DNA from: Gemmata massiliana
GTDB taxonomy: Bacteria; Planctomycetota; Planctomycetia; Gemmatales; Gemmataceae
Assembly: GCA_000531095.1 (NCBI GenBank)
Contig: HG799467.1
Location: forward strand, 362,421 to 426,420
Length of the DNA: 64,000 bases
Direction: 5' to 3'
Shown here: positions 1 through 64,000 of the stretch, piece after piece
Numbering within the stretch: position 1 is the first letter of the stretch
Layout of the letters: every line of letters starts with the position of its first letter
Translations under genes and position numbers: made by a program
The notes under the pieces: model-generated
The model's database searches: none
Told to the model about the DNA's origin: nothing
The model's input: the letters and a program-made list of their open reading frames with translations, nothing else

Positions 1-91
1 CGGTGATCGGGTGCGAGGTCTGCGGGGCGGACCGGGCGCGGGGCGGTGGGTCCCCGCGCCCCTCTCGAACCTGTGATTTGGCCCCTCGGCC

Positions 92-2647
92 TCACGCCGG
101 CGCGGGCAGCCGTTTCACGCGGACGTTGCGGAACTGCACCTTTCCGGTGTGGTACTGGAAGCCGATCGCCCCCGACGGCCCTTTACCGGTGACGGTTCCG
201 TCGCTCACCAGTTTGCCGTTCAAGCGGACCGTCACCCGGTCCCCCGAGGCGGTAATCTCGTAGTCGTTCCACAACCCGTCGGTCCCGTCCGTGCTGGGCA
301 CTTTGGCGGCCCACTGGTGCGCCGGAGCGATCTCGTAGATGGCCCCGGTCCGGTGCAGGGGGCTGCGGAACCTCCGGGCGGCGAAGTCGTACCCGGTTTC
401 GTCGATCTGGATCTCGATCGCGCGCTTGTAGAAGTTGTCGTCGGTCAGCTTCTGGGGCGGGGCCGGGGCGCGCAAGAAGACCCCCGAGTTGGCGGTGATG
501 TCCCCGCCGTCCTGGAAGAACGCCTTCCACTGGAGCCGCAAGACGAAGTCCCGAAACGGTGCCGGGTCGTCGAAGAACAGGACCGCCAGATCGAACGGGC
601 TGGCGTCGGCCGCGAGCGCCGTCCCGGCCCCGGCCGCGACCTCCAGAATCGTGTCGCCGGCTAACCTCGGGTTCGGCCGGTTCACCCGCCCCGTGTCGTT
701 CGCCTTCCACTTGGCCGCGTTCCCCCCCTTGAGAAGGAAGACGAAGCCGTCCGACTCCTCGCGCGTCACATCGGCCGGGGCCAGGTCCGGTTGGCTGGTG
801 TAGCGCGCGACGAGTTCCTCGCACACTTTGCGCGCGAGACACGTCCCGGTCAGAACCGGGTTCGCCGACCCGACCGTCGGGAAGAGCGCCTGATCGACGC
901 AGGCCGCGTTCGCGATGTGGTGGAACCGGCCGTTCACGTCGGTCACCGAGCGCTTCGGGTCGTCCCCCATGCGCAGGGTGCCGGCGTCGTGCCACGTCGT
1001 CCCGACGCCGGCGCGGCCGAGGTTCTCGAACTTGTCCCCGCCGCCGGGGAACTCGACCGCGCCCATCGCCTTCGCGAGCTTCACGGCCGCGGTGTGCATC
1101 TCCTTCCAGATCGGAGCGTCCTGCGGGTTCTCGTAATGGACCCACGCGCGGGCGTGGTCGAACAACTGGTCCCGGTCGCCCTCCCCGGCGAGGTCGATCC
1201 AGTTCGTGCCGGGCGCGCCGACCGGCGCGTCGACCCCCTTCATCTCGCCGCACGCCCGGAAGATCACGGCGATCCTGTCTTTTGACTCCATGTCTTCCAG
1301 TTTGGTGGCGACGTCCGGGTCGGGAATCATCCGGTAGATCTCGTCCCCGCTGCTGTTCGGCCGCGACGCACTGTAGACCTGGTAGTGGAACCGGCCGTGG
1401 TCCCCGAACCCCTGGACGTGGAGGCTCGCGGACTGGAGGCGGTCTGCGAGCGGGTGCCCCAGCTCGGCCTTCATCCGGTCGCTCAGCTTTTTCCGGTCGA
1501 GCCGGAACCCGAAATCGAACCGCAGGTGAGCCATGAGGTTGCGGCCCATTAGCTCCTGATCGCGGCGCCCCGGGGCGGTCGGGAACGACTCCAGGGCGAG
1601 CCGCGTCGATTCGATCGCCCCGAGCGCGAGCACGACCATGCACGTCGGCTTGACCGGGATCGTCTGCCGCACCCCCTGGGAGATCACTTCGATCCCGTGG
1701 ACGCGGTAGCTGTCCGGGGTCGCCCCGTCCTTGGGAACCGGCGGGCAAACGAGCCGGCGGACGTGTGTGTTGGGCACCAGAAAGAACTTCTTCTGTCCGT
1801 CCCCGCCGCCGTTGTCTCCGGAGCGGATCGCACTGATCATTGCCGGGACGCTGCTGTACTTGTCCGGCGCGAAGAGGCCGGATATGAACGATTGCGTCTG
1901 GACGGCAATCGGCGGGGGCAGGACGTCCTTGAGCGGGTCGTTCGTCGCCCCGGCCTTGATCGCGTCGCTGACGAGCTTGTGCAGCGCCCGATTCAGCCCG
2001 ATCTCGCCCGCCGGGGCGCCCGGGCCGGCCACCGGGTCGAAAATGAAGTCGTCGGTGGGCCGGGCGCCGACCTCGTATTCAACGGCCTCGTAAATCGACG
2101 CCCGGGTTTTGGCGTCGGCCCCGACCTTCGGCTTGCCGTTCAGGTACTCGCGCACCTCGGCCGGCCACTGCTCGAGATCCTTGTCGGTCAGTCGCGGGCA
2201 CCACCCGCCCCAGAACAGGGACTTGCCGCCGACGCAGTACGCGGTCCCGGGAAACCTCGTCTGGCTCCGCCACCCGATCCCCCAGACCAGCGCGTTCTTG
2301 AGGTTCTGGTTCTGGTCGTCGCGCGTGTCGAACGGAGCGTTCGAGGGGTCGAAGATCCCGACCTCCGGCAAGTTCTGCCCGTGCTCCGGCAGCAGAAACG
2401 GCCCCGCTTCGAGGACGAGTACGCGGAGCGGGTGCCCGGCGTCGATGCTCTGACGAAAGAGCTTCGATGCGAAGTACCCGCCGTACATTCCCGAGCCGAT
2501 GACGATGGCGTCGAAGTCCGGGTTCGTAAGCGCCTCGCCGAGGGTGTTGCAGACGTACCGGCCGAGCACGTCGACCGAGAACGTGGTCGGCTGGACGTCG
2601 GGGGCGGGGAGCACGTCGTCGCTTGATACGAGCCGGTTGAGCGGCAT
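92..2647 (-). CDS. GMC-family FAD oxidoreductase fused to a C-terminal DUF1080 (3-keto-disaccharide hydrolase-type) domain
   Basis: Predicted cytoplasmic enzyme of 851 residues with no signal peptide. Residues about 45-60 hold the Rossmann FAD motif (IVIGSGMYGG). The GMC C-terminal signature is present as WHDAGTLRMG followed by GSANPVLTGT. From about residue 620 onward the sequence has DUF1080 features: an FVLRLQWK strand, a WNDYEITASGDRVTV segment and a final IGFQYHTGKVQFRNVRVK strand. GMC enzymes oxidise alcohols and sugars. DUF1080 proteins include 3-keto-disaccharide hydrolases. The inferred job is therefore C3 oxidation of a glycoside followed by cleavage of the 3-keto product in one chain. 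The ATG at 2647 was chosen because GAGG lies eight bases upstream; an upstream ATG at 2680 has no such site. The substrate is unknown. The family calls are strong; the coupled reaction is inference. Confidence 0.88.
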   Translation of the reverse strand: MPLNRLVSSDDVLPAPDVQPTTFSVDVLGRYVCNTLGEALTNPDFDAIVIGSGMYGGYFASKLFRQSIDAGHPLRVLVLEAGPFLLPEHGQNLPEVGIFDPSNAPFDTRDDQNQNLKNALVWGIGWRSQTRFPGTAYCVGGKSLFWGGWCPRLTDKDLEQWPAEVREYLNGKPKVGADAKTRASIYEAVEYEVGARPTDDFIFDPVAGPGAPAGEIGLNRALHKLVSDAIKAGATNDPLKDVLPPPIAVQTQSFISGLFAPDKYSSVPAMISAIRSGDNGGGDGQKKFFLVPNTHVRRLVCPPVPKDGATPDSYRVHGIEVISQGVRQTIPVKPTCMVVLALGAIESTRLALESFPTAPGRRDQELMGRNLMAHLRFDFGFRLDRKKLSDRMKAELGHPLADRLQSASLHVQGFGDHGRFHYQVYSASRPNSSGDEIYRMIPDPDVATKLEDMESKDRIAVIFRACGEMKGVDAPVGAPGTNWIDLAGEGDRDQLFDHARAWVHYENPQDAPIWKEMHTAAVKLAKAMGAVEFPGGGDKFENLGRAGVGTTWHDAGTLRMGDDPKRSVTDVNGRFHHIANAACVDQALFPTVGSANPVLTGTCLARKVCEELVARYTSQPDLAPADVTREESDGFVFLLKGGNAAKWKANDTGRVNRPNPRLAGDTILEVAAGAGTALAADASPFDLAVLFFDDPAPFRDFVLRLQWKAFFQDGGDITANSGVFLRAPAPPQKLTDDNFYKRAIEIQIDETGYDFAARRFRSPLHRTGAIYEIAPAHQWAAKVPSTDGTDGLWNDYEITASGDRVTVRLNGKLVSDGTVTGKGPSGAIGFQYHTGKVQFRNVRVKRLPAPA

Positions 2648-2735
2648 AAAACGAACCTCGTGGTTGAGACAGCGCCGCACCCGGTGCGGGCGTCACAGGT
2701 GTACGAAACGGGCGCCGTCGGCAGCCGGCGCGGGC

Positions 2736-2936
2736 TCAGCGGAACCCCGGACCAGTGAAACGAATGCGCTTGACGGTCCCGTCCGGGTAACGGACGTGCG
2801 TAACCCGGGCCGGGAGCGCGGACGTGTCCTCGCCCTCTTTGACATCGGCGAGCTGCCCGGTCTGTTCGAGGCGCTCGTAGAACAATCGCGCCTCCTCATC
2901 CGGGGTCCGTTCGGGATCGGGGTTCGGGGTCGGCAT
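2736..2936 (-). CDS. small hypothetical protein
   Basis: About 66 residues, acidic N-terminal half (NPDPERTPDEEARLFYERL) and a basic beta-like end (VTHVRYPDGTVKRIRF). No recognised domain, signal peptide or membrane segment. A GAGG sits 10 bases upstream of the ATG at 2936; a GTG at 2945 is in frame but too close to that site. It lies 88 bases upstream of the GMC/DUF1080 gene in the same direction, so cotranscription is possible. Function unknown. Confidence 0.55.
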   Translation of the reverse strand: MPTPNPDPERTPDEEARLFYERLEQTGQLADVKEGEDTSALPARVTHVRYPDGTVKRIRFTGPGFR

Positions 2937-3091
2937 GGTGCTCACACCTCGGACGGGTTGACGGGTGGTTCGGGTCCGGCCGACGCCATTCTACTCCCCC
3001 GATTTTTCGTTCCCCATTACGTTGAAGGCGGGCGCCCGCGGGCGGGCGAGAGCGGCGGCGCGGGCCGGCGCCCTCGCCGGAAAATGGGTCC

Positions 3092-4822
3092 TCACGACAC
3101 CGGGCGGCCGGGCCGGCGGCCGCAGAACCCGCAGCAGAAGTGGCGCCGCTTCAGCACCGTCTTTCCGTCCTCCCTGACCAGCCGGTGGGTCTTGTCGCCG
3201 GGGTACGACTTGCGCGGACTAATCAGCTCGGCCGGGATCACGCCCGTGCCCTCGTCCTCAGCGATCCGGTCGAGCTGGATCAGGTCCTCGACAAAGGACC
3301 GGGCGTCGTCCTCGGCGCTGAGGGTCTCGTCGGCCCCGCCGGCGACCGCCGCGGCCGCCACCCCGAACCGCTTGGGCGCGGACGGCAGGTGGACGTGGAT
3401 GGTCGTGCCGAACCGGGTCGTCAGCGGGTGGAGGGGCATGGCCGGGGCGTCCTGGGCGGTCCTCTTGTATCCCTCGTTGTCCCCCTCGAACTGGAGGTGC
3501 TGGGCGGGCGCGGCGCTGGTGACCCCAAAAGCCGCTCCGGCGTGGACCCGGAGGTCGCGGGCCAGAGCCACGCCCGACTCCGGGGCCAGGATCCCGCGGC
3601 CGACGAAGCTGCTGATCAGGGCCGTTCGGTAGCGGCCCCGGAAGAGGCTCTGGTCGGCCTGGACCATTCCGGCCGCGACCTGGCTGTAGAACCCTGCCCC
3701 CACAGGGGCGATCCGGACCCCCTCGATGAGCAACCGCCCCGCGTCTCGTGAGATCGCCACCAGCTTCTCGGAGTCGTCACCGCACGCCCCCGCCGGCCCG
3801 GTCTCGAACATGGCCGCCAGCACGTCGAGAAAGGCCCCCGAGAAGACCCGCGAGAACGAGTGCACCTCGGAGGAGAGCTGGGCCGCCGGCGCGCTGGGCG
3901 GCAGGGCGGCCGGGTCCTGGTAGAAGAACGAGTTGGCGGTGTTACGAAGGCAGTCGACGTCCACGGCGTCCGGGGCGAACTGGCGGATCGCCCACCCGAG
4001 TTCGCGGGCCATCTGCGAGAGCCGGGAATTGAGTCTCAGGTCCCCGTCGGTCTGTGCGAGCACGAACTCCCGCAGGGACGGAATCTGCAGCGCGCAGAGC
4101 ATTGCGGTCATGTCCCCGAACGCTTCGTGGAGGGCGCCCACTTCAAGGCTGGCTACATCGAACAGATCGGGCTTCACGGCGTCCAGGACGGCGTGCCCCA
4201 GTTCGTGGCAGACCACGTCGGGGCTCTCCCCCGAAAAGACCGTGTTACCGTCGATGATGTCGTGAAAGAAAACCAGTCCCCTGTCGCGGGAGTAGAACGC
4301 GTTGAGGTCCACCCCGTCGTCCAGTTCCACCTGCATCGGGCGCTGAAACGTCGACCACTGCGTCCCCTCGGGGAGCAGGGGGGCCCAGAAGTTGATTCCC
4401 CGGGCCAGGGCCGAGGCCGCGTTCCAGAACAGGAAGTCGCGGGTACCCGGGTCGTACAGGTCGGGGTCGGGGCTGGCTCCGAGGATGCGCGTCTGGAGCA
4501 ACTCGTGCTCGTTGGTGGGCTCCTCGACCGAGATCGGCTCGGCCACAACCGGGTCGCGACCGCCCACGGCTTCGAGGAACGGGTCGTCCTCCCAGATCCG
4601 GATTGCGACGCCCTCTTCAGACGCGGGCAGGTGGGGCGCCTTGCCGCCCTTGACACCGGCCTTCTGCGGAACGACCTGGCTCAGTCGGCCGGTCAGTTCC
4701 TTTAGTGTCCTGTTAAGCGCCAGGAGCGCGTCACCATTCACCTCCGGCTGGGCGCTCGTGGCAGCGGGCGCGCCGTTGGTCGGCTTCGACCGCGGTGATT
4801 TCGGCTCTTTCGTGATGGCCAT
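3092..4822 (-). CDS. M4/thermolysin-like zinc metallopeptidase
   Basis: 576 residues from the ATG at 4822; earlier in-frame codons read as shadow sequence. The zinc site HELGH is at residues 206-210, and a third ligand candidate is Glu233 in GALHEAFGD, the gluzincin arrangement. The upstream NAFYSRDRGLVFF stretch resembles the NAFW segment before the M4 active site. No signal peptide is seen, unusual for a secreted M4 protease, and residues 1-100 are low complexity. The C-terminus is basic and Cys-rich (RRHFCCGFCGRR). It is the last of three same-strand genes: the HAD gene ends 55 bases upstream. The peptidase fold is well supported; whether it is an active protease or a structural relative is not known. 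Confidence 0.75.
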   Translation of the reverse strand: MAITKEPKSPRSKPTNGAPAATSAQPEVNGDALLALNRTLKELTGRLSQVVPQKAGVKGGKAPHLPASEEGVAIRIWEDDPFLEAVGGRDPVVAEPISVEEPTNEHELLQTRILGASPDPDLYDPGTRDFLFWNAASALARGINFWAPLLPEGTQWSTFQRPMQVELDDGVDLNAFYSRDRGLVFFHDIIDGNTVFSGESPDVVCHELGHAVLDAVKPDLFDVASLEVGALHEAFGDMTAMLCALQIPSLREFVLAQTDGDLRLNSRLSQMARELGWAIRQFAPDAVDVDCLRNTANSFFYQDPAALPPSAPAAQLSSEVHSFSRVFSGAFLDVLAAMFETGPAGACGDDSEKLVAISRDAGRLLIEGVRIAPVGAGFYSQVAAGMVQADQSLFRGRYRTALISSFVGRGILAPESGVALARDLRVHAGAAFGVTSAAPAQHLQFEGDNEGYKRTAQDAPAMPLHPLTTRFGTTIHVHLPSAPKRFGVAAAAVAGGADETLSAEDDARSFVEDLIQLDRIAEDEGTGVIPAELISPRKSYPGDKTHRLVREDGKTVLKRRHFCCGFCGRRPGRPVS

Positions 4823-4877
4823 GACAGATCCTGTGTGGAATCGGGGGAAGGGAACCGGGGCCGGGGAAGCGAAGCGC

Positions 4878-5372
4878 TCAGGCGCGCCCGGAGGGGCACG
4901 TCCCCTCCGGGGGCCGGGCCTGTGGCAGGACTCCGGCCGCGGCCAGCGCCGCGACCAACTCGCCGATGTCCGCATGCGGCGGCGGTTGGACGCGGGCGGC
5001 CGCCATGCCGACACGCTGGGCGACGAGCGTGTCGATCAGGTCCTCGGTACAGAAGAGGCACTCGCCGGCCGGAACACCGGACGAGTCGGTGGCCCGCCGG
5101 AAGATCTCGGGGGACGGTTTCTCGTACCCGACCTCTCCCGAGAGAATCACCAGCGAGGGCGCGAACACGGCCCAGTCGAAATCGGCGGGCAACAACGGGT
5201 TCAACTGCTCCCGCGTCCGCCCGCCGGTGTTGGAGATCACCCCGAGCCGGAGGTTCCGCGACCGGAGGTCGGCCAGAGCGGCCTTCGCCCCGGGCACCCA
5301 CGAGCGGTCGGCGGAAACAACCAGGGTGTTCCCGAGGTCGAAAAAAACGGCGCGGACGGGGGACATGGGCAC
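4878..5372 (-). CDS. HAD-superfamily hydrolase
   Basis: 164 residues. Motif I is FFDLGNTL near the N-terminus with the nucleophilic Asp; the usual second Asp is Gly, a known HAD variant. Motif II is the SNTGG segment, and a Lys in GYEKPSPEIF is the expected motif III Lys. The acidic motif IV is CTEDLIDTLVAQRVGM. These suggest a small phosphatase or phosphoglycolate phosphatase-like enzyme acting on a soluble metabolite. GTG at 5372 is preferred because GAGGA lies nine bases upstream; ATG at 5366 is the alternative. It sits between an 81-residue gene and the metallopeptidase, all on the minus strand with gaps of 45 and 55 bases. Substrate cannot be told. Confidence 0.8.
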   Translation of the reverse strand: MPMSPVRAVFFDLGNTLVVSADRSWVPGAKAALADLRSRNLRLGVISNTGGRTREQLNPLLPADFDWAVFAPSLVILSGEVGYEKPSPEIFRRATDSSGVPAGECLFCTEDLIDTLVAQRVGMAAARVQPPPHADIGELVAALAAAGVLPQARPPEGTCPSGRA

Positions 5373-5417
5373 GGGATCGGTCCTCGGGATTGTTACGCGG
5401 GGTGCCGAATGGCCCGC

Positions 5418-5663
5418 TCACGGGCAAATCACATCCACCACGCCGATGAACGCCTTGATGGCGTCGCGCCACCGCTGGGGAAGAACGGGGGTGTTGGAAG
5501 CGAGCAGCAGAAACGGGCGCACGACCTTGTATGCCGGGCAGATGCTCGCCAGCGCGACGGCGCCGGTGGCGCCCGCGGCCGGGTGGTGCTTGCCGCCCGG
5601 CTGGATCGCGGTGAGGTCCGCGCCCTGGATGTGCTTATCAACCTCTTCAAACGTCGGGTTCAC
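5418..5663 (-). CDS. small hypothetical protein, GTG start set by its ribosome binding site
   Basis: 81 residues beginning VNPTFEEVDKHIQGADL and ending FIGVVDVICP. A strong AGAGGTGG lies just upstream of the GTG at 5663, which is why this start is preferred over upstream ATG codons. The middle is Ala/Gly-rich (HHPAAGATGAVALASICPA). No recognised family. First gene of a likely three-gene minus-strand unit with the HAD hydrolase and metallopeptidase. Confidence 0.6.
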   Translation of the reverse strand: MNPTFEEVDKHIQGADLTAIQPGGKHHPAAGATGAVALASICPAYKVVRPFLLLASNTPVLPQRWRDAIKAFIGVVDVICP

Positions 5664-5974
5664 GGAACCACCTCTTGTCTGGGGCTCAATCGAGTACGGA
5701 AAAACGCTGCGAGTCATGGGGCTGTTGGGTCGTGGACCGGCCACGGCGGCCCGGCCCTCACTCGGCCGGCGTGTGGGGAACCGCCCCCTTCCGATAAGAG
5801 ATTTGCCGGCGCTCACGCGGCCTGGCCGGTCGAAAAATTCTCGTCCGAGCGTTACATTTAGCGCCGACAGGATTTAGGTTGCGGAGTGAGTAGCGAACAG
5901 AAATAATCCGAGTCAGATTGTTCATAGCCCGGTTAATTACCTGTTGGTCGCAGCCACAGCATGAGGGGCCCACT
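5664..5974. other. divergent intergenic region
   Basis: 311 bases between the minus-strand small gene and the plus-strand sigma factor. The half nearest the sigma factor is AT-richer than the surroundings and probably holds promoters for both directions. No convincing -35/-10 pair or operator could be assigned. GAGGGG lies just upstream of the sigma factor ATG. Confidence 0.4.
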
Positions 5975-6619
5975 ATGGCCGGCGCACGGGGAGTCTCGAC
6001 CAGTCACACGCTCTTACGAGAACTGTGGAGCCCGGACAACAAGGAGGAAGCCTGGCGGACGTTCATCCGCAGGTACCAGCCCCTCATCCAGGAGTGGTGC
6101 GACCAGTTCGGGTTGAATGGGGACGACCGGGACGAGGTTTGTTCCGCGGTGCTGGCCGCGCTCCTCAAGAGCCTCGGTGCTTACGACCCCCGCCGCCGCT
6201 TCCGCCCCTGGCTCAAGACCGTGGTCCACAATCAGGCGCGGCTGTTCTGGCGGCGCCTGAGGCGGCACCCCGCCGACCGGGGGACCGGTGACCCGGACAT
6301 GGACGAGTTGCTCAAGTCCCTTGAGTCTCCCGAGCGCGAAGCCGAGCTGATCGAGGAAATTGACCGGACCCTGGAGCGGAGCTTGAAGTTGGCCCGGCGC
6401 GCCGTCGCCCGGGTCCGGGCACAGGTGCAGCCCCACAGCTGGGTCGCCTACTGGCAAACGGCGATGGAGGACCGGCCGGCCCAATCCGTGGCCCGCGAAC
6501 TCGGTCTGACGGTCGCGGCCGTCTACCAGGCCAAGTTCCGGGTCGAGCGGTTGCTCCGCCGGGCGGGGGCCGACCTGCGGGGGGGCGCTGGCCCGTGTTC
6601 GCAGAGGCGCGACGCATGA
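5975..6619 (+). CDS. ECF-type RNA polymerase sigma factor
   Basis: 214 residues. Region 2 is the segment from FIRRYQPLIQEWCDQFGL through AYDPRRRFRPWLKTVVHN. Region 4 is the C-terminal helix-turn-helix, QSVARELGLTVAAVYQAKFR followed by a VERLL helix. The start at 5975 has GAGGGG about eight bases upstream; the earlier in-frame ATG at 5918 gives a poor leader. The stop overlaps the next start (ATGA at 6616-6619), so the kinase is translationally coupled. ECF sigma factors genomically linked to Ser/Thr kinases are a recognised planctomycete arrangement. The kinase's zinc-finger head may bind this sigma factor, which is inference. Confidence 0.88.
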   Translation: MAGARGVSTSHTLLRELWSPDNKEEAWRTFIRRYQPLIQEWCDQFGLNGDDRDEVCSAVLAALLKSLGAYDPRRRFRPWLKTVVHNQARLFWRRLRRHPADRGTGDPDMDELLKSLESPEREAELIEEIDRTLERSLKLARRAVARVRAQVQPHSWVAYWQTAMEDRPAQSVARELGLTVAAVYQAKFRVERLLRRAGADLRGGAGPCSQRRDA

Positions 6620-9240
6620 TCACCTGCTACGATCGCGCGCGCCTCCGGCAGTTCCTCAAGAACCGGTTGCCCGAACAGGCGCAGCAGGAAATCACCAAGC
6701 ACATTGACGGGTGCGCGCGGTGCCAGGAGAAGCTGGACCGGCTGACGGGTAATCGGCCAGCGTCCCGGAGGGGCGGTGGCAGCGAGATGAAGACCCCCCT
6801 TCCGAACGGCACCCTCGTTCTCGACGGCGTACCGTCCGGCGCGGAGCCGGAACCGGACGAGTGGCCCGTCATTCCGGGGTACGCGATCCGACAGCGGCTC
6901 GGTCGCGGGGGAATGGCCGTCGTCTACGAGGCGATCGAGACGCGCGCCCCGCGCCGCCAGGTGGCACTGAAACTGATGCAGGGCGGGCGGGACGGAAGCC
7001 GTCGGGACCGCGAGCGGTTCCTGACCGACGCCGAGGCGCTGGGGCGGCTCGAGCACCCGAACATCATTCCGGTACACGAGGTCGGCAGTTACCGCGGCGG
7101 GCCGTTCTTCACGATGCAGTACGCCGCCGGAGGGGACCTGGAGAACCGGATCGGCGACGCCCCGCAGGTGCCCGCTTGTGCCGCAAGATTGGTCGAAACG
7201 CTCGCCCGCGCGGTCCACCACGCCCACCAACGCGGCGTGATCCACCGCGACCTCAAGCCGAGCAACATCTTGCTGTCGGTTCCCGACCCTGGAACCGACA
7301 GCGCCTCGCCAACCGGGCTCGGGTCTTACGTACCGAAGGTCGCCGATTTCGGGTTGGCTAAACTGCTCGACTCGGGCGCCGGCCTGACGGGATCCCGTCC
7401 GGGCATCTACGGCACTGTTCCGTACATGGCACCGGAACAGGCCGCGGGCCAGTCGAATGAGATCGGGACGCACACCGACGTCCACGCGCTGGGGGCGATC
7501 CTGTACCGACTGTTGACCGGGCGCCTGCCCTACGAGGGGGAGACGGATCTGGCCGTCATCAAGCGAATCTGTTCGGAATCGGACACCCCGCGCCCACCGA
7601 GCCGCCTCCGCCCGGGCCTGCCAACAGACCTCGAACTGATCTGCATGAAGTGCCTGGAGAAGAAACCCGCGGAGCGGTACGCAACCGCCGAGCAACTGGC
7701 CGACGAACTGAAACGGTTCCGCGCACACGAACCGCTCCAGCACACGCGGGCGGTCGGCTACTTAGAGCGGCTCCGCTTGTGGGTGCACCGGAACCGCCCC
7801 CTCGCCGCGGCCCTGAGCTTCGGTGCGGTGGCGACCGTTACTCTATTCGTCCTCGCCATATGGTTCGGAATCTACCAGGCCCGAAGCGCCGAGCGCGCGA
7901 ACCACTCGGCGCGCGAGTACCGTCTGTTGTTTGCCGAGGCGCTGCGAGACCAGGCCCTCGGCCGGTTCGAGAAAGGAGACCTCCGCCGCGGCATGTTGGA
8001 GCTGGTGCGAGCCCTCGAAACGGCGCCCGAAGATGCCGTCGACCTGCGACGAACGATCCGGGCGAATCTGGCCGCCTGGGCCGACGGCGTTCCGGGACTC
8101 GCGGGCCCTCCACTGGAGCACCCCGATGAGGTCGAGGCTGTCGCGTTCACCCCGGACGGGCGGCTCGCTTTGACCGGCTGCGCCGACGGGGGCGTCCGAG
8201 TGTGGGACGCCGTCGCCGGGCGGGAAACGGCCCGGCTCGACGATCACCGGGGCAAGGTTCACGCGGTGGCGATCGGGGCCGACGGCCGGTACGCGGTCAC
8301 GGCCGGAGAGGACGGGGCGCGCCTGTGGGACCTGGCGACGCTCACCCTGCGGCACGGCCTGGGGACCGCGGAGACGTATTCGGCCGCATTCAGCCCCGAC
8401 GGCCGAAACGTGCTGTTGGGGGGCGGCGCCGAGGCCACGGTGTGGGACGTGAACGCCGGGCAACCCCTCCGCCGCCTACCGCACTCGTGTAAAGTTCACG
8501 CCGTGGCCTGGAGCCCCACGGCCCCCCGCCTTGTCCTGACCGGCGGGACGGACGAGCAGGCCCACCTCTGGGATCCAGCCACAGGGGAGGTAATCGATTC
8601 GCTCGCGTTCGCCCGACCCATCCGGACGGTCGCGTTCAGCCCCGACGGACAAACGTTCGTTGCCGCCGGGCTTTCCCGGTCAATCCAATTGTGGGATACG
8701 CGCAGTCGGAACAGACTTCACTCCCTCCCGGTCGACGAACGGGTTCTGTGCGCCGCATTCAGTCCCGACGGCCGGGTTCTCGTGACGGCCGGGGCGGACA
8801 AGATGGTCCGTTTCTGGGACCGAGAGACGGGAGAACCCATCGCTCAATCGCTCCCGCACCGCGGCCCGGTTGGGGCGGTGGCTTACCGCCCGGGTGGGAA
8901 GGTGGTGTTAACCGGATGCGGGCGCGAGGGGCGCCTGTGGGAGGCGGCTCCCGACCGCTTCCCGACTCGAACCCTTCGGCACCCCGGCGAGGTGTTGGCG
9001 GCCGCCTTTAGTCCCGATGGGAATCTGTTCAGCGGCGAACAGATATTACTCAAGGGGGCCAGCACTCTCCGGTGGTGGAACCGGGTTCCAAGCGCTGAAG
9101 AGGGGCAGTCGCTCCCGCTCCCGTGGCCCGTCCGGGTGGTCGCCGTGAATCCCAGCGGGAACACGGCTCTCGCGGGCAGCGGGAGTTTTGACGGCACCGT
9201 GATCGTCTTCGAGACGGTCAAGTGGTCGTCCGATCCGTAG
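6616..9240 (+). CDS. zinc-finger/Ser-Thr kinase/WD40 receptor, N-terminal part ended by in-frame TAG
   Basis: 874 residues from the ATG at 6616, which overlaps the sigma factor stop. Residues 29-36 form an anti-sigma-type zinc motif (HX3CX2C, HIDGCARC). The kinase spans about residues 88-370: Gly loop GRGGMAVVY, Lys119 in VALK, HRDLKPSN at 210-217, DFG at 244-246 and APEQ. A membrane helix is at about 395-420, so the kinase is cytoplasmic and the WD40 part is on the far side. Nine WD40 repeats follow from about residue 500, many carrying AFSPDG. The TAG at 9238-9240 stops inside the ninth repeat, and the frame reopens with further repeats (next entry). The protein as read lacks a complete propeller and the usual family tail. 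Confidence 0.85.
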   Translation: MITCYDRARLRQFLKNRLPEQAQQEITKHIDGCARCQEKLDRLTGNRPASRRGGGSEMKTPLPNGTLVLDGVPSGAEPEPDEWPVIPGYAIRQRLGRGGMAVVYEAIETRAPRRQVALKLMQGGRDGSRRDRERFLTDAEALGRLEHPNIIPVHEVGSYRGGPFFTMQYAAGGDLENRIGDAPQVPACAARLVETLARAVHHAHQRGVIHRDLKPSNILLSVPDPGTDSASPTGLGSYVPKVADFGLAKLLDSGAGLTGSRPGIYGTVPYMAPEQAAGQSNEIGTHTDVHALGAILYRLLTGRLPYEGETDLAVIKRICSESDTPRPPSRLRPGLPTDLELICMKCLEKKPAERYATAEQLADELKRFRAHEPLQHTRAVGYLERLRLWVHRNRPLAAALSFGAVATVTLFVLAIWFGIYQARSAERANHSAREYRLLFAEALRDQALGRFEKGDLRRGMLELVRALETAPEDAVDLRRTIRANLAAWADGVPGLAGPPLEHPDEVEAVAFTPDGRLALTGCADGGVRVWDAVAGRETARLDDHRGKVHAVAIGADGRYAVTAGEDGARLWDLATLTLRHGLGTAETYSAAFSPDGRNVLLGGGAEATVWDVNAGQPLRRLPHSCKVHAVAWSPTAPRLVLTGGTDEQAHLWDPATGEVIDSLAFARPIRTVAFSPDGQTFVAAGLSRSIQLWDTRSRNRLHSLPVDERVLCAAFSPDGRVLVTAGADKMVRFWDRETGEPIAQSLPHRGPVGAVAYRPGGKVVLTGCGREGRLWEAAPDRFPTRTLRHPGEVLAAAFSPDGNLFSGEQILLKGASTLRWWNRVPSAEEGQSLPLPWPVRVVAVNPSGNTALAGSGSFDGTVIVFETVKWSSDP

Positions 9241-9273
9241 CTTCCCCCTCAACCGGGTCGGGAGCGTGGAATC

Positions 9274-10134
9274 GTGACGGCCGCCGAATTCAGCCCCGAC
9301 GGACAACTCGTGCTAGTTACGACCTCGAAAGGGCTCGTGTACCTCGGCGAGGTTGCCACCGGTCGGGAAATCAGGTTGGAGCACCAGGGCACCATCGTTG
9401 CGGGGGCGTTCAGCCCCGACGGACTGCACGTCGCGACCGGAGGCCAGAACGGCGCCCGGCTCTGGACCAGCAACGGCCAGCCGACGCACTGGTTGCACCG
9501 CGGGAAGACCGTTCAGGGCGTGGCCTTCAGCCCGGACGGACGATCCCTGGCGCTCGGGTGCGAGGACGGCTCGAGCTGTGTTTACGACGTGGCGGCGGGA
9601 ACGGTAACTCGGGAACTGCGCGGCCACCAGGATCAGGTGAAGCGGGTCGCTTTTAGCCCGTGCGGCGGGTTCGTGCTCACTGGTAGCAACGACGCGACGG
9701 CCCGTGTGTGGGACATTTCGGCGGAAAACCCCGTTGGTCGGGTACTGTCGCACCGCGGGCCGGTGAACGCCATTGCTTTCAGCCCCGACGGGCGGATGAT
9801 TCTGACAGGGGCCACCCTGCCGGATCGGGCCGCCTACTTGTGGGACACGAGGACGGGCACACCGATCGGCCCCCCCTTGTCGCATTCCAACTTGGTGAAC
9901 TGCGTTGCGTTCGGCCCCGGTGGAACAATGGCTCTGACCGGGAGTTCCGATAAGACGCTCCGGCTCTGGCGGGTGAGATCCCTGGAAGAGGACGGCCCGC
10001 GGACCCGCCTCTGGATCGAGACGCTGACGGGATTGGAACCCGACGGCAACGGCGGGGTCCGAGAGCTCAGCGGCCCGGCGTGGCAAGAGCGCCGCCTGCG
10101 GTTGGAGGCGCTCGGGGGGCCACCGGTGCGGTGA
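9274..10134 (+). CDS. WD40 repeat protein: C-terminal continuation of the upstream kinase beyond the TAG
   Basis: 286 residues read from GTG at 9274, in the same frame as the kinase. The codons between the TAG and this GTG also read sensibly as repeat linker (LPPQPGRERGI). About six WD40 repeats follow, then a tail (RLWIETLTGLEPDGNGGVRE, ending EALGGPPVR) typical of the end of Gemmata WD40 kinases. There is no good ribosome binding site for a separate start. The simplest reading is one gene 6616-10134 with a CAG to TAG change at 9238. Other options are two polypeptides that assemble, or readthrough. Treated alone it has no enzyme domain. Confidence 0.7.
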   Translation: MTAAEFSPDGQLVLVTTSKGLVYLGEVATGREIRLEHQGTIVAGAFSPDGLHVATGGQNGARLWTSNGQPTHWLHRGKTVQGVAFSPDGRSLALGCEDGSSCVYDVAAGTVTRELRGHQDQVKRVAFSPCGGFVLTGSNDATARVWDISAENPVGRVLSHRGPVNAIAFSPDGRMILTGATLPDRAAYLWDTRTGTPIGPPLSHSNLVNCVAFGPGGTMALTGSSDKTLRLWRVRSLEEDGPRTRLWIETLTGLEPDGNGGVRELSGPAWQERRLRLEALGGPPVR

Positions 10135-10230
10135 CGCGACGGTGACCTCGGTTTCCCGGGCCGCCCCCGGGGCCGAGTCGAGTGCGTTCGTTGGTGACTT
10201 ACTTCTTAATTCCTACCCAGGAGGAGACCG

Positions 10231-10635
10231 ATGCCCAGCACCGTGCAGGCGAGCGCGAACCAGAAGGCGCTCACCACCCAAGACCCGGCAAACGATCCAC
10301 CGGACCCGCCAGATCCTTACATGACGGATCTGATTGACAGACTCAGTACCCGCCTCCAACAAGTGAGTCCCGACAACTTCCTTCCGAAACCGGACGGCAC
10401 CCCTGCCGAGAAGGCTCTCGATCTCGCTCAACGTCTCGCCAGCGCCCAACGCGCTACCTCGGTGGTCGGAGCGTGCCACTTTATTCGAGGCAGCAAGGAA
10501 TGTTTCGTCAACGCGACTCATGCGGATTGCGCGGTCGCTGCGTCCCCGGCGTCCTTCGACTGGGCACCGGGGCAAGTTGCCCGCGAGGGGTGGTTCGAGC
10601 CCGTGTCGTCCCCGCCCCCGCCGCCGCCAGTTTAA
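10231..10635 (+). CDS. hypothetical protein with a proline-rich tail
   Basis: 134 residues starting at an ATG with a near-perfect CAGGAGGAGACCG site upstream. The N-terminal third is Pro/Asp-rich (DPANDPPDPPDPY), the middle is helical, and the C-terminus ends in six consecutive prolines before a final Val. Three Cys residues lie in the C-terminal half (GACHFIRGSKECFVNATHAD). No signal peptide and no recognised domain. It lies about 95 bases after the WD40 tail and 40 bases before a long hairpin, which may end the transcript. Confidence 0.65.
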   Translation: MPSTVQASANQKALTTQDPANDPPDPPDPYMTDLIDRLSTRLQQVSPDNFLPKPDGTPAEKALDLAQRLASAQRATSVVGACHFIRGSKECFVNATHADCAVAASPASFDWAPGQVAREGWFEPVSSPPPPPPV

Positions 10636-10674
10636 TCGCGCCGCCGGCCCACCCGCCGCCGTTTGACCCGAACG

Positions 10675-10729
10675 GTCAGTTCCCCCAAGCTGGCCGCCGA
10701 GTATCGGCGGCCAGCTTGGGGGAACTGAC
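10675..10729 (+). terminator. 26-bp perfect hairpin, probable terminator or structured element
   Basis: The arms at 10675-10700 and 10704-10729 are exact reverse complements with a three-base loop (gta). The stem is GC-rich and contains CCCCCAAGCTGG. No T-tract follows, so intrinsic termination is uncertain; the fold could also protect the 3' end of the upstream mRNA. It sits 40 bases downstream of the hypothetical gene stop. Confidence 0.6.
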
Positions 10730-11203
10730 ACGAAATTTCTGAAGCTCTAGCCGCACAGCCCGCTCGGGCGTTAGTGAAGGCGGTCATGACATCCTCAAGT
10801 TGCGAGCCGTAACGTCTCGTTGGGGTGGCTATGTGGCTTGAGGACTTGTGACCTAACGGTTTGAGACTTCAGCAGAAACAAGGAACCGGCCGCTGGCCAC
10901 AGATGTTGAGCCGGCGGCCAGTTGGCCACGGGCTACCACGCGCGGACCGCTACGTGGCCCTTTCGTTCCAGACGGCGTCCCGCCACGTTCCCCCTTGACG
11001 ACTTCGCTTACACGTCCGACCCGGCCGCCAAGGGGTTTGATGACCCGCGAAGACGCCAGATTCGTTCACTGCTGGCGGCGAGCGCGGGACCGGTTGCCGG
11101 TCAACAGGCGTGCCTCGGAGAACTCGCAGTTGAAGACGTTCCGGGACAGCATGGGCGGCGGTTATCAAACTTGAATCAAACTGCACCCTTAACGGAGACG
11201 CCC
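10730..11203. other. intergenic region, no confident gene
   Basis: 474 bases between the hairpin and the c-type protein. Short open stretches exist in more than one plus-strand frame (for example 11038-11170), but none has a clear start and ribosome binding site. It may contain decayed coding sequence. The real start of the next gene at 11204 follows GGAGACGCCC. Confidence 0.4.
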
Positions 11204-12613
11204 ATGTTCCGAACCCGTGTCTTCAGGTCCGCGGTGGCCCTACTCGGGCTGACCGCCCTACTCGCCTCGACTCGGCCGACGCCCGGCGGCCAACCCGATC
11301 CGGTGGCTCCAACTCCGCCCGAGCAATTATCTCCTCTGCCCCCAACCGAGGTCGATTTCCAGCAACAGAACGAGGGCGAGAAGGACCGGCCGTTTTTCGA
11401 CGACTTCGCGTGGCGGGATTTTATCGCCCTGAACTGGCCTGCTGACGCCAACAAACGGGGGGAGCCGCATCCGTGCCAGAAGTTCGGGGACACGTCTGGG
11501 CCGACCGTCTGGGAGACCTGGAAGTCCATGTCGGAGACGTTCCCGGCCGACCCGGTCGCGAATCCGCCGTCCCCCTGGAGCGACTTCGCTGCCGTCCTCT
11601 CGGTCCGGGGGACCGACAAAACCGGTAAGGGGCAGATGGTCCCCGCCCCGCTTCCGAAGGCTACCGCCGGACGGACGAAGTTGCTGACCCGGCTGTCGAA
11701 GCTCGAAGACCTGAACCAGGCCGGATTCCCTCCGAGCTTCGTCGAGTTCCCGTTAGTCGCCCAAAACAAGACGCTCGTCCGGTACGAGGTCCGGGTCAAT
11801 CGGGTAGCATACGAGGAGATTCTGGCAAAAAAGTACTACCGCCGGGAGAACCTTCCCCCTGTCGGCACGCCCGCCGAGTTCTGCGATCAATCGATCACTA
11901 TTAAGGCCGCCTGGATGGAGGTGACGGACGAGTCGTCGCCGCGGTGGAAGCGGTTCTACCGGACCCGCGCGAAACTGGTCGACTGGGAAAAAGACGGTAC
12001 CCCGGATCTGACCGAGCGCCCGGTCGCCCTGATCGGACTGCACGTGGTCCACAAGACCCCGAAGAGGGGGAATTGGATTTGGGCCACCTTTGAGCACGTG
12101 GACAATACCGAACTGTCTGCCGGGGGTGTCTCGCCGCCGAACCTCAACAGCAAGGACGGTGGCACGATGTTCGGAGCCCCGGGCACAAACGTGCCCCAAG
12201 CGAAGATCGAGTTCGGCAAGCCCATCCCGAAGGATCTGATCCCGGTCGAGGTTGCCCGGCGGACAGAGATCCACTCGACCACCAATAAGGTAAACGGTTT
12301 GTACCAGGGGCACGCGATGGTCAAGGACACCGTCTGGTCGAACTACCGGTTGATCGCCACCCAATGGCCGACCGCGCCCGGCAACGGTGATGCGGATGCT
12401 CGGTTCCCCGTCGGCCGCGTCGCCAACGCGACGATGGAGACTTATCACCAGGGGTCGAACTGTATCGGATGCCACAGTGCCGCCGAACGGATTAAGTTCG
12501 TGTTCTTCCCCGAGGTCCGGGCAGTGGGCGCTGGGACTGCGGCGGCGGTGGACCGGATCAACAAGCTACTCAAGGACGAGCAGAACAAGGCGGTTCCAGA
12601 GAAAGCCAAATGA
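11204..12613 (+). CDS. exported protein with a single c-type haem motif (CxxCH)
   Basis: 469 residues. The first about 27 residues form a signal peptide (MFRTRVFRSAVALLGLTALL). A CIGCH haem-attachment motif lies near the C-terminus in HQGSNCIGCHSAAERIKF, so one covalent haem is expected outside the cytoplasmic membrane. The N-terminal body holds conserved-looking aromatic stretches (FFDDFAWRDFIALNWPAD, PTVWETWKSM). A large central domain of about 300 residues before the motif is not a family I can name. The start at 11204 is chosen for its signal peptide and the GGAGA site. The flanks hold no cytochrome biogenesis or oxidase genes, so the electron partner is unknown. Confidence 0.75.
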   Translation: MFRTRVFRSAVALLGLTALLASTRPTPGGQPDPVAPTPPEQLSPLPPTEVDFQQQNEGEKDRPFFDDFAWRDFIALNWPADANKRGEPHPCQKFGDTSGPTVWETWKSMSETFPADPVANPPSPWSDFAAVLSVRGTDKTGKGQMVPAPLPKATAGRTKLLTRLSKLEDLNQAGFPPSFVEFPLVAQNKTLVRYEVRVNRVAYEEILAKKYYRRENLPPVGTPAEFCDQSITIKAAWMEVTDESSPRWKRFYRTRAKLVDWEKDGTPDLTERPVALIGLHVVHKTPKRGNWIWATFEHVDNTELSAGGVSPPNLNSKDGGTMFGAPGTNVPQAKIEFGKPIPKDLIPVEVARRTEIHSTTNKVNGLYQGHAMVKDTVWSNYRLIATQWPTAPGNGDADARFPVGRVANATMETYHQGSNCIGCHSAAERIKFVFFPEVRAVGAGTAAAVDRINKLLKDEQNKAVPEKAK

Positions 12614-12659
12614 TACAGGGCGATCGCGCAGTTCGCACACTTGGTACCGAATTAGCCGA

Positions 12660-13003
12660 ACTGCGCGCTTCACCGTGCGGTTCCCGCAACTAACTGGTCG
12701 ACCGGCTGTCCGTTTCCGGTCCGTGCACGAGAGGAGCACCTGCTTGCGGAGCGGGGCTTCTCGCACGGGTTACCCGGTTTGGGCCACCTGCGAATCTCCA
12801 TCTCTAGGCACGAGTGCCTGCAGATCGACGGCGCCGTCCAAGGTCAATAGATCGGAGCGGGACGTGTACCCGGGCGCGAGTTCGTGGCCGATGTCGATTG
12901 GGGGCTGCTGTATAGCCCGGAATGGGCCGTCACGAACACGTCGAAGCCGGCGTCGGTTGTGCTCGCCACCGGGTCAGAGATCAGCGTTTATCCGAAGGGC
13001 TGA
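12660..13003 (+). pseudogene. possible decayed coding remnant
   Basis: One plus-strand frame reads protein-like from about 12660 to a TGA at 13001-13003, with a TAG at 12848-12850 in the same frame. The last part reads EFVADVDWGLLYSP then ATGSEISVYPKG, and the part before the TAG contains FSHGLPGLGHLRIS. No start or ribosome site was found and no family was recognised. The rest of the 12614-13131 interval shows nothing else, apart from the GAGGAAG site for the next gene. Confidence 0.3.
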
Positions 13004-13131
13004 TTTGCTCATGTCTCCTCGAACGGAATCGAATCGGTCACCAAACGCGCCAACACTTTGAGCCGCTCCCCGTTTCGGGTAGAGTCGTGGTGTTCCACGT
13101 TCGAGTCCATTTCTCCTTACGAGGAAGACCC

Positions 13132-13992
13132 ATGCGCTTCTGTTTCCGGGCGATCGCGGGGCTGATGGTGATCGCGTGGGCGTTACCCGTTGTGGTCGGC
13201 CAACCGGCGGGATCGGGTGCACCGAGCCCGCCGGTACCGGGCGGTGCGACCAGACCCCTATCCGCCAAGCCGCAACTGACGGTGAAAGTGTTCAAACTGG
13301 AACGCGGCGAACCCGGGGCGGTGGTCGAGGCGCTCAACTCGCTGCTCGAATCACCCGATGTCGAGGTGAACTTGCCGATGGGTCCGGGGGGACTCCCCGG
13401 TAGCATGCCGGGAGGTATCGGCGTGCCGATGGGAGTTATGGGGGCTCCGCCCGGCGCTCCCCCGGGTGGGTTCGGCGGATTCGGCAGTTTCCCCACACCC
13501 CCCGGCGGACAGTTCGGGTTCGGCGGCGCGCCAGCGCCCGGCGCCGGGCAAGTTGGGCTCGGTGGGTCGGGCCAACTCGGGGCCGTCGGTTGCTTCGTCG
13601 GAAACGGCGGAGTCAACGCGACCCCGGTGTGGCGGGCGACGGCGCAAGCGCGGACGCGATCGGTGGTCGTGCGGGGGTCGGAGCGGCACCTCAAGGTCGC
13701 TGCTGATCTGGTAGCGATCCTCGACCGCTCGGCGAACGACCCGCTACCGAAATTGCAAGTCGTCAAAGCGTTCACCCTGAAACACGCTACCGCCGAAGAG
13801 CTGACAGAGGTGATTAACGCCCTGTCGTTCGAGGACGTGAAACTAGCGGCCCTGGACGGGCACTTGTTGACTCTCATCGCTCCGGACGATGTGGTGAAGT
13901 CGGTTGCGGAATTGGTGAAGGAACTCGACGTGCCCGGCAAGGATAATCCGGAACTGAAAACGAAACCGAAGCCGAAACCAGAATCGAAGTAA
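13132..13992 (+). CDS. exported secretin-N-like (NolW-type) protein with Gly/Pro-rich linker
   Basis: 286 residues. A signal peptide covers about residues 1-22 (MRFCFRAIAGLMVIAWALPV). Two similar modules follow. The first has LTVKVFKLERGEPGAVVEAL. The second, near the C-terminus, has LQVVKAFTLKHATAEELTEV and ends with VVKSVAELVKELD. This beta-alpha pattern is that of the short secretin N-domain. The modules are separated by about 80 residues rich in Gly, Pro and Met. There is no secretin pore domain. It is probably a periplasmic protein; the link to a secretion system is only by fold. GAGGAAG upstream supports the ATG at 13132. Confidence 0.7.
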   Translation: MRFCFRAIAGLMVIAWALPVVVGQPAGSGAPSPPVPGGATRPLSAKPQLTVKVFKLERGEPGAVVEALNSLLESPDVEVNLPMGPGGLPGSMPGGIGVPMGVMGAPPGAPPGGFGGFGSFPTPPGGQFGFGGAPAPGAGQVGLGGSGQLGAVGCFVGNGGVNATPVWRATAQARTRSVVVRGSERHLKVAADLVAILDRSANDPLPKLQVVKAFTLKHATAEELTEVINALSFEDVKLAALDGHLLTLIAPDDVVKSVAELVKELDVPGKDNPELKTKPKPKPESK

Positions 13993-14064
13993 GGGCGCTG
14001 ACCGCGCGAAAAAGGATGAACTTCGGGGCCGCGGGCCGTGTCTCGGTTCGCGGAGGTGCCCCCG

Positions 14065-14598
14065 ATGTCGCGTTCGATCCCGTTCGCGCGGTGCGTTTTC
14101 GTTCCGCGCTACCACGTCGAGAACTTGCCCGCCGGGAGCACGATTTACGACGTGAGCAGTTACGCGGAGCCGCCGTACTGCACGCTCAGCCCGATGTGGG
14201 TTCACGGCGGGATTCCCGTTCCCGGGTTCTCCGGCGAAACGAGCGACACGGTCGAGGGCGTGTGGCAGGGGCTCAAAATCATTCGCGGGAAGACCGCACC
14301 GCGGTACTTTCGCGGACCGGGTGCGAAGCGCGGCGGGAAACCGTCAGGTCATCAGTTCGGAAAGAAGCAACTTGGGGTCGTCGACGCCCGGCGTCTGATC
14401 TACGTCCCGACGTATGAATGGGTGATCGAGAACCGCATTTCACCGGAACTGATTCGGGCGTTCGTCGACGCGGCACGGGCGGGTGTGACGCAGTATTTTC
14501 ACGACGTCGGCGACAACGGCGACCCGAATGACGCGGATCAACCACTCGCCCACGCCGCGGTTCTGGTTCGCTATTTGAACCGGTTGAGCGCTTGCTGA
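14065..14598 (+). CDS. conserved hypothetical protein, paralogue of the 41064-41621 gene
   Basis: 177 residues from the ATG at 14065, which has GGAGGTG seven bases upstream. It shares a run of motifs with the gene at 41064: HGGIPVP/HGGIPIP, TVEGVWQGLK/SVEGLWQGLK, a Y-x-P-x-Y-x-W-V segment before ENR, and a C-terminal PLAHAAVLVRYL/PLSHAALVKHYL. This marks one soluble family with unknown function. It may correspond to a DUF-type family seen in planctomycetes and other bacteria, but I cannot name it with certainty. No membrane segment or signal peptide. Confidence 0.75.
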   Translation: MSRSIPFARCVFVPRYHVENLPAGSTIYDVSSYAEPPYCTLSPMWVHGGIPVPGFSGETSDTVEGVWQGLKIIRGKTAPRYFRGPGAKRGGKPSGHQFGKKQLGVVDARRLIYVPTYEWVIENRISPELIRAFVDAARAGVTQYFHDVGDNGDPNDADQPLAHAAVLVRYLNRLSAC

Positions 14599-14667
14599 TC
14601 TACGGCAGAGTGGAGATGATGTACGGACTGTCCCGCGGAGCCGAGTGAGCAGGTGCGGGGGTATTTG

Positions 14668-15102
14668 ATGACTGGAGACGGGCTGTTGCTAGATACCCCT
14701 TGGTACCGTCGTGCCGCGTCCGCGGGCGGTGCGTTCGTCCTCGACTTCGTCGGATGCGTTGTTGGGCTGCCAATCGCCGGCTTCGCGTTGGGTGGCGTCC
14801 TCGCGCCCGTCGGTCTCGGTGCTGTGGCGGTTGCGGCGATCGCGTACTTTCCCGCATTCGCCTTCTGGCTCGGTAGTCTCCGCATCGGCCCGTGGGGTGA
14901 CGCGCGGTGGGCGCACGATGGTTATCACGTCATTCCGTTGGCCGTGTGGTTGGTGACATGGGCGGTGTTCGCAGCGACGGCCCGGAACCTCAACACGCGG
15001 TGGCAAGTCGGGGTCGCCATCAGTGTGATCGTCGCTGTCACGATCGGGATGCACTTGGGGCTGGCCACCCTGGACATCTGGCTCGTCATTGAAGTGCTAT
15101 AA
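14668..15102 (+). CDS. small integral membrane protein
   Basis: 144 residues from the ATG at 14668 (a GTG at 14653 is also possible). About four hydrophobic segments are visible: GAFVLDFVGCVVGLPIAGFA, VLAPVGLGAVAVAAIAYFPA, VIPLAVWLVTWAVFA, and VGVAISVIVAVTIGMHLGLA. A charged loop with WGDARWAHDGYH separates the second and third. No recognised transporter or enzyme motif. It follows the preceding gene by about 70 bases in the same direction. Confidence 0.6.
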   Translation: MTGDGLLLDTPWYRRAASAGGAFVLDFVGCVVGLPIAGFALGGVLAPVGLGAVAVAAIAYFPAFAFWLGSLRIGPWGDARWAHDGYHVIPLAVWLVTWAVFAATARNLNTRWQVGVAISVIVAVTIGMHLGLATLDIWLVIEVL

Positions 15103-15199
15103 GGCGATACTGCTGCCGCTTCGGAGAATGACGAAAACTGATTGCACCCTTTGTCGCTCCCTCACTGATCTGTGACTCTCTCCAAGTTGTGCCGGCCGC

Positions 15200-15442
15200 T
15201 CATTTGCCGCGCACTTCCCAAATTTCGACTCGGTACCCTTCGCGCCAGAGCCGGGTCGCGGCTTGTCGGGCGTCTGCGTGGAGCGCGTAAGTACCGTGGA
15301 GCTGCCACCCCGACTCGCGCAGAACGAATACCTTGAACTCGCGTTGAGGTTGGGTGGGCGGGGCAATCTCGGCCGCGGTCGCGACCGGATTCGATCCGAT
15401 CAGGGTAGCGATTGCGAGAGACAGGATGAGTTTGCGGAGCAT
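15200..15442 (-). CDS. small exported protein
   Basis: 80 residues. The N-terminus MLRKLILSLAIATLIGSNPV is a signal peptide with likely cleavage after TAA. The mature part (about 50 residues) has an alternating pattern, REFKVFVLRESGW then QAATRLWREGYRVEIWEV, like a small alpha/beta fold of the SPOR size class, but identity is not proven. GAGGAGA lies seven bases upstream of the ATG at 15442; an ATG at 15457 is the alternative. It is about 120 bases downstream of the large ATPase fusion, same strand. Confidence 0.6.
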   Translation of the reverse strand: MLRKLILSLAIATLIGSNPVATAAEIAPPTQPQREFKVFVLRESGWQLHGTYALHADARQAATRLWREGYRVEIWEVRGK

Positions 15443-15565
15443 GGCTCGTCTCCTCATCGGGTCGAGTCCAGTTCGACCCTTCCGCGAGAAGAACGCGATC
15501 CCGCCACTCGATTGCGCGCCCGGCTGCCAATGAGGTCGTCGCCCGACCTCGTGCCGGGCGCATCA

Positions 15566-18500
15566 CTATTCCTTGTCGATTGTTCGGGGCGGCGTGAGTT
15601 GCGGGAACTTCAGTAGCTCCGGATCGAGCAGGAACAGGTGCCGGCGCCCGGGTACGTCGGGGGCGTCGATGATGACCTTGTCGCGCACGCGCAGCACGTC
15701 AACCACAGTCTGGTACGTGAGGCGCGTTTCGAGTAGCGCTCGCCGCTCGGCGAGAATCTTCGCGCGCCGGTCCGCGATGTCCCGGTCCACCATCACCGGG
15801 TCTTGTTTGGCCGCGATGCGGTTCGCGCGCTCGGTCGCGAGGGCGGCTTCCTCCACATCGGTCAGTTTCGTGCGGGCGAGGTACCACGCGAGGAAGGCGT
15901 CACGGTCGGCGCTCGCGCTCTCGATCCGCGAGTGCTTCTCGGCCTCGGTGCGCTTTAGCACCCAGTCGGCTTCTTCTTCCGCGCGGCGCCGGGTCCGGAT
16001 CGAACTCGCGAGCGCCTCGTTCACGGCCCGGTCGCGGTCCTGGATCGCTTTGGCCACCTCGTGGTACGAGTTCACCACTTCGGGCGGCGGGTGCAAGTCG
16101 TGGAGCGTGAAGCCGTCCAGCGCGACCCCCATCCCGTCGGGGGCGACTTCTGTGAGCCGGCGGTTCAGCCGGTCCAGGGCCGCGTGTTCCAGGTCCGGGC
16201 GGCGGACCGTGAGCAGTTCCAGGAAGCGGTGGCTCGACACGAGTTCCCGGAGGACCGATTCGGCCGACGAGCGCACGACGCTGTCCGGGTCGCGTGCGGC
16301 GAAGAGGTACCGGCGCGGGTCGCTGACCCGGTAGCGCACGGTCGCGAGAATCTCGACCAGATCGCCGTCGCCGGTAATCATCACGGCCTCGTCGGTGAGG
16401 CGCCCCACGCCGTCGCCGTGCCCGCTCGTCCACGTGTTGCTGCCCGGCTTCTTTTCTTGTTTTTCGGCAACGATGCGGAACCCGAGTTCGACGCTGCGCA
16501 CCTCGTCCGGGCGCACGCGGGTGACGGTTTCGATGGGCCACGGCCAGCGGACGTGCAACCCTGGCTGAAGGTCCGCGGTGATCGCCCCGAACCGGCGCAC
16601 GACCCCGACCTCGCCGTTCTCGATCTGACTGAACGCCGAGCCGAGGAATGCGACGAGTGCCGCGACGACCAGTCCGGCGCGGATGAACTTCCACTGGTGC
16701 GCGATCCCGTGTAACAGTTCGTCGATCGAGAAGCGCCCGATCCACCCTTCGATGGTTTGTGCCGCTCCACGAGCACGCGAGAGGGTGCGGTTGGACGTGC
16801 GGTCGAACGCGAGCAGCCGCATCGAATTCAGCAGCACGGCGAGCGAGCCGAACTGGTGGTAGATCACGGCCGCGAGCGGGGCCGATTCGTACCACTCGGG
16901 CGACGACGCGAACAGCGGCCACAACAGCCCGGTGAGCAGGATGCCGACGAGGTTCACGCCGAACGCGAAGATGAGGATGTTCTGCCGGATGATGCGGACC
17001 GTTTCGCGCGACAGCTTCACGAGCAACGGGAGCGGCGCGAGCGGCGCGCCCATCATGACAATGTCGCCCGCCTCGGCCGCCACATCGGTCCCGCTGCCGA
17101 TGGCGATCCCCACGCCGGCCCGCGCAAGTGCGGGGGCATCGTTGATGCCGTCACCAACGAACGCGACCGACGAACCTGTTCTCCCCGCAGGGAGGAGCGA
17201 CGCGAGTGGCCCTTCAGCGCTTGCGTTCGTGTCTGTGCCTGGGAGATCGGTTTCTGTCCACTCTGCGGGGGCAATCGGTCCGCGCGACGCGACCCATTCG
17301 GCCTTCTGCGCGGGAAGCATTTCCGCATGAACTTCCGTGACCGGCAGGTTCTCCGCGAGCGTGCGGGCGACGGCCGAGCGGTCGCCGGTTAGCAGGGCGA
17401 CGGGCGCGATCCCGAGCGCACGCAGATCGGCGATCACTTGTGCGGCCTCGGGCCGGAGCGTGTCGCGTGCGCCGAGAACGCCAAGAACCGCGCCGTTTCG
17501 GGCGACGACCAGCGACGTTTGTCCTGCCGCGTCGAGTCGTTCGAGAGCGGCGATCGCATCCGCGGGGAGAGTGACGCCCTGTTCTTCTACTAACCGTCGC
17601 GTGCCGACAATGATCGCGCCATCGGACGCCGTTACGGTGACCCCGGCGCCAGGGTGGGCCTGAAACGCTTCGACCGGAGAGGCTCCCAGATTGCGCGTCG
17701 CAGCTTCGCGCACGATGAGTCGCGCGAGCGGGTGCTCGCTCCGCTGTTCCGCGGTCGCAGCGGCTTGCAGGAGTTGCTCTGTTGTGGCGGGGGCGAGCGG
17801 AATCACGTCGCCGAGTTCGAGTTTCCCCTCCGTGAGCGTGCCGGTTTTGTCGAACGCGAACGATGTAACGCCCGCGAGCCGTTCCAGCGCGGACCCGCCC
17901 TTAATGAGCACGCCCGTACCGGCGAGTCGGCCGAGTGCGGCAATCACCGCGGCCGGCGTCGCGAGAATCAGCGCGCAAGGACACGCCACCACGAGCACCG
18001 CGAGCGCCGGGTACGCGGCAACTTTGGCCGCGGCCCGGAGCGTGGGCTTGGGGAAGCCGGGTTGGGGCGAACCTGAAACCTGATACGCAACGTTCCCGAT
18101 GAACGTAACGAGCGCGAGCGCGAGCACGATGGGCAGGAAGTACCGTGCGAGTTTGTCCGCATAGCGCTCGATCGGCGCTTTGTCCTTCAGCGCCTGACCG
18201 GTTAACTCGATGACCTGCCCGGCGACGGTTTGCTTCGCGACCTTCTTCGCTTCAACCGTGAGCGAGCCGTGTTGAACGATGCTGCCGGCGAGAACAGTGT
18301 CGCCCGGCCCTTTGTCGACGGGCAAACTTTCGCCCGTAATCGCGCTGGCATCCACGGCCGATCGCCCGTCGATCACGGTGCCGTCAACGGGGACGCGCCC
18401 GCCGGGCTTCACCACCACCTTGTCGCCGATAATGACGTCCGCGGTGAAGGCGCGCACCTCGGCGCCGTCGCGCAGCACCCAGCACCGTTGGGGGAACAGT

Positions 18501-18916
18501 TCCGCGAGTTTGCCGAGCGCGTTCTGCGTGCGCGCGAACGTGAACGCTTCGAGGCACTCGCCGACGAGCCCGATGAACACCACTTCGGCCGCGACGACCG
18601 GCTCTTTCAGAACGATGGCCGCGAGGCACGCGATAGCGAGCGCGAGGTCGGACCCGATGCGCCCCTCGAACAGTGCTTCGAGCGACGTGTAGAGCACCCG
18701 ACCGCCGCCAATAACGGCCGCGATGAGCGCGTACCGGAAGCCGTACAGCTCCCGCGTCCAGGAGTACGTTTCGACGCCCTGGCCCTTCAACCAAGTCGCG
18801 ATGACGGGCCAAAGGTCGGCCCCAAGTAACCCGCCCACGATGGCCGTGAGCAGGTACAGGCCGAGCGGCGATTCGGAGTGAAACGGGTCGTCTACAGTGC
18901 TGATCTCGCGGTGCAT
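15566..18916 (-). CDS. P1B-type heavy-metal ATPase fused to an HflK-like SPFH domain
   Basis: About 1116 residues. The first about 710 form a P1B ATPase without an N-terminal metal-binding domain: TGES near 194, CPC (VACPCAL) near 312-314, the phosphorylated DKTGT near 356, the HP locus (SEHPLARL) near 395 and GDGINDAPAL near 588. Eight membrane helices fit the family. A linker of about 45 residues leads to a further helix near 745-763 and an HflK-like segment (NGEVGVVRRFGAI, then LQPGLHVRWPWPIETVTRV). The C-terminus is Arg/Glu-rich coiled coil, as in SPFH proteins. The frame is open throughout. HflK-type proteins scaffold membrane assemblies and restrain FtsH. The fusion suggests a metal pump coupled to a membrane-quality scaffold, which is inference. 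The start is uncertain: ATG 18916 lacks a clear Shine-Dalgarno site, and TTG 18994 is in frame. Confidence 0.85.
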   Translation of the reverse strand: MHREISTVDDPFHSESPLGLYLLTAIVGGLLGADLWPVIATWLKGQGVETYSWTRELYGFRYALIAAVIGGGRVLYTSLEALFEGRIGSDLALAIACLAAIVLKEPVVAAEVVFIGLVGECLEAFTFARTQNALGKLAELFPQRCWVLRDGAEVRAFTADVIIGDKVVVKPGGRVPVDGTVIDGRSAVDASAITGESLPVDKGPGDTVLAGSIVQHGSLTVEAKKVAKQTVAGQVIELTGQALKDKAPIERYADKLARYFLPIVLALALVTFIGNVAYQVSGSPQPGFPKPTLRAAAKVAAYPALAVLVVACPCALILATPAAVIAALGRLAGTGVLIKGGSALERLAGVTSFAFDKTGTLTEGKLELGDVIPLAPATTEQLLQAAATAEQRSEHPLARLIVREAATRNLGASPVEAFQAHPGAGVTVTASDGAIIVGTRRLVEEQGVTLPADAIAALERLDAAGQTSLVVARNGAVLGVLGARDTLRPEAAQVIADLRALGIAPVALLTGDRSAVARTLAENLPVTEVHAEMLPAQKAEWVASRGPIAPAEWTETDLPGTDTNASAEGPLASLLPAGRTGSSVAFVGDGINDAPALARAGVGIAIGSGTDVAAEAGDIVMMGAPLAPLPLLVKLSRETVRIIRQNILIFAFGVNLVGILLTGLLWPLFASSPEWYESAPLAAVIYHQFGSLAVLLNSMRLLAFDRTSNRTLSRARGAAQTIEGWIGRFSIDELLHGIAHQWKFIRAGLVVAALVAFLGSAFSQIENGEVGVVRRFGAITADLQPGLHVRWPWPIETVTRVRPDEVRSVELGFRIVAEKQEKKPGSNTWTSGHGDGVGRLTDEAVMITGDGDLVEILATVRYRVSDPRRYLFAARDPDSVVRSSAESVLRELVSSHRFLELLTVRRPDLEHAALDRLNRRLTEVAPDGMGVALDGFTLHDLHPPPEVVNSYHEVAKAIQDRDRAVNEALASSIRTRRRAEEEADWVLKRTEAEKHSRIESASADRDAFLAWYLARTKLTDVEEAALATERANRIAAKQDPVMVDRDIADRRAKILAERRALLETRLTYQTVVDVLRVRDKVIIDAPDVPGRRHLFLLDPELLKFPQLTPPRTIDKE

Positions 18917-19076
18917 GGGGGATTTGTAGAAGAAAGGGGGCTCCCCACCGAGACGCAGAAGGGGCGAGAATGCCTCCTTCGCGATATTCTTCAAGAACTC
19001 TTCTCACTTCCAGTCGTTTCGCGCGGGCGGTTCCGTGCAAAGTCACCTTGTGCAAGTCACTTGAGAAACAGGGCGC

Positions 19077-20033
19077 TCACCACCACAGCTTGTCGAGGTT
19101 CACGTTCCCACCACTGAAGACGATGCCGACCTTCTCAGCGCCGGCGAGTGCTTTGAACGCACCGCTCAGAGCCACTGCCGCACCGACCGCACCACTCGGT
19201 TCCACGATCAGCTTCATGCGCTCCCATACGAGGCGCATCGCGGCGCGGATCTCGTCGTCGGTTACGGTGAAAATGCGGTCCACCTGATCGCGGATGATCG
19301 GCCACGTGAGTTGACCGGTGCTCGTGAGCAGCCCGTCCGCGATGGTGTTCGGCGCCGTTTGGAGGAGCTGTTCGCCCGCGGCCTTCGAGCGGGCCGCGTC
19401 GTCGGCGCCGAGTGGCTCCGCTCCGAACGCGCGGATACCGGGCTTGCGCCCGCGCGCCGCGACTGCGCACCCCGCGAGCAGCCCGCCGCCGCCCACCGGC
19501 GTGACGATCGCGTCCAGGTCCGGCACGTCTTCGAGCAGTTCGAGCGCGGTCGTGCCCTGACCAGAGATCACGTCCACGTGGTCGAACGGCGGAATCAGCG
19601 TCGCGCCGGTTTTGGCGACCAGCTCGTTGGCCGCGCGTTCGCGGTCGGCGAGGTTCGGCTCGCACTCGGTGATTTGCCCGCCGTAGCCCTCCACGGCCGC
19701 TTTCTTCACTAATGGGGCGGTCTTCGGCATGACGATGTACGCGGGGATTCCGCGCTCGCGGGCTGCCAGCGCAAGGGCCTGGGCGTGGTTGCCGCTGGAG
19801 TGCGTGACGACGCCCTTCGCGGCTTCTGCGTCGGTGAGCTTGCGCACCGCGTTCGTGGCGCCGCGGTATTTGAACGCACCGATCTTCTGGAGGTTCTCGC
19901 ACTTGAAGAAGAGCTTCCGTCCCGCGATCCGGTCGAGCGTCTCACACGTCATCACCGGCGTGCGGTGAACAATGCCCCGAATGCGTTCAGCGGCTTCCAG
20001 AATGGCGGGCAGATCGCAGGCGTAAGTTGGCAT
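19077..20033 (-). CDS. PLP-dependent threonine dehydratase/serine racemase family enzyme
   Basis: 318 residues. The PLP lysine lies in GAFKYRGATNA (residues about 53-63). The phosphate-binding Gly loop is PVGGGGLLAG, and SSGNHAQALALAARE is the family's substrate loop. The end is FSGGNVNLDKLW. There is no C-terminal ACT domain, so this is the short type that covers catabolic threonine ammonia-lyase and serine racemase rather than the allosteric biosynthetic enzyme. The reaction is deamination of L-threonine or L-serine to 2-oxo acid and ammonia, or serine racemisation. The ATG at 20033 gives a canonical N-terminus; upstream in-frame sequence belongs to a decayed gene. It follows that pseudogene on the same strand. 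Confidence 0.88.
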   Translation of the reverse strand: MPTYACDLPAILEAAERIRGIVHRTPVMTCETLDRIAGRKLFFKCENLQKIGAFKYRGATNAVRKLTDAEAAKGVVTHSSGNHAQALALAARERGIPAYIVMPKTAPLVKKAAVEGYGGQITECEPNLADRERAANELVAKTGATLIPPFDHVDVISGQGTTALELLEDVPDLDAIVTPVGGGGLLAGCAVAARGRKPGIRAFGAEPLGADDAARSKAAGEQLLQTAPNTIADGLLTSTGQLTWPIIRDQVDRIFTVTDDEIRAAMRLVWERMKLIVEPSGAVGAAVALSGAFKALAGAEKVGIVFSGGNVNLDKLWW

Positions 20034-20139
20034 GGATGACTCGGTGTGGGTGCGACTTCCGGTGACGGCTCTCGACTTTTCTTCGCTCGTGATTGTATGC
20101 GCGTACCGATCCTCCCTCACTGAATCACCGGATAGGGAA

Positions 20140-20310
20140 GAAAAGAGCTGAAGCGCCTCGGCCAGGAGCGGCATCGCGGAGAAATAGCGATCGGTATAAA
20201 TGTGGCAGGTGAGGATTGCGCCCAGTTGGGGATTAATTCCAGTGAAATGAACGGGTTAGGTGATAGTTCGTGGCAGGCACTCGGTGAGTGCGTGCTGCGT
20301 GGCGGGACAA
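20140..20310 (-). pseudogene. decayed copy of the HVRGCWV-tail paralogous family
   Basis: The minus-strand translation matches the C-terminal domain of the gene at 21101-21847, in two frames. One frame reads ELSPNPFISLE, matching ELFPNPFVSLE. The next frame reads HIYTDRYFSAMPLLAEALQ, matching HIYSAREFGTMPILADALQ. The frame change falls inside the gene and the conserved end (DAGCD then HVRGCWV) is lost. It is a truncated, frameshifted copy just upstream of the dehydratase gene. The surrounding 20034-20747 interval is AT-richer than the rest and shows no other gene. Confidence 0.75.
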
Positions 20311-20753
20311 AGATAGATAATGTGGTGATTTGATGTGTTGAGGTGGTTGTTGATGTGGATAAATTTGAAAAGATGCAGATCCTTAGAAGCCCTGACATAA
20401 ACTCGAAAATGCCTTGAAAATCAGTGATTCGAGGAGGTCGTGTCAGGGATTCTTACTGACATCAATAGGGGCGAATTCATATCCACTACTGTTCCGCGGT
20501 CTCAATCGCGAGCCGGCAATAGCCAAAATCGGTTCGAGTATCTGCGATACGGAGGAATTGACGCGAGGCCAGGGCTGCCGCGGAGAGACTATTACGGGTG
20601 GTGATGTGGGAGTTGCGAATTAATTTTTCTGATTATATTTATCGCGGTTTCGCGTATTGCACTTGTGTACTGGGAGATAATCGGGAAAATTATAAATGGC
20701 GATTCAACCCGAACAGTATCGGGGCGGCGCTGCTCATTACTTAGGAGATGATT

Positions 20754-20978
20754 GTGGACGATTCTGCGCGTAGAGATCAATTCGCGTCTGCTGCGATCCA
20801 GAGCATTATTCATCGTTTAGATGGTATGTCGATTCTGGATTGCAGCCAAGAACAACTAGAAACGCTTGCTAATGCGGCATTCAGGGTTGCGGATGCGATG
20901 ATTCGGCAGTCGAGCGTTCCTCCGGTGGACCCACAGCCGATGGAACTGCCGTTCGCCATCATAAGGGGTGAAGACTGA
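20754..20978 (+). CDS. small hypothetical protein in an AT-richer stretch
   Basis: 74 residues if started at GTG 20754, which has TTAGGAG six bases upstream; ATG 20748 is two codons earlier but sits against the same site. Composition is helical and mildly acidic (SILDCSQEQLETLANAAFRV). No recognised domain. The local GC content is lower than the rest, which may mark a recently acquired segment. Confidence 0.45.
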   Translation: MDDSARRDQFASAAIQSIIHRLDGMSILDCSQEQLETLANAAFRVADAMIRQSSVPPVDPQPMELPFAIIRGED

Positions 20979-21100
20979 CCCGTCTCAACTCACTTATCTT
21001 TTTGTTTGCCCTGTCCACCCACGCTGTTACAGCCGCCTCCGTTGGGTGAATCGGCTACGGCGAAGGACGCGACCGGGTCGCAACAGGTTCGCTCAGCGCC

Positions 21101-21847
21101 TCACGACCTGCCCAGGAGCGCATCGAGTACCCAGCACCCGCGAACGTGGGGCGTGTTCGTGCGGCAGTGACCCAGGATGCACTCGTTGTCACAACCCGCG
21201 TCCTGGAGCGCGTCGGCCAGAATCGGCATCGTGCCGAATTCGCGCGCGGAGTAGATGTGCCGTGCGAGGTCGCGCACGGTGGTCGTGTGCCAGTTCGGGT
21301 TCCATTCGAGCGAAACGAACGGGTTGGGGAACAGTTCGCGGTAGGCGTCGGCGAATGCGTGCTGCGTCGCTGGGCGAAAGCCACCGAAGCGGACGGCCGA
21401 TATCGAGGGCGCGACATTCAGACAGTTCGCCGCGACTTGTTGCGCGTCCCAGCTCGCGCTGGAGATCCGCGGTACCGGTCTGGGGAGCGAACGGACGATG
21501 TCATCAACACCGAACGGCGGGCGGTCCGTGTCCGCCCACTGTTCGGCGACCTCGATCGCGAGTTGGAACCACTGGTCCCGGCACCAGTCGAACTCGGTTC
21601 GAGCGACCGCGGTGTAGAGGAGTCGGCGCTGGCGCGCGGTCGGGGCGCGGTCGAGTGCGGTCAGGCACCCGTGGAGGTATTCCGGGCTGCGCCCCCGATC
21701 CCATTCCGCCGATCCGAACAGTTCCGCACTCGGGTACCGCGTTCGGTACTGGCACAGCGGGCAATCGATACTGTGTAGCGTTTTGCCGAAAACGATCCCC
21801 GTGTCGCACGCGGGGCAGAGGAACAGCCACAGCGGAGAGCGGGCCAT
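21101..21847 (-). CDS. HVRGCWV-tail family protein with N-terminal Cys-pair ribbon
   Basis: 248 residues. The N-terminus has two Cys pairs, CPACDTG and CPLCQYR, likely a zinc ribbon. The C-terminal domain of about 90 residues contains LFPNPFVSLEWNPNW, MPILADALQDAGCDN and HVRGCWVLDALLG. The same domain occurs at 25158-25772 and 25951-26520 and, decayed, at 20140-20310. The ATG at 21847 was chosen because upstream in-frame sequence is a shadow of the DUF1501 gene. Function unknown. The family is abundant in Gemmata relatives (recalled, not checked). Confidence 0.7.
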   Translation of the reverse strand: MARSPLWLFLCPACDTGIVFGKTLHSIDCPLCQYRTRYPSAELFGSAEWDRGRSPEYLHGCLTALDRAPTARQRRLLYTAVARTEFDWCRDQWFQLAIEVAEQWADTDRPPFGVDDIVRSLPRPVPRISSASWDAQQVAANCLNVAPSISAVRFGGFRPATQHAFADAYRELFPNPFVSLEWNPNWHTTTVRDLARHIYSAREFGTMPILADALQDAGCDNECILGHCRTNTPHVRGCWVLDALLGRS

Positions 21848-21921
21848 GTGCCACCGTGCTCTCGGTAAATGCAAAGAGGGGGCCGGAGCCCCCGCTTCGC
21901 GGACTTGAACGGTTACCGAAA

Positions 21922-23280
21922 CTATACCAGTTCCGGCATGACCTTGCCTTCGGCCAGATACTGCGGGCGCCCGGTGGGGTCGTTGATCGTTGTGGTCTCT
22001 GCGTTCAGCCCCATGTTGTGGTAGAGCGTGGCGAAGATGTCGCCGAACGACACGGGGCGGTCCTTCGCGGTACCCCCGGTGCGGTCGGTGCTGCCGATCG
22101 CTTGCCCCATTTTCATCCCGCCGCCGGCCAGGATCGCACAGCTTACCTGCGGCCAGTGGTCGCGGCCCGCTTCCTTGTTGACCATCGGCGTGCGCCCGAA
22201 CTCGCCCCACGCGATCACGGTGGTGTCGTTCAGCATCCCGCGCACGTCCAGGTCTTCGACGAGGGCCGTGAGGCACTGGTCGAGCTTACCGCCGTGGTCG
22301 CGGACGAGGTTGAAGTTCTGGCCGTGGCTGTCCCAGCGCCCGTAGCTCAACGTGACCACGCGGGCACCGGCTTCGACGAGCCGCCGGGCGACGAGCAGGT
22401 GCTCGTTCACCGTAGGGGCGCCGTCGTACTGGAACTGGTACGGCTTACCGCTGCCGTAGCGGTCGCGTGTCTTCTGGCTCTCCTTCGAGATGTCGAGCGC
22501 TTCGACCAGGCGGTTCGAGGTGAGCACGTCGAAGGCCCGTTCGGTCGCGGCGTCCGCGCCCCGCAGCCCGCCCGCGTGGTCGACGGTCCGCTTCATGTCG
22601 TCGAAGCTGGCGAGGAGCTTCTTGCGGTCCGGCAGGTGATCCTTGTTCGTGGCGTTGAGGACCATGTTCGCCATGTCCGGTCCGCTCGGCTTGAACGGCT
22701 CGAAGGCGTTCCCGAGGAACCCGGTTTGGCCCGAATCGCTCCACGGCACGTGCTGCGTGCGCTCGGCGAGGCCGACGAACGGCGGCACGCTCGGGTCGAC
22801 GCTCCCCTGGAGCTTCGCAACGGCGCTGCCGATGCTCGGCCGGCCACCCAGGGGGGCGAGTGACGCTTTGAGGAAGCCCGTGGTGCACTGGACCGCGTCG
22901 TGCCCGTCGCGTGCGCCGACGATCGACCGCACGAACGCGAACTTGTCCGCCATCGACGCGATGCGCGTGAACGTCTCTCCGATCTGAACGCCGTTCACCT
23001 TCGTGGCGATCGGCTTAAATTCCCCGCGGATCTCCTTCGGCGCTTCCGTCTTGATCTCCCACATGTCCTGGTGCGGCGGGCCGCCACCGAGGAAGATGTT
23101 GATGATCGCCTTGTGCCGCGTGCGGCCGAACGGGTCTTGGTTCTTGGCGGCGGCTTCCGCGCGGAGCACGTCCGCGAGCGTGAGGTTCATCGCGCCGAAG
23201 GAGAGGGCACCGACCTTCAGGAAGTTCCGGCGGGAGACGCCGTCGCACATCCGAACGCGACCGAAGGGAATGCTGAGCAT
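21922..23280 (-). CDS. DUF1501 family protein, Tat-exported
   Basis: 452 residues. The Tat signal is SRRNFLKVGALSFGAMNLTL near residues 15-35. Typical DUF1501 features follow: IFLGGGPPHQDMWEIK near the start, GHDAVQCTTGF, and near the end DTTVIAWGEFGRTP and DHWPQVSCAILAGGG. The family is related to sulfatase/alkaline phosphatase folds and is usually encoded beside DUF1549/DUF1553 proteins in planctomycetes. No such partner is within reach here. GAGG lies nine bases upstream of the ATG at 23280. Enzymatic activity is not established for the family. Confidence 0.9.
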   Translation of the reverse strand: MLSIPFGRVRMCDGVSRRNFLKVGALSFGAMNLTLADVLRAEAAAKNQDPFGRTRHKAIINIFLGGGPPHQDMWEIKTEAPKEIRGEFKPIATKVNGVQIGETFTRIASMADKFAFVRSIVGARDGHDAVQCTTGFLKASLAPLGGRPSIGSAVAKLQGSVDPSVPPFVGLAERTQHVPWSDSGQTGFLGNAFEPFKPSGPDMANMVLNATNKDHLPDRKKLLASFDDMKRTVDHAGGLRGADAATERAFDVLTSNRLVEALDISKESQKTRDRYGSGKPYQFQYDGAPTVNEHLLVARRLVEAGARVVTLSYGRWDSHGQNFNLVRDHGGKLDQCLTALVEDLDVRGMLNDTTVIAWGEFGRTPMVNKEAGRDHWPQVSCAILAGGGMKMGQAIGSTDRTGGTAKDRPVSFGDIFATLYHNMGLNAETTTINDPTGRPQYLAEGKVMPELV

Positions 23281-23562
23281 GGCGGAACGCCTCGGCGGAA
23301 GTTTTTTGGCGGGATCAAACGCAGCTTCCGAACGCAAACGGTTGTGGAACATCGCCACTTTTCAGGAACGGCGAACGGTACGCCTTCCTTCATTTCGGCG
23401 GCGGAACCACGAAATTACGCGAGCGAGAATAGTTTTGGTGGGATTCTCGCACTTGGACCGTTTCCAGAAGGATACCCCGGGAGGGTGTTCCCTGCAATAT
23501 AAAACATCGGAAACCCCGCCGCCGTCCGGCACGCGCTTCTATTCACCGAGGGCTCTCCAATC

Positions 23563-24307
23563 ATGTCGGTCGAAATCCCCTCCGCCGTTCTCGACGAGCT
23601 TCGCAAGTACGACACGCCGACCGTGTGCAACGTGCTGGAACTCTTCGAGATGCGCTCGCGCATCGTGGGCTACACCGACGCCCGCATTCAGGCGTGTTAC
23701 CCCGCGCTGCCGCCGATGGTCGGGTTCGCGACCACCGCGAACGTTTCCGCGCCGGTGCCCACCTCGAGGCGGCGACACGTACATGGGGTTGGGGGCACAG
23801 GTCGAACGGATCGCGGCCCTGAGCGGACCGAAGGTGGTCGTGTTCCAGGATCTCGACGACCCGCCCACCGCGGCCACGTTCGGCGAGATCATGTGTACGA
23901 CGTACAAGGCGTTCGGGTGCGTGGGGTTAGTGACGAGCGGGTGCGGGCGCGACCTGGACCAAGTCGAACCGCTGAAGTTCCCGTGCTTCACCGGCGGCAC
24001 GATGCCGTCGCACGGTTACACGCAGATCGTGGAACTCGAAGTACCGGTCCGCGTCGGGGGCGTTTGGATCAACCCGGGCGACCTCCTCCACGGCGACCGA
24101 AACGGCATCACCACGATCCCGCACGAACTTGCCGCGCTGACTGCCGAAGGGTGCGCCGGGTTCATGGACGCGGAATCGGTAGTGCTGAACTACCTCCGTG
24201 CCGGGAACGTGACCGTATCGGGGTTCGTGACCGCACGCGACGAGTGCAAGCGCCGGATGACCGAACTGGGGAAGAGCCTCAAGTCGCGTGCGGCGAGCGC
24301 CCGGTGA
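23563..24307 (+). pseudogene. RraA-like (demethylmenaquinone methyltransferase/HMG aldolase family) gene with a frameshift
   Basis: The first frame starts at ATG 23563 and reads a typical N-terminus ([17 protein letters not shown]) up to VSAPVP near 23757. The family then continues in the next frame with [29 protein letters not shown] and [15 protein letters not shown], ending at 24307. The shift falls within 23751-23770, near a CCC run. The conserved Arg-Asp of the RraA metal site is intact in GRDLDQ. Joined, it is about 248 residues. The fold includes aldolases of 4-hydroxy-4-methyl-2-oxoglutarate type and regulators of RNase E. It is either a recent pseudogene or a sequencing error. Confidence 0.75.
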
Positions 24308-24495
24308 GTGGGGAATATTAACTCGGGAACTCACTACGAGGAGCTGAGATTTTTGCGGATACGTTCAAACAGAGGCCAGTGATCCAGAAATGTCTCGTGT
24401 GGTAGCACAGGCTTCCGGTCAGGAATCGGTCAGGGTACTTTTGTGTTCGGTGGGAAACACGAGGCTTGCTATGCGACCCGATCGTTGAGATCGGG

Positions 24496-25074
24496 TCAGA
24501 CTGACCCACCAATGGGCACTCCGCGCTTGCTTAATTCCACTGCAAACATCAGCAAGGATTGCGCGTCAAAGACCTTATCGACGAAATGGAAAACCTCTTG
24601 GTGGCCCGTCTGGTCCGTTACGAGTAGCCGCCCGGCTTTAAGATCTTTGAGCAGACCAATCGGTCTCATGTTGGGAACGCCGAGCTGACGGAGCCGATCC
24701 ATAACCCGCTCGGCGGCGTTGAGTTGCTCCCCGAAGGCGATCAGCTCGATATCGCTAATGGTGTACCACCTCTCTACCACTCCGCGGGACGTTTGGCCTC
24801 GGACGATGACCTCGTCTCCTTCCAAAGCGAGGCGGGACTGTGCCAATCGGTTGACGACGAACCGAACGTATAGTATCCCGGCGATTACGACCACGAGGGC
24901 CGTCACAACGACTGCAACGGGCTTGACCAAATCATCTGGCAGATGGCCATTGAACAGCCAGACCAACCCGACCGACCCGAAGACAAAGTAGATGAATCCA
25001 GCAAACAATGTGATGGGCAGATAACCGATCAAATTGTACAGGATCTGTTTTTTACTCAACGCAGTAACTTCCAT
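24496..25074 (-). CDS. membrane protein with cytoplasmic beta-rich domain
   Basis: 192 residues. Two long hydrophobic segments lie near the N-terminus: LIGYLPITLFAGFIYFVFGS and VAVVVTALVVVIAGILYVRF. The remaining about 120 residues are soluble and beta-rich (LEGDEVIVRGQTSRGVVERW then YTISDIELIAFGEQL), which recalls a PH-like domain, but that is only a guess. No catalytic motif is visible. No clear operon partner; the next gene on that strand begins about 85 bases away. Confidence 0.65.
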   Translation of the reverse strand: MEVTALSKKQILYNLIGYLPITLFAGFIYFVFGSVGLVWLFNGHLPDDLVKPVAVVVTALVVVIAGILYVRFVVNRLAQSRLALEGDEVIVRGQTSRGVVERWYTISDIELIAFGEQLNAAERVMDRLRQLGVPNMRPIGLLKDLKAGRLLVTDQTGHQEVFHFVDKVFDAQSLLMFAVELSKRGVPIGGSV

Positions 25075-25157
25075 GATTCCTCCGGTGGCCGGACCACTGT
25101 GACCGACGCAAGGCGCAGTATTAGAACACGGAACCGGTTCAATGTATCACCTCTTCG

Positions 25158-25772
25158 CTACTCCTTCCCCAGCACCTGATCCACGATCCAGCACCCGCGT
25201 ACATGGACACCCGGCGCGCGGCAGTGGTTCAGCACGTCGGTGCCGTCGCAGCCCGCATCTTGGAACGCATCTGCCAGAATGGGCATCGCGCTGAAGTCGC
25301 GTGCCTCGTACATCTGGGACGCGATCGCGACTGTGGTCGAACTGCGCCACTCGGGGAGAAAGATAGCCGGGCGAAACGGATTGCCGAATACGTCGCGGAG
25401 CAGGGCCAAGGCTTTGGGAAAACGGAAGTGCCGAGCCACCGGGTCGTAAGAGTGGGGTGCGTCCAGAGGGGACCACAGGGCGCCGCCGGCTGCGGCGGCC
25501 GCGGATGTGCGCGTGATCCAGAAGCGGGCGTTGCCCGGGCCTCCCCGATTCGTCCGCGCCGCCCGGAGTTCTTCCGGAGTGGCTCGCGCGTCCGCGAAGC
25601 GCTCGGCCGTTTCGAGGGCCGAGCAGGTCACTTCGTCTTCCAAACAGATCGACACCTGTCGGTAGCACCCACAGGAGAACAACCGCAACTTACGGTCGCT
25701 CGTGTTGCCATCTCGCAGAAACTTAAGCATCCGCTCCGGGCTTTCGCACGCGAGCCACTCGGCCTCGGTCAT
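25158..25772 (-). CDS. HVRGCWV-tail family protein, MTEAEWL N-terminal type
   Basis: 204 residues. The N-terminus MTEAEWLACESPERMLKFL then DRKLRLFSCGCYRQV is a recurrent Gemmata-type module with close Cys residues. The middle is Ala-rich. The C-terminal domain is shared with its neighbours: VFGNPFRPAIFLPEW, AMPILADAFQDAGCD and HVRGCWIVDQVLG. Function unknown; no signal or membrane segment. It ends the adjacent pair with 25951-26520, separated by a 29-bp inverted repeat. Confidence 0.7.
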   Translation of the reverse strand: MTEAEWLACESPERMLKFLRDGNTSDRKLRLFSCGCYRQVSICLEDEVTCSALETAERFADARATPEELRAARTNRGGPGNARFWITRTSAAAAAGGALWSPLDAPHSYDPVARHFRFPKALALLRDVFGNPFRPAIFLPEWRSSTTVAIASQMYEARDFSAMPILADAFQDAGCDGTDVLNHCRAPGVHVRGCWIVDQVLGKE

Positions 25773-25829
25773 CGGCGGCCCTCACTGCTTACCGAGCACC
25801 AGATTAACGACCCAACGACTTTGAAAGAG

Positions 25830-25936
25830 ATTTCACCGCCGAGGACACGAGAGGGCGCGGAGTAGAACCGAGGCGCGAACCGATCAAGGCCGCACTTGTT
25901 TTTCTCTGCGCCCTCTCGTGCCCTCGGCGGTGAAAT
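25830..25936. repeat. 29-bp inverted repeat between two paralogous genes
   Basis: Arms at 25830-25858 and 25908-25936 are reverse complements with one mismatch and a 49-base spacer. The core is TTTCACCGCCGAGG. It sits between two members of the same family. It could be a small mobile or REP-like element, or a structured 3' end. Whether it recurs in the genome cannot be told here. Confidence 0.65.
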
Positions 25937-25950
25937 GTTCTTACTCGCGA

Positions 25951-26520
25951 CTACTTTTTCCCGAGCAGGAGGTCCACGACCCAGCACCCGCGCACGTGCG
26001 GCCCCGAACCGCGGCAGTGCACTAGCACATCGGCGTTGTCGCACCCGGCATCTTGGAGTGCGTCGGCCAGAATGGGCATAGCGCCGAAGTCGCGTGACTC
26101 GTACATCTGGGATGCGAGTGCGACCGCGGTGGAGGTTTGCCAGGAGGGAGAGAACAATGTGCTGTTGGGGAAGAGGCACCAACGGGCCGCTCGCAATAGT
26201 TCGGCGCCGCGCTGGAACCTGGTTCGGTACTCTTGCTCAGTTTGTAGTGAGAGCTGGGCCACAACTTTTTCGGGCGAAGTTGTGGTCCAGCTCTCACCCA
26301 GCACAATTCCCATCCGGTCCCATTCATCCTGCGCGATAGGAGCGCGATCGATCGTATCTAAGAGGAGATCGAGTACGGGTGGAGTGATGGCGTGGGAGAA
26401 GTCTTCCGTCGTCTCCGATGTGAGCTGTTGGAGGAGCCGAATCGGAAATTCGGCAGTTGTGAGAACCCCTTCCTCGTACTGCCGAATTATTCTCCGCAAA
26501 TCCTCGGCCGCGCTAGCCAT
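25951..26520 (-). CDS. HVRGCWV-tail family protein, third copy
   Basis: 189 residues. The N-terminal half differs from its neighbours: MASAAEDLRRIIRQYEEGVL, then a helical stretch with APIAQDEWDRMGIVLGESW. The C-terminal half is the shared domain: LFPNSTLFSPSWQ, MYESRDFGAMPILADALQDA and HVRGCWVVDLLLGKK. The different heads on a common tail look like modular shuffling. Function unknown. Confidence 0.7.
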   Translation of the reverse strand: MASAAEDLRRIIRQYEEGVLTTAEFPIRLLQQLTSETTEDFSHAITPPVLDLLLDTIDRAPIAQDEWDRMGIVLGESWTTTSPEKVVAQLSLQTEQEYRTRFQRGAELLRAARWCLFPNSTLFSPSWQTSTAVALASQMYESRDFGAMPILADALQDAGCDNADVLVHCRGSGPHVRGCWVVDLLLGKK

Positions 26521-26586
26521 CGGTCACCCTCCCACTTTCAGCATGACCGTTCTGCCCTCCGGTTCAAATACGTCGTTAAAGGGCAG

Positions 26587-27948
26587 CTACTGGCTCTTCG
26601 CGCGACCCGGGAACGGGCCTTCGTTCCAGGACCACAACGGCCACCGGGTATTCGCCGTGCGCATCGTGCGGTCTCCGTTCGTGATTGCTGCCAGTGCCAC
26701 GAACACTGCCAGCAAAGCGACCGTCCCGAGAGTTAATCGGCCCCACCGGAACGGGCGCTCGGGGGCCGTATCCGGGAGGGCACGCGGGCGGACGAACACC
26801 GGGTACGCGAGCACGAACGCGAACAGCATCCAAAAACCGGTCTGCGTGTTCAGATACCCGGGCCGTGCCGGGCGCCAGAAGTACAGCGCCGTCAGGTTCT
26901 GGAACACGAGCATCACAGCGGATAATACGACGGTCGGGAACCAAGCCGGCCACCGCCATCCGCGGACCAATATTAGCGCCCACACCAGCGCGCCGACCCC
27001 GGCGACCGCGCACACCGCGTCCGTGCCGCGGAGTATCGTTGCGCTCAGCCCGTCCGGGTCCGGGTACCCGAGGTCGCGCAGGGTCGTGACCCAACCGGGC
27101 ACCTTGTCTGATACCCGGGTGAGTCGGTGCCAGAGCGGGATCACCCCGAGCACGAATAGTGCTCCGAGCACCGCAGGCGTGCGGAACTCGTTCGGTTCGC
27201 CCGTCGGGTCGAGTCGCCCGGCGCCGAGCATCCCATAGGCGAACACCCCACCGCCAACGAACCCGCAGGTGAGTTCCATCACGTTCCAGTGGTTGATGGT
27301 GTACCCCCAGGCTTCCAGGCTCACGGTCGCGTTGGCCAGGAGGCGCCCACCGGCCATTCCCAGGCCGAACCCGATGAACCCATAAACCGCGCCCCGGAGC
27401 CCGACGGCGCGCCCGCTCCCGGCGAGCCACGCGAACTGTCCGAGCGCGGCCCCGAGGAACGCCACGGCGATGTCGTTGCGAGGTGGATTGATGTGGAACC
27501 CGATCAGGTCCACCAGGAGCGTGAACCCGAGCCACCCCCCGAGTACCACACTCGTGAGCAGCCCGATCCAATCCCCGGTGCGCATCGGTCGGCGTTCGGC
27601 TAACAACCCGGCCAGCGCGCAGCCGAACGTGCCCCAGCACCCGCCCTGAAGGAACAGCGTGGCGAGTCCGTAAGAGTAGTTCGGCAGGGTGTCCGCCTGT
27701 GCGTACCCGTGCAGGATGCCGTAGCTCATCTGCCCGCCGGCCCCGATCCCGGCCGCGGTCAGTGCGGCAACTACGGGCATTCGAGGGAGCAGGGCCGGAG
27801 AACCGGCAACGAACACCCAGGCCAGCCCAAGAATCGCGCCGGGGTACATCGCCCCGATGACGTGGCCGTAATCCCCGCGGATGCCCCAGGCCAGCCCGAC
27901 CGCGCACGCGACGAACAAGCTCCGCCCGAGTCGGTCCCGAACGCTCAT
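26587..27948 (-). CDS. multi-pass membrane protein of unknown function
   Basis: 453 residues with about ten to twelve hydrophobic segments from the start (LFVACAVGLAWGIRGDYGHV) to the end (LGTVALLAVFVALAAITNG). Conserved-looking polar residues lie inside segments, such as RGDYGH near the N-terminus, INHWNVMELTCGF and FQNLTALYF. GGAGGAACGGCG precedes the ATG at 27948. It resembles planctomycete membrane proteins found as single genes. Transport or lipid roles are possible, but there is no diagnostic motif. Confidence 0.75.
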   Translation of the reverse strand: MSVRDRLGRSLFVACAVGLAWGIRGDYGHVIGAMYPGAILGLAWVFVAGSPALLPRMPVVAALTAAGIGAGGQMSYGILHGYAQADTLPNYSYGLATLFLQGGCWGTFGCALAGLLAERRPMRTGDWIGLLTSVVLGGWLGFTLLVDLIGFHINPPRNDIAVAFLGAALGQFAWLAGSGRAVGLRGAVYGFIGFGLGMAGGRLLANATVSLEAWGYTINHWNVMELTCGFVGGGVFAYGMLGAGRLDPTGEPNEFRTPAVLGALFVLGVIPLWHRLTRVSDKVPGWVTTLRDLGYPDPDGLSATILRGTDAVCAVAGVGALVWALILVRGWRWPAWFPTVVLSAVMLVFQNLTALYFWRPARPGYLNTQTGFWMLFAFVLAYPVFVRPRALPDTAPERPFRWGRLTLGTVALLAVFVALAAITNGDRTMRTANTRWPLWSWNEGPFPGRAKSQ

Positions 27949-28010
27949 CGCCGTTCCTCCGGTCGTGCTTCCGCTTTTCCCAAGAACTCGATTGGCCCGC
28001 GAAATCCGCT

Positions 28011-28703
28011 CTAACCGCGCGGCGGCGTCAGCTCGTGGACCGCGACCGAGCGGGCGGCGGTTCCCTCACCGATCGCCCAGCGGGAGTGCTTCGTCCCCCA
28101 CCCGCGTGCTTCCAGCCCCGCGAGCAGCGAAAGGCTGGGCGGGCGGTACGGATCGGACAGCAGCACGCGACCGTTCGGCGCGAGGTTGTTGCGGAAGATG
28201 CGCTCCAGGCTCTCGTGCTGCGTGTCGGCGTACAGGATGTCCGCGCCCACGATCCAGTCGTAGCGCGTCTGGTCCGTCCACTCGCCCCAATCGCCCAACT
28301 GGTACTTGATCCCGGTGGCGCGGTTCCGCTCGCCGTTGCGCTGACACATGTGCAGGATCAGCTCGGACCGATCCGTCTGAACGACCTCGGCCCCGAGCGC
28401 CGCGGCCACGAGTCCCGGCACGCCCGTACCCGCGCCGAGTTCCAGCACGGTCTTTCCCCGAAACTCGGCGGACCGGGTCGCGATCTCGTGTGCGAGCGCG
28501 AGCGCCGCGGGCCACAGCACCAACCCGTAGGGGGCGCGCTGGTCCGGGAGGTTCAGGAACTGCGTTTCCTCGTCGAGGCTGAGGACCGCGTGTACGTGCA
28601 GTACCGACAGTTCCTTGTTCCCGACCGGCAGGCGGCACTCCACGAGTGGGAAATCGCCGATGGAGGTGCTGAGGAGCTGGGGCGGTGAAACGGGGGTGGT
28701 CAT
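28011..28703 (-). CDS. SAM-dependent methyltransferase, METTL21/nicotinamide N-methyltransferase-like
   Basis: 230 residues from the ATG at 28703; ATG codons at 28739 and 28760 are also in frame and no site decides. The SAM-binding motif is VLELGAGTGVPGLVAAALGA. The post-motif region has WIVGADILYAD, and WPAALALAHEI precedes motif I, as in the METTL21/FAM86 type. These enzymes often methylate lysines of proteins. The substrate here is unknown. The left end of an IS5-type element is 60 bases upstream of the start, so its promoter may have been altered. Confidence 0.75.
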   Translation of the reverse strand: MTTPVSPPQLLSTSIGDFPLVECRLPVGNKELSVLHVHAVLSLDEETQFLNLPDQRAPYGLVLWPAALALAHEIATRSAEFRGKTVLELGAGTGVPGLVAAALGAEVVQTDRSELILHMCQRNGERNRATGIKYQLGDWGEWTDQTRYDWIVGADILYADTQHESLERIFRNNLAPNGRVLLSDPYRPPSLSLLAGLEARGWGTKHSRWAIGEGTAARSVAVHELTPPRG

Positions 28704-28762
28704 GCGAATTGAGATAGGAACTGCTCCGGAGAGCGTCATTCCGCAACGTGCGCCGATCACTA

Positions 28763-29800
28763 GACCTCATTCACGATAGCAGGCGAGTTACCCTGCCTCT
28801 TCCCCGGTGCCGGTTCAGGAGGCTCGGTGTTTGAGCATCCGGTTGACCAACCCAGCAATGGCGCGGACACGCACCGCGTGCCTTGGTCGCGGGTGCCGGT
28901 TCACACGCGCGACCGCCCGGAACCGACGCAACCGCCCGATCGCGTGTTCGACCACGATCCGGCGCCGGCGGAATGCGCGGTTGTACTTCCGATCCTCGGG
29001 TGGGCGCTCCTGCCCGCGCGGCTTGCGGCGCGGCGCCGCTCCCAACCCCGTCGGGTGCAACGCACCCATCCCGACGTAACCCAGATCACCGATCCCACCG
29101 ACCCCCTTCGGGAGCCGCTTCAGCAGCCGTGACTTCTTGAGCCGCTTGATATCCGCCCACGGCCCCGGCACCGAGTCGGACACGTCTACGATCCGTCCCG
29201 AGCTCTCGTCCACGGCCACCTGGCTCTTGAGCGTGTGGGCCTTCTTCTTGCCCGAGTAGTACGCCCGCTGACGCCTCTTGGGGCGCTGGGTCCGCTGCTC
29301 GAAGCTGTCGATCACCACCGCGAGCCCCGGGGTGTCATTCAACAGGGCCGGCAACCGCTTGCGGCGCGGGGCACCCGGGTCCGGCATCCGCATCGTGTCC
29401 CGACCGGCCCGCTCCAACACCGGCACGCACCGGGTCCGCACCCGACTGGCCGTCGAGTCGGACACCCCGAACCGGAACCCGAGCACCTCGTTGGTCGGGT
29501 ACTGGCGCAACCAGATGACCGTCCGCAGCAGTTGGTCCGCGGTGCTCAGGTCGAAGTTGTCGCCGCCCCCGAGCGCCTGTTGCCGGTTGGGGCGCGCGAG
29601 CGCCTTTTTGTGCGCGGCTCCGACCGCGGGGACCACATCCGCTTCCAACGCATCGACCGCGGCGACCGTCAGCCCGGTCAGGTGGCCGAACACGACCGGG
29701 GACTTCCGCAGGTTCTCAAGACGTGCAATCAGCGACGTCATCCAACAGGGCCAGATTCGTCCCGATATCCTACGGACCAACTGCTATCGTGAATGAGGTC
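28763..29800 (-). mobile_element. complete IS5-family element with 20-bp terminal inverted repeats and TA duplication
   Basis: The left end GACCTCATTCACGATAGCAG (28763-28782) is exactly mirrored at the right end (29781-29800). The flanking TA at 28761-28762 and 29801-29802 is the presumed target-site duplication, as in IS427-type IS5 elements. The element is 1038 bp and carries one transposase gene. The perfect inverted repeats suggest a recent insertion. The subgroup assignment is inference from the TA duplication. Confidence 0.85.
28815..29741 (-). CDS. IS5-family DDE transposase
   Basis: 308 residues from the ATG at 29741. The N-terminal HTH region is RFGVSDSTASRVR. The DDE residues fit VVIDSFEQRT (first Asp), GDLGYVGM (second Asp) and VVEHAIGRLRRF (Glu). 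The segment YYSGKKKAHTLKSQVAVD before the second Asp is typical of the DDE_Tnp_4 domain. The frame is uninterrupted, so the enzyme may be active. It catalyses cut-and-paste movement of the surrounding element. Confidence 0.88.
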   Translation of the reverse strand: MTSLIARLENLRKSPVVFGHLTGLTVAAVDALEADVVPAVGAAHKKALARPNRQQALGGGDNFDLSTADQLLRTVIWLRQYPTNEVLGFRFGVSDSTASRVRTRCVPVLERAGRDTMRMPDPGAPRRKRLPALLNDTPGLAVVIDSFEQRTQRPKRRQRAYYSGKKKAHTLKSQVAVDESSGRIVDVSDSVPGPWADIKRLKKSRLLKRLPKGVGGIGDLGYVGMGALHPTGLGAAPRRKPRGQERPPEDRKYNRAFRRRRIVVEHAIGRLRRFRAVARVNRHPRPRHAVRVRAIAGLVNRMLKHRAS

Positions 29801-30048
29801 TAATCGCCAACCCCGTCTCATCGGTCAACCGCTGGAGGGCTACTTTCCACAGCCGACGCCGACTCGCGTTGCTGCCGCCGGATTCGGCTGTAATCAACAG
29901 CTTCGTCGCCTCGGGATACCCGCCCGATCCCATATTCCTCCACCACCGGCGAATCGCGGTGATGACCTACTTGCGCCGCGCGAACGAGGCAAAAGCTGTA
30001 GAACGACTTCCGTCAATCCGGGCCGGGTGCGGAACAAGGGGGCGGATC

Positions 30049-31000
30049 ATGGACGACCTGGGGCCGCTCTGCTGTCAGAACTCGGACTGTCCCGACGTCG
30101 GGGAGCGGGGCCACGGGAACCTGACCGTGTCCTCGCGGTACGGGGCCGGCAAGGCCCGTCGGATGCTCCGGTGCTCGACCTGCAAGACCCGGTTCTCGGA
30201 GCGCAAGGGCACACCCCTGTTCGGTGCCCGGCTCACCCCGACGACCGCAACCGCCGTGCTGGCGCACGTGGCCGAAGGGGTCGGCACCCGCAAGACCGCT
30301 CGGCTCACCGGGGGCCACCCGGACACGGTCGCCCGGTATATCCAACTCGCCGGCGGTCGCGCCGCCGGGCTCCACGACGAGTTGGTCGTTTTTTCCCCCG
30401 AAGACCAACGAGGTCCAGTTCGACGAGACGTGGGCGCTCGTCGGCAAAAAGCAGAAGATCTGCGCCCCGGATGACGCCCGACGCGGGGACTGCTGGGACC
30501 ACGTGGCCCTCGACCCCGAGACCCGGTTGGTCGTCAGTCTGGTGGTCAGCAAGCGGACCGCCGAGGCGACCCACGCGCTGGTCCCGGACTTCCGGCGCCG
30601 GACCGGCTCTCGTGTGATGCGGCTGATGACGTCCGACGAGTACCCGGTGCACGAGGAGGCGATCCGGGACGCCTACGGGCACGTGGTCGTGCCACCGCGG
30701 ACGGGTCGCCCGGGTCGGCCCCGGAAGCCACGCACGGTGATCCCACCGGCAGTGACCTACGCGACCGTTCACAAGGAGAAGGAGAACAAAGGAGAACAAT
30801 CGGGTAGTGCGGGTGAGCACGCGCGTGGTGTTCGGGACGGCCGTGGCCGCATCGGCGGTCGGCCGGGTCGTGAACACGAGTTTCGTGGAGCGTCACAACG
30901 GGACGGACCGGAACCGGTGCCGCCGCAAGGCGCGCAAGAGCTACGGGTTCTCGAAGAACTGGGCCGCGCATCGCGCGGCGAGTGTGTTCGTGTCGCGGAG
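30049..31000 (+). pseudogene. IS1-like transposase, frameshifted and truncated
   Basis: The start is ATG 30049 with AAGGGGG seven bases upstream. The N-terminus has InsA-like zinc cysteines (LCCQNSDCPDVGERGHGN and CSTCKTRFSERKGTPLF). At about 30388-30400, near a T6C5 run, the frame shifts to NEVQFDETWALVGKKQ. A 10-bp tandem duplication at 30781-30800 shifts it again to VVRVSTRVVFGTAV. The InsB-like end (NTSFVERHNGTDRNRCRRKA) is present, but similarity ends near 31000. The promoter-side remnant 29803-30048 has no clear gene. This copy is dead unless the first shift is programmed. Confidence 0.75.
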
Positions 31001-31020
31001 CAGAAAATATCGTGCGCGAA

Positions 31021-32118
31021 TCAGCGAGCGAGGAGTCGCGCGACCGTTCGCGCGATCATGGCTTCTTCGTTCGTGCGAATGACTCGCACCGTGGCCGGGG
31101 AACCGTCCGGGGAAATGACGGGGGCGCTTGCGGTGTTGCGGGCTGGATCGAGGCTCACTCCGAGGAACGCCAAGTTCGCACAAATGCGGGCGCGAATTTC
31201 GGGGGCGTTCTCCCCGATGCCGCCCGAAAATACGAGCGTGTCCAGTCCCCCGAGCGCTGCGGACATCGCGCCGATCCACTTCCGTGCCTGATAGCAGAAC
31301 ACGGCGAGCGCTTCGGCCGCACGCGGGTCGGTGGGCTCGTGCGCGAGTAGCTCGCGGATGTCGGAACTGGTTTCGGAAATCCCGCGCAGCCCGGATTCGC
31401 GGTTCACGAGCTTGTCGATCTGGTCCGCGCTCAATTTCTCGGCCCGCGCGAGGTGGACCAGGACACCCGGGTCGAGATCGCCGGTCCGCGTGCCCATCAC
31501 GAGTCCTCCGGTGGGCGTGAAGCCCATCGTAGTGTCGACGCACGAGCCGTTGTGAACGGCGGCCATGCTCGCGCCGGAGCCGAGGTGTGCGAGTACGATG
31601 CGCCCGCGTGCCACGTCCGCGCCCGCCGCGCGCGCGAGTTCTTCCATCAGGAACTCGTAAGAGAGCCCGTGGAAACCGTAGCGCCGGATCCCTTGTGCCT
31701 GGTAGCGCCGCGGGACCGGTAGCGTGCGGGCCACTGTGGGCAGCCCGCGGTGGAACGCAGTATCGAAGCACGCCACTTGCGGGACGCCGGGGATGCGCTC
31801 CGTGCAGGCCGCGATCAGTTCGAGTTCTGCGGGCAGGTGCGTGGGGTCGAGCGGTTGGAGCTGTTTCAGGTCGCGGAGTAACTCGGGGGTGACCAATTCC
31901 GAGGCCACGCGGTCCGGCCCGCCGTGAACGAGCCGGTGCCCGATCCCCGCGAGTTGTGCCGTCGCGCCGCGAGCTTCGAGTTCGTCCAGGATGGCGCCCG
32001 CGCTGGCGAGGCGTTCGAGTTTCCCGTGCGATATCTCTTGGGGCGCTTCACCCGCGGTGAACGTGGCGAACTTCGTGCTCGACGAACCGGCGTTGATCGT
32101 GAGGATGTGTGCCGCCAC
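31021..32118 (-). CDS. ackA: acetate kinase
   Basis: 365 residues. The ASKHA phosphate-1 motif is ILTINAGSSSTKFATF. Acetate-kinase signatures are ERIPGVPQVACFDTAFH, RRYGFHGLSYEFL, VLAHLGSGASMAAV, GFTPTGGLVMGTRTGDLDPG and VFSGGIGENAPEIR. It converts acetyl phosphate and ADP to acetate and ATP; propionate use is possible. The GTG at 32118 with AAGG about nine bases upstream begins right before the ATP-binding motif. It follows the metallophosphoesterase gene by 14 bases, so they are probably cotranscribed. No phosphotransacetylase gene is beside it. The 3' end abuts the decayed IS1-like element. Confidence 0.93.
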   Translation of the reverse strand: MAAHILTINAGSSSTKFATFTAGEAPQEISHGKLERLASAGAILDELEARGATAQLAGIGHRLVHGGPDRVASELVTPELLRDLKQLQPLDPTHLPAELELIAACTERIPGVPQVACFDTAFHRGLPTVARTLPVPRRYQAQGIRRYGFHGLSYEFLMEELARAAGADVARGRIVLAHLGSGASMAAVHNGSCVDTTMGFTPTGGLVMGTRTGDLDPGVLVHLARAEKLSADQIDKLVNRESGLRGISETSSDIRELLAHEPTDPRAAEALAVFCYQARKWIGAMSAALGGLDTLVFSGGIGENAPEIRARICANLAFLGVSLDPARNTASAPVISPDGSPATVRVIRTNEEAMIARTVARLLAR

Positions 32119-32132
32119 GCGGACCGCCTTTC

Positions 32133-32879
32133 TTACCGCCCCTCGCGCAATCGGTCGCCGAGGAAGTCGTTTAATTCGGGCACCGAGTAGATTTTCGCTA
32201 CGGTCTTGTCCACATCGTATTGTACGCGCCGGAAGACCAAATTGAGTCCGTCGAGGGTCACGTAACACGCGCGCCAGTTCGTGTCGCGCGGCTGGCCCAC
32301 CGAGCCGACGTTCACGATCGTCTTGCGGTCGTCGAGGCGCCAGGTGTAGTCGATCTCTTCCGGGGAGAGGAACTGCCACTGGGCGCCCGGTTCCGGCTCG
32401 ATGAACACGCCGGGCACGTGCGTGTGCCCCGCGAAGCAGTAGCGCTCGATCTGCTCGCCGATCTTCGTCATCTTCGTGACGTTGTAGACGTCCTCGGGGA
32501 AGACGTACTCGTTGGTGGGACTGCGCGCCGACCCATGCACGAATAAGAACGCGCCGTCACGGGACTGCTTGGGGCGCTCGGAGAGGAACGCCCACATGTC
32601 GTCGCGCCGGGCGCTCTCTAGGACCGCGCGGGTCCAGAGCGCGGCCTTTTCCGCGGTCGGGCTGAACCCGAACGGGTCGAACAGCACCGCGTGGTCGTGG
32701 TTGCCCAGGACGTTGAGATCCCAGGTCATCGCGCGCTCGACGCACTCGATCGGGTTCGGGCCGTAGCCCACGATGTCGCCCAGGCTCGTAACGGACGATA
32801 CCGGGAGCCGCGCGATGTCGGCGAGGACCGCGTCGAGCGCCTCAATGTTGCCGTGAACGTCGCTCAGAATCGCCCGCAT
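32133..32879 (-). CDS. calcineurin-like metallophosphoesterase
   Basis: 248 residues. The ligands are in order: SDVHGN (residues about 6-11), GDIVGYGPNP, LGNHDHA and FAGHTHVPG. This set is typical of the bacterial group of predicted phosphodiesterases near diadenosine tetraphosphatases and YfcE. The ATG at 32879 was chosen because it begins the fold exactly; the upstream in-frame stretch runs through a non-coding inverted repeat. It is the upstream gene of a pair with acetate kinase (14-base gap). The substrate is unknown. Confidence 0.85.
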   Translation of the reverse strand: MRAILSDVHGNIEALDAVLADIARLPVSSVTSLGDIVGYGPNPIECVERAMTWDLNVLGNHDHAVLFDPFGFSPTAEKAALWTRAVLESARRDDMWAFLSERPKQSRDGAFLFVHGSARSPTNEYVFPEDVYNVTKMTKIGEQIERYCFAGHTHVPGVFIEPEPGAQWQFLSPEEIDYTWRLDDRKTIVNVGSVGQPRDTNWRACYVTLDGLNLVFRRVQYDVDKTVAKIYSVPELNDFLGDRLREGR

Positions 32880-32917
32880 GAGCCACCCGTATGAGGCGCA
32901 CGACCCGGAAGAAGATC

Positions 32918-33089
32918 GGCCACAAAAACGCACAAAGGAAGACCGGAACAGAAAACAGAAATCGGAGGTCAGAAGACAGAGGTCACTGGTTCGGTTGCTA
33001 CTTCTGTATTCACCTTCTGTTCTCTGTCCGTAGTCTTCTGATCTTTTGATCTCTGTTTTCTTTTGTGCCCTTTGTGCGTTTTTGTGGCC
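32918..33089. repeat. intergenic inverted-repeat element with 21-bp perfect ends
   Basis: Ends at 32918-32938 and 33069-33089 are exact reverse complements (GGCCACAAAAACGCACAAAG and partner). The interior is rich in GACAGA/CTGTC-like words. A closely similar end (TTTGTGCCCTTTGTGCTTTT) occurs at about 51450-51478. It looks like a dispersed, non-coding repeat family. It fills the gap between the phosphoesterase start and the GNAT stop. Confidence 0.65.
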
Positions 33090-33115
33090 CAACTCTGCTG
33101 TTTTCGGCCGTTCGG

Positions 33116-34053
33116 CTAAGCCAATCGCTTCTCCAGTATCGGGAAGCGGCCGTGTTCCTTGAAGTACCGCGTGTAGAAGGAGGTCAGGTGTGGGGCGTCG
33201 GACGGGCACTGGGCCGCGAGCGCGGTGACGGTGCCCTCGGTCATCTCCTGCGACGCTTCGGAGAGCAGAGCCAGCCCCGCCGTTAGCGCGCGGCCCGGGT
33301 CCGCGACCATGAAGCTGAACAGCCCGTTAACGCGCTTCGTGTTTAATCCTTCGGTGCCGAACGCGCCGAGCCGGAAGCACGGGCGTTCGGGTCCACTTTC
33401 TTGACGTCCGCGTAGGTGGAACTCTCCAGGCCGATCCCGATCGCGACCGGTTCGTCGTCTGCCCCGCGGAGAACCAGAAGCGCCTCCGCAGGGAAATACG
33501 GGTTGGCGAAGAAATAACTTTCGAGCTTCTCGTCCGGAAGACGGAGAAGCCCCCGGCCCATCGCGGCGACCGCCGGGAGGTCCGTTCGACGCAACCGGTC
33601 GATCGGCAACTTGCTCCGGTTCACGAGCGTGGGTAGATCGACCGGATCGGCCCAGAAGTTCACAATTTCGCGTGCAACGACGAAGCCGCGGTCCGCGAGG
33701 AACGTCAGGACCGGTTCCCAGTCTCGACGGTAGGCCGCGAACACCGTGTCCAGCCCGCGTGCGCGGGCGGCGTCCAGGGCCGCGTCGAACAGCGGACCGG
33801 CGGCGGACTCGAACCCCTTGCGGCACCACGGCACGCTCACGCGCCCCTGTTCCGGTTCGAGCACGCAGTATCCGACGACCTGTCCGCCCTCTTCCGCGTA
33901 GAACCGCGCCCCGGGATCGAACCCCCGCGCACGGGTGCGCCGCTTCACGTCGTCTGAGGTAGCGGCCTTGAACCCGGGCAGCGCGAACGCGGCGACGTTG
34001 AACAGCGCCGCTTGCGTGGCTTCGTCGCCGGGTTGGAAGGTGCGAATGTTCAC
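33116..34053 (-). pseudogene. GNAT-family N-acetyltransferase gene with a one-base deletion
   Basis: The N-terminal 220 or so residues read from ATG 34053 (MNIRTFQPGDEATQAALFNV, then VVGYCVLEPEQGRVSV). At 33381-33383 a GGG run (CCC on the coding strand) is one base short. After restoring it, the frame continues as PCFRLGAFGTEGLNTKRVNG to a stop at 33116. The repaired protein is about 312 residues with tandem acetyltransferase-like halves. The first half has the acetyl-CoA loop region near LYDAA-like FDAALDAARARGL. The substrate is unknown. The lesion may be a sequencing error. Confidence 0.75.
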
Positions 34054-34221
34054 GGCGAGCCGGCGTCCTGAATTAGGGCAGGTGTGGTGATGCTACCCGG
34101 TTGCTGCGCCGGGGACAACGGCGCGGGTGCGGGTATTTGCCCCAGTTCGGGCCGCGATGTTGGGGTTGCGATGCGTCACGTCGGCCGGCTACCCTGTTCC
34201 GCCCGACAGGAGGTCGCACCC

Positions 34222-35784
34222 GTGGAATCAACAAAAAACGTACCAATCGAGAACCGAATTCAGCCCACCGTGAAGTTGGTGACGGTCGTCGAGACCGCAC
34301 CAGCTCCCACAAACCGGCCCGCGTCGCGCGTGACGGCCGCGCTGGTCGCGCTCGTCCTTCTAGGCGGCGGGGCGCGGACGGCGTCGTTCCTCACGGACCG
34401 GAACTTGTGGATCGACGAGGCGATGCTCGCACTCAACCTCGTGGACCGTTCGCCGGCCCAACTCTTCGACAAGCTCGACTACAACCAGGGGGCGCCGGTG
34501 GCGTTCCTGCTGGTCGCGAAAGCGGGTATCAGCGCGTTCGGGCCGAGCGCCTGGGCGCTGCGGCTGGTACCGTTCATCGCTTCGATTGTGGGGCTGATCG
34601 CGTTTTCCGTAGTGTCCCGGCGCCTGCTCTCTCCGGGAGCGGCCGTGTTCGCAACGGCACTGTTCGCGCTGTCCCCGCACATTGTGAGCTACGCGGGCGA
34701 GTGCAAGCAGTACCAGAGTGACGCGACTCTGGCGATCGGGCTGTTCGCCGTGTCGCTGGGGTTGCTCGAAGGTAAGGGGGGCTTCTGGCGATGGTTCGCG
34801 CTGGCTGTGTCCGGGGCCGCGGCGGTGTGGTGCTCACACCCGTCGGTGTTCGTGCTCGGCGGGATCGGTACCGCGCTCCTGGTGTGGGCCGCGGTCGAGC
34901 GCGACCGGGCGCGGTTCCTGTCCGCGAGCGCGACCGTTGGGGCGTGGTTGGTGAGCTTCGGTATTTGCTACGTGCTCTGCTTGAAGCAGTTAGGCGGGAA
35001 CAAGTACCTGACCGACTACTGGGCCGGGCACTTCATGTCGTTTCCGCCGAAGGGCCTGGGCGACGTCGCGTGGCTCGTGGATCACGTGGTCGCGTTCTTC
35101 GTGGTCCCAGGCGGGTTCGGCGGGTTGATGGTGCCACTGGGCGGGTTCGCGGCCGTGCTCGCACTCGTTGGGGTGCGTGAGTTCGCACGCGAACGCTGGC
35201 CCCTGGCCGTTGCCCTCGTGATGCCGACCGTTCTGGTGCTGTTCGCGTCCAGCCTGCACAAGTACCCGATCGGCGGGCGGTTGATGCTGTTCATGGTCCC
35301 GATCGGGGGGCTACTCGTCGCACGCGGAGCGTGGGCCGTGTTCGACGCGATGAAGGACAAGAACCGCTTCGCCGCGGTTGCGCTCCTCGGGCTGTTGGTC
35401 GGGGCCAGCGCGTGGCAGACGTGGGAAGTGCTCCAACGACCCTTGCGCCACGAACAACTGGCGCCGGTGCTCGATCGAGTGCGGAGCGAGTTCCAACCGG
35501 GCGATCGCTTGTACGTGTACTACGGGGCCGGTCCCGCGTTCACGTTCTATACCCGCACCCAGTCGTTCCCCGCAGACGTTGTGGTGATGGGAGAGGAGCA
35601 CCGGGACGACCCGGCCGGGTACCTCGCCGAATTGAAGAATCTGCACGGGCGCGTGTGGGTCGTGTTCAGCCACCCGCACAATTACGAAGAGACGATCATC
35701 CGGACGGCGCTCGATTGCCGCGGGCCGTGTGAGCGCGAGGTGAAGAAGCCCGGCGCCGGGGCGTTCCTGTACCGCTTGGAGTGA
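34222..35784 (+). CDS. GT39/PMT-like membrane glycosyltransferase
   Basis: 520 residues. The GTG start at 34222 has a perfect AGGAGGT seven bases upstream, so it is preferred over in-frame upstream codons. A helix near the N-terminus is followed by LTDRNLWIDEAMLALNL, whose Asp-Glu matches the GT39 catalytic loop. About ten membrane helices follow, with SPHIVSYAGECKQYQSDATL in a loop, and a soluble C-terminal domain (GDRLYVYYGAGPAFTFYT). Such enzymes transfer sugars from polyprenyl-phosphate donors to proteins or lipids at the membrane. The acceptor is unknown. Confidence 0.8.
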   Translation: MESTKNVPIENRIQPTVKLVTVVETAPAPTNRPASRVTAALVALVLLGGGARTASFLTDRNLWIDEAMLALNLVDRSPAQLFDKLDYNQGAPVAFLLVAKAGISAFGPSAWALRLVPFIASIVGLIAFSVVSRRLLSPGAAVFATALFALSPHIVSYAGECKQYQSDATLAIGLFAVSLGLLEGKGGFWRWFALAVSGAAAVWCSHPSVFVLGGIGTALLVWAAVERDRARFLSASATVGAWLVSFGICYVLCLKQLGGNKYLTDYWAGHFMSFPPKGLGDVAWLVDHVVAFFVVPGGFGGLMVPLGGFAAVLALVGVREFARERWPLAVALVMPTVLVLFASSLHKYPIGGRLMLFMVPIGGLLVARGAWAVFDAMKDKNRFAAVALLGLLVGASAWQTWEVLQRPLRHEQLAPVLDRVRSEFQPGDRLYVYYGAGPAFTFYTRTQSFPADVVVMGEEHRDDPAGYLAELKNLHGRVWVVFSHPHNYEETIIRTALDCRGPCEREVKKPGAGAFLYRLE

Positions 35785-35815
35785 GGTGCGGGTATTGCAG
35801 GGGGCGTTGAAATCA

Positions 35816-35886
35816 CCACCCGCTCGTTGACACTCGCAGTTCGCCAAGAGGCTCCAGGCGAACCGCGGGTGTCAACGAGCGGGTGG
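35816..35886. repeat. 30-bp imperfect inverted repeat
   Basis: Arms 35816-35845 and 35857-35886 are reverse complements with two mismatches and an 11-base loop (CCACCCGCTCGTTGACAC start). It lies 31 bases after the GT39-like gene. It could end transcription or be a small repeat. No T-tract follows. Confidence 0.6.
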
Positions 35887-35929
35887 AATTACGCATTCGT
35901 GAAAGGTCGTCGTTAGAATCGGCATTAAG

Positions 35930-35979
35930 AGACGGAACGCGCCGCGCCCCAACTGTTTGGGGCGCGGCGCGTTCCGTCT
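35930..35979. terminator. 23-bp perfect hairpin
   Basis: Arms 35930-35952 and 35957-35979 match exactly around a ctgt loop (stem starts AGACGGAACGCGCC). It stands between the GT39-like gene and the Tat-exported protein gene, which makes a termination or mRNA-end role likely, though no T-tract follows. The rest of 35785-36090 holds only this and the preceding inverted repeat. Confidence 0.6.
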
Positions 35980-36090
35980 GTGCGCTGTCGCCGGTCCACG
36001 AACCGGTGCGAAGTCGCGCGGGTCCGGTTGATCCGTTAGCCCCCGGCGGTTATGGTCAACTTTGGCACCTCTCGCCACTCGGGGTACATT

Positions 36091-36936
36091 ATGTCGTTTC
36101 ACACACGGCTCGACCGGCGAGCGTTCCTGGGCGCGGCAATCGCTTCCGCCGTGGGCGTGCCGGGCGCCGCACTCGCTCAACAGAACCTGGGCGAAAAGAA
36201 AATCGTCCCGCTCGACCTGCCGCTCGACAACGCGGACGTGTGGACGCTGCACTTCCGCTACAAGCCGCCGCGGATCGTCACACTCGACGGGTTCGACAAG
36301 GACGGCAAGCGGGCGAAGCAGGTCGTTTGGTACATGTGGTACCAAGTGTACAACGCGCCGCGCAAGCCGCGCGAGGCCGACCCGAACAAGCCCGACGTGC
36401 TCGCCAAGGCCGAACCGGTTACGTTCATGCCCGAGTTCGAGCTGGTTACCAAGGACTTGAACACCGCGCACCTCGACGAGCCGCAACCGCACATTTTTGA
36501 GCAGGTGCGCAAGATCGAGGACACGACCATCGGGAAGGATTTCCCCAACGGCGTTCAGAACCTCCAGTCCACGATCTCGATCTCGAAGCGCCCGATCCCA
36601 CCGACCCTGCCCGACGCGGTGCCGCGCGTGGTGTCCGGGGTCGCGATCTGGACCGATATGGCCGAGGTCGCGCCGAAGACGAACAAGTTCAGCGTGTACA
36701 TCACGGGGCTGTCGAACGGCTTAGCGAAGGAAGAGTTGCGCACGGGCGAGGTTCTGATCAAACGGAAGACACTCCAGATCAACTTCGTCCGCCCGACCGA
36801 CGACCGCCAGCCGGTGATTACCGACATCCGCCCGGACGACGCGAACGGACCGGCCGAGCAGTGGATCTACCGAACGAGTTCCGTTGTGAAGGCCGTGGGT
36901 CGGCCGATGCCGAAGCTCCCGCCGCCGCCCCAGTAA
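36091..36936 (+). CDS. Tat-exported hypothetical protein
   Basis: 281 residues. The signal is LDRRAFLGAAIASAVGVPGA, with the twin arginines before a short hydrophobic core and cleavage likely after ALA. The mature part is beta-rich (VWTLHFRYKPPRIVTLDG, VWYMWYQVYNAPRKP) and acidic, ending in MPKLPPPPQ. No enzyme motif is visible. The ATG at 36091 follows GGGG. An intrinsic terminator follows 20 bases after the stop. The protein is probably periplasmic and folded before export. Confidence 0.75.
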   Translation: MSFHTRLDRRAFLGAAIASAVGVPGAALAQQNLGEKKIVPLDLPLDNADVWTLHFRYKPPRIVTLDGFDKDGKRAKQVVWYMWYQVYNAPRKPREADPNKPDVLAKAEPVTFMPEFELVTKDLNTAHLDEPQPHIFEQVRKIEDTTIGKDFPNGVQNLQSTISISKRPIPPTLPDAVPRVVSGVAIWTDMAEVAPKTNKFSVYITGLSNGLAKEELRTGEVLIKRKTLQINFVRPTDDRQPVITDIRPDDANGPAEQWIYRTSSVVKAVGRPMPKLPPPPQ

Positions 36937-36955
36937 GTGGTAAAGGGTTTTCGCG

Positions 36956-36992
36956 AGCGGGGCGCACGAAATGTGCGCCCCGCTTTGTTTTT
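36956..36992 (+). terminator. intrinsic terminator
   Basis: A 12-bp perfect stem (AGCGGGGCGCAC with its complement) around a gaaat loop is followed by TTGTTTTT. It is 20 bases after the stop of the Tat-exported protein gene and before plsY. Confidence 0.85.
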
Positions 36993-37060
36993 GTGCGCGT
37001 GTGGTTCCTACAGTGAGGGTGACGTTTAAAAACATTCCACTGACTGCAGTTTGGCCCGCC

Positions 37061-38281
37061 ATGTCGCCGTCCGTTGCCGCTCTCGTTCCGCTCGTCGTTG
37101 CGTATCTGGTTGGTGCCCTCCCATTCGGTTACCTCGTGGGCCGCGCCCGCGGGGTGAACCTCTTTCACGCCGGGAGCGGGAACATCGGCGCCACGAACGC
37201 GGCCCGCGTGCTCGGCCGGTCGTTCGGTGTGCTCGTTTTCGTGCTCGATTTCCTGAAGGGCGTCGTTCCGGTTGCGGCGGCGGTGCCGCTGGCGAACGCG
37301 CTCGATGCGGGAGCGGCGACTGCGTTCGGCGCGCCGGACGTGGTGCGAGTTGGTGCCGCGGCGCTCGCGTTCCTCGGGCACTTGTTCCCGGTGTACCTGG
37401 GGTTTCGTGGAGGGAAGGGCGTTGCGACGGGGGCCGGAACCGTGTTCGTCCTCGTGCCGATCCCGGCCGCGCTCTCGATACTAACGTGGGTGGTTGTGCT
37501 GTTCGCGTCGCGCTTCGTGTCGCTCGCGTCGCTCGCGGCGGGCACGGTTCTGGTGGCCGCGCACCTCGTGAGCGCCCCGGCACCCTTCGGTGAAAACGCG
37601 CTGCCGATCACCCTCTACCTCGTCATTGGCACCGCGCTGGTTTTTGTGAAGCACCGGGCCAACGTGAAGCGGCTGCTCGCGGGGACCGAGAACGCGGTGG
37701 GGGAGTTTTCGATGCGACAGCCCGTTTTGCGGAGCATCCACGTACTCGCGCTCGGACTCTGGTTCGGGGGCGCTGCGTTCTTCAACTTCGGTACTGCAAC
37801 GGCCATCTTCGCGTCGTTCAAAGAGGTGGTGAACGCGGGACCGTCGGACCGGACAGCGCACCAGGTCATTATCCCGGCCGACGCGCCACAAGAGCAGAAG
37901 AACGCGCTCGCGAGCGCGCTGGCCGGGTCCGCGGTCGGACCGGTGTTCCCGCGATACTTCGCGATGCAAGCCGTGTGTAGTGTGATCGCGCTACTCACGG
38001 CCCTGAGCTGGTGGAAACTCGGTGGCGTTCACCGCTGGCGCGTGCTCGTAATTGCGTTCGCGCTCGCGACCGTCGCAGTAGCATGGCCGATTTCGGACGA
38101 AGTGACCCGGCTGCGATTGTTGCGCTTTAACCCTGATAGTGCGATTGCCGACACTGCGAAGGCCGGCTTCGCGTCGTGGCACCTGGTCAGCTTGGGGCTG
38201 AGTTTTGTGACCGTGAGCGCCGCGGGTGTGGCGCTTGCACTCGCGGGGCGACTGCCGGCTGACGCAAAATCCGCTGTGTGA
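37061..38281 (+). CDS. plsY: PlsY glycerol-3-phosphate acyltransferase fused to a C-terminal DUF4149 domain
   Basis: 406 residues. The PlsY core has GSGNIGATNAARVLG (residues about 38-52) and GHLFPVYLGFRGGKGVATGA (about 107-126), with five or so membrane helices. PlsY transfers acyl from acyl-phosphate to glycerol-3-phosphate in membrane phospholipid synthesis. From about residue 230 a second membrane module appears (LALGLWFGGAAFFNFGTATA, VFPRYFAMQAVCSVIALL) with the DUF4149 pattern. Typical stand-alone PlsY is about 200 residues, so the doubled length is a fusion. The frame is open throughout. The ATG at 37061 begins right at the first helix; no strong ribosome site is seen. Confidence 0.88.
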   Translation: MSPSVAALVPLVVAYLVGALPFGYLVGRARGVNLFHAGSGNIGATNAARVLGRSFGVLVFVLDFLKGVVPVAAAVPLANALDAGAATAFGAPDVVRVGAAALAFLGHLFPVYLGFRGGKGVATGAGTVFVLVPIPAALSILTWVVVLFASRFVSLASLAAGTVLVAAHLVSAPAPFGENALPITLYLVIGTALVFVKHRANVKRLLAGTENAVGEFSMRQPVLRSIHVLALGLWFGGAAFFNFGTATAIFASFKEVVNAGPSDRTAHQVIIPADAPQEQKNALASALAGSAVGPVFPRYFAMQAVCSVIALLTALSWWKLGGVHRWRVLVIAFALATVAVAWPISDEVTRLRLLRFNPDSAIADTAKAGFASWHLVSLGLSFVTVSAAGVALALAGRLPADAKSAV

Positions 38282-38291
38282 GGTGCGAGCC

Positions 38292-38657
38292 TTGAACTAC
38301 GACACGGCGATCCTCGTCATGTGCGTAACGGCTGTGGGCGCCGTAGCGTGCGTTGTCAACGGGCTGCGTTCGGGGCAAAAACTGGTGGTGTTGGTTGGCA
38401 CGGTGGCCCTGGCTGTTCAGGTCTTTTGTCCGCCCTGCGTCTTCCCGGACGGGACGACCGCGCGACGGTGGATGCCGGCGGACCTCAGATACTCACCGAA
38501 CCGCGGGGCGCCCTGGGTTGATGCCGGTTGGCAAGCGATCTGGCTGACCGTTACCGTCACGGCGACGGTGGGTGCGTGTGTTTGGCTCGAGTGGCGTTAC
38601 AAGGGCCAACAGCCCGGTGACCAACAAACGAGAAACCAAGGTAGTGCTGAAGGGTAA
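38292..38657 (+). CDS. small membrane protein, likely TTG start
   Basis: 121 residues from TTG 38292, preceded by GAGG eight bases upstream and ten bases after the plsY stop. Hydrophobic segments are DTAILVMCVTAVGAVACVV, KLVVLVGTVALAVQVF and AIWLTVTVTATVGACVWL. A Cys-Pro-Pro-Cys pair (FCPPCVFPDG) follows the second. The C-terminus is hydrophilic. Close spacing suggests cotranscription with plsY. No family recognised. Confidence 0.6.
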   Translation: MNYDTAILVMCVTAVGAVACVVNGLRSGQKLVVLVGTVALAVQVFCPPCVFPDGTTARRWMPADLRYSPNRGAPWVDAGWQAIWLTVTVTATVGACVWLEWRYKGQQPGDQQTRNQGSAEG

Positions 38658-38736
38658 GTTCCTCCGACCACCTCCAAATATGGCGTCGGGGGCAGTCTCG
38701 CCCGCATCAACTACGGCATGCCGTGGGCACGTTCGG

Positions 38737-39789
38737 TTAGAGGCGGTGTAGCGCTTTCCGCACGTTCACTTCGGGATCGATTTCGCCCGTTCCGCACAGG
38801 TGGGCCGCGAGTTGGTCGGCAAAGAACGGCGCGAGCAGCGACCCCTTCGAGCCGAGCCCGTTGAAGTACGCCAGTTGCGGGTGCTCCGGGTGCCGGCCCA
38901 GCACGGGAAGCCCCGCATCAATCACGGGGCGCACTGCGGCGTGGTGTTCGAGCACTTCAAACGGTAACCGCAGGAACGCGCGCAAGCGCGACTCGATCTC
39001 CGCCCGCCCCTCCGCTGTGGGGCGCGAATCGAGCGGTTCCCAGGTATAAGTCGCTCCAACGCGGAATACCTCGTCGCCGATTGGGGCGAGCCAGATCCCT
39101 CGGTGAATCACGCGGTTCTCTGCGAGCCCGGGGACGCGCACGGTGAGGATTTCGCCCTTAGCCGCGTTGAACTTGATGGACCCGAACCACGGGTCCGTAC
39201 CCGCATCGAACCCGCGACAGAAGACGACCGTTTGCGCCTCGACGGAAAGGGCCGGCACCCGCGCGCCGGTCGCCGTGAGTTCGAGGTCGTGTGGAGATAG
39301 GCCCGCGGTGCGGTAGACGTCGCGGGCGCGAAAGTGCGTGCGGCAAGCGTCGAGGTATCGCGGAACGTCGAGTCGAGCTGCGTCGGGCATCGAGAATCCG
39401 CCGAGGGGCGCGTCGAACCACTCCGCGTTGATGTCGGTTGCCGGTTCAACAAGCCCCAGCAGAAGGCCACCGGACCGGCGCTGGTACTCGGCCTGTTCTT
39501 GGGCGTCGATGAAAAGGCGTAGCGCCGGGCGCTGGTGGAAGAAGCGGTCGCCGAGTTCGCTTTCACGCGACCGATAGAACGTGACCGCGTTGGGGAACAA
39601 GTCCGCCCATCGCCACGACTTCGCGATGCGTTTGCCGGTCGCGGGGGTCATCAGCCCGGCCGCGATGCGCGACGACGAATGGCCGTTTTCGCGGTCCACG
39701 ACGAACACGCTGCGCCCGCGCTGGAGCAGGCGCCAGGCCAGCGTGGTGCCGGCTATACCCTGCCCGATGATGAGGAAATCGACGCGCAC
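38737..39789 (-). CDS. FAD-dependent oxidoreductase of the DAO family
   Basis: 350 residues. The FAD-binding motif is DFLIIGQGIAGTTLAWRLL at residues about 4-22, followed by VVDRENG. The family end has YFNGLGSKGSLLAPFFADQL, the Gly-rich C-terminal FAD contact. It resembles glycine/amine oxidases and the oxidase half of MnmC. The substrate is probably an amine or amino acid; without the methyltransferase half it is not a complete MnmC. The GTG at 39789 starts nine bases after the stop of the small Cys-rich gene. Order on the minus strand: rnc, small protein, oxidase. Confidence 0.82.
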   Translation of the reverse strand: MRVDFLIIGQGIAGTTLAWRLLQRGRSVFVVDRENGHSSSRIAAGLMTPATGKRIAKSWRWADLFPNAVTFYRSRESELGDRFFHQRPALRLFIDAQEQAEYQRRSGGLLLGLVEPATDINAEWFDAPLGGFSMPDAARLDVPRYLDACRTHFRARDVYRTAGLSPHDLELTATGARVPALSVEAQTVVFCRGFDAGTDPWFGSIKFNAAKGEILTVRVPGLAENRVIHRGIWLAPIGDEVFRVGATYTWEPLDSRPTAEGRAEIESRLRAFLRLPFEVLEHHAAVRPVIDAGLPVLGRHPEHPQLAYFNGLGSKGSLLAPFFADQLAAHLCGTGEIDPEVNVRKALHRL

Positions 39790-39798
39790 AGATATGAA

Positions 39799-40095
39799 CT
39801 ACGAAAGGCGGAGTTCGGCTTCGAGATCTGTTCGTCGGGCAAGCGCGCGGTCGCGCCCGCCGCGGTTGAGTTCGTAAATACCGGGTGCTTCAAGAGTTTC
39901 GCCCGCGGTGAGTCGGCACTGAGCACGCTTTGTGACCGCGAGGGCGAGCAGAGGCTGCAAACACTCGGCGCAACCCAAACTGTACGTTTTCAGTTCTTTT
40001 GTGGTGCCGTCGCTCCACTTCGCGGCGATCTTGTACACCGCCGGAGCGTTACAACCCGGTGCGTAACATAGCACCGGGTACTGCGACATTGGCAT
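39799..40095 (-). CDS. small Cys-containing protein
   Basis: 98 residues (ATG 40095, or ATG 40089 two codons on). Cys pairs YPVLCYAPGCNAPAVYK and YSLGCAECLQPLL suggest a zinc ribbon. It lies between rnc (10-base gap) and the oxidase (nine-base gap), so all three are probably one transcript. No function is assigned; it may be a structural zinc protein. Confidence 0.65.
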   Translation of the reverse strand: MPMSQYPVLCYAPGCNAPAVYKIAAKWSDGTTKELKTYSLGCAECLQPLLALAVTKRAQCRLTAGETLEAPGIYELNRGGRDRALARRTDLEAELRLS

Positions 40096-40105
40096 AGATG
40101 AGCTT

Positions 40106-40840
40106 TCAGGCCGGCGGGAACGGGAGCGGTTCGCCGTGAATGTGAGCCAGCGCGTTCATCGCGGCCTTGAGTTCGGCTTCCTTCTTGGTGCTCCCCCAAG
40201 CTGGGGGGAACCGCTCGTCGTGGACCTGCGCCGCGACCTTGAAGCACTTGTTGTTATCCGGCCCCTGCTCGTCGAGGAGGAAATACCGCGGGGTGTCGCC
40301 GTACTCGCGCTGCGTCACGGTTTGCAACTGCGACTTGGCGTTCGAGGAGATGGCGTCCCGGGCCACGCGCTCGATCTCGGGCGTGATGAACCGCAGGATG
40401 AACTCGCGGGCCGCGCCCCAGCCGCCATCGAGGAAGATGGCCGCGACGAGCGACTCGAAGACGTTGGCGAGAATGTTCAGCGGCATCTCGCCGTGGGTGT
40501 GGACCCCCCGGCCGAGGAACAGGAAGTCGCCGAGGCCGATTTCCTGGCTGAACCGCGCACAGGTTTTACGGCTGACGACGGCGGACTTCACTTTCGTGAG
40601 GTCGCCTTCCTGGTATTCGGGGAACCGCTGGTAGAGTTGCTCGCAGGTGACCAACCCCAGCACGCTGTCGCCGAGGAACTCCAGTCGCTCGTTGGACGCC
40701 GCCCGCGTGTTCGCACTGGACGTGTGCGTGAGGGCCGACCGGAGCAGTTCCGGCTTCAAAAACCGGTACCCGATCGCTTCCTGGCAATTTTCGAGGACCG
40801 TGCGTTCCCGGTTATTAGTGAGTGTGTCCGAAGGAGGCAT
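40106..40840 (-). CDS. rnc: ribonuclease III
   Basis: 244 residues. The catalytic signature is NERLEFLGDSVLGLV (residues about 49-63), with a second acidic site in NVFESLVAAIFLDGGWG. The dsRNA-binding domain follows, with QTVTQREYGDTPRYFL and KKEAELKAAMNALAHI. It cleaves double-stranded RNA in rRNA and mRNA processing. ATG 40840 was chosen for its AAGGAGG upstream. It heads a three-gene minus-strand run with the small Cys protein and the FAD oxidase. The length fits the family (about 230-250). Confidence 0.93.
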   Translation of the reverse strand: MPPSDTLTNNRERTVLENCQEAIGYRFLKPELLRSALTHTSSANTRAASNERLEFLGDSVLGLVTCEQLYQRFPEYQEGDLTKVKSAVVSRKTCARFSQEIGLGDFLFLGRGVHTHGEMPLNILANVFESLVAAIFLDGGWGAAREFILRFITPEIERVARDAISSNAKSQLQTVTQREYGDTPRYFLLDEQGPDNNKCFKVAAQVHDERFPPAWGSTKKEAELKAAMNALAHIHGEPLPFPPA

Positions 40841-41063
40841 GATAACGGGTATATAAATGCGGGCGGGCAAATAAAGATCGATGTCAGACAGCCTACCAGC
40901 GCGCCCGGGGTGAGTCAACGCAGAGGCCATACGCGGATTTATTATTGCTTATGTTTGTTATCTGAGTTGCGAATGCGTCTTGCTTTTTCGGGTCGACTAC
41001 TGACATTGCGGCCGTACCGCGGGGCACTACATTTGAGCGTTTTTCTGCCCTGCGAGGAGTGCA

Positions 41064-41621
41064 ATGCCCATTATCGTGGAGAGCCGCCGAAAGAAGCCCG
41101 CCACTCTCGCGAAGTTGTGGCCCGGCGCGACCATTGTTGACGTCACGTCGAAGGGGCCGGCGCCGTGGGTGCGGTTCAGCCCGTTCTTCCCGCACGGCGG
41201 AATCCCGATTCCGAACAGCCCTCAACAAACTGCCGCCTCGGTGGAAGGGTTATGGCAAGGGCTGAAAGTGTTTGAAAAGGAGGACATCGACCCATCGAAG
41301 TGGGCGATCACTACCATGCGCGGCATCAAGCGGGCAGGAAGAAGCCGCGGGGCCGTGCGCGGACATCGATTCGGCATAAGTGGCGCTGATTTAATCGGTT
41401 ACCGCGATGCACGATTCCGAATTTATTTGCCCGCGTACCGGTGGGTACTGGAGAACCGGCTGACGCGGGAACTGGAGCAACTTCGCACGGCCGCGAACGA
41501 CGGGACCGTCGTATTACTCGACTACGAGACGAACGCGGACGTCGAAGACCTGACGAACCCGCTCTCGCACGCGGCCCTCGTAAAGCATTACCTCGAAGGC
41601 ACTTGGCCCACGTCAAGTTAG
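41064..41621 (+). CDS. conserved hypothetical protein, paralogue of the 14065-14598 gene
   Basis: 185 residues; the ATG at 41064 follows GCGAGGAG. Shared motifs with the other copy are HGGIPIP, SVEGLWQGLKVF, IYLPAYRWVLENRL and PLSHAALVKHYLEG. The middle contains a basic stretch (IKRAGRSRGAVRGHRFGIS). The two copies are about 27 kb apart. No signal peptide or membrane segment. Function unknown. Confidence 0.75.
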   Translation: MPIIVESRRKKPATLAKLWPGATIVDVTSKGPAPWVRFSPFFPHGGIPIPNSPQQTAASVEGLWQGLKVFEKEDIDPSKWAITTMRGIKRAGRSRGAVRGHRFGISGADLIGYRDARFRIYLPAYRWVLENRLTRELEQLRTAANDGTVVLLDYETNADVEDLTNPLSHAALVKHYLEGTWPTSS

Positions 41622-41644
41622 GCTACGCTTTTGGTCGCGGTCGA

Positions 41645-42460
41645 TTAACTGCCCAACGACTCAACAGGCGAGATTCGGGCGGCTTCGTGCCCCGCCCACT
41701 GGTGCGACGACACAACACTGGCCGTCCACTCTGGTCGGGTACGACGGGCGTATTCCAGCAGAGCGGCCAACCGGAAATCCCGTCCCCGCGCCTTCGGATT
41801 CATGATGATCCCGCCTTCGGGCACTTCGTAGCTGATGCGCCAGCGCTTGTCGTACAATCGCTCCGCCTCGCGGACCGCTTCGGTGAACGCCGCTTGGTCC
41901 GCGGTGAAAATCGCTCTCACCGCGTCGCTGTAGGCTTGGTACGTCTTGCTCAGGTGTGCGGTCGGCAATCGCCGCTCGAGTCGGCCGTCGAGGAGGGCCT
42001 CCCAGTCCGGGTGTGGGGTCCGGGTGCGGAGCCAGTTGAGAAGGCACGCATCGCCAAGCATAAACGGGTAATCAATCCACCAACCGGTCAGATCTTCGGG
42101 CACCGGGAATTGGGCAATGAGTTCCGCGTCAAAGGTTCCGTCGAGGAGGTAGACGAACCAGGCCGCGTGATGGAACGGGAACGTGGAAGGCGCGCCCGGA
42201 AAACGCTGCCGAACCGCAACAGCGTCGCGGGCGACCGCCACGATCTGACGAGCGGGTTCGGTGTGATCGCCGATCCCGTTCTGCCACCGAACTTGAAGTG
42301 CGATGACCAGGGCGCTTGCAGTGAACTGCAACCGGAAGAGGTGTTCGGCGGCCCCGGCTTCGTCGGACGGCTGCGGGATTGCTCGTAACGATTCGATCGC
42401 ACGAGTCGCGAATTGCTCCTGCTCGCGCACAAGTGTGCTCGGACGCGCCGGCTTACCCAT
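41645..42460 (-). CDS. hypothetical protein
   Basis: 271 residues from the ATG at 42460, with GAGGGGG right upstream. The sequence is helical with aromatic stretches (FPFHHAAWFVYLLDGTFDAE, EDLTGWWIDYPFMLGDACLL). The C-terminal third contains SYEVPEGGIIMNPKARGRDF. No recognised domain, signal peptide or transmembrane segment. It is convergent with the preceding family gene (23-base gap). Confidence 0.65.
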   Translation of the reverse strand: MGKPARPSTLVREQEQFATRAIESLRAIPQPSDEAGAAEHLFRLQFTASALVIALQVRWQNGIGDHTEPARQIVAVARDAVAVRQRFPGAPSTFPFHHAAWFVYLLDGTFDAELIAQFPVPEDLTGWWIDYPFMLGDACLLNWLRTRTPHPDWEALLDGRLERRLPTAHLSKTYQAYSDAVRAIFTADQAAFTEAVREAERLYDKRWRISYEVPEGGIIMNPKARGRDFRLAALLEYARRTRPEWTASVVSSHQWAGHEAARISPVESLGS

Positions 42461-42628
42461 AACCCCCTCGCGCACAGAACCACGACTGTTCGGCTCGACG
42501 CCCCGTCGTGCGTCAATGCGCCCGCAGCGTAACAACAACCGGCAACCGCCGCAATGATCGGAGCGGGTGCCGGGGCGCGGGGCCAGTCAACGGCTCCGTT
42601 CGGAATGTGTAACCGTCACTTCCGCCGA

Positions 42629-43186
42629 TCAGGACATAGCGGGGAGTGGTCGTGTCATGCGCACGAGCGGGAGTGTTTCACCGTCGGGCAATTCCGTTGT
42701 GATTCTTTCGACGGGCGTGAAGCCCAGTGCCTGATAGAGTGGTTCGCCGGGCAACGTGGCCATGAGTTCCAGTGTGTGGAACCCGGACCGACCCGCATCG
42801 GACGCACAGCGATCGAACAACTGCCGGGCCAGTCCGCGTCGCGCCCACGCGGGGTGAACGAAGAACGCTCGAATTCGCGCCGGTTCGGTCGCGGGGTCTA
42901 AAAGCGGGTCGTCGGTTTCTTTCATTTGGTCGCCACCGTAGAGCGTCCGGCGCCGGCTCCATCCGCCCGCGGCGGCCAGTTCTCCATTTTCGCTTTCGAT
43001 AACGAAGTAGGTCTGATCCGCGATCAACTGCGTGTCAGGTCCGAACACGAACCGAAGCGCGCTCTCGATTTGTGCGGGGGTGTAGTAACCCGCGCTGAGC
43101 GCTCGCACCGATTGGTCGATGAGTTCGCACAAGCGGGGCAGGTCGGCGTGGGTCGCGGGCCTCAGTGGAAATGCGACGGTCCCCAC
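42629..43186 (-). CDS. GNAT-family N-acetyltransferase
   Basis: 185 residues. The fold is clear from RPATHADLPRLCELIDQSVR at the start, ARIRAFFVHPAWARRGLARQ as the acetyl-CoA binding segment and PLYQALGFTPVER near the end. The GTG start at 43186 has a perfect AGGAGG upstream. It transfers acetyl from acetyl-CoA to an amine; the substrate is not predictable. No cofactor-binding abnormality was seen. Confidence 0.85.
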   Translation of the reverse strand: MGTVAFPLRPATHADLPRLCELIDQSVRALSAGYYTPAQIESALRFVFGPDTQLIADQTYFVIESENGELAAAGGWSRRRTLYGGDQMKETDDPLLDPATEPARIRAFFVHPAWARRGLARQLFDRCASDAGRSGFHTLELMATLPGEPLYQALGFTPVERITTELPDGETLPLVRMTRPLPAMS

Positions 43187-43362
43187 AAGCGCCTCCTGGC
43201 GGTTTCAACACAACGCATCGAGCTACGGTACCCGAATGTTGTACTTGCTCGTCCACGGGCCGAAGCTGAGCTTTCTCAAAGAAATCGCTCGGGTGAAGAA
43301 CGGCTCGCGAGTCGTGGCCGTGAGATAGTGCCGGAAATGCTGGATTCAGTCCTGAAATGATC

Positions 43363-43971
43363 TCACCGGTTGTCCGTTTTGACCAAGAGTCGTGGAGCGC
43401 TCAGAACGGCGCGGGCATACCGGTCAGTGTCGATGTGCCAGTACAACTCCCTTTCCTCCAGTACGAATTCAAAGAAATTTAACTCGATGACTTCCCGTCC
43501 GTTCGGGAGTATCGGGTACGGCCCTCGGTCCCGGCGGACCGGTCCACAGAACAGCCCGGTGATCCCGCCAGCCGGTTCGAGTAATTCGCTGAATCGTTGC
43601 TAGACTGTTGGTTCCTCGAATATCAGGCTGATTGAATTCGTTCGTGCGGTGTAACTGAACAGCACGTATTCTCCACCGACGCGGACTGCGAGATCGATGA
43701 TCCCAATCGGTAGACATTCGAGCCCGGCGTCGGTCCACTCCGGCTTCAATTCATCGAACGGGTCGGCGTACCAGCGCGCCACCGCATCGGCGGGTAGCAA
43801 CATGGCAAGTTCGGCGAACACCGGTGATTCGGGAGAGAGCTGGCTGAGGTCCACGGCTGGTGCGTGCTGGCGACCGCGTCGGGCGGTGGGCCGGGCGCCA
43901 TTCAGCGCGATCAGAGCTTCACTTACCCGGGTAACTGGGTAGAAGAGTTCAAATGAGTATCGTTTGCCCAT
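43363..43971 (-). pseudogene. hypothetical gene interrupted by an in-frame TAG
   Basis: ATG 43971 opens a frame of 123 residues (MGKRYSFELFYPVTRVSEAL) ending at TAG 43600-43602 after ISLIFEEPTV. In the same frame beyond the TAG, 78 more protein-like residues follow: QRFSELLEPAGGITGLFCGP, then EVIEFNFFEFVLEERELYW, to a TGA at 43363-43365. Together this makes a coherent 202-residue reading. No family recognised. The unbroken look of both halves suggests a recent nonsense change or readthrough. Confidence 0.6.
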
Positions 43972-44087
43972 CCGCGTTCACCTTATACGTTCTGCCACTG
44001 TTGGTGCGGATTGACCACACGAATCTTACTCAATCCTGAGACCGACTGCCCAGATCCCGTTCCGACATGATAAGTGCTACAAAACGC

Positions 44088-44115
44088 GATCGGGGCGCCC
44101 AAAGGCGCCCCGATC
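44088..44115 (-). terminator. intrinsic terminator of the TolC-like gene
   Basis: A 12-bp perfect stem (GATCGGGGCGCC and complement) has a CAAA loop. On the minus strand it lies 28 bases after the TAA at 44144-44146. This position supports the frame-corrected end of the TolC-like gene. Confidence 0.75.
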
Positions 44116-44143
44116 TTCATTCACACTCGCTGTTGGCTCACAC

Positions 44144-46521
44144 TTACTGGCCACCCGGCAGCGGCGGGAGCGTCGGCGGGATCGCGGGGCCGGCCGGCAC
44201 CGAAGGGGTCAGCCCACTGGACTTGCTCGCGTCCGGCAGCGGCGGGAGCGTGGGGCGGTCGCTCGACGCGGACGGGATCGCGGGCGCCCCCGTTCCACTC
44301 ACCGCGGGGCGGTACGGAGTCGGCTCCGGGACCGTTGCCCGCCCGGTGGGGCGGAAGTAGTCCCCACCCGAGGCCGGAGCCGAGCCGGTGTTCCCGGGCG
44401 CGAGGCGTCCGGGATCGGGCGCTGGTCGGACCCGGGGCGCGGGGCGTTCGGGTCGTTCGGGTTCTTCGGTTCCGGCATCGCCGGCAGGTTCTCCGGTACC
44501 GGGTCGCGCTTCTCGGCGAACGGCGGGAGCTGGAGCAGCGACGCGGTGCCGCCCACTTGCGAGACCGAGTGCCCGCCGGCCGCGACGCCGCCCGGGGCCA
44601 CCGGCTGGTCGCGCAGTTTGATGGCCGCTTCGGTCCGCTCGCGGATGTGGTCCTTGGCCCGCTTGGAGACCCACGGCGGTAGTTGACCATCACCGACCGA
44701 CACGTTGTTGTACTGCTGAATCGTTCCCTTCGCCCACTCGAACTGGGACAGGGCGATGTTGTAGTTGGCCACCGCCTGCGTCTCGGCCGCGATCGCCGCC
44801 GCCAACTGTTGCTGCACGGTCAAGTTACTGAGGAAGTCCTGCTCGCGCGGACCCTCGATCAGCAGGGCGGCCTTGATCCGGGCCACGTACCGCTGAAGGG
44901 CCTCGCGCTCGGCCCGGGCCGGGGCGATTTCCGTGTGCGTCTGGACCACGCGCCGGTACTGGAGGATCAGGAACTCGACGGCCTTCAGCTCGTTGTCCCG
45001 GAGCTGGATGTAGCTCTTGGCCATGTTCAACTGGGCCTGGCGCACCAGGGCGTTGGCGTCGCGGAACCCGAGCGGCATGTCGAGCCGCACCCCGAGGGTC
45101 CAACTGTTGAACCGGTTGTCGATGAAGTTGCTGAAGGCGTTGCCCGGGGTCGTGTTCCCGTTGGCGCCGAAGTCCTCCGCGCGCCCGTCGAGTCGCGTGC
45201 CGAGGCCGGCCATGTCGTACTGGCCGAAGGCCCGCAGGTCGGGGCGCCGCAAGTTCTTCTGGAGCAGCAGGTCGAGCTGCCGGAACTTCACGTCCTGGCG
45301 GGCGAGCAGCAGGTCCGGGCGGTACGCGATGGCGTCGTTGGCCGACTCCTGGAAGTCCGGCTTGTAGGGCGCGAGGTTCGGTTCGTCGATGGGGACGAGC
45401 CGGACGCCGTCGTCGCTCCGCAGCCCGATGAGGCCGCGCAACTGGCGCTCGCTTTCCAGTACCGTTCCGCGGGCCTGGTACACCTGGCGCCGGAACCGCT
45501 CGAACTGGGCCTGGATCTGGTCCAGGTTCTGCGGCCGCAGGGCCCCCGCCTCGACGCGGAGGTACGTGTACCGGTACCCCTCATACGCCTGCCGGAGCCC
45601 CTCTTCCTGGGCGTACAGGTTGTAGTACGAGGCGTACAGGTTCCAGTACGCCGCCTCCACGTTCAACAGCATGTAGTTGACGAGGATGTCGAAGTTGGCC
45701 CGGGTCTGGTCGAGTCGCAGGCGCGTGAGCAAGATGCCCTCGGTCCCGACGCCCGTGGACTGCACGCCCTGGAGCAAGAGGCTTCCGGGGTGCGTCGAGG
45801 AGAGCTGGTTCATCTCCACCCCGAACAACCGCAACAGCGGCTGCTCGACCGTGAGCTGCACGCGCGGCGTGTAGTTCGGGTTGACCAGCGACGTCTGGGT
45901 CGTGGAGCTCTGCGAGAACTTCGAGTAATCGGTGCTGAACGTGATCCCGGCCACACCGCCCGTGGGCAGCGGCTTGGCGAGCGTGCTGCTGAACGTGGCC
46001 GCGTCGCGGGACTGCTGGAACGAGAGGAACTGGGCCGCGACCGGCTGGTCGATCTTCTGCCACTGCATCGAGGTGATCCAGCGCGCGTCGAACTTGCTCA
46101 CCGAGCGCTCGATTTCCGCGGTGGCGATGGCCGGGTCGATGGCGAACGCGCGGATCGAGTCGGTGCCGCTGACGCTGCGCCCGGCGAACGACTCGGCCTG
46201 CTCGTTCTTGAACCCGGGGTTGCTCGGGGCCTGGCTCCCCACGTTCCCCTGTTCGAGCGCGAGGGCGACGCACTCGCGGAGCGTCATGTGCCGCGGCGGG
46301 CGCACGAAGTCGATCACCGTGGTCGTGCCGCCGCTCAGCTTGTCGACCTGCCCCGGCGCGATCGCGCCGTGCGGGTTCGATTCGAGCGACGCGGGCAGCT
46401 TCAGCGAGGCCGCGTCCTTGTAGTCCGCGGGGTCCATAAACAGTTGCTGCTTACACCCCCCCGCGGCGGAAACAGTTAGCACCCCGGCGAGCGCTCGTGT
46501 GAACCATCGGCTCCGGCTCAT
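44144..46521 (-). pseudogene. TolC-like outer-membrane efflux protein with a C-terminal frameshift
   Basis: About 793 residues when repaired. A signal-like start (WFTRALAGVLTVSAAGGCKQ) has a weak lipobox. TolC helical repeats are visible: ILVNYMLLNVEAAYWNLYAS and EGLRQAYEGYRYTYLRVEAG in one half, then NALVRQAQLNMAKSYIQLRD and FLILQYRRVVQTHTEIAPAR. These form outer-membrane export channels. The frame breaks at a CCCGGG at 44393-44398 (one base missing). Corrected, it ends in a Pro/Ser-rich tail (SDRPTLPPLPDASKSSG, last residues PLPGGQ) at TAA 44144, just before a terminator. Uncorrected it ends at 44299. No membrane-fusion partner is adjacent. Confidence 0.8.
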
Positions 46522-46869
46522 GTGTGTTCCCCGCTCCCACCCTGGACCCGCGATTACCCGATCGAACCGTTCGCCCGCATTTGCGAGCGGCCCCAGTCAA
46601 TTCGGACGGGTATCCCCACCATCCCATCGACGGTACAGGCGGAAGTATTTAGCTAGTCTGCCAGTCGAACCGGAAAATTTTTGGGTTCCGGTTTAAGTTC
46701 CGGGTGTTGCCGCGAGATAGAAAAGGTTCGCGGTCGGGGGAAGAGACGCGAGATAGCTGACCCGAGGCAGGATGGGCGCCCGCGCTTGAGATGTTGCGCC
46801 CGTTACGGTAGGCTTGGAGGGAGCCGGTTCGCCACGTCCCGCGCACGATACCCGAACGGAGTTGCACCA
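46522..46869. other. intergenic region between divergent genes
   Basis: 348 bases separating the TolC-like gene (minus) and a small protein gene (plus). No ORF, hairpin or repeat stands out. It must contain the divergent promoters, but no specific boxes could be assigned. GGAG lies eight bases before the ATG at 46870. Confidence 0.4.
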
Positions 46870-47082
46870 ATGGACCAGCCCGTCAGCAACGAACTGAAAC
46901 AGAGCCGAATGACCGAGTTCATGAAGATGCTGCCGCTCACGCTGGAACTGGCCGGGCTGCCGAAAGCGGACCCCGCCCGCCCGTTCACGTCGGACCAGAT
47001 CGAGGGCCGGGTGATGAGCGTTCGGGCCGCGTTCAAGGCCGCCAAAGCCTTGTTGCGCGAAGTGGGCGACGGGTTGCAGTAA
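46870..47082 (+). CDS. small hypothetical protein
   Basis: 70 residues, largely helical (MTEFMKMLPLTLELAGLPKA then QIEGRVMSVRAAFKAAKALL). GGAG lies eight bases upstream. It is convergent with acpS, leaving a 29-base gap. No recognised domain. Confidence 0.65.
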   Translation: MDQPVSNELKQSRMTEFMKMLPLTLELAGLPKADPARPFTSDQIEGRVMSVRAAFKAAKALLREVGDGLQ

Positions 47083-47111
47083 CATCCGGGCGTTGGAAGG
47101 TCGGCCCCGCG

Positions 47112-47534
47112 TCAATCGTCCAGGGCCGTGTCTTCGGGAACCGGCGGCCCGGCCGCGCGGCCCGCGATGGCGGTCGCGGTCGCGAAACTGCGGCAGAACG
47201 CCAGCGTGAGCATCACGTGGTTCGCGCCGCGGGCCGTCATCAGTTCCCGGGTCGCCCCGCTCACGGTCGCGTGCGGTGGGGTTCCCGGGTCGCAGAAGAT
47301 TTCCACGTCGGTCCAGTTCATCCCGCGCTTCCAGGTCGTACCCAGTGCCCGGAACACCGCCTCTTTCGCGGCCCAGAGCGCCGTGTACTGTTCGGTGGTT
47401 TGGCGCTTCGCGTTGCAAAACCGGACCTCGCGGTCGGTATAGACCTGTCTCAAGAAGGCGTCGGCGTGTTCGTCGAGCAACTGCCGCACCCGCGCGCACT
47501 CCATGACTTGGGTGCCGAGGCCGAGTATTTCCAT
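47112..47534 (-). CDS. acpS: holo-[acyl-carrier-protein] synthase, with an altered metal-binding residue
   Basis: 140 residues. It resembles AcpS in length and in the helix WAAKEAVFRALGT, which carries the conserved Lys-Glu. The first motif reads EILGLGTQVMECARV; AcpS normally has GTD at that point, and the Asp binds Mg2+. Here it is Gln. Downstream, FCRSFATATAIA matches the family's C-terminal strand. AcpS transfers 4'-phosphopantetheine from CoA to ACP. The GGAGGGACG upstream supports ATG 47534. The substitution may be a lineage variant or reduce activity. Confidence 0.8.
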   Translation of the reverse strand: MEILGLGTQVMECARVRQLLDEHADAFLRQVYTDREVRFCNAKRQTTEQYTALWAAKEAVFRALGTTWKRGMNWTDVEIFCDPGTPPHATVSGATRELMTARGANHVMLTLAFCRSFATATAIAGRAAGPPVPEDTALDD

Positions 47535-47761
47535 CGTCCCTCCGGCGAATTCGGATGCGAGGAAGGGGCCGGTTCTGGCTGACCTTCGCACGCCCGGTGC
47601 GAGCCGGTAGAATTCGCAGTTGAAGAACCCGTCTCCATCCCCCTCCCGAACGCGGAGGGCCGAACCGCTTGTGGGTTTTCTTCTCTTTCCTCTTTGTAGG
47701 AACGAGGGCCGGGGACCGGATTCTCTGTCATTGTGCGGAAGAACTTCTGGAAGGACTCGCG

Positions 47762-50700
47762 ATGTCCGATTCAAACGACCTGCTCGCCGACCTCACCGAC
47801 GATCAACGGGCTGCGGTGATGCACGGGGAGGGGCCGCTCCTGATCCTCGCGGGCGCGGGGAGCGGGAAGACGCGCGTGATCACGCGCCGGGTCGCGCACC
47901 TGCTCCGGTCCGGCGTGCGCGCGAGCAACATCCTGGCGATCACGTTCACGAACAAGGCCGCCAGCGAGATGAAGAACCGCGTCGAGAAACTGGCGCCGGG
48001 CAACCGGGTGTGGGTGAGCACGTTCCACAGCCTCGGCGCGCGCCTCCTGCGCCAGTACGCGGAGCGCCTCGGGTTCGACCGCAATTTCACCATCTACGAC
48101 GTGGACGACCGCAACAAGTTGGTGAAGGACGCACTCGAAGCGAGCGGCATGGACAACGTGAAGTTCAGCCCGGAGCGCGTCGGCAGCGCGATCAGCAAGG
48201 CGAAGAACCAACTCCTCACGCCCCCGCAGTACGAGCGCACCGCCACAGACTTCTTCCAGCAGGTCGTGGGGAAGGTGTACCACGGGTACGAGAAGCGGCT
48301 CCGCAAGGCCAACGCGATGGACTTCGATGACCTGCTGTACCTCCCCGCGATGGCGCTCAAGACGAACGAGGAGCTGCGGGCCGAACTCGACGCGCGCTTC
48401 AAATATGTGCTCATCGACGAGTACCAGGACACCAACTCGGCGCAGTACCAGATCGTCAAGCAGCTCAGCCTGAACTACCCGAACCTGTGCGTGGTCGGGG
48501 ATCCGGACCAGTGCCTGCTCCCGGGCACACTCGTCGACACCCCGAGCGGGCGGAAGCCGATCGAACAGATCCGCGACGGCGATGAGGTGATGTCCGGTAT
48601 CGGGTGGGGGAAGGTCGCGCCGATGCGAGTGGACAAGGTGATGGTTAACCCCCACCGGGGTAAGGTGATGCGGGTCACGGTCGAGGGCGGGATCGTGCTC
48701 CGGGCGACGCCGAACCACGTCTGCTTCGCCCGGCTCCAACCCGATCCCAATTTGCACCATGTGTACCTCATGTGGAAGCGCGGGGTCGGTTTCCGGTTGG
48801 GGACGACGCGCGGGGTGCGCACGAGCAAGAGCGGCCCGCTCATGTCCGGCCTCCAAGTGCGCACCTATCAAGAAGTCGCGGACGCGATGTGGATCGTGCG
48901 CACCTGCCGCTCGTCGTCCGAAGCCCGTTTCCACGAACAGTTCCTGTCGGTGAAGTACGGTATCCCGACGATGGTGTTCTTCGTTCGCGGGCGGAACATG
49001 GGGATCAGCCAGGATCTGGTCGACCGCCTCTTCCGCGAGATCGACACGTGCGCCGCGGCCGCCCGGTTGATGGCGGACTTCCATTTGGATCGGCGCTACC
49101 CGCACCACCGCCCCGGGGCCGTTACGCGCGGCGGGATCGCCCGGCGGTTCGTTCAATTCACGGTGTTCGGCGACCCGCGCCCGAAAACGGGGAAGCGGTG
49201 GCATGAGCATCGTGTTCAGGTCATTACGTCCGGTGCGGAGCTGCGGGCCAAGGCGATGGCAGCTGCGCTTCCGGTGCGTAACGGTAACAAGGGAACCTGG
49301 CGGATCGAGACGTCACGTAAGGGGTACGATGACGCACTTTTGCTCGCGGAGTCGATTAACAAGGTCGACGACTTTGAACTGGTCTCCCGCGCGCGGTTGA
49401 CCAAGTCCAAAGCGTTCCCGTTTATGCCGGCCAGCCACCTGCAACCGGGAATGGTGGTGCCCGTGTGCGTCGGGAACGGAATCGAAGAGCGCTTGGTGGA
49501 ATCGGTGGAGTGGGAAGATTACGACGGTCCTGTGTACGACCTGTCGGTTCCGGACACGCGCAATTTCGTCGCCAACGGGGTCGTGGTCCACAACTCGATT
49601 TACAAGTGGCGCGGCTCGGACATCAAAATCATCTTGGATTTCGAGCGCGACTTCCCGGACTCGCGCACCATCACGCTGGCACAGAACTACCGCAGCACGA
49701 AGTCGATCATCCACGCGGCCAGCGTGCTCATCGACCACAACAAGCAGCGCAAGAAGAAGGATCTCGTCACCGACAACCCACAAGGCGACCCGGTCCGCGT
49801 GATCACGTTCGACAACGGGCTGGACGAGGCCGAGGGCGTCGTACTGCGCATCAAGGAGGCTGCGAAGAGCGGCAAGTTCAAGTACCGCGACCACGCGATC
49901 TTCATGCGCATCAACGCGCTCACGCGGTCGCTCGAAAGCGCCTTCGTCAAGCACGGTGTGCCGTTCCAGATCGTGAAGGGGCTGGCGTTCTTCGAGCGCA
50001 AAGAGAACCGCGACGTGCTCGCGTACCTGCGGTTGCTCGCGAACCCGCAGGACACCGTGAGTTTCCTCCGCGTCGTGAACGAACCCGGCCGCGGGATCGG
50101 CAAGGTATCGCTGGATAAGCTCCAGGGGTTCGCGGCGGACCAGGAGATCGGGCTGCTGGCCGCGGCCGGACAGGTGGCGAAGATCACGGAGATCCGCGGG
50201 AAGGCTGTGAGCGGGCTCCGGGACTTCCACCGGATGATGTCGGACATGCGATCGAGGCTCGCCCTCCCGCCGCACGAACTCGTTCAACTCGTGCTGGAGA
50301 AGTCGGGCTACGAGGCAATGTTGCGCGATTCGACCGACGAAGATGACGCGGAGCGGCTCGCGAACGTGGGCGAACTCGTCACCGCCGCGAAACAGTTCTG
50401 GGACGAGGACAACACCCGCACCATTACGGACTTCCTCGAAGCAAGATCACGCTCGCGTCGGACGTCGACGGCTGGACGAGCAGGCCGATCACGTCTCCGT
50501 GATGACGCTGCACGCCTCGAAGGGGCTGGAGTTCCCCGTGGTGTACGTCCTCGCGGTGGAAGAGGGGCTGTTGCCGCACGAGCGCAGCATGGGGCGCGAC
50601 GACGAGATCGAAGAGGAGCGTCGGTTGTGCTTCGTAGGCATGACGCGCGCGATGAAGGAACTGTATATGTGCCACGCCCGGATGCGCGAGTTCCGTGGGC

Positions 50701-51104
50701 AGTTGAACTACTGCATCCCGTCCGGGTTCTTGCAGGAGTTGCCGCGCGGCGGCGTGGAGTTCATCGACCCGTCGATGGCCCGCAACGCCGCACGCACCGC
50801 GGCCGACGAGTGGCGCCTGAAGGCGAGTTCGGCCGCGAAGGACTGGGCCGATACCGGCGCCCGGCCGTTCATCCCGCCGCGGAAGCCGAACCCGGAACTG
50901 AAGCCCACCATCCCCGACGCGCCGGACACCGGACTGGCGGTGGGCGTACTAGTCCAGCACGAGGAGTTCGGCCTCGGCAACGTGACGGACGTGAGCGGCT
51001 ACGGCGCCCTGCGCCGCGTGAAGATCCGCTTCCCCGCGCACGGCGAAAAGGTCTTCGCGGGCGACAAGATCCGACTCAAGGTCGTCGGCCGCAAGAAGGC
51101 GTAG
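47762..51104 (+). CDS. pcrA: UvrD/PcrA-type DNA helicase with an intein and two frameshifts
   Basis: Superfamily 1A helicase. ATG 47762 follows GGAAGGA. Walker A is GAGSGKTRVI (residues 31-40), then TFTNKAASEM, the DEYQDTNSAQY motif and VVGDPDQ, where a 361-residue intein interrupts before SIYKWRGSDIK. Further motifs: LAQNYRST, and VMTLHASKGLEFPVVYV, plus GMTRAMKELY after two breaks. The frame is lost at about 50440-50444 (after DFLE) and again at about 50471-50477 (after KITLASDVDGW). Both look like one-base deletions. With both restored and the intein removed, the protein is about 753 residues, normal for PcrA. It unwinds DNA in repair and recombination. The C-terminal KOW-like part is GVLVQHEEFGLGNVTDVSG. 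The breaks in so important a gene may be sequencing error. Confidence 0.88.
48512..49594 (+). other. intein inside the PcrA helicase, at the VVGDPDQ/SIYKWRG motif
   Basis: A 361-residue in-frame insertion runs from Cys (CLLPGTLVDTPSGRKPIEQI) to Asn in VVVHN, followed by extein Ser. Splicing motifs: the first residue Cys, ATPNHVCF as block B, VYDLSVPDTRNFVANGVVV as block F, and HN/S at the C-terminal junction. The insertion point is the ATP-binding motif of the helicase, the usual kind of intein site. The central about 250 residues (ARLMADFHLDRRYPHHRPG) are probably a homing-endonuclease or linker region, but no clear LAGLIDADG pair was identified. It must be spliced for helicase function. Confidence 0.9.
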
Positions 51105-51111
51105 CGAGGGG

Positions 51112-51260
51112 CGAAATCCGCCACGGATAAACACAGAGAACACGGATCAAGACAGAAGGCAGGATGGCTATAAAAAGGCGCAAGGAAGAGAACAGAGATC
51201 AAAAGGCGGAGCCGCGGATAACGCAGATTACGCGGATCAAACAAGAGAAGAGCGCGTACT
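51112..51260. repeat. dispersed-repeat-like words in the spacer after pcrA
   Basis: Contains CACGGATAAACACAGAG, CAGATTACGCGGATCAA and related words typical of intergenic repeats in planctomycetes (from memory, not checked). No ORF. It is the first part of the 603-base spacer 51105-51707. Confidence 0.5.
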
Positions 51261-51266
51261 TGGGTC

Positions 51267-51404
51267 AGCCCCGATAGGGGCGTAGGCGAGTAGCCAGGGG
51301 TGAAGCGAGCTACGCGAGCGCAACCCCTGGCGGACTTCCCTTCCTCCAAACCTCGGGTGATTTGGTGTAACCTTGGGCTACCATCGGCCGCCCCTATCGG
51401 GGCT
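51267..51404. repeat. 138-bp element with 16-bp perfect inverted ends
   Basis: Ends AGCCCCGATAGGGGCG (51267-51282) and its exact complement (51389-51404). Inside, GCCAGGGGT and ACCCCTGGC form a second inverted pair. This nested symmetry suits a miniature inverted-repeat element or a structured RNA. It lies between pcrA and yceI. No coding frame was seen. Confidence 0.6.
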
Positions 51405-51439
51405 TAAGCCAAAGCGTGCGATCTTGGTCATCTGATATT

Positions 51440-51545
51440 TGCCCTCTTCTTTTGTGCCCTTTGTGCTTTTTTGTGGCCGTTCTGCCTTCGCTGATTTCTG
51501 TCTTCTGTCCTCTGCCTTCTGATATCAGTTCTCTGTCTTCTCCCA
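51440..51545. repeat. repeat related to the 32918-33089 element
   Basis: TTTTGTGCCCTTTGTG then TTTTGTGGCC matches the right end of the element at 33069-33089, followed by runs of TTCTGTCTTCTG words also seen there. Suggests a shared dispersed family. The remainder to 51707 has no other feature than the GGAGAAG site of yceI. Confidence 0.55.
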
Positions 51546-51707
51546 CTATCCTAGTTTCCGATGTGAAATTCTGTTGTAAGCCCGCGCCCCTCGCCCGGTA
51601 GCTGAGTACACTTCCCACGACCGCGCACGTCACTGCGGTCGTGTCGCCGGTTACTCGGACCGGCGGATCGGTTCCCGTCTTTTCTTTTCAACGCGGAGAA
51701 GCTGACC

Positions 51708-52250
51708 ATGCCTCGGATTCTGATCGCGCTCGGTCTCGTCGCAGCCCTCGCCGTCCCCGCCAGCGCCGCGGACGCGAAGTACGCCCTCACCGGCGACAAC
51801 ACGAAGGTCACGTTCGTCGGGAAGAAGACCGACGGCAAGCACACCGGCGGGTTCGGCAAGCTCACCGGGTCCGCGACCGTCGCTGGTGGTGACCCCACGA
51901 AGCTCGAGGTCACGGTGGAGATCGAAACGGAGTCGATTTTCTCCGACGACGAGAAGCTCACCGGGCACCTCAAAAACGCGGACTTCTTCGACGTGAAGAA
52001 CCAGCCGAAGGCCACGTTCAAATCGACGAAGGTGGAGAAGGGCACGGCGGGCTACACCGTCACCGGCGACCTGACGCTCCTCGGCAAGACGAAGTCGGTC
52101 AGCTTCCCCGCGACCATCACCGAGAAGGACGGGAAGCTCGAAGTCGCCGCGTCGTTCGCCATCGACCGCACCCTGTGGGGCATGAACTACGGCAAGGGCA
52201 AGATCGAAGACAAGGTCGAACTGGGTATCAAGGTCGAAGCGAAGAAGTAA
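51708..52250 (+). CDS. YceI-family exported lipid-binding-type protein
   Basis: 180 residues. The signal peptide is MPRILIALGLVAALAVPASA. The mature part has the YceI lipocalin-like pattern: YALTGDNTKVTFVGKKTDGK, FSDDEKLTGHLKNADFFDVK and SFAIDRTLWGMNYGKGKI near the end. The fold binds polyisoprenoid-type lipids in characterised relatives; the ligand here is unknown. GGAGAAG lies upstream of the ATG at 51708. It is 21 bases before the next gene, so probably cotranscribed. Confidence 0.9.
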   Translation: MPRILIALGLVAALAVPASAADAKYALTGDNTKVTFVGKKTDGKHTGGFGKLTGSATVAGGDPTKLEVTVEIETESIFSDDEKLTGHLKNADFFDVKNQPKATFKSTKVEKGTAGYTVTGDLTLLGKTKSVSFPATITEKDGKLEVAASFAIDRTLWGMNYGKGKIEDKVELGIKVEAKK

Positions 52251-52271
52251 GCAATTAAGGAGCTCGTTCCG

Positions 52272-53270
52272 ATGCCCCCGCCACCCCCACTCAAAGATGT
52301 GCTCGAAGCCCTGTACCACGCGGTACTCCCGGGCGCGGGCGCTGCGGCGCTCGTCTTGGGCGCGTTTCTGGCAGTCGGGCGGTGGCGGGCGGCGGCACTC
52401 GGGTCCGCGGTGGCGGTCGTGGTCGCGTTCATGTGCGGCAACTTCGCGCCACCGAAGTTGTCGATTGAAGATCCGGCGCCGACGTGGGAGAACACGTACC
52501 GTGTGCTCCTGTGGAAGCCGCTCGAAACGTCTCCGTGCGAGCAATGGTTGCCGCGTGTGTCGCTCGTGCTGGTCGCTGTTGGGTTGCTGACTCGCTGGCT
52601 CGGGTTGGCCGTGAGCCGGGCCGTGCCCGAACGGGCGTGGTGGACCGCGAATTTACTCGTCTGGCTCCCACGCATCGCGGCCGTTTATTACGTCAGCGCG
52701 TGGCTCCTTCTGGGAAACGCCGCGGCCGACCCCAAGTGGGCGTCCCTGCGGTGGGAATTGATCGCGTCGATGGTGTTCGTCTGGCTCGTTCTTGATAGCC
52801 TCGCGCGAGGTGGGGCGAGTGCGGAAATCTCTCTGTATTTGACCGCGGTCTTCTACGCCGGTGCCGGCGTGCTCCTCTATTCGCATAACGCGAAGTTCAT
52901 GGAACTCGCGGTGATAATCGGTTCCGCGATGTTCGGAATCGCGGTCGTCACCCTCGTTGTGCCCGCGCGCGAAGACGGCACGCGGGCGATCGCGAGTGGT
53001 GCGATCCCGGCCGCGGTCGCGTTCCTGCCCGGGTTGTTCCTGGGTACACGACCCTCGCACAACGAAACTAAAGTTCCCGCGCTATCGTTCTGGCTCGTGG
53101 CGCTCGCGCCGCTGATCCTGTCGCCGTTTCTCGTTCCCCGGGTGAGCCGCCAGAATCGGTGGCTCCTGCTCGCACTACGGGCGGCCCTGATCTTGGTGCC
53201 AATTCTGATCGCGGTGCTCCTCGCCGGGCAGCACGAGAAGCTCCCGTATGAGGAAGAGGCGGAGTGGTAA
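52272..53270 (+). CDS. multi-pass membrane protein
   Basis: 332 residues with about nine membrane segments, from LPGAGAAALVLGAFLAVGRW near the start to LALRAALILVPILIAVLLAG near the end. No active-site motif is seen. It follows the YceI gene by 21 bases in the same direction. A short inverted repeat of the GACAGGATTA type follows its stop. Confidence 0.7.
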   Translation: MPPPPPLKDVLEALYHAVLPGAGAAALVLGAFLAVGRWRAAALGSAVAVVVAFMCGNFAPPKLSIEDPAPTWENTYRVLLWKPLETSPCEQWLPRVSLVLVAVGLLTRWLGLAVSRAVPERAWWTANLLVWLPRIAAVYYVSAWLLLGNAAADPKWASLRWELIASMVFVWLVLDSLARGGASAEISLYLTAVFYAGAGVLLYSHNAKFMELAVIIGSAMFGIAVVTLVVPAREDGTRAIASGAIPAAVAFLPGLFLGTRPSHNETKVPALSFWLVALAPLILSPFLVPRVSRQNRWLLLALRAALILVPILIAVLLAGQHEKLPYEEEAEW

Positions 53271-53281
53271 GACAGAAGAGC

Positions 53282-53417
53282 TTTTGACAGGATTAGCAGG
53301 ATCGACAGGATTCAGCAAAACACGGACACATGATTTTGTAGTATGACCGTTGTTGGGCCGGTGAGCGGTGGGTTCTGGCTTGTCCGAATCTGGTTGATCC
53401 TGTTAATCCTGTCAAAA
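53282..53417. repeat. imperfect inverted repeat of GACAGGATTA words
   Basis: Arms 53282-53312 and 53387-53417 are reverse complements with a few mismatches (TTTTGACAGGATTA core). This word recurs in intergenic DNA of planctomycetes (recalled). It occupies much of the 298-base gap before the isomerase-like gene. Confidence 0.5.
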
Positions 53418-53568
53418 ATTCTTCGCGGCCTTCACCGACCGGCTCACACTGGTCGTTCGCCTTTGCCTGGTGAATACTGTCAAAAAGAGCTTCGCTGCCC
53501 CCACCGGCCGGTTACCTGGGCCTTCTCATACACTACCGGCACCAACCAACCCGTTTCGGTGCCGACCC

Positions 53569-54426
53569 ATGTTTACCTTGTCCGCATTCGCTGATGAGAT
53601 CTCGCCCGACCCGCGCGAACAGGTCGCGGTTCTGAAGGCGAGCCGCGTTCGGTTCATCGAGTTCCGGTCGATCCACAAGACCAACGTGTTGAACCTCACC
53701 GACGACCAGATCAAGGAGTTCAAGGCACTCATCGACGGCGAGGGCATCGGGCTTTCCGCGATCGGCTCGCCCATCGGGAAGGTCGCGGTGGACGCCCCGT
53801 TCGAGCCGCACCTCGATAAGTTCAAGCGGGCCATCGAACTGTGTGGCGTGCTCGGTACGTGCGGCATCCGCGTGTTCAGCTACTACCCGCCCGGCAACGA
53901 CCCGAACTTCGACCCGGCGAACTGGCCCGCTCACCGCGCGGAGGTGATTCGGCGCATGGGGGCGAAGGCCGAGATCGCGGCCAAAAACAACGTCGTGTTG
54001 TTCCACGAGAACGAGCACCGTATCTACGGCGATTCCCCGGATCGCGTCGCGGACATCCTGGGCACTGTCAACAGCCCGGCGCTCCGCGCGGCCTACGACG
54101 CGGCCAACTACACCTACGGCAACTTCGACCCGGTCGAGGGGTGGGAGAAAACGAAAGCGTACACGTCGCACTTCCACATCAAGGACTGGAAGCGCGGGGG
54201 GCACGCGGCCGGTCACGACTACGGTGTGATCGCGGGGACCGGCGACGGGAACGTCGCGCACAGCATCCGCGGGGCGGTCGCGATGGGGTACAAGGGGTTC
54301 GCGGTGATGGAGCCGCACCTGCGCGGCGGCGGCCCGACCGGAGGGGTAACGGGACCGGACCTGTTCCCGTATGCGACCGACGCCTTCCGCGCCATTCTCC
54401 GTGACTGCGGTGGCGTCGAGGGGTGA
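53569..54426 (+). CDS. sugar phosphate isomerase/epimerase-like TIM-barrel protein
   Basis: 285 residues. The xylose-isomerase-like fold is suggested by LSAFADEISPDPREQVAVLK at the start, VRFIEFRSIHKTNV as the early strand, a VVLFHENEHRIYGDSPD metal-binding Glu/His segment, and HFHIKDWKRGG and GYKGFAVMEPHLRGGG near the end. Such proteins isomerise or epimerise sugars and inositols using a divalent metal. No signal peptide. ATG 53569 fits the fold start. A weak hairpin follows, before the convergent kinase gene. Confidence 0.82.
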   Translation: MFTLSAFADEISPDPREQVAVLKASRVRFIEFRSIHKTNVLNLTDDQIKEFKALIDGEGIGLSAIGSPIGKVAVDAPFEPHLDKFKRAIELCGVLGTCGIRVFSYYPPGNDPNFDPANWPAHRAEVIRRMGAKAEIAAKNNVVLFHENEHRIYGDSPDRVADILGTVNSPALRAAYDAANYTYGNFDPVEGWEKTKAYTSHFHIKDWKRGGHAAGHDYGVIAGTGDGNVAHSIRGAVAMGYKGFAVMEPHLRGGGPTGGVTGPDLFPYATDAFRAILRDCGGVEG

Positions 54427-54437
54427 GGCCTTCGTTG

Positions 54438-54464
54438 GCGGTATCACGATTTAATTGATACCGC
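54438..54464. terminator. candidate bidirectional terminator
   Basis: A 9-bp perfect stem (GCGGTATCA and complement) with a 9-base loop sits between convergent genes. No long T-tract, so modest support. Confidence 0.4.
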
Positions 54465-54476
54465 TGTCCCTTACGA

Positions 54477-56540
54477 CTACGACCCGCTGGGAACCACGTC
54501 GCGTGGCGCCTTCATGCGTGTGATGGCGGAAGGGGCCGGTTCGCTGGAGGGCGTCGGCAGCGTGACGCGGAACGTGGTCCCGGTGCCCGGTTCGCTTTCC
54601 ACTTCGATCGAGCCGTTGAGCCGCGCCACGTACTCCTTCACGATGGCGAGCCCCAACCCGGCGTGAACCCCGGTGGCGTGGCGCGACGAGTCCGCGCGGT
54701 AGAACCGCTCGAAGATACGCTCCCGCACCTCGGGCGTCATACCGATGCCCGTGTCGCGCACCTCGAACACGACCGCCTCGCCCTCGCGCCGCACGGCCAG
54801 ATCGATCGTGCCGTTCGGCGAATTGTACTCGACCGCGTTGTGCAGCAGGTTCATCAGCACTTCGCGCAGTTTGCCCGGGTCGGTGTCGACCGCCACTTCG
54901 TCGGTGTTCACCGCGACCGAGAGGTTGTTCGCGGCGGCGAGCGGGCGGATGACGGCCGCGCACCCGATCGCGAGTTCGCCCGCGTCGGTGCGCGTGATGT
55001 GCGTGTGGTCGTTGCCCGCGTCGAGCGAGGCGAGGGTCATGATCCGCTCGACCAACTGGCCCAGTTGCTTCGAGATCAGCCGGCACTCCTCGAGGGTGGT
55101 CCGGTACTGCTCGGGCGTGCGCGGCTTGCGGAGGGCGACGTCGATCGTAGCGAGGAGGGACGCGATGGGCGTGCGGAGCTCGTGCGAAATATCGGCCACT
55201 GCCTGTTTCTCCCGTTCAAAAGCCCGCTGGAGGAGGGTGAGGGTCTGCGTGATGCGGGCGTGGATGGGGGCCAGTTCGCGGCCCAGTTCGTGCGCGACAA
55301 CGGGTAAGCGGAAGTCCTTTTCGGACACCTGGCTGACGGCGTCGGAGAGCATTTGGAGCGGGGCCAGCCCGCGGGCGACGAAGAACCACCCGCCGAGTAC
55401 CAGTGCGGCGAACGTGCCGGCCCCGATCAGGATGAGGCGCCCGCGGAACTGCGCGAGTTCCACGCGCGTCTCGGTCCGCACGCGCTCCAGTTGCTCGTCC
55501 CGCGTTTGCTGGTCGGCCGCGAGGCGCGCGTCGAGGTCCGAGTACGGGCGCACGGTTTGGACGATCGCGCGCAGTGCCATGTCCGCACCGCCGCGCCACG
55601 GCGGGTACGGCGAGAATCGGGCGAGGGCGGCCGGGGCGGGCGGGGACGGTAGGAGCACCCAGAACCCGATCGGGCGCCCGCCCGCCAGGGTACCGGTGAC
55701 GACGCGCAGGCAGTCGCCCAACCCGGGCAGGTTGTCGCCCACCAGTTTGGGTTCCAGTTCCTCGGTCGGTTCCAAGAACGCGGGGTCTATGGAGAGGTCG
55801 CTGTGGATCCCCTCCGATCGGATGACCGCGATGTTCCGCCCGGGGCGGTTCGGGTACGTCGCCACCAGTGTGATTTGGAACTGGTACGGGAACGAGTGCT
55901 CGTCGTCGGTGAACGCCTTTCGGAGCGCGTCTTGGACCCGGATCACGAGCCGCGGGCCGTCGAACTCCACCCAGTTCGGGTACGGGTTGAGCCGGCGGGT
56001 GTCGCCGCCCGCGCTCCGGAGGATCGGTTCGGTCGCCGCCGCCGGCGCGAGTTGCGACCAGAGGGTCGGCCCGGGAACGTTTCTCAGTAACCCGAGGCGC
56101 AAACTGTACTGACGGGCCTCGTCCTCGGACGCCCTCAGTGGTGGTTGCGGTTCCGGGCGCGGCCCCGGGCCGCCCGGACCGCCCCCGGGCGGGCGGCGCG
56201 ATTCCATGTTGTGACCGAGAACGGCCCCACCGATTTGAACCGCGATTTGTTCCGTTGGTGTGAGCCGGCGCAGTGGTTCCGTTTGGCCCAGGAGCGGCCC
56301 GAGCTTGTAGAAGACTTCCTTCGAGAGGGCCTTCGATTCGGCTACCAGGTCCGCGTCGAATTTCGCCTTCGCTTCCTGGTGGCGCACTTTGAAGGCGTGC
56401 TCGATGTTGTCCGATTCCGATTTCTCGCGGGCGCGGATCGCGTCGATCGCGAACCCGTCCACGAGCACGCCCACCGCGCCCAGCGCGAGTGCGAGCAGCA
56501 CCAGCAAGTAACCCAGTAGCGAGCGCCGGATCGAGCGCAT
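54477..56540 (-). CDS. sensor histidine kinase
   Basis: 687 residues. Two membrane helices bound a long sensor region: SLLGYLLVLLALALGAVGVL at the start and RLILIGAGTFAALVLGGWFF near residue 385, followed by a HAMP-like ARGLAPLQMLSDAVSQV. The H-box is DISHELRTP with the His near residue 452. The ATPase has LMNLLHNAVEYNSPNGTI (N-box), VFEVRDTGIGMTP (G1) and HAGLGLAIVKEYV (G2). A Pro/Gly-rich stretch lies in the sensor part. It lies 89 bases downstream of the response regulator gene on the same strand. The signal is unknown. Confidence 0.9.
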   Translation of the reverse strand: MRSIRRSLLGYLLVLLALALGAVGVLVDGFAIDAIRAREKSESDNIEHAFKVRHQEAKAKFDADLVAESKALSKEVFYKLGPLLGQTEPLRRLTPTEQIAVQIGGAVLGHNMESRRPPGGGPGGPGPRPEPQPPLRASEDEARQYSLRLGLLRNVPGPTLWSQLAPAAATEPILRSAGGDTRRLNPYPNWVEFDGPRLVIRVQDALRKAFTDDEHSFPYQFQITLVATYPNRPGRNIAVIRSEGIHSDLSIDPAFLEPTEELEPKLVGDNLPGLGDCLRVVTGTLAGGRPIGFWVLLPSPPAPAALARFSPYPPWRGGADMALRAIVQTVRPYSDLDARLAADQQTRDEQLERVRTETRVELAQFRGRLILIGAGTFAALVLGGWFFVARGLAPLQMLSDAVSQVSEKDFRLPVVAHELGRELAPIHARITQTLTLLQRAFEREKQAVADISHELRTPIASLLATIDVALRKPRTPEQYRTTLEECRLISKQLGQLVERIMTLASLDAGNDHTHITRTDAGELAIGCAAVIRPLAAANNLSVAVNTDEVAVDTDPGKLREVLMNLLHNAVEYNSPNGTIDLAVRREGEAVVFEVRDTGIGMTPEVRERIFERFYRADSSRHATGVHAGLGLAIVKEYVARLNGSIEVESEPGTGTTFRVTLPTPSSEPAPSAITRMKAPRDVVPSGS

Positions 56541-56629
56541 GGGGCACCAGAGGAGAAGCGAGGGGCGCCGCGACGCGACCGGAACCGCCGTTCCGGTGTG
56601 CCCTTGTTATGCGTCGCCCTTCGTTGTTG

Positions 56630-57325
56630 TCACGCTTTCTGGGGGGGCGGATCGTCGTCGCCGCGGAGCATGTACCCCTCGCCCCAGCGGGTGAGGATCA
56701 GCGGCGGATCGAACCCCTTATCGACTTTGTTCCGCAGGTACCGGATGTACACGTCCACAACGTTCGACGTGTTCTCGTCGTACTCGTCGTAGAGGTGCTC
56801 CCAGATCATGCTCCGGGTCACCACCTTGCCGCGGTGGAACGCGAGGAACTCCAGCAGGGCGTACTCGCGCGGCGTGAGGTGGACCACCTGCCCGGACCGG
56901 CGCACCGTGCGCGCCGCGGTATCGATCTCCAGGTCGTAGCACCGCAGTACGGGGTCTTTTTGCTGGTGCCCACGGCGGATGAGTGCCCGCAACCGCGCGA
57001 ACAGTTCGTCCATCTCGAACGGCTTGGGGAGGTAGTCGTCGGCCCCCGCGTCCAGTCCCGTCACCTTGTCGTTGGTTGTGGTTTTCGCAGTCAACATCAG
57101 GACGTGTGTATTGATACCGGAGCCGCGCCACCTCTTTAACAGACTTAATCCGTCAACTTTTGGCAACATCACGTCGAGCACGACGACGTCGTAGGACGTG
57201 CTCCGGCACTTCACGTCCGCTTCTTCGCCATCGGTCGCGACGTCGACGGCGAACCCTTCCTCTTCCAACCCTTGCCGTAAGGCTTTGACGAGGGGCTGGT
57301 GGTCTTCAACGAGCAGCACGCGCAC
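56630..57325 (-). CDS. OmpR/PhoB-type response regulator
   Basis: 231 residues. The receiver begins VRVLLVEDHQPLVKALRQGL; the phosphorylated Asp is about residue 51 in VVVLDVMLPKVDG, with Thr in MLTAK and Lys in YLPKPFEM. The C-terminal winged helix has LTPREYALLEFLAFHRGKVV and VDVYIRYLRNKVD. It binds DNA and regulates transcription with the neighbouring kinase. GTG 57325 is favoured because CCGGAGGGT is six bases upstream and it starts the domain exactly; GTG 57376 is in frame too. Confidence 0.9.
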   Translation of the reverse strand: MRVLLVEDHQPLVKALRQGLEEEGFAVDVATDGEEADVKCRSTSYDVVVLDVMLPKVDGLSLLKRWRGSGINTHVLMLTAKTTTNDKVTGLDAGADDYLPKPFEMDELFARLRALIRRGHQQKDPVLRCYDLEIDTAARTVRRSGQVVHLTPREYALLEFLAFHRGKVVTRSMIWEHLYDEYDENTSNVVDVYIRYLRNKVDKGFDPPLILTRWGEGYMLRGDDDPPPQKA

Positions 57326-57555
57326 GGGTTCACCCTCCGGTAGGAATGTCCCACCTGGATACTTGAGTTTACTCACTTCCGATGAAGTGGGTATGAGAAA
57401 TGAAACGTGAAACGCGCGCAGAACTCACCGCAGAAAACGCGATGAGAGCCTGTTTGGTTTCTTCAGAACGCGCCGGATGTGCGGCCCGTGCTACCGCCCA
57501 TGAGCTTGACTAAAACGGTCTGCGGCGCGTTGCGTCGAAGAATTCGGAGGCTGTG

Positions 57556-58122
57556 CTACTCAGGATTCGTGGTCGCGGGCGGCCCTTTTGCCCAGTCCGG
57601 CGTGGCACGTTTTGGCCACATCGGGCCAAAAATGTCGAGAGGCACCGGTGTATCGTCGGTCCAGTTGTTTTGCTGTGCGAGGAGCTTCAACCGGTCGAAG
57701 TCGCGCCGGATGCAGAGCAACTGGCGCCGGACCGGGGTCGCGGTGGTCGCGGCCGCGAGTATCAGGGCTGCAGTCCCTTCCGGTGATATCACCCCTTCGC
57801 GTAGCGGAGCCACACGAGCCGCACAGCGCGCGGCGAACGCTTCTCGCGCGGCTCGGGGGAGCGTCGCGACTTCTTCCGAGGCGGGTATCAGTGGGAGAAG
57901 AGAAGGCGTCTTCGCGCGCTCGCTGGTCACGGCTTGTTCAGCGGGCGCCAGTTCTGTGCCAGACTCGATCGCCGTCCATTCGGGCCGCGGGATGAGCTGC
58001 CCGCGACTCTTTGCCGGCGGCATCGGGTACGAGTAAATGAGCGGACCGGCTTCGCCGATCAGGAAGTCGGCTCCGTTGTTGGGAGGCGGACCGTTCGAGC
58101 GTTTCCGGCGGCGCTTGGCCAT
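57556..58122 (-). CDS. hypothetical protein, possibly coupled to the upstream gene
   Basis: 188 residues with a basic N-terminus (MAKRRRKRSNGPPPNNGA) and helical Ala/Arg-rich middle (AAREAFAARCAARVAPLREG). No recognised family. Its ATG at 58122 is one base past the stop of the 58124-58573 gene, so translation is probably coupled. The pair lies downstream of ispG on the same strand. Confidence 0.6.
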   Translation of the reverse strand: MAKRRRKRSNGPPPNNGADFLIGEAGPLIYSYPMPPAKSRGQLIPRPEWTAIESGTELAPAEQAVTSERAKTPSLLPLIPASEEVATLPRAAREAFAARCAARVAPLREGVISPEGTAALILAAATTATPVRRQLLCIRRDFDRLKLLAQQNNWTDDTPVPLDIFGPMWPKRATPDWAKGPPATTNPE

Positions 58123-58123
58123 G

Positions 58124-58573
58124 TCATTTCTCGATTAGGACGTGCTCCCGCGCGACAATGAGGCGCCGCGTTTGCCACCTCAATCGGACTTCCCGGGAGA
58201 GCCGGAACTCGTACCATCCCGGGGCGGGAAACGTCACTCGTTTGAGGGAGAACGCGGCCTCCACAACCCCGCGGCTCGGCCGAAACGGAATTTGGGCGTA
58301 GGGGCGTGTCCAGATTCGTTGAGGCGTCCCCTGCGTGCCCGTCCGAAGCAGAGTCAAGAAGAACGGGATCGTTCCCGTACCCGCGTTCATGTTGAACACA
58401 CGCAGGTACGTCCAGAACTCATCGACTTCGAACGGGAACTCGGTCCCGGGCGGGACGCCGAAGCGGTGGCACACGCCTTCCAACGTTCGCAGTGTGTACG
58501 GTCCCGGTGGCCCCTCCCACGAAACGGCGCGACAGACAACGAAGTGCCTGATGTCGATCTTCGGCCGGGCCAT
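58124..58573 (-). CDS. hypothetical beta-rich protein
   Basis: 149 residues starting MARPKIDIRHFVVCRAVSWE. Beta-like stretches include FPFEVDEFWTYLRVFNMNAG and APGWYEFRLSREVRLRWQTR. Its TGA (58124-58126) is one base from the next ATG. The pattern suggests a small receptor-like or structural module; the family is not recognised here. No signal or membrane segment. Confidence 0.6.
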   Translation of the reverse strand: MARPKIDIRHFVVCRAVSWEGPPGPYTLRTLEGVCHRFGVPPGTEFPFEVDEFWTYLRVFNMNAGTGTIPFFLTLLRTGTQGTPQRIWTRPYAQIPFRPSRGVVEAAFSLKRVTFPAPGWYEFRLSREVRLRWQTRRLIVAREHVLIEK

Positions 58574-58623
58574 CGGGCGACCTCCGACACTTCAGTTTAC
58601 CCGCCCGCGCTCGTGCCCGGAAG

Positions 58624-59814
58624 TCACGCGGTCACGACCGGCAGTTTGCGCCGGCCGATGCCCTCCGCGTCGGTGGTCTTCGGGATGCGGTGCTGGTTCT
58701 CCGCTTCCCAGCGGGCCAGTTCCTCCATGAGCGCGTCCACGATTTCCGCTTCCGCGACGCGCCGGACCATTTCGCCGTTGCGGAAGATCATCCCCTGGCC
58801 GTTGCCCGCGGCGATACCGATGTCGGCCTCGCGCGCCTCGCCGGGGCCGTTCACGACGCACCCGAGCACGCTGATCTTCACCGGCAGGCGCTTGCCGTTC
58901 AGCCGCCCTTCGAGTTCCGCGATGATCTTCTCCAGGTCGATCGCGAGGCGCCCGCACGTAGGGCACGCGATCAGCTCCGGCCGGCGCACGCGGCGCTGGG
59001 TCGCTTGCAGGATGTCGAACGCGGCGGCGATTTCCGGTACCGGGTCGCCCAGGAGCGAGATGCGGACCGTGTCGCCGATGCCATCGAGCAGGATCGGTGC
59101 GAGGCCCGCCGCGGACTTCGTGACCGCGTAGGGTGGCTTGCCCGCTTCGGTGATGCCGATGTGGGTGGGGTAGTCGCACATCTTGGCGAACAGGCGGTAC
59201 GCCTCGACCGCGACGAGCACGTCACTCGATTTCAGCGACACGATGATGTCGCGGAACCCCTCGCTCTCGGCCGTTTCGATGTGGCGCAGCGCGCTCTCGA
59301 CCATCGCGGGCGGGCAGGGGAACTCGTACTTCTCGCACAGGTCGCGCTCGAGGCTCCCCGCGTTCACCCCGATCCGCATCGGGATGCCCTTCTCCTTCGC
59401 CTTCCGCACGACCTGGCGGAACCGCTCCTCGGTCCCGATGTTGCCCGGGTTGATGCGGATCTTGTCGATGGGGTGGTCGAGCGCGGAGAGCGCCATCTTG
59501 TAGTCGAAGTGGATGTCGCAGATGAGCGGGATGCCGATCTTCTGTTTGATCTGCGTGAGCGCCCCCGCGTCCTCGGGTTTCGGCACGGTCACGCGGACGA
59601 GTTCGCATCCGGCCTCTTCCAGTGCGTGGATCTGCTTGATCGTGCCTTCGACGTCGAACGTGTCGGTGGTCGTCATCGACTGCACCGCGACCGGGTTCGA
59701 CCCACCGATGATGACGGAGCCGACCTTCACCTCGCGGGTCTTGTGGCGCGGTTTGCCCGGAACCTTCTGGGCCGTTTCGAGCACGCTCAGGTCGAAGCGC
59801 GAGCCGGTGGTCAT
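58624..59814 (-). CDS. ispG: 4-hydroxy-3-methylbut-2-en-1-yl diphosphate synthase
   Basis: 396 residues. Signatures are GGSNPVAVQSMTTTDTFDVE, DIHFDYKMALSALDHPIDKI, INPGNIGTEERF and GITEAGKPPYAVTKSAAGLA. The iron-sulfur cysteines are in CPTCG (about 284 and 287) and VLGCVVNGPGEA (about 319). It reduces MEcPP to HMBPP in the MEP isoprenoid pathway. AGAGGATTACCG precedes the ATG at 59814; the in-frame upstream extension lacks such a site. The length fits the short IspG form. No other MEP gene is near. Confidence 0.95.
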   Translation of the reverse strand: MTTGSRFDLSVLETAQKVPGKPRHKTREVKVGSVIIGGSNPVAVQSMTTTDTFDVEGTIKQIHALEEAGCELVRVTVPKPEDAGALTQIKQKIGIPLICDIHFDYKMALSALDHPIDKIRINPGNIGTEERFRQVVRKAKEKGIPMRIGVNAGSLERDLCEKYEFPCPPAMVESALRHIETAESEGFRDIIVSLKSSDVLVAVEAYRLFAKMCDYPTHIGITEAGKPPYAVTKSAAGLAPILLDGIGDTVRISLLGDPVPEIAAAFDILQATQRRVRRPELIACPTCGRLAIDLEKIIAELEGRLNGKRLPVKISVLGCVVNGPGEAREADIGIAAGNGQGMIFRNGEMVRRVAEAEIVDALMEELARWEAENQHRIPKTTDAEGIGRRKLPVVTA

Positions 59815-59961
59815 CGGTAATCCTCTACGTCCTGGGAAGTTACTCCTCATGCTAATTGAGTAACCGCAAATGCGGCAACGCCAACACCGGGCTTGGCCTT
59901 TACGCCCGCGGCCCGCGGTGACCATAATTCGCGCGGGAACGTAGGTCACGGAGGGCGAACG

Positions 59962-61767
59962 ATGCGTGCGTTCAGGCGTTGGTGTGTGCCCGGCATTTTG
60001 AGTACGGCACTATTGGTCACATTGGTGCTCAATAATGAAGGCAGGTGGCCCCGACCAACGACGCCCGCGACGCACACTGCTGAAGTTGCCGTTGCACCAC
60101 CGCAACCGCATGTAATTGTCGCGCCCAAAGCACCTGCGACACACGCTCCCGCCCCTTTCGTCGCAGACTCGAGCGAACAGGCGAAGATCGCGATGAGTGC
60201 TCCACTCGCTCCGCCCGTTCCTCCTGGTCTCCCGGTAACCCCCAAAATACCCGAACCGGTGTTTCCTCCGATTTCGTCGCCGGTGACGCCTCCGGTCGCG
60301 ATTGGCGTGAGCCCCCCGGTGCCTTCTGTGGCTTCTTCGTCTACTTCATTGGCCGCCGTGGTACTTCCTCCGCCCCCCCCGGAGGCTTCCTCGGTCCTGC
60401 CCCCGCCAATCATTCCCGCGCCCACGGCGCTTGTGCCGGTTGCGCCTCCGGGGGGCTTGGTTGTGCCCATCGTTCAGCCGATTCGCCCGTCCGAGTTGCA
60501 GGGCGGTTCGCTTCCACCGGCAAGCGACGCTCTGATCCCTTCACCTGCAGCTAAACTGTCATTCGCTCCGACGGTGCTTCCGGAGCCTTCAAAGCTTCCA
60601 ACACCTTCAGATGGTCCGCTCCTGCCGGCGACGCCACCCGAACTAGCGAAACCGGGGATCACCGAACCCGTTTTGACAGTTCATCGCTTCGATGGGAAGT
60701 ATCTCTGTTGTGACCGCGAGCGCGCTTTGGTGTACGTGCAAGTCGGTCAGGATAAGGCGGAGATCCAGAGCCGCCCGCTCGCAAGTGCGATCCCCGCAGC
60801 CGACGCCAACGCGAAGAGCGACGTGAAGCGGATCGAAGTGGCGGCCGGGGAAACGGTTTCGCACAACGGAAAAGTGTTCCTCTGCACAGCGCGCGAGCTT
60901 CTCGTGATCGACACCGAGTGCCGCATCGACTGGCGGTTCGTGCTGCCCGGCAAAGTGGACAACGGCGAGCAGTTGCTCGGTGCCGTGGGGTTTCACGACG
61001 GGAAGGTGTACCTCGCGAGCCGAAACGAGCCGAAGGGCGGCGCAGCAGAGAAGACCGGTCACGTGTACATGCTTGATGTGGCAACCGGCCGGCAAACCGG
61101 GTTTGACATCGTGCGCGGCGGGTTCGGCGATCAGCCCAAGTTCTCTTCGAGAGCGGGCGTCATTTACGCGATCAGTGCGACGGGCGTGATTCGGTACAAC
61201 GCGGTCGAGCAGCGCCAATCGTGGACGACCAAGCCCACCTCGACGGAGCCGCACCCGGCGGCAGATGTCGATTACCTCTTCGCGACGCTGGCCAACGGGT
61301 TCGGTGCGGTCCACGAGTCGAGGGAAACGGTGTTACTGGGTTCTTCTAAGGCGACCGCGCCCGCGACCCCGTTTGGCACCGCCCGCGCGCACGGCCTGCT
61401 CGCCCCGACGCGCAATGCCGCGAATGAGTGTTCCTTGGTGCTGTTCAAATACAGTGGTCTGGCGGATCGGTCCCAGGTCTGGCGGCTCCCGGTGAAGGAC
61501 GCGATCACCACCGCGCCCGTGATTCACGGGGACAGCGTGTACTTTGTTTCGGGCACTGCGGTGTACCGCGTGAACGCCGCGACGGGGGGCGTGTGCTGGA
61601 AGCAAACCGTTTCATTGAACGCCAATGAATCTCTCACGGACCTCGTGCTCGTGGACGGCGAATTGCGTGCGTCCGGGGGTGGAGTGCTGGTACGGATCGC
61701 GGACCGGGTCGACCCACAACCGCGACAGATCTTCAATTTCAGCCCCGGCTTGTTCGGTACCAAGTAG
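59962..61767 (+). CDS. PQQ-like beta-propeller protein with long Pro-rich stalk
   Basis: 601 residues. A signal/anchor at the N-terminus (CVPGILSTALLVTLVLN) is followed by about 190 residues rich in Pro, Ala, Ser and Val (VLPPPPPEASSVLPPPIIP). The C-terminal about 390 residues form blades with repeats such as GKVFLCTARELLVIDTECRI, HDGKVYLASRNEPKG and HGDSVYFVSGTAVYRVNAAT. Likely a cell-surface or periplasmic protein. GGAGGGCGAACG precedes ATG 59962. No enzyme residues could be picked. Confidence 0.75.
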   Translation: MRAFRRWCVPGILSTALLVTLVLNNEGRWPRPTTPATHTAEVAVAPPQPHVIVAPKAPATHAPAPFVADSSEQAKIAMSAPLAPPVPPGLPVTPKIPEPVFPPISSPVTPPVAIGVSPPVPSVASSSTSLAAVVLPPPPPEASSVLPPPIIPAPTALVPVAPPGGLVVPIVQPIRPSELQGGSLPPASDALIPSPAAKLSFAPTVLPEPSKLPTPSDGPLLPATPPELAKPGITEPVLTVHRFDGKYLCCDRERALVYVQVGQDKAEIQSRPLASAIPAADANAKSDVKRIEVAAGETVSHNGKVFLCTARELLVIDTECRIDWRFVLPGKVDNGEQLLGAVGFHDGKVYLASRNEPKGGAAEKTGHVYMLDVATGRQTGFDIVRGGFGDQPKFSSRAGVIYAISATGVIRYNAVEQRQSWTTKPTSTEPHPAADVDYLFATLANGFGAVHESRETVLLGSSKATAPATPFGTARAHGLLAPTRNAANECSLVLFKYSGLADRSQVWRLPVKDAITTAPVIHGDSVYFVSGTAVYRVNAATGGVCWKQTVSLNANESLTDLVLVDGELRASGGGVLVRIADRVDPQPRQIFNFSPGLFGTK

Positions 61768-61862
61768 CGATGAGAACGCTTCGTGCGTTCGCTTGGGGCG
61801 AACCCGCGTGTAGAATGATGTGTCGTTGACACACCCCTACACGCCGGGCCGCCCACAACCGC

Positions 61863-63026
61863 ATGACACTCGAACAATACACCGCGAACCACCGGTACGT
61901 CCTCGACGCGGTGGCGAAGGCCACCGGGATCACGGATCCGGTGGCCTTCGTTCCCAGTGGCCTCTACTACCCGCTGCTCCAGAACGCGATCCGCGGGCCG
62001 CTCCTCCCGCTCGACGGCGTGCTCACACGCGACTGGATCGGCGTGAGCCGTAAGTATTGGCCCGGGATGCAGTTCGGCATCCGACAGTACAGCATCGAGG
62101 GGATCACGTTCGCGCGCTGCGTGGCCCCGTTCGGGGCGTCCGGGAGCTACGACTTCTTCGTCGTCGCGAAGAGCGATTACCTCAAACTGTTCCGGCAGGC
62201 GATCAAGTCACACCGCACGAAGGAACCCGAGGGCGAAGCGCCGGTCCTCCTGAGTGAGCAACTCGAAACGCTCAAACAGAACACGCTCGGCTTCCTCGAC
62301 CGCAAGAACCTCCAGCGCATCAAAGAACTGGGCGGGCGCGCGAAGCGCGGCATTTTGCTCACCGGCCCGCCCGGTAACGGCAAAACGAGTGCGTGCCGGT
62401 GGTTGTGGCGCGAGTGCCTGCGGCTTGGCTACGAGTACCGGCTCGTTACGCCCGACACGTACCGCTCGGCCCGCGGGTCCAACGACCCGGTCGAAGCGGT
62501 GAAGGAGCTGTTCTCGGTCGGGCGCCGCGGGGTGATCTTCTTCGACGACATGGACATCGCCCTGCGCGACCGCAACACCGTCGGCGAGACCGAGGACCAG
62601 GCGGTGTTCCTCAGTGCGCTCGACGGCATCGAGGTGAACGAGGGCATCGCCTACGTGTTCACGACCAACTGCTCGATGTCGCTCATCGACCCGGCGTTCA
62701 AGCGCCCGGGGCGCATTGATGTGGTGCTGCACCTCGAACCGCCGGACGCGGCCCTCCGGCGCGAACTCGTTGGGCGCTGGCACGCGGACGTTCAGTCCGG
62801 TGTGGACGTGGAGCACGTCGTTTCTCAGACCGCGGGGTTCAGCTTCGCGGAAATCGAAGAGGTGAAGAACCTGCTCATCCTGCTGTTCCTCAACGACAGT
62901 AAGTGGGACTGGGACCGGGCGATGGACCAGTTCCGGGAGAACCGCCAGGAACTCGCGGCGCGGAAGTCGCGCTCCGTCGGCTTCGGCCCCGCGGCCACAG
63001 TTACGGCCAACGGCAGCGGGCATTGA
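61863..63026 (+). CDS. AAA+ ATPase with an unusual N-terminal domain
   Basis: 387 residues. Walker A is LLTGPPGNGKTSACRW, Walker B is VIFFDDMDIALRD, and the sensor/Arg-finger region is TTNCSMSLIDPAFKRPGRID. The N-terminal 150 or so residues (YWPGMQFGIRQYSIEGITF) are not a domain I recognise. It belongs to the BCS1/FtsH-like remodelling group by its ATPase. The next gene starts 21 bases on. Target unknown. Confidence 0.85.
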   Translation: MTLEQYTANHRYVLDAVAKATGITDPVAFVPSGLYYPLLQNAIRGPLLPLDGVLTRDWIGVSRKYWPGMQFGIRQYSIEGITFARCVAPFGASGSYDFFVVAKSDYLKLFRQAIKSHRTKEPEGEAPVLLSEQLETLKQNTLGFLDRKNLQRIKELGGRAKRGILLTGPPGNGKTSACRWLWRECLRLGYEYRLVTPDTYRSARGSNDPVEAVKELFSVGRRGVIFFDDMDIALRDRNTVGETEDQAVFLSALDGIEVNEGIAYVFTTNCSMSLIDPAFKRPGRIDVVLHLEPPDAALRRELVGRWHADVQSGVDVEHVVSQTAGFSFAEIEEVKNLLILLFLNDSKWDWDRAMDQFRENRQELAARKSRSVGFGPAATVTANGSGH

Positions 63027-63047
63027 TCTTCACGGCGTGGGTCGCAT

Positions 63048-63449
63048 ATGCGTTTTTTCACCGTTCGTGAAGCAAAGGAAGGCGAACACGTCATCCGCCG
63101 ACTATTCGGTGGTCGTCGTTTCTATGGCCCCTTCCGTTTCCGCCTATCACCCGAACCGACATGTGAGCAGATTACCGTTGATGCTGTTGCCGTACCCGAT
63201 TCGATGAACTTTTGGGCCGTAGAATTGCATTTGGCTGATATTGCATCGGGAGTGAATGAAGGGCTTCGACACTCAATAGAGTACGGCACTCGCTACTGCG
63301 GGATTCGTTTGACGGTAGTGGACCAAAAATACCATGACGTGCATACGCACTCTGAGGGGATGTGTAAAGAAGGCTTGGCTCATGAGGCGTCAGGGGTGAG
63401 TCGGAGCATAATTCTCAGCGTGTCGGGTATCGCCTCTTTGAGGTTGTAG
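63048..63449 (+). CDS. hypothetical protein, 3' end probably overwritten by a transposon
   Basis: Up to 133 residues from ATG 63048. The first about 105 residues look native (MRFFTVREAKEGEHVIRRLF, FWAVELHLADIASGVNEGL). The last about 25 are the antisense of a transposase end (63380 on), so the true C-terminus has probably been replaced. Function not recognised. It follows the AAA+ gene closely. Confidence 0.5.
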   Translation: MRFFTVREAKEGEHVIRRLFGGRRFYGPFRFRLSPEPTCEQITVDAVAVPDSMNFWAVELHLADIASGVNEGLRHSIEYGTRYCGIRLTVVDQKYHDVHTHSEGMCKEGLAHEASGVSRSIILSVSGIASLRL

Positions 63450-63720
63450 GCCCACTGAAAGACGGCGACGTACTGGCCGAGGTAGTGCTTGCTGACCCCT
63501 CGGAACGGGCGCAGGAACGTGCGCAACGCGGCCCACAATCCTTCCCGGGTGTTGTCATGCACTTCGCGGATCCCGTCCCCGTCGTCATCTCGCGCCCACT
63601 CCCGCTGACCGGGCGTGTGGTTCACCGTCGCATGCCCGCGATTGTTCCGAGCCAACCGACTGCACCCCTTCCACTGATCCGTGTACACCATCGCCCCTTC
63701 AACCGTCGACGCGCACGAAC
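63380..63720 (-). pseudogene. IS1595-like (ISXO2-type) transposase C-terminal fragment
   Basis: The minus-strand frame reads VYTDQWKGCSRLARNNRG, HATVNHTPGQREWARDDDGD, VHDNTREGLWAALRTFLRPF and GVSKHYLGQYVAVFQW, to a stop at 63380-63382. This is the ISXO2-like DDE end. The N-terminal half is missing; it meets an unrelated transposase fragment at about 63720-63750. Confidence 0.7.
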
Positions 63721-63744
63721 CGAGTCCGGGTGATGCCCGCAGAA

Positions 63745-64000
63745 CGACCGCCGCACCCGCTTGCAGACGTGCCACGCGGCGTTGTCCCACACCAGGGCGA
63801 ACACCCGCTTCCCCTCGGTCGCCAATTCCCGGCACACCCACCCCAGATACTCCTCGGTGGTGGCACTCACCGGTCGTCCGTCGCAGAACCGCAGCATCAT
63901 CCCGCCCGTGTCGGCCCGCAGCACCCCATAGCACGCCACCGCCTCGGGCCCGCCGCCCTTCGGATCCCGGGCGTTGCCGCCGAGCCGGAGCGGGCCGGAG
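63745..64000 (-). pseudogene. IS630-like transposase fragment, running off the window
   Basis: Minus-strand reading (from the window edge at 64000) gives ARDPKGGGPEAVACYGVLRA, DTGGMMLRFCDGRPVSATTE and ALVWDNAAWHVCKRVRRSF, the IS630-type DDE region with the catalytic Asp in WDN. Similarity ends near 63745, where the IS1595-like end begins. The 5' part lies beyond the window. It is the truncated neighbour of the preceding fragment. Confidence 0.65.

Follow-up and report, generated by a model that had tools for sequence, protein, structure and literature searches.

The window, a 64,000-nucleotide stretch of the Gemmata massiliana genome, carries on its plus strand an open frame (47669-51130) that encodes a UvrD/PcrA-type helicase (Pfam UvrD-helicase, 2.5e-83; UvrD_C, 5e-37), with the ATG at 47762 probably serving as its start. 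Between the Gln and the Ser of helicase motif III, VVGDPDQ/SIYKWRG, the gene takes up an in-frame insert of 361 residues, which the initial annotation had described as an intein. The parts of the gene are as follows, with residues counted from the first residue of the intein:

47762..48511, plus strand: N-extein, the N-terminal part of the PcrA/UvrD helicase, ending in VVGDPDQ (Pfam UvrD-helicase, 2.5e-83)
48512..49594, plus strand: class 1 intein of 361 residues, from Cys1 to His360-Asn361, followed by Ser+1 (Intein_splicing and TIGR models, predicted fold)
48512..48742, plus strand: N-terminal half of the Hint splicing domain, residues 1-77 (TIGR01445 over residues 1-69), common to the mini-intein of genome G447
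48707-48718, plus strand: block B, TPNH, residues 66-69, inside the N-terminal Hint half
48743..49126, plus strand: putative GIY-YIG-like core, about residues 78-205 (invariant residues, predicted secondary structure, structural matches)
48764, 48794, 48800, 48860, 48872, 48890 and 48935: positions of the core residues Y85, R95, G97, R117, E121, W127 and E142, respectively
49127..49402, plus strand: accessory domain, about residues 206-297, about 90 residues long (alignment, secondary structure)
49403..49594, plus strand: C-terminal half of the Hint domain, ending in ANGVVVHN (TIGR01443; best stretch of Pfam Intein_splicing at residues 327-361)
49595..50440, plus strand: C-extein, in frame from SIYKWRG to about FLE (Pfam UvrD_C; relatives)
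50441..51104, plus strand: remainder of the C-terminal helicase domain, read in a different frame (ORF 50343-51104; Pfam UvrD_C, PcrA_UvrD_tudor)

The assignment of the insert to the class 1 inteins is well supported, with profiles, predicted fold, junction residues and the empty sites of relatives all pointing the same way and bearing out the span given in the initial annotation. The Cys start, the block B motif, the C-terminal splicing block and the HN/S junction noted there are all present in the translation, and three models score above their cut-offs: NCBIfam intein_Nterm TIGR01445 with 26.2 bits (cut-off 24.5), intein_Cterm TIGR01443 with 35.1 bits (15.6) and Pfam Intein_splicing PF14890 with 48.2 bits (35.8). 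An AlphaFold2 model of the full intein, built from 33 sequences, reached a pLDDT of 92.9 and a pTM of 0.89; when it was compared with solved structures, the first six matches were RecA intein and hedgehog Hint structures (Z 18.0-18.2, rmsd 1.6-1.9, 132-138 residues), so that the similarity to Hint domains on which the intein claim had been made to depend is found in the predicted fold. The window genome holds a single match to the intein at E <= 0.001. In its splicing part the intein is ordinary; the main interest lies in the nested domain, which is best read as a GIY-YIG-like homing endonuclease inside inteins.

The host gene itself, a point absent from the initial annotation, is shifted in frame within 50430-50480 (at about 50440-50475), about 850 bp past the insert, where small insertions and one deletion fall within about 35 bp when the sequence is compared with those of G399, G403 and G406 (L215, L216, L218), and past these indels the C-terminal domain of the helicase goes on in another frame. 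Both an assembly error and a true lesion that breaks the gene would fit. If the frameshift is real, the protein would be without the last helicase motifs, spliced or not. The sole tRNA gene found in the window, a tRNA-Thr (ggt), lies at 34850-34935.

Spread, empty sites and selection

Within the central 220 residues of the intein (about 78 to 297), the first 120-130 recur in other inteins, as found by tblastn and pattern scans, and they do so in two main sets of hosts, UvrD/Rep-type helicases and ParB-type adenine methyltransferases. Cellular and plasmid members of the helicase set come from Planctomycetota, from proteobacterial records including Aerophototrophica crusticola, and from Nostoc, Stanieria and Thermobispora plasmids, while its phage members come from Justusliebigvirus-type coliphages, Klebsiella phages, SPO1-like phages and a 485-kb uncultured phage. 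The methyltransferase set spans planctomycete genomes, Streptococcus suis phages, a Providencia plasmid and many viral contigs. Diverged members are found on two further viral contigs, one as an intein in the helicase motif TAHK/SKG (L095, about 3794-4657) and one as an intein at another site (L096, about 3797-4660). When a maximum-likelihood tree was computed for 42 inteins, a branch (90/98) separated the 21 methyltransferase inteins from the rest; the helicase inteins were not united in a single group, and L051 and L052, both from proteobacterial records, fell inside a set of nine rows with planctomycete helicase inteins (96/98). These records are mostly metagenome assemblies, in which misbinning is possible. 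Searches of Pfam and PHROGs with 33 members gave no convincing match, with scattered hits in one or two members each (best E 0.007), and Pfam applied to five members as full inteins returned Hint-type families only. We regard the insert family as widespread, endonuclease-like and apparently unnamed.

Conservation was read from alignments of these loci. Two of them (A6 and A7) hold 32 of 57 loci (L045-L101), with near-copies and awkward or truncated matches excluded; the larger one (A8) has 48 rows, obtained from 57 distinct segments that came down to 49 without near-copies, with the window reference in place of its own copy (L001) and the truncated L097 excluded. Seven residues, Y85, M87, R95, G97, R117, W127 and E142, are invariant in 48/48 aligned members, and E121 is present in at least 90% of them. 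The invariant residues are common to members with helicase and with methyltransferase hosts, and all seven are present in the window protein.

Within the genus, the helicase is present in 19/19 genomes (the window's own included), three of which, the window's, G394 and G404, carry the intein at the pcrA site; the other 16 read GDPDQ/SIY unbroken, in keeping with the earlier statement that the insert splits this motif. The site is empty in G399, the nearest relative by N-extein (99% identical). Full 361-residue matches were found in 5 genomes among 198 relatives searched (the window's, G394, G404, G470 and G452), and a search of the phylum, covering 392 genomes, gave 2 full-length matches, the window's and that of G372. 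At the same pcrA site, G447 (L021/L033) has a natural mini-intein of 194 residues, where the endonuclease and the accessory domain are replaced by about 50 residues, and the central domain can thus be lost. Judged from the sequences, such presence and absence among close relatives is the pattern expected of a mobile or easily lost element. A further genome of the genus, G393, has an empty pcrA site (L219) and carries the insert family in a ParB-type methyltransferase intein (L022).

The flanks of the site were compared with those of the empty allele in G399. Over the 750 bp of the N-extein there are 23 base differences, 5 of which, all synonymous, are concentrated in the 30 bp next to the insert, where an even spread would put 0.9 (the 30-bp cut was picked post hoc). 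No excess of differences against G399 is seen on the C side of the insert, and only the N side looks enriched. This clustering of synonymous differences would be consistent with co-conversion during homing, a hint and no proof. As codon for the Gln that precedes the site, CAG is used in 3/3 intein-bearing alleles of the genus and in 3/16 empty ones.

Substitution rates suggest that the core is under purifying selection. Between the window and locus L017 the core has a dN of 0.062, with a dS of 1.3 that is near saturation, and the other regions have a dN of 0.074 (Hint), 0.088 (accessory domain), 0.091 (N-extein) and 0.120 (C-extein). Among eight pairs, four (L017, L020, L002, L050) have their lowest dN of all five regions in the core, and the other four do not. 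Of these eight, the four pairs that are most distant have a higher identity in the core than in the exteins, as seen for the window with L002 (core 71%, Hint 53%, N-extein 50%, C-extein 40%); against L019 and L020, core identity does not exceed that of the N-extein. Because the residues typical of the family are conserved, the central domain is probably an active homing endonuclease, a point that the initial annotation had left unclear. We think it rather unlikely that the intein splices while its endonuclease is dead in the window genome and passed on by vertical inheritance only. Such a state would go with a domain that is dispensable, as in the G447 mini-intein, and with the dS of the intein to L017 (1.2-1.6), which is not below that of the exteins (0.83-0.86), so that no recent exchange is shown for this pair; however, the seven family-invariant residues are intact in the window protein, core dN is lowest in the four pairs named above, and the nearest relative is without the intein. 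We also considered whether the intein had recently passed from one to the other of the window genome and G394; dS does not support this.

Resemblance of the core to GIY-YIG nucleases

Nucleases of the GIY-YIG type are characterized, in passages of a survey, by a GIY and a YIG motif, a central Arg and a C-terminal Glu, with three strands amid three helices (PMC1564403). The AlphaFold2 model of the insert (33 sequences) has a pLDDT of 84.5, with blocks of 10 residues in the core at 80-98 and a loop at 31-40 at only 65. Numbered within the insert, it predicts strands at 9-16, 20-27 and 52-59 and helices at 40-47, 62-76, 94-103 and 106-116. Tyr85 would thus lie on strand 1, Arg95-x-Gly97 on strand 2 and Arg117 in the helix before strand 3, which is followed by a long helix with Glu142 and then by two further helices, an order of predicted strands and helices that resembles GIY-YIG. 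In motif terms the core reads VYLM, [FWY]R[VLI]G, Arg, Glu. The Tyr of GIY has its counterpart in Y85 of VYLM, which is on a predicted strand and invariant in 48/48 members, and E142, likewise invariant in 48/48, aligns with the conserved C-terminal Glu. Sets of UvrC-type and UPF0213-type sequences align with the core such that VYLM is placed at GIY, RLG at YIG and E142 at the conserved Glu. The second motif keeps its Gly, with the Tyr replaced by Arg in 48/48 aligned members. T5orf172/MUG113-type sequences, which Pfam places with GIY-YIG, show KIG at this place, and the loss of the Tyr is therefore not unprecedented. R117, which lies in a predicted helix and is invariant in 48/48 members, is located downstream of the YIG-following Arg of known members in the profile alignments, and since it is not aligned with this catalytic Arg, our confidence in a GIY-YIG-like reading is slightly lowered.

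Structure searches were run with the insert and with the full intein as queries. Among the 50 matches listed for the insert, four cover the core, and each is either a GIY-YIG protein or titled a nuclease; their Z of 4-5 is a value that common arrangements also give:

1zg2: Z 4.8, 3.7 A, 83 residues
9u75: Z 4.3, 3.0 A, 71 residues; a restriction endonuclease by title
6seh: Z 4.2, 3.1 A, 79 residues
7cq2: Z 4.0, 4.3 A, 89 residues

Three of these (1zg2, 6seh and 7cq2) were also recovered with a GIY-YIG sequence profile. Among the 50 matches listed from predicted viral structures, five are GIY-YIG by name (ranks 5, 12, 18, 21 and 30; E 0.008-0.09), five more are intron or homing endonucleases (ranks 4, 32, 39, 46 and 47), one is a LAGLIDADG protein (rank 26), and many are without a name. 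The three at E <= 0.001, an unnamed 924-residue protein, a helicase and a methyltransferase, are presumably members of the insert family.

Profile-profile comparisons point the same way. The core scores 24.3 over 59 columns against a PF01541 set (mostly UvrC-type) and 23.1 over 18 columns against a set that is mostly T5orf172/MUG113, and each value was reached by 0/150 column shuffles; the signal is a weak one (probability 8-22%) that lacks specificity, given that a local match to LAGLIDADG scores nearly as high. In global mode the two GIY-YIG sets score 12.0 and 13.8 and the combined set 18.8, compared with 8.7 for LAGLIDADG and 2.7 for HNH. The sets comprise 16 of 17 motif-picked rows from 33 loci for GIY-YIG (mostly UvrC-type; L115 was dropped as spurious), 18 rows from 33 loci for T5orf172/MUG113, 22 from 25 for HNH, and 12 of 16 tried, out of 21 loci, for LAGLIDADG; the selection patterns for the first two demand a Y...G motif, and these sets lean that way. 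A profile search of the PDB gave one GIY-YIG hit (UvrC, E 0.77), which was lost with the larger alignment A8, where a glutathione transferase alone came up (E 0.88); the UvrC hit was hence dropped as proof of membership. When 40 genomes were searched with A8 up to E 10, none of their known GIY-YIG genes was recovered, and across Pfam, PHROGs, the PDB and these 40 genomes we obtained no significant sequence-profile match of the core to any GIY-YIG family.

Taken together, the intein signatures, the predicted fold, the empty sites, the conserved residues and the patchy distribution make it fairly likely, in our view, that the insert is a class 1 mobile intein with a nested GIY-YIG-like homing endonuclease core. 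We speak of a GIY-YIG-like core, and refrain from assigning it to that superfamily, because of the change from Tyr to Arg, the misaligned R117, the lack of a significant match, and the LAGLIDADG structures found by Foldseek (below). These same departures, along with a structural Z of only 4.0-4.8, could mean that the core has an independent nuclease or DNA-binding fold whose resemblance to GIY-YIG is one of topology alone. We hold this to be unlikely, since the hairpin and the Glu stand in the same register as in UvrC-type and UPF0213-type proteins, since the structures matched over the core are those of GIY-YIG proteins or a nuclease, and since the T5orf172/MUG113 type, too, does without the Tyr of YIG.

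The accessory domain is present in the PcrA-type inteins and absent from those of the methyltransferase type, and it is possibly DNA-binding. Its residues 213-285 are predicted to follow the order beta-beta-alpha-beta-beta-alpha, and the other 46 of the 50 structural matches listed for the insert fall on it (microcompartment shell and many other folds), which we take as a common arrangement. With the whole insert as query, LAGLIDADG meganucleases take 9 of the top 10 places among the PDB matches in Foldseek, at E 0.02-0.21 (none <= 0.001) and with a probability that reaches 0.82 over 78 columns, and these alignments, which run over 78-85 columns and are tabulated without residue ranges, would fit the accessory domain. 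It is tempting to speculate that the helicase-type inteins carry a chimeric endonuclease, made of a GIY-YIG-like cutter and a LAGLIDADG-derived, DNA-gripping half without its catalytic helix. The predicted order of residues 213-285 and the Foldseek matches would allow this; the profile test of the accessory domain against LAGLIDADG gives it no support (score 14.5, with 7/150 shuffles as high), and we consider it quite improbable. If it were true, nuclease types would have been swapped inside inteins, with the old DNA-recognition part kept.

For the core itself, a rival reading is a strongly diverged LAGLIDADG (DOD) endonuclease with motifs decayed past recognition, this being the type that most inteins carry according to passages of two papers (PMC7891396, PMC5050341). 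The Foldseek matches and a local profile score of 23.0 over 31 columns (0/100 shuffles as high) speak for it as well. However, a Pfam search of 33 members, run up to E 10, finds no LAGLIDADG family, in agreement with the earlier remark that the central region has no LAGLIDADG pair, and the global profile score is low. Moreover, the insert of the methyltransferase type has only 120-130 residues, which is short for a two-motif LAGLIDADG domain, the predicted core starts with a beta-hairpin and not with the LAGLIDADG helix, and residues invariant in 48 members do not look like decay. We therefore set a LAGLIDADG identity of the core aside, as it has neither family match nor motif, and rate it as very improbable; the pair is likely missing because a GIY-YIG-like domain and an accessory domain stand in its place. 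An HNH identity was set aside on the same grounds, with no Pfam HNH family in 33 members and a profile-profile control of 9.0 against the core, which is under the shuffle mean and reached by 123/150 shuffles.

Proposed cycle and relation to known systems

Under the reading of a mobile intein with a GIY-YIG-like endonuclease, the helicase precursor would be translated and the Hint domain would then excise itself, by an acyl shift at Cys1, a branch on Ser+1 and cleavage at Asn361, so that ligation of GDPDQ to SIYKWRG would restore helicase motif III. Recognition of the intein-free pcrA sequence may fall to the alpha+beta accessory domain, and once an empty pcrA allele was cut, the cell would copy the intein in by recombination. 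We infer the splicing, the nuclease activity and its target, as well as the roles of R117 and of the accessory domain. If this holds, inteins, too, would have acquired GIY-YIG-type nucleases, in phages as well as bacteria and in two or more host gene families, which would account for the spread of these helicase and methyltransferase inteins. The family, which is without a convincing Pfam or PHROGs model, would then offer a compact set of new site-specific endonucleases, and the alleles with the domain, with the mini-intein and with the empty site would form a matched series for studying gain and loss. The intein may represent an overlooked kind of mobile protein intron common to phages and bacteria.

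In the literature, passages of the 2006 survey place GIY-YIG members in group I introns and free-standing genes and, to that date, none in inteins (PMC1564403), and a passage of an intein review counts GIY-YIG among the endonuclease families and names no example there (PMC7765530). Among the matches listed in our search, which covered titles, the beginnings of abstracts and few subscription papers, we found no description of a GIY-YIG domain inside an intein. With the LAGLIDADG inteins PI-SceI and PI-PkoII, the window intein shares the Hint fold, an endonuclease placed between blocks B and F and the presumed way of moving; it differs from them in a core that has no LAGLIDADG motifs and another predicted topology. 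With UPF0213-type proteins, Slx1 and the N-domain of UvrC, the core is predicted to share a hairpin with VYLM and x-[VLI]-G, a helix with an invariant Arg and a long helix with an invariant Glu, and by motif the T5orf172/MUG113 type with its KIG is the nearest GIY-YIG group. Unlike the GIY-YIG enzymes, it has Arg for the Tyr of YIG, a longer stretch from the hairpin to the invariant Arg, which the profile alignments do not place on the catalytic one, and a position nested in an intein.

An intein is also associated with a GIY-YIG nuclease in the fractured-gene system, but there the nuclease intervenes in a fractured gene, whereas in the window it lies inside one continuous intein. Phage DNA methylases of actinophages likewise contain inteins, although according to passages of that report theirs hold LAGLIDADG domains (PMC9957025). 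The UvrD/Rep helicase inteins of SPO1 (gp34.33, FJ230960) and JohannJBalmer (MZ501084) belong to the same insert family and are annotated as inteins, with no endonuclease type named in the annotation lines listed; the SPO1 gp34.33 intein, unlike that of the window, is without the accessory domain. In Klebsiella phage KP13-16 (L037), where the helicase ORF runs from about 740, a GIY-YIG-like intein sits at motif III, and the same helicase has an apparent second intein in Walker A (AGTGK/.../TSTL), which by eye is LAGLIDADG-like.
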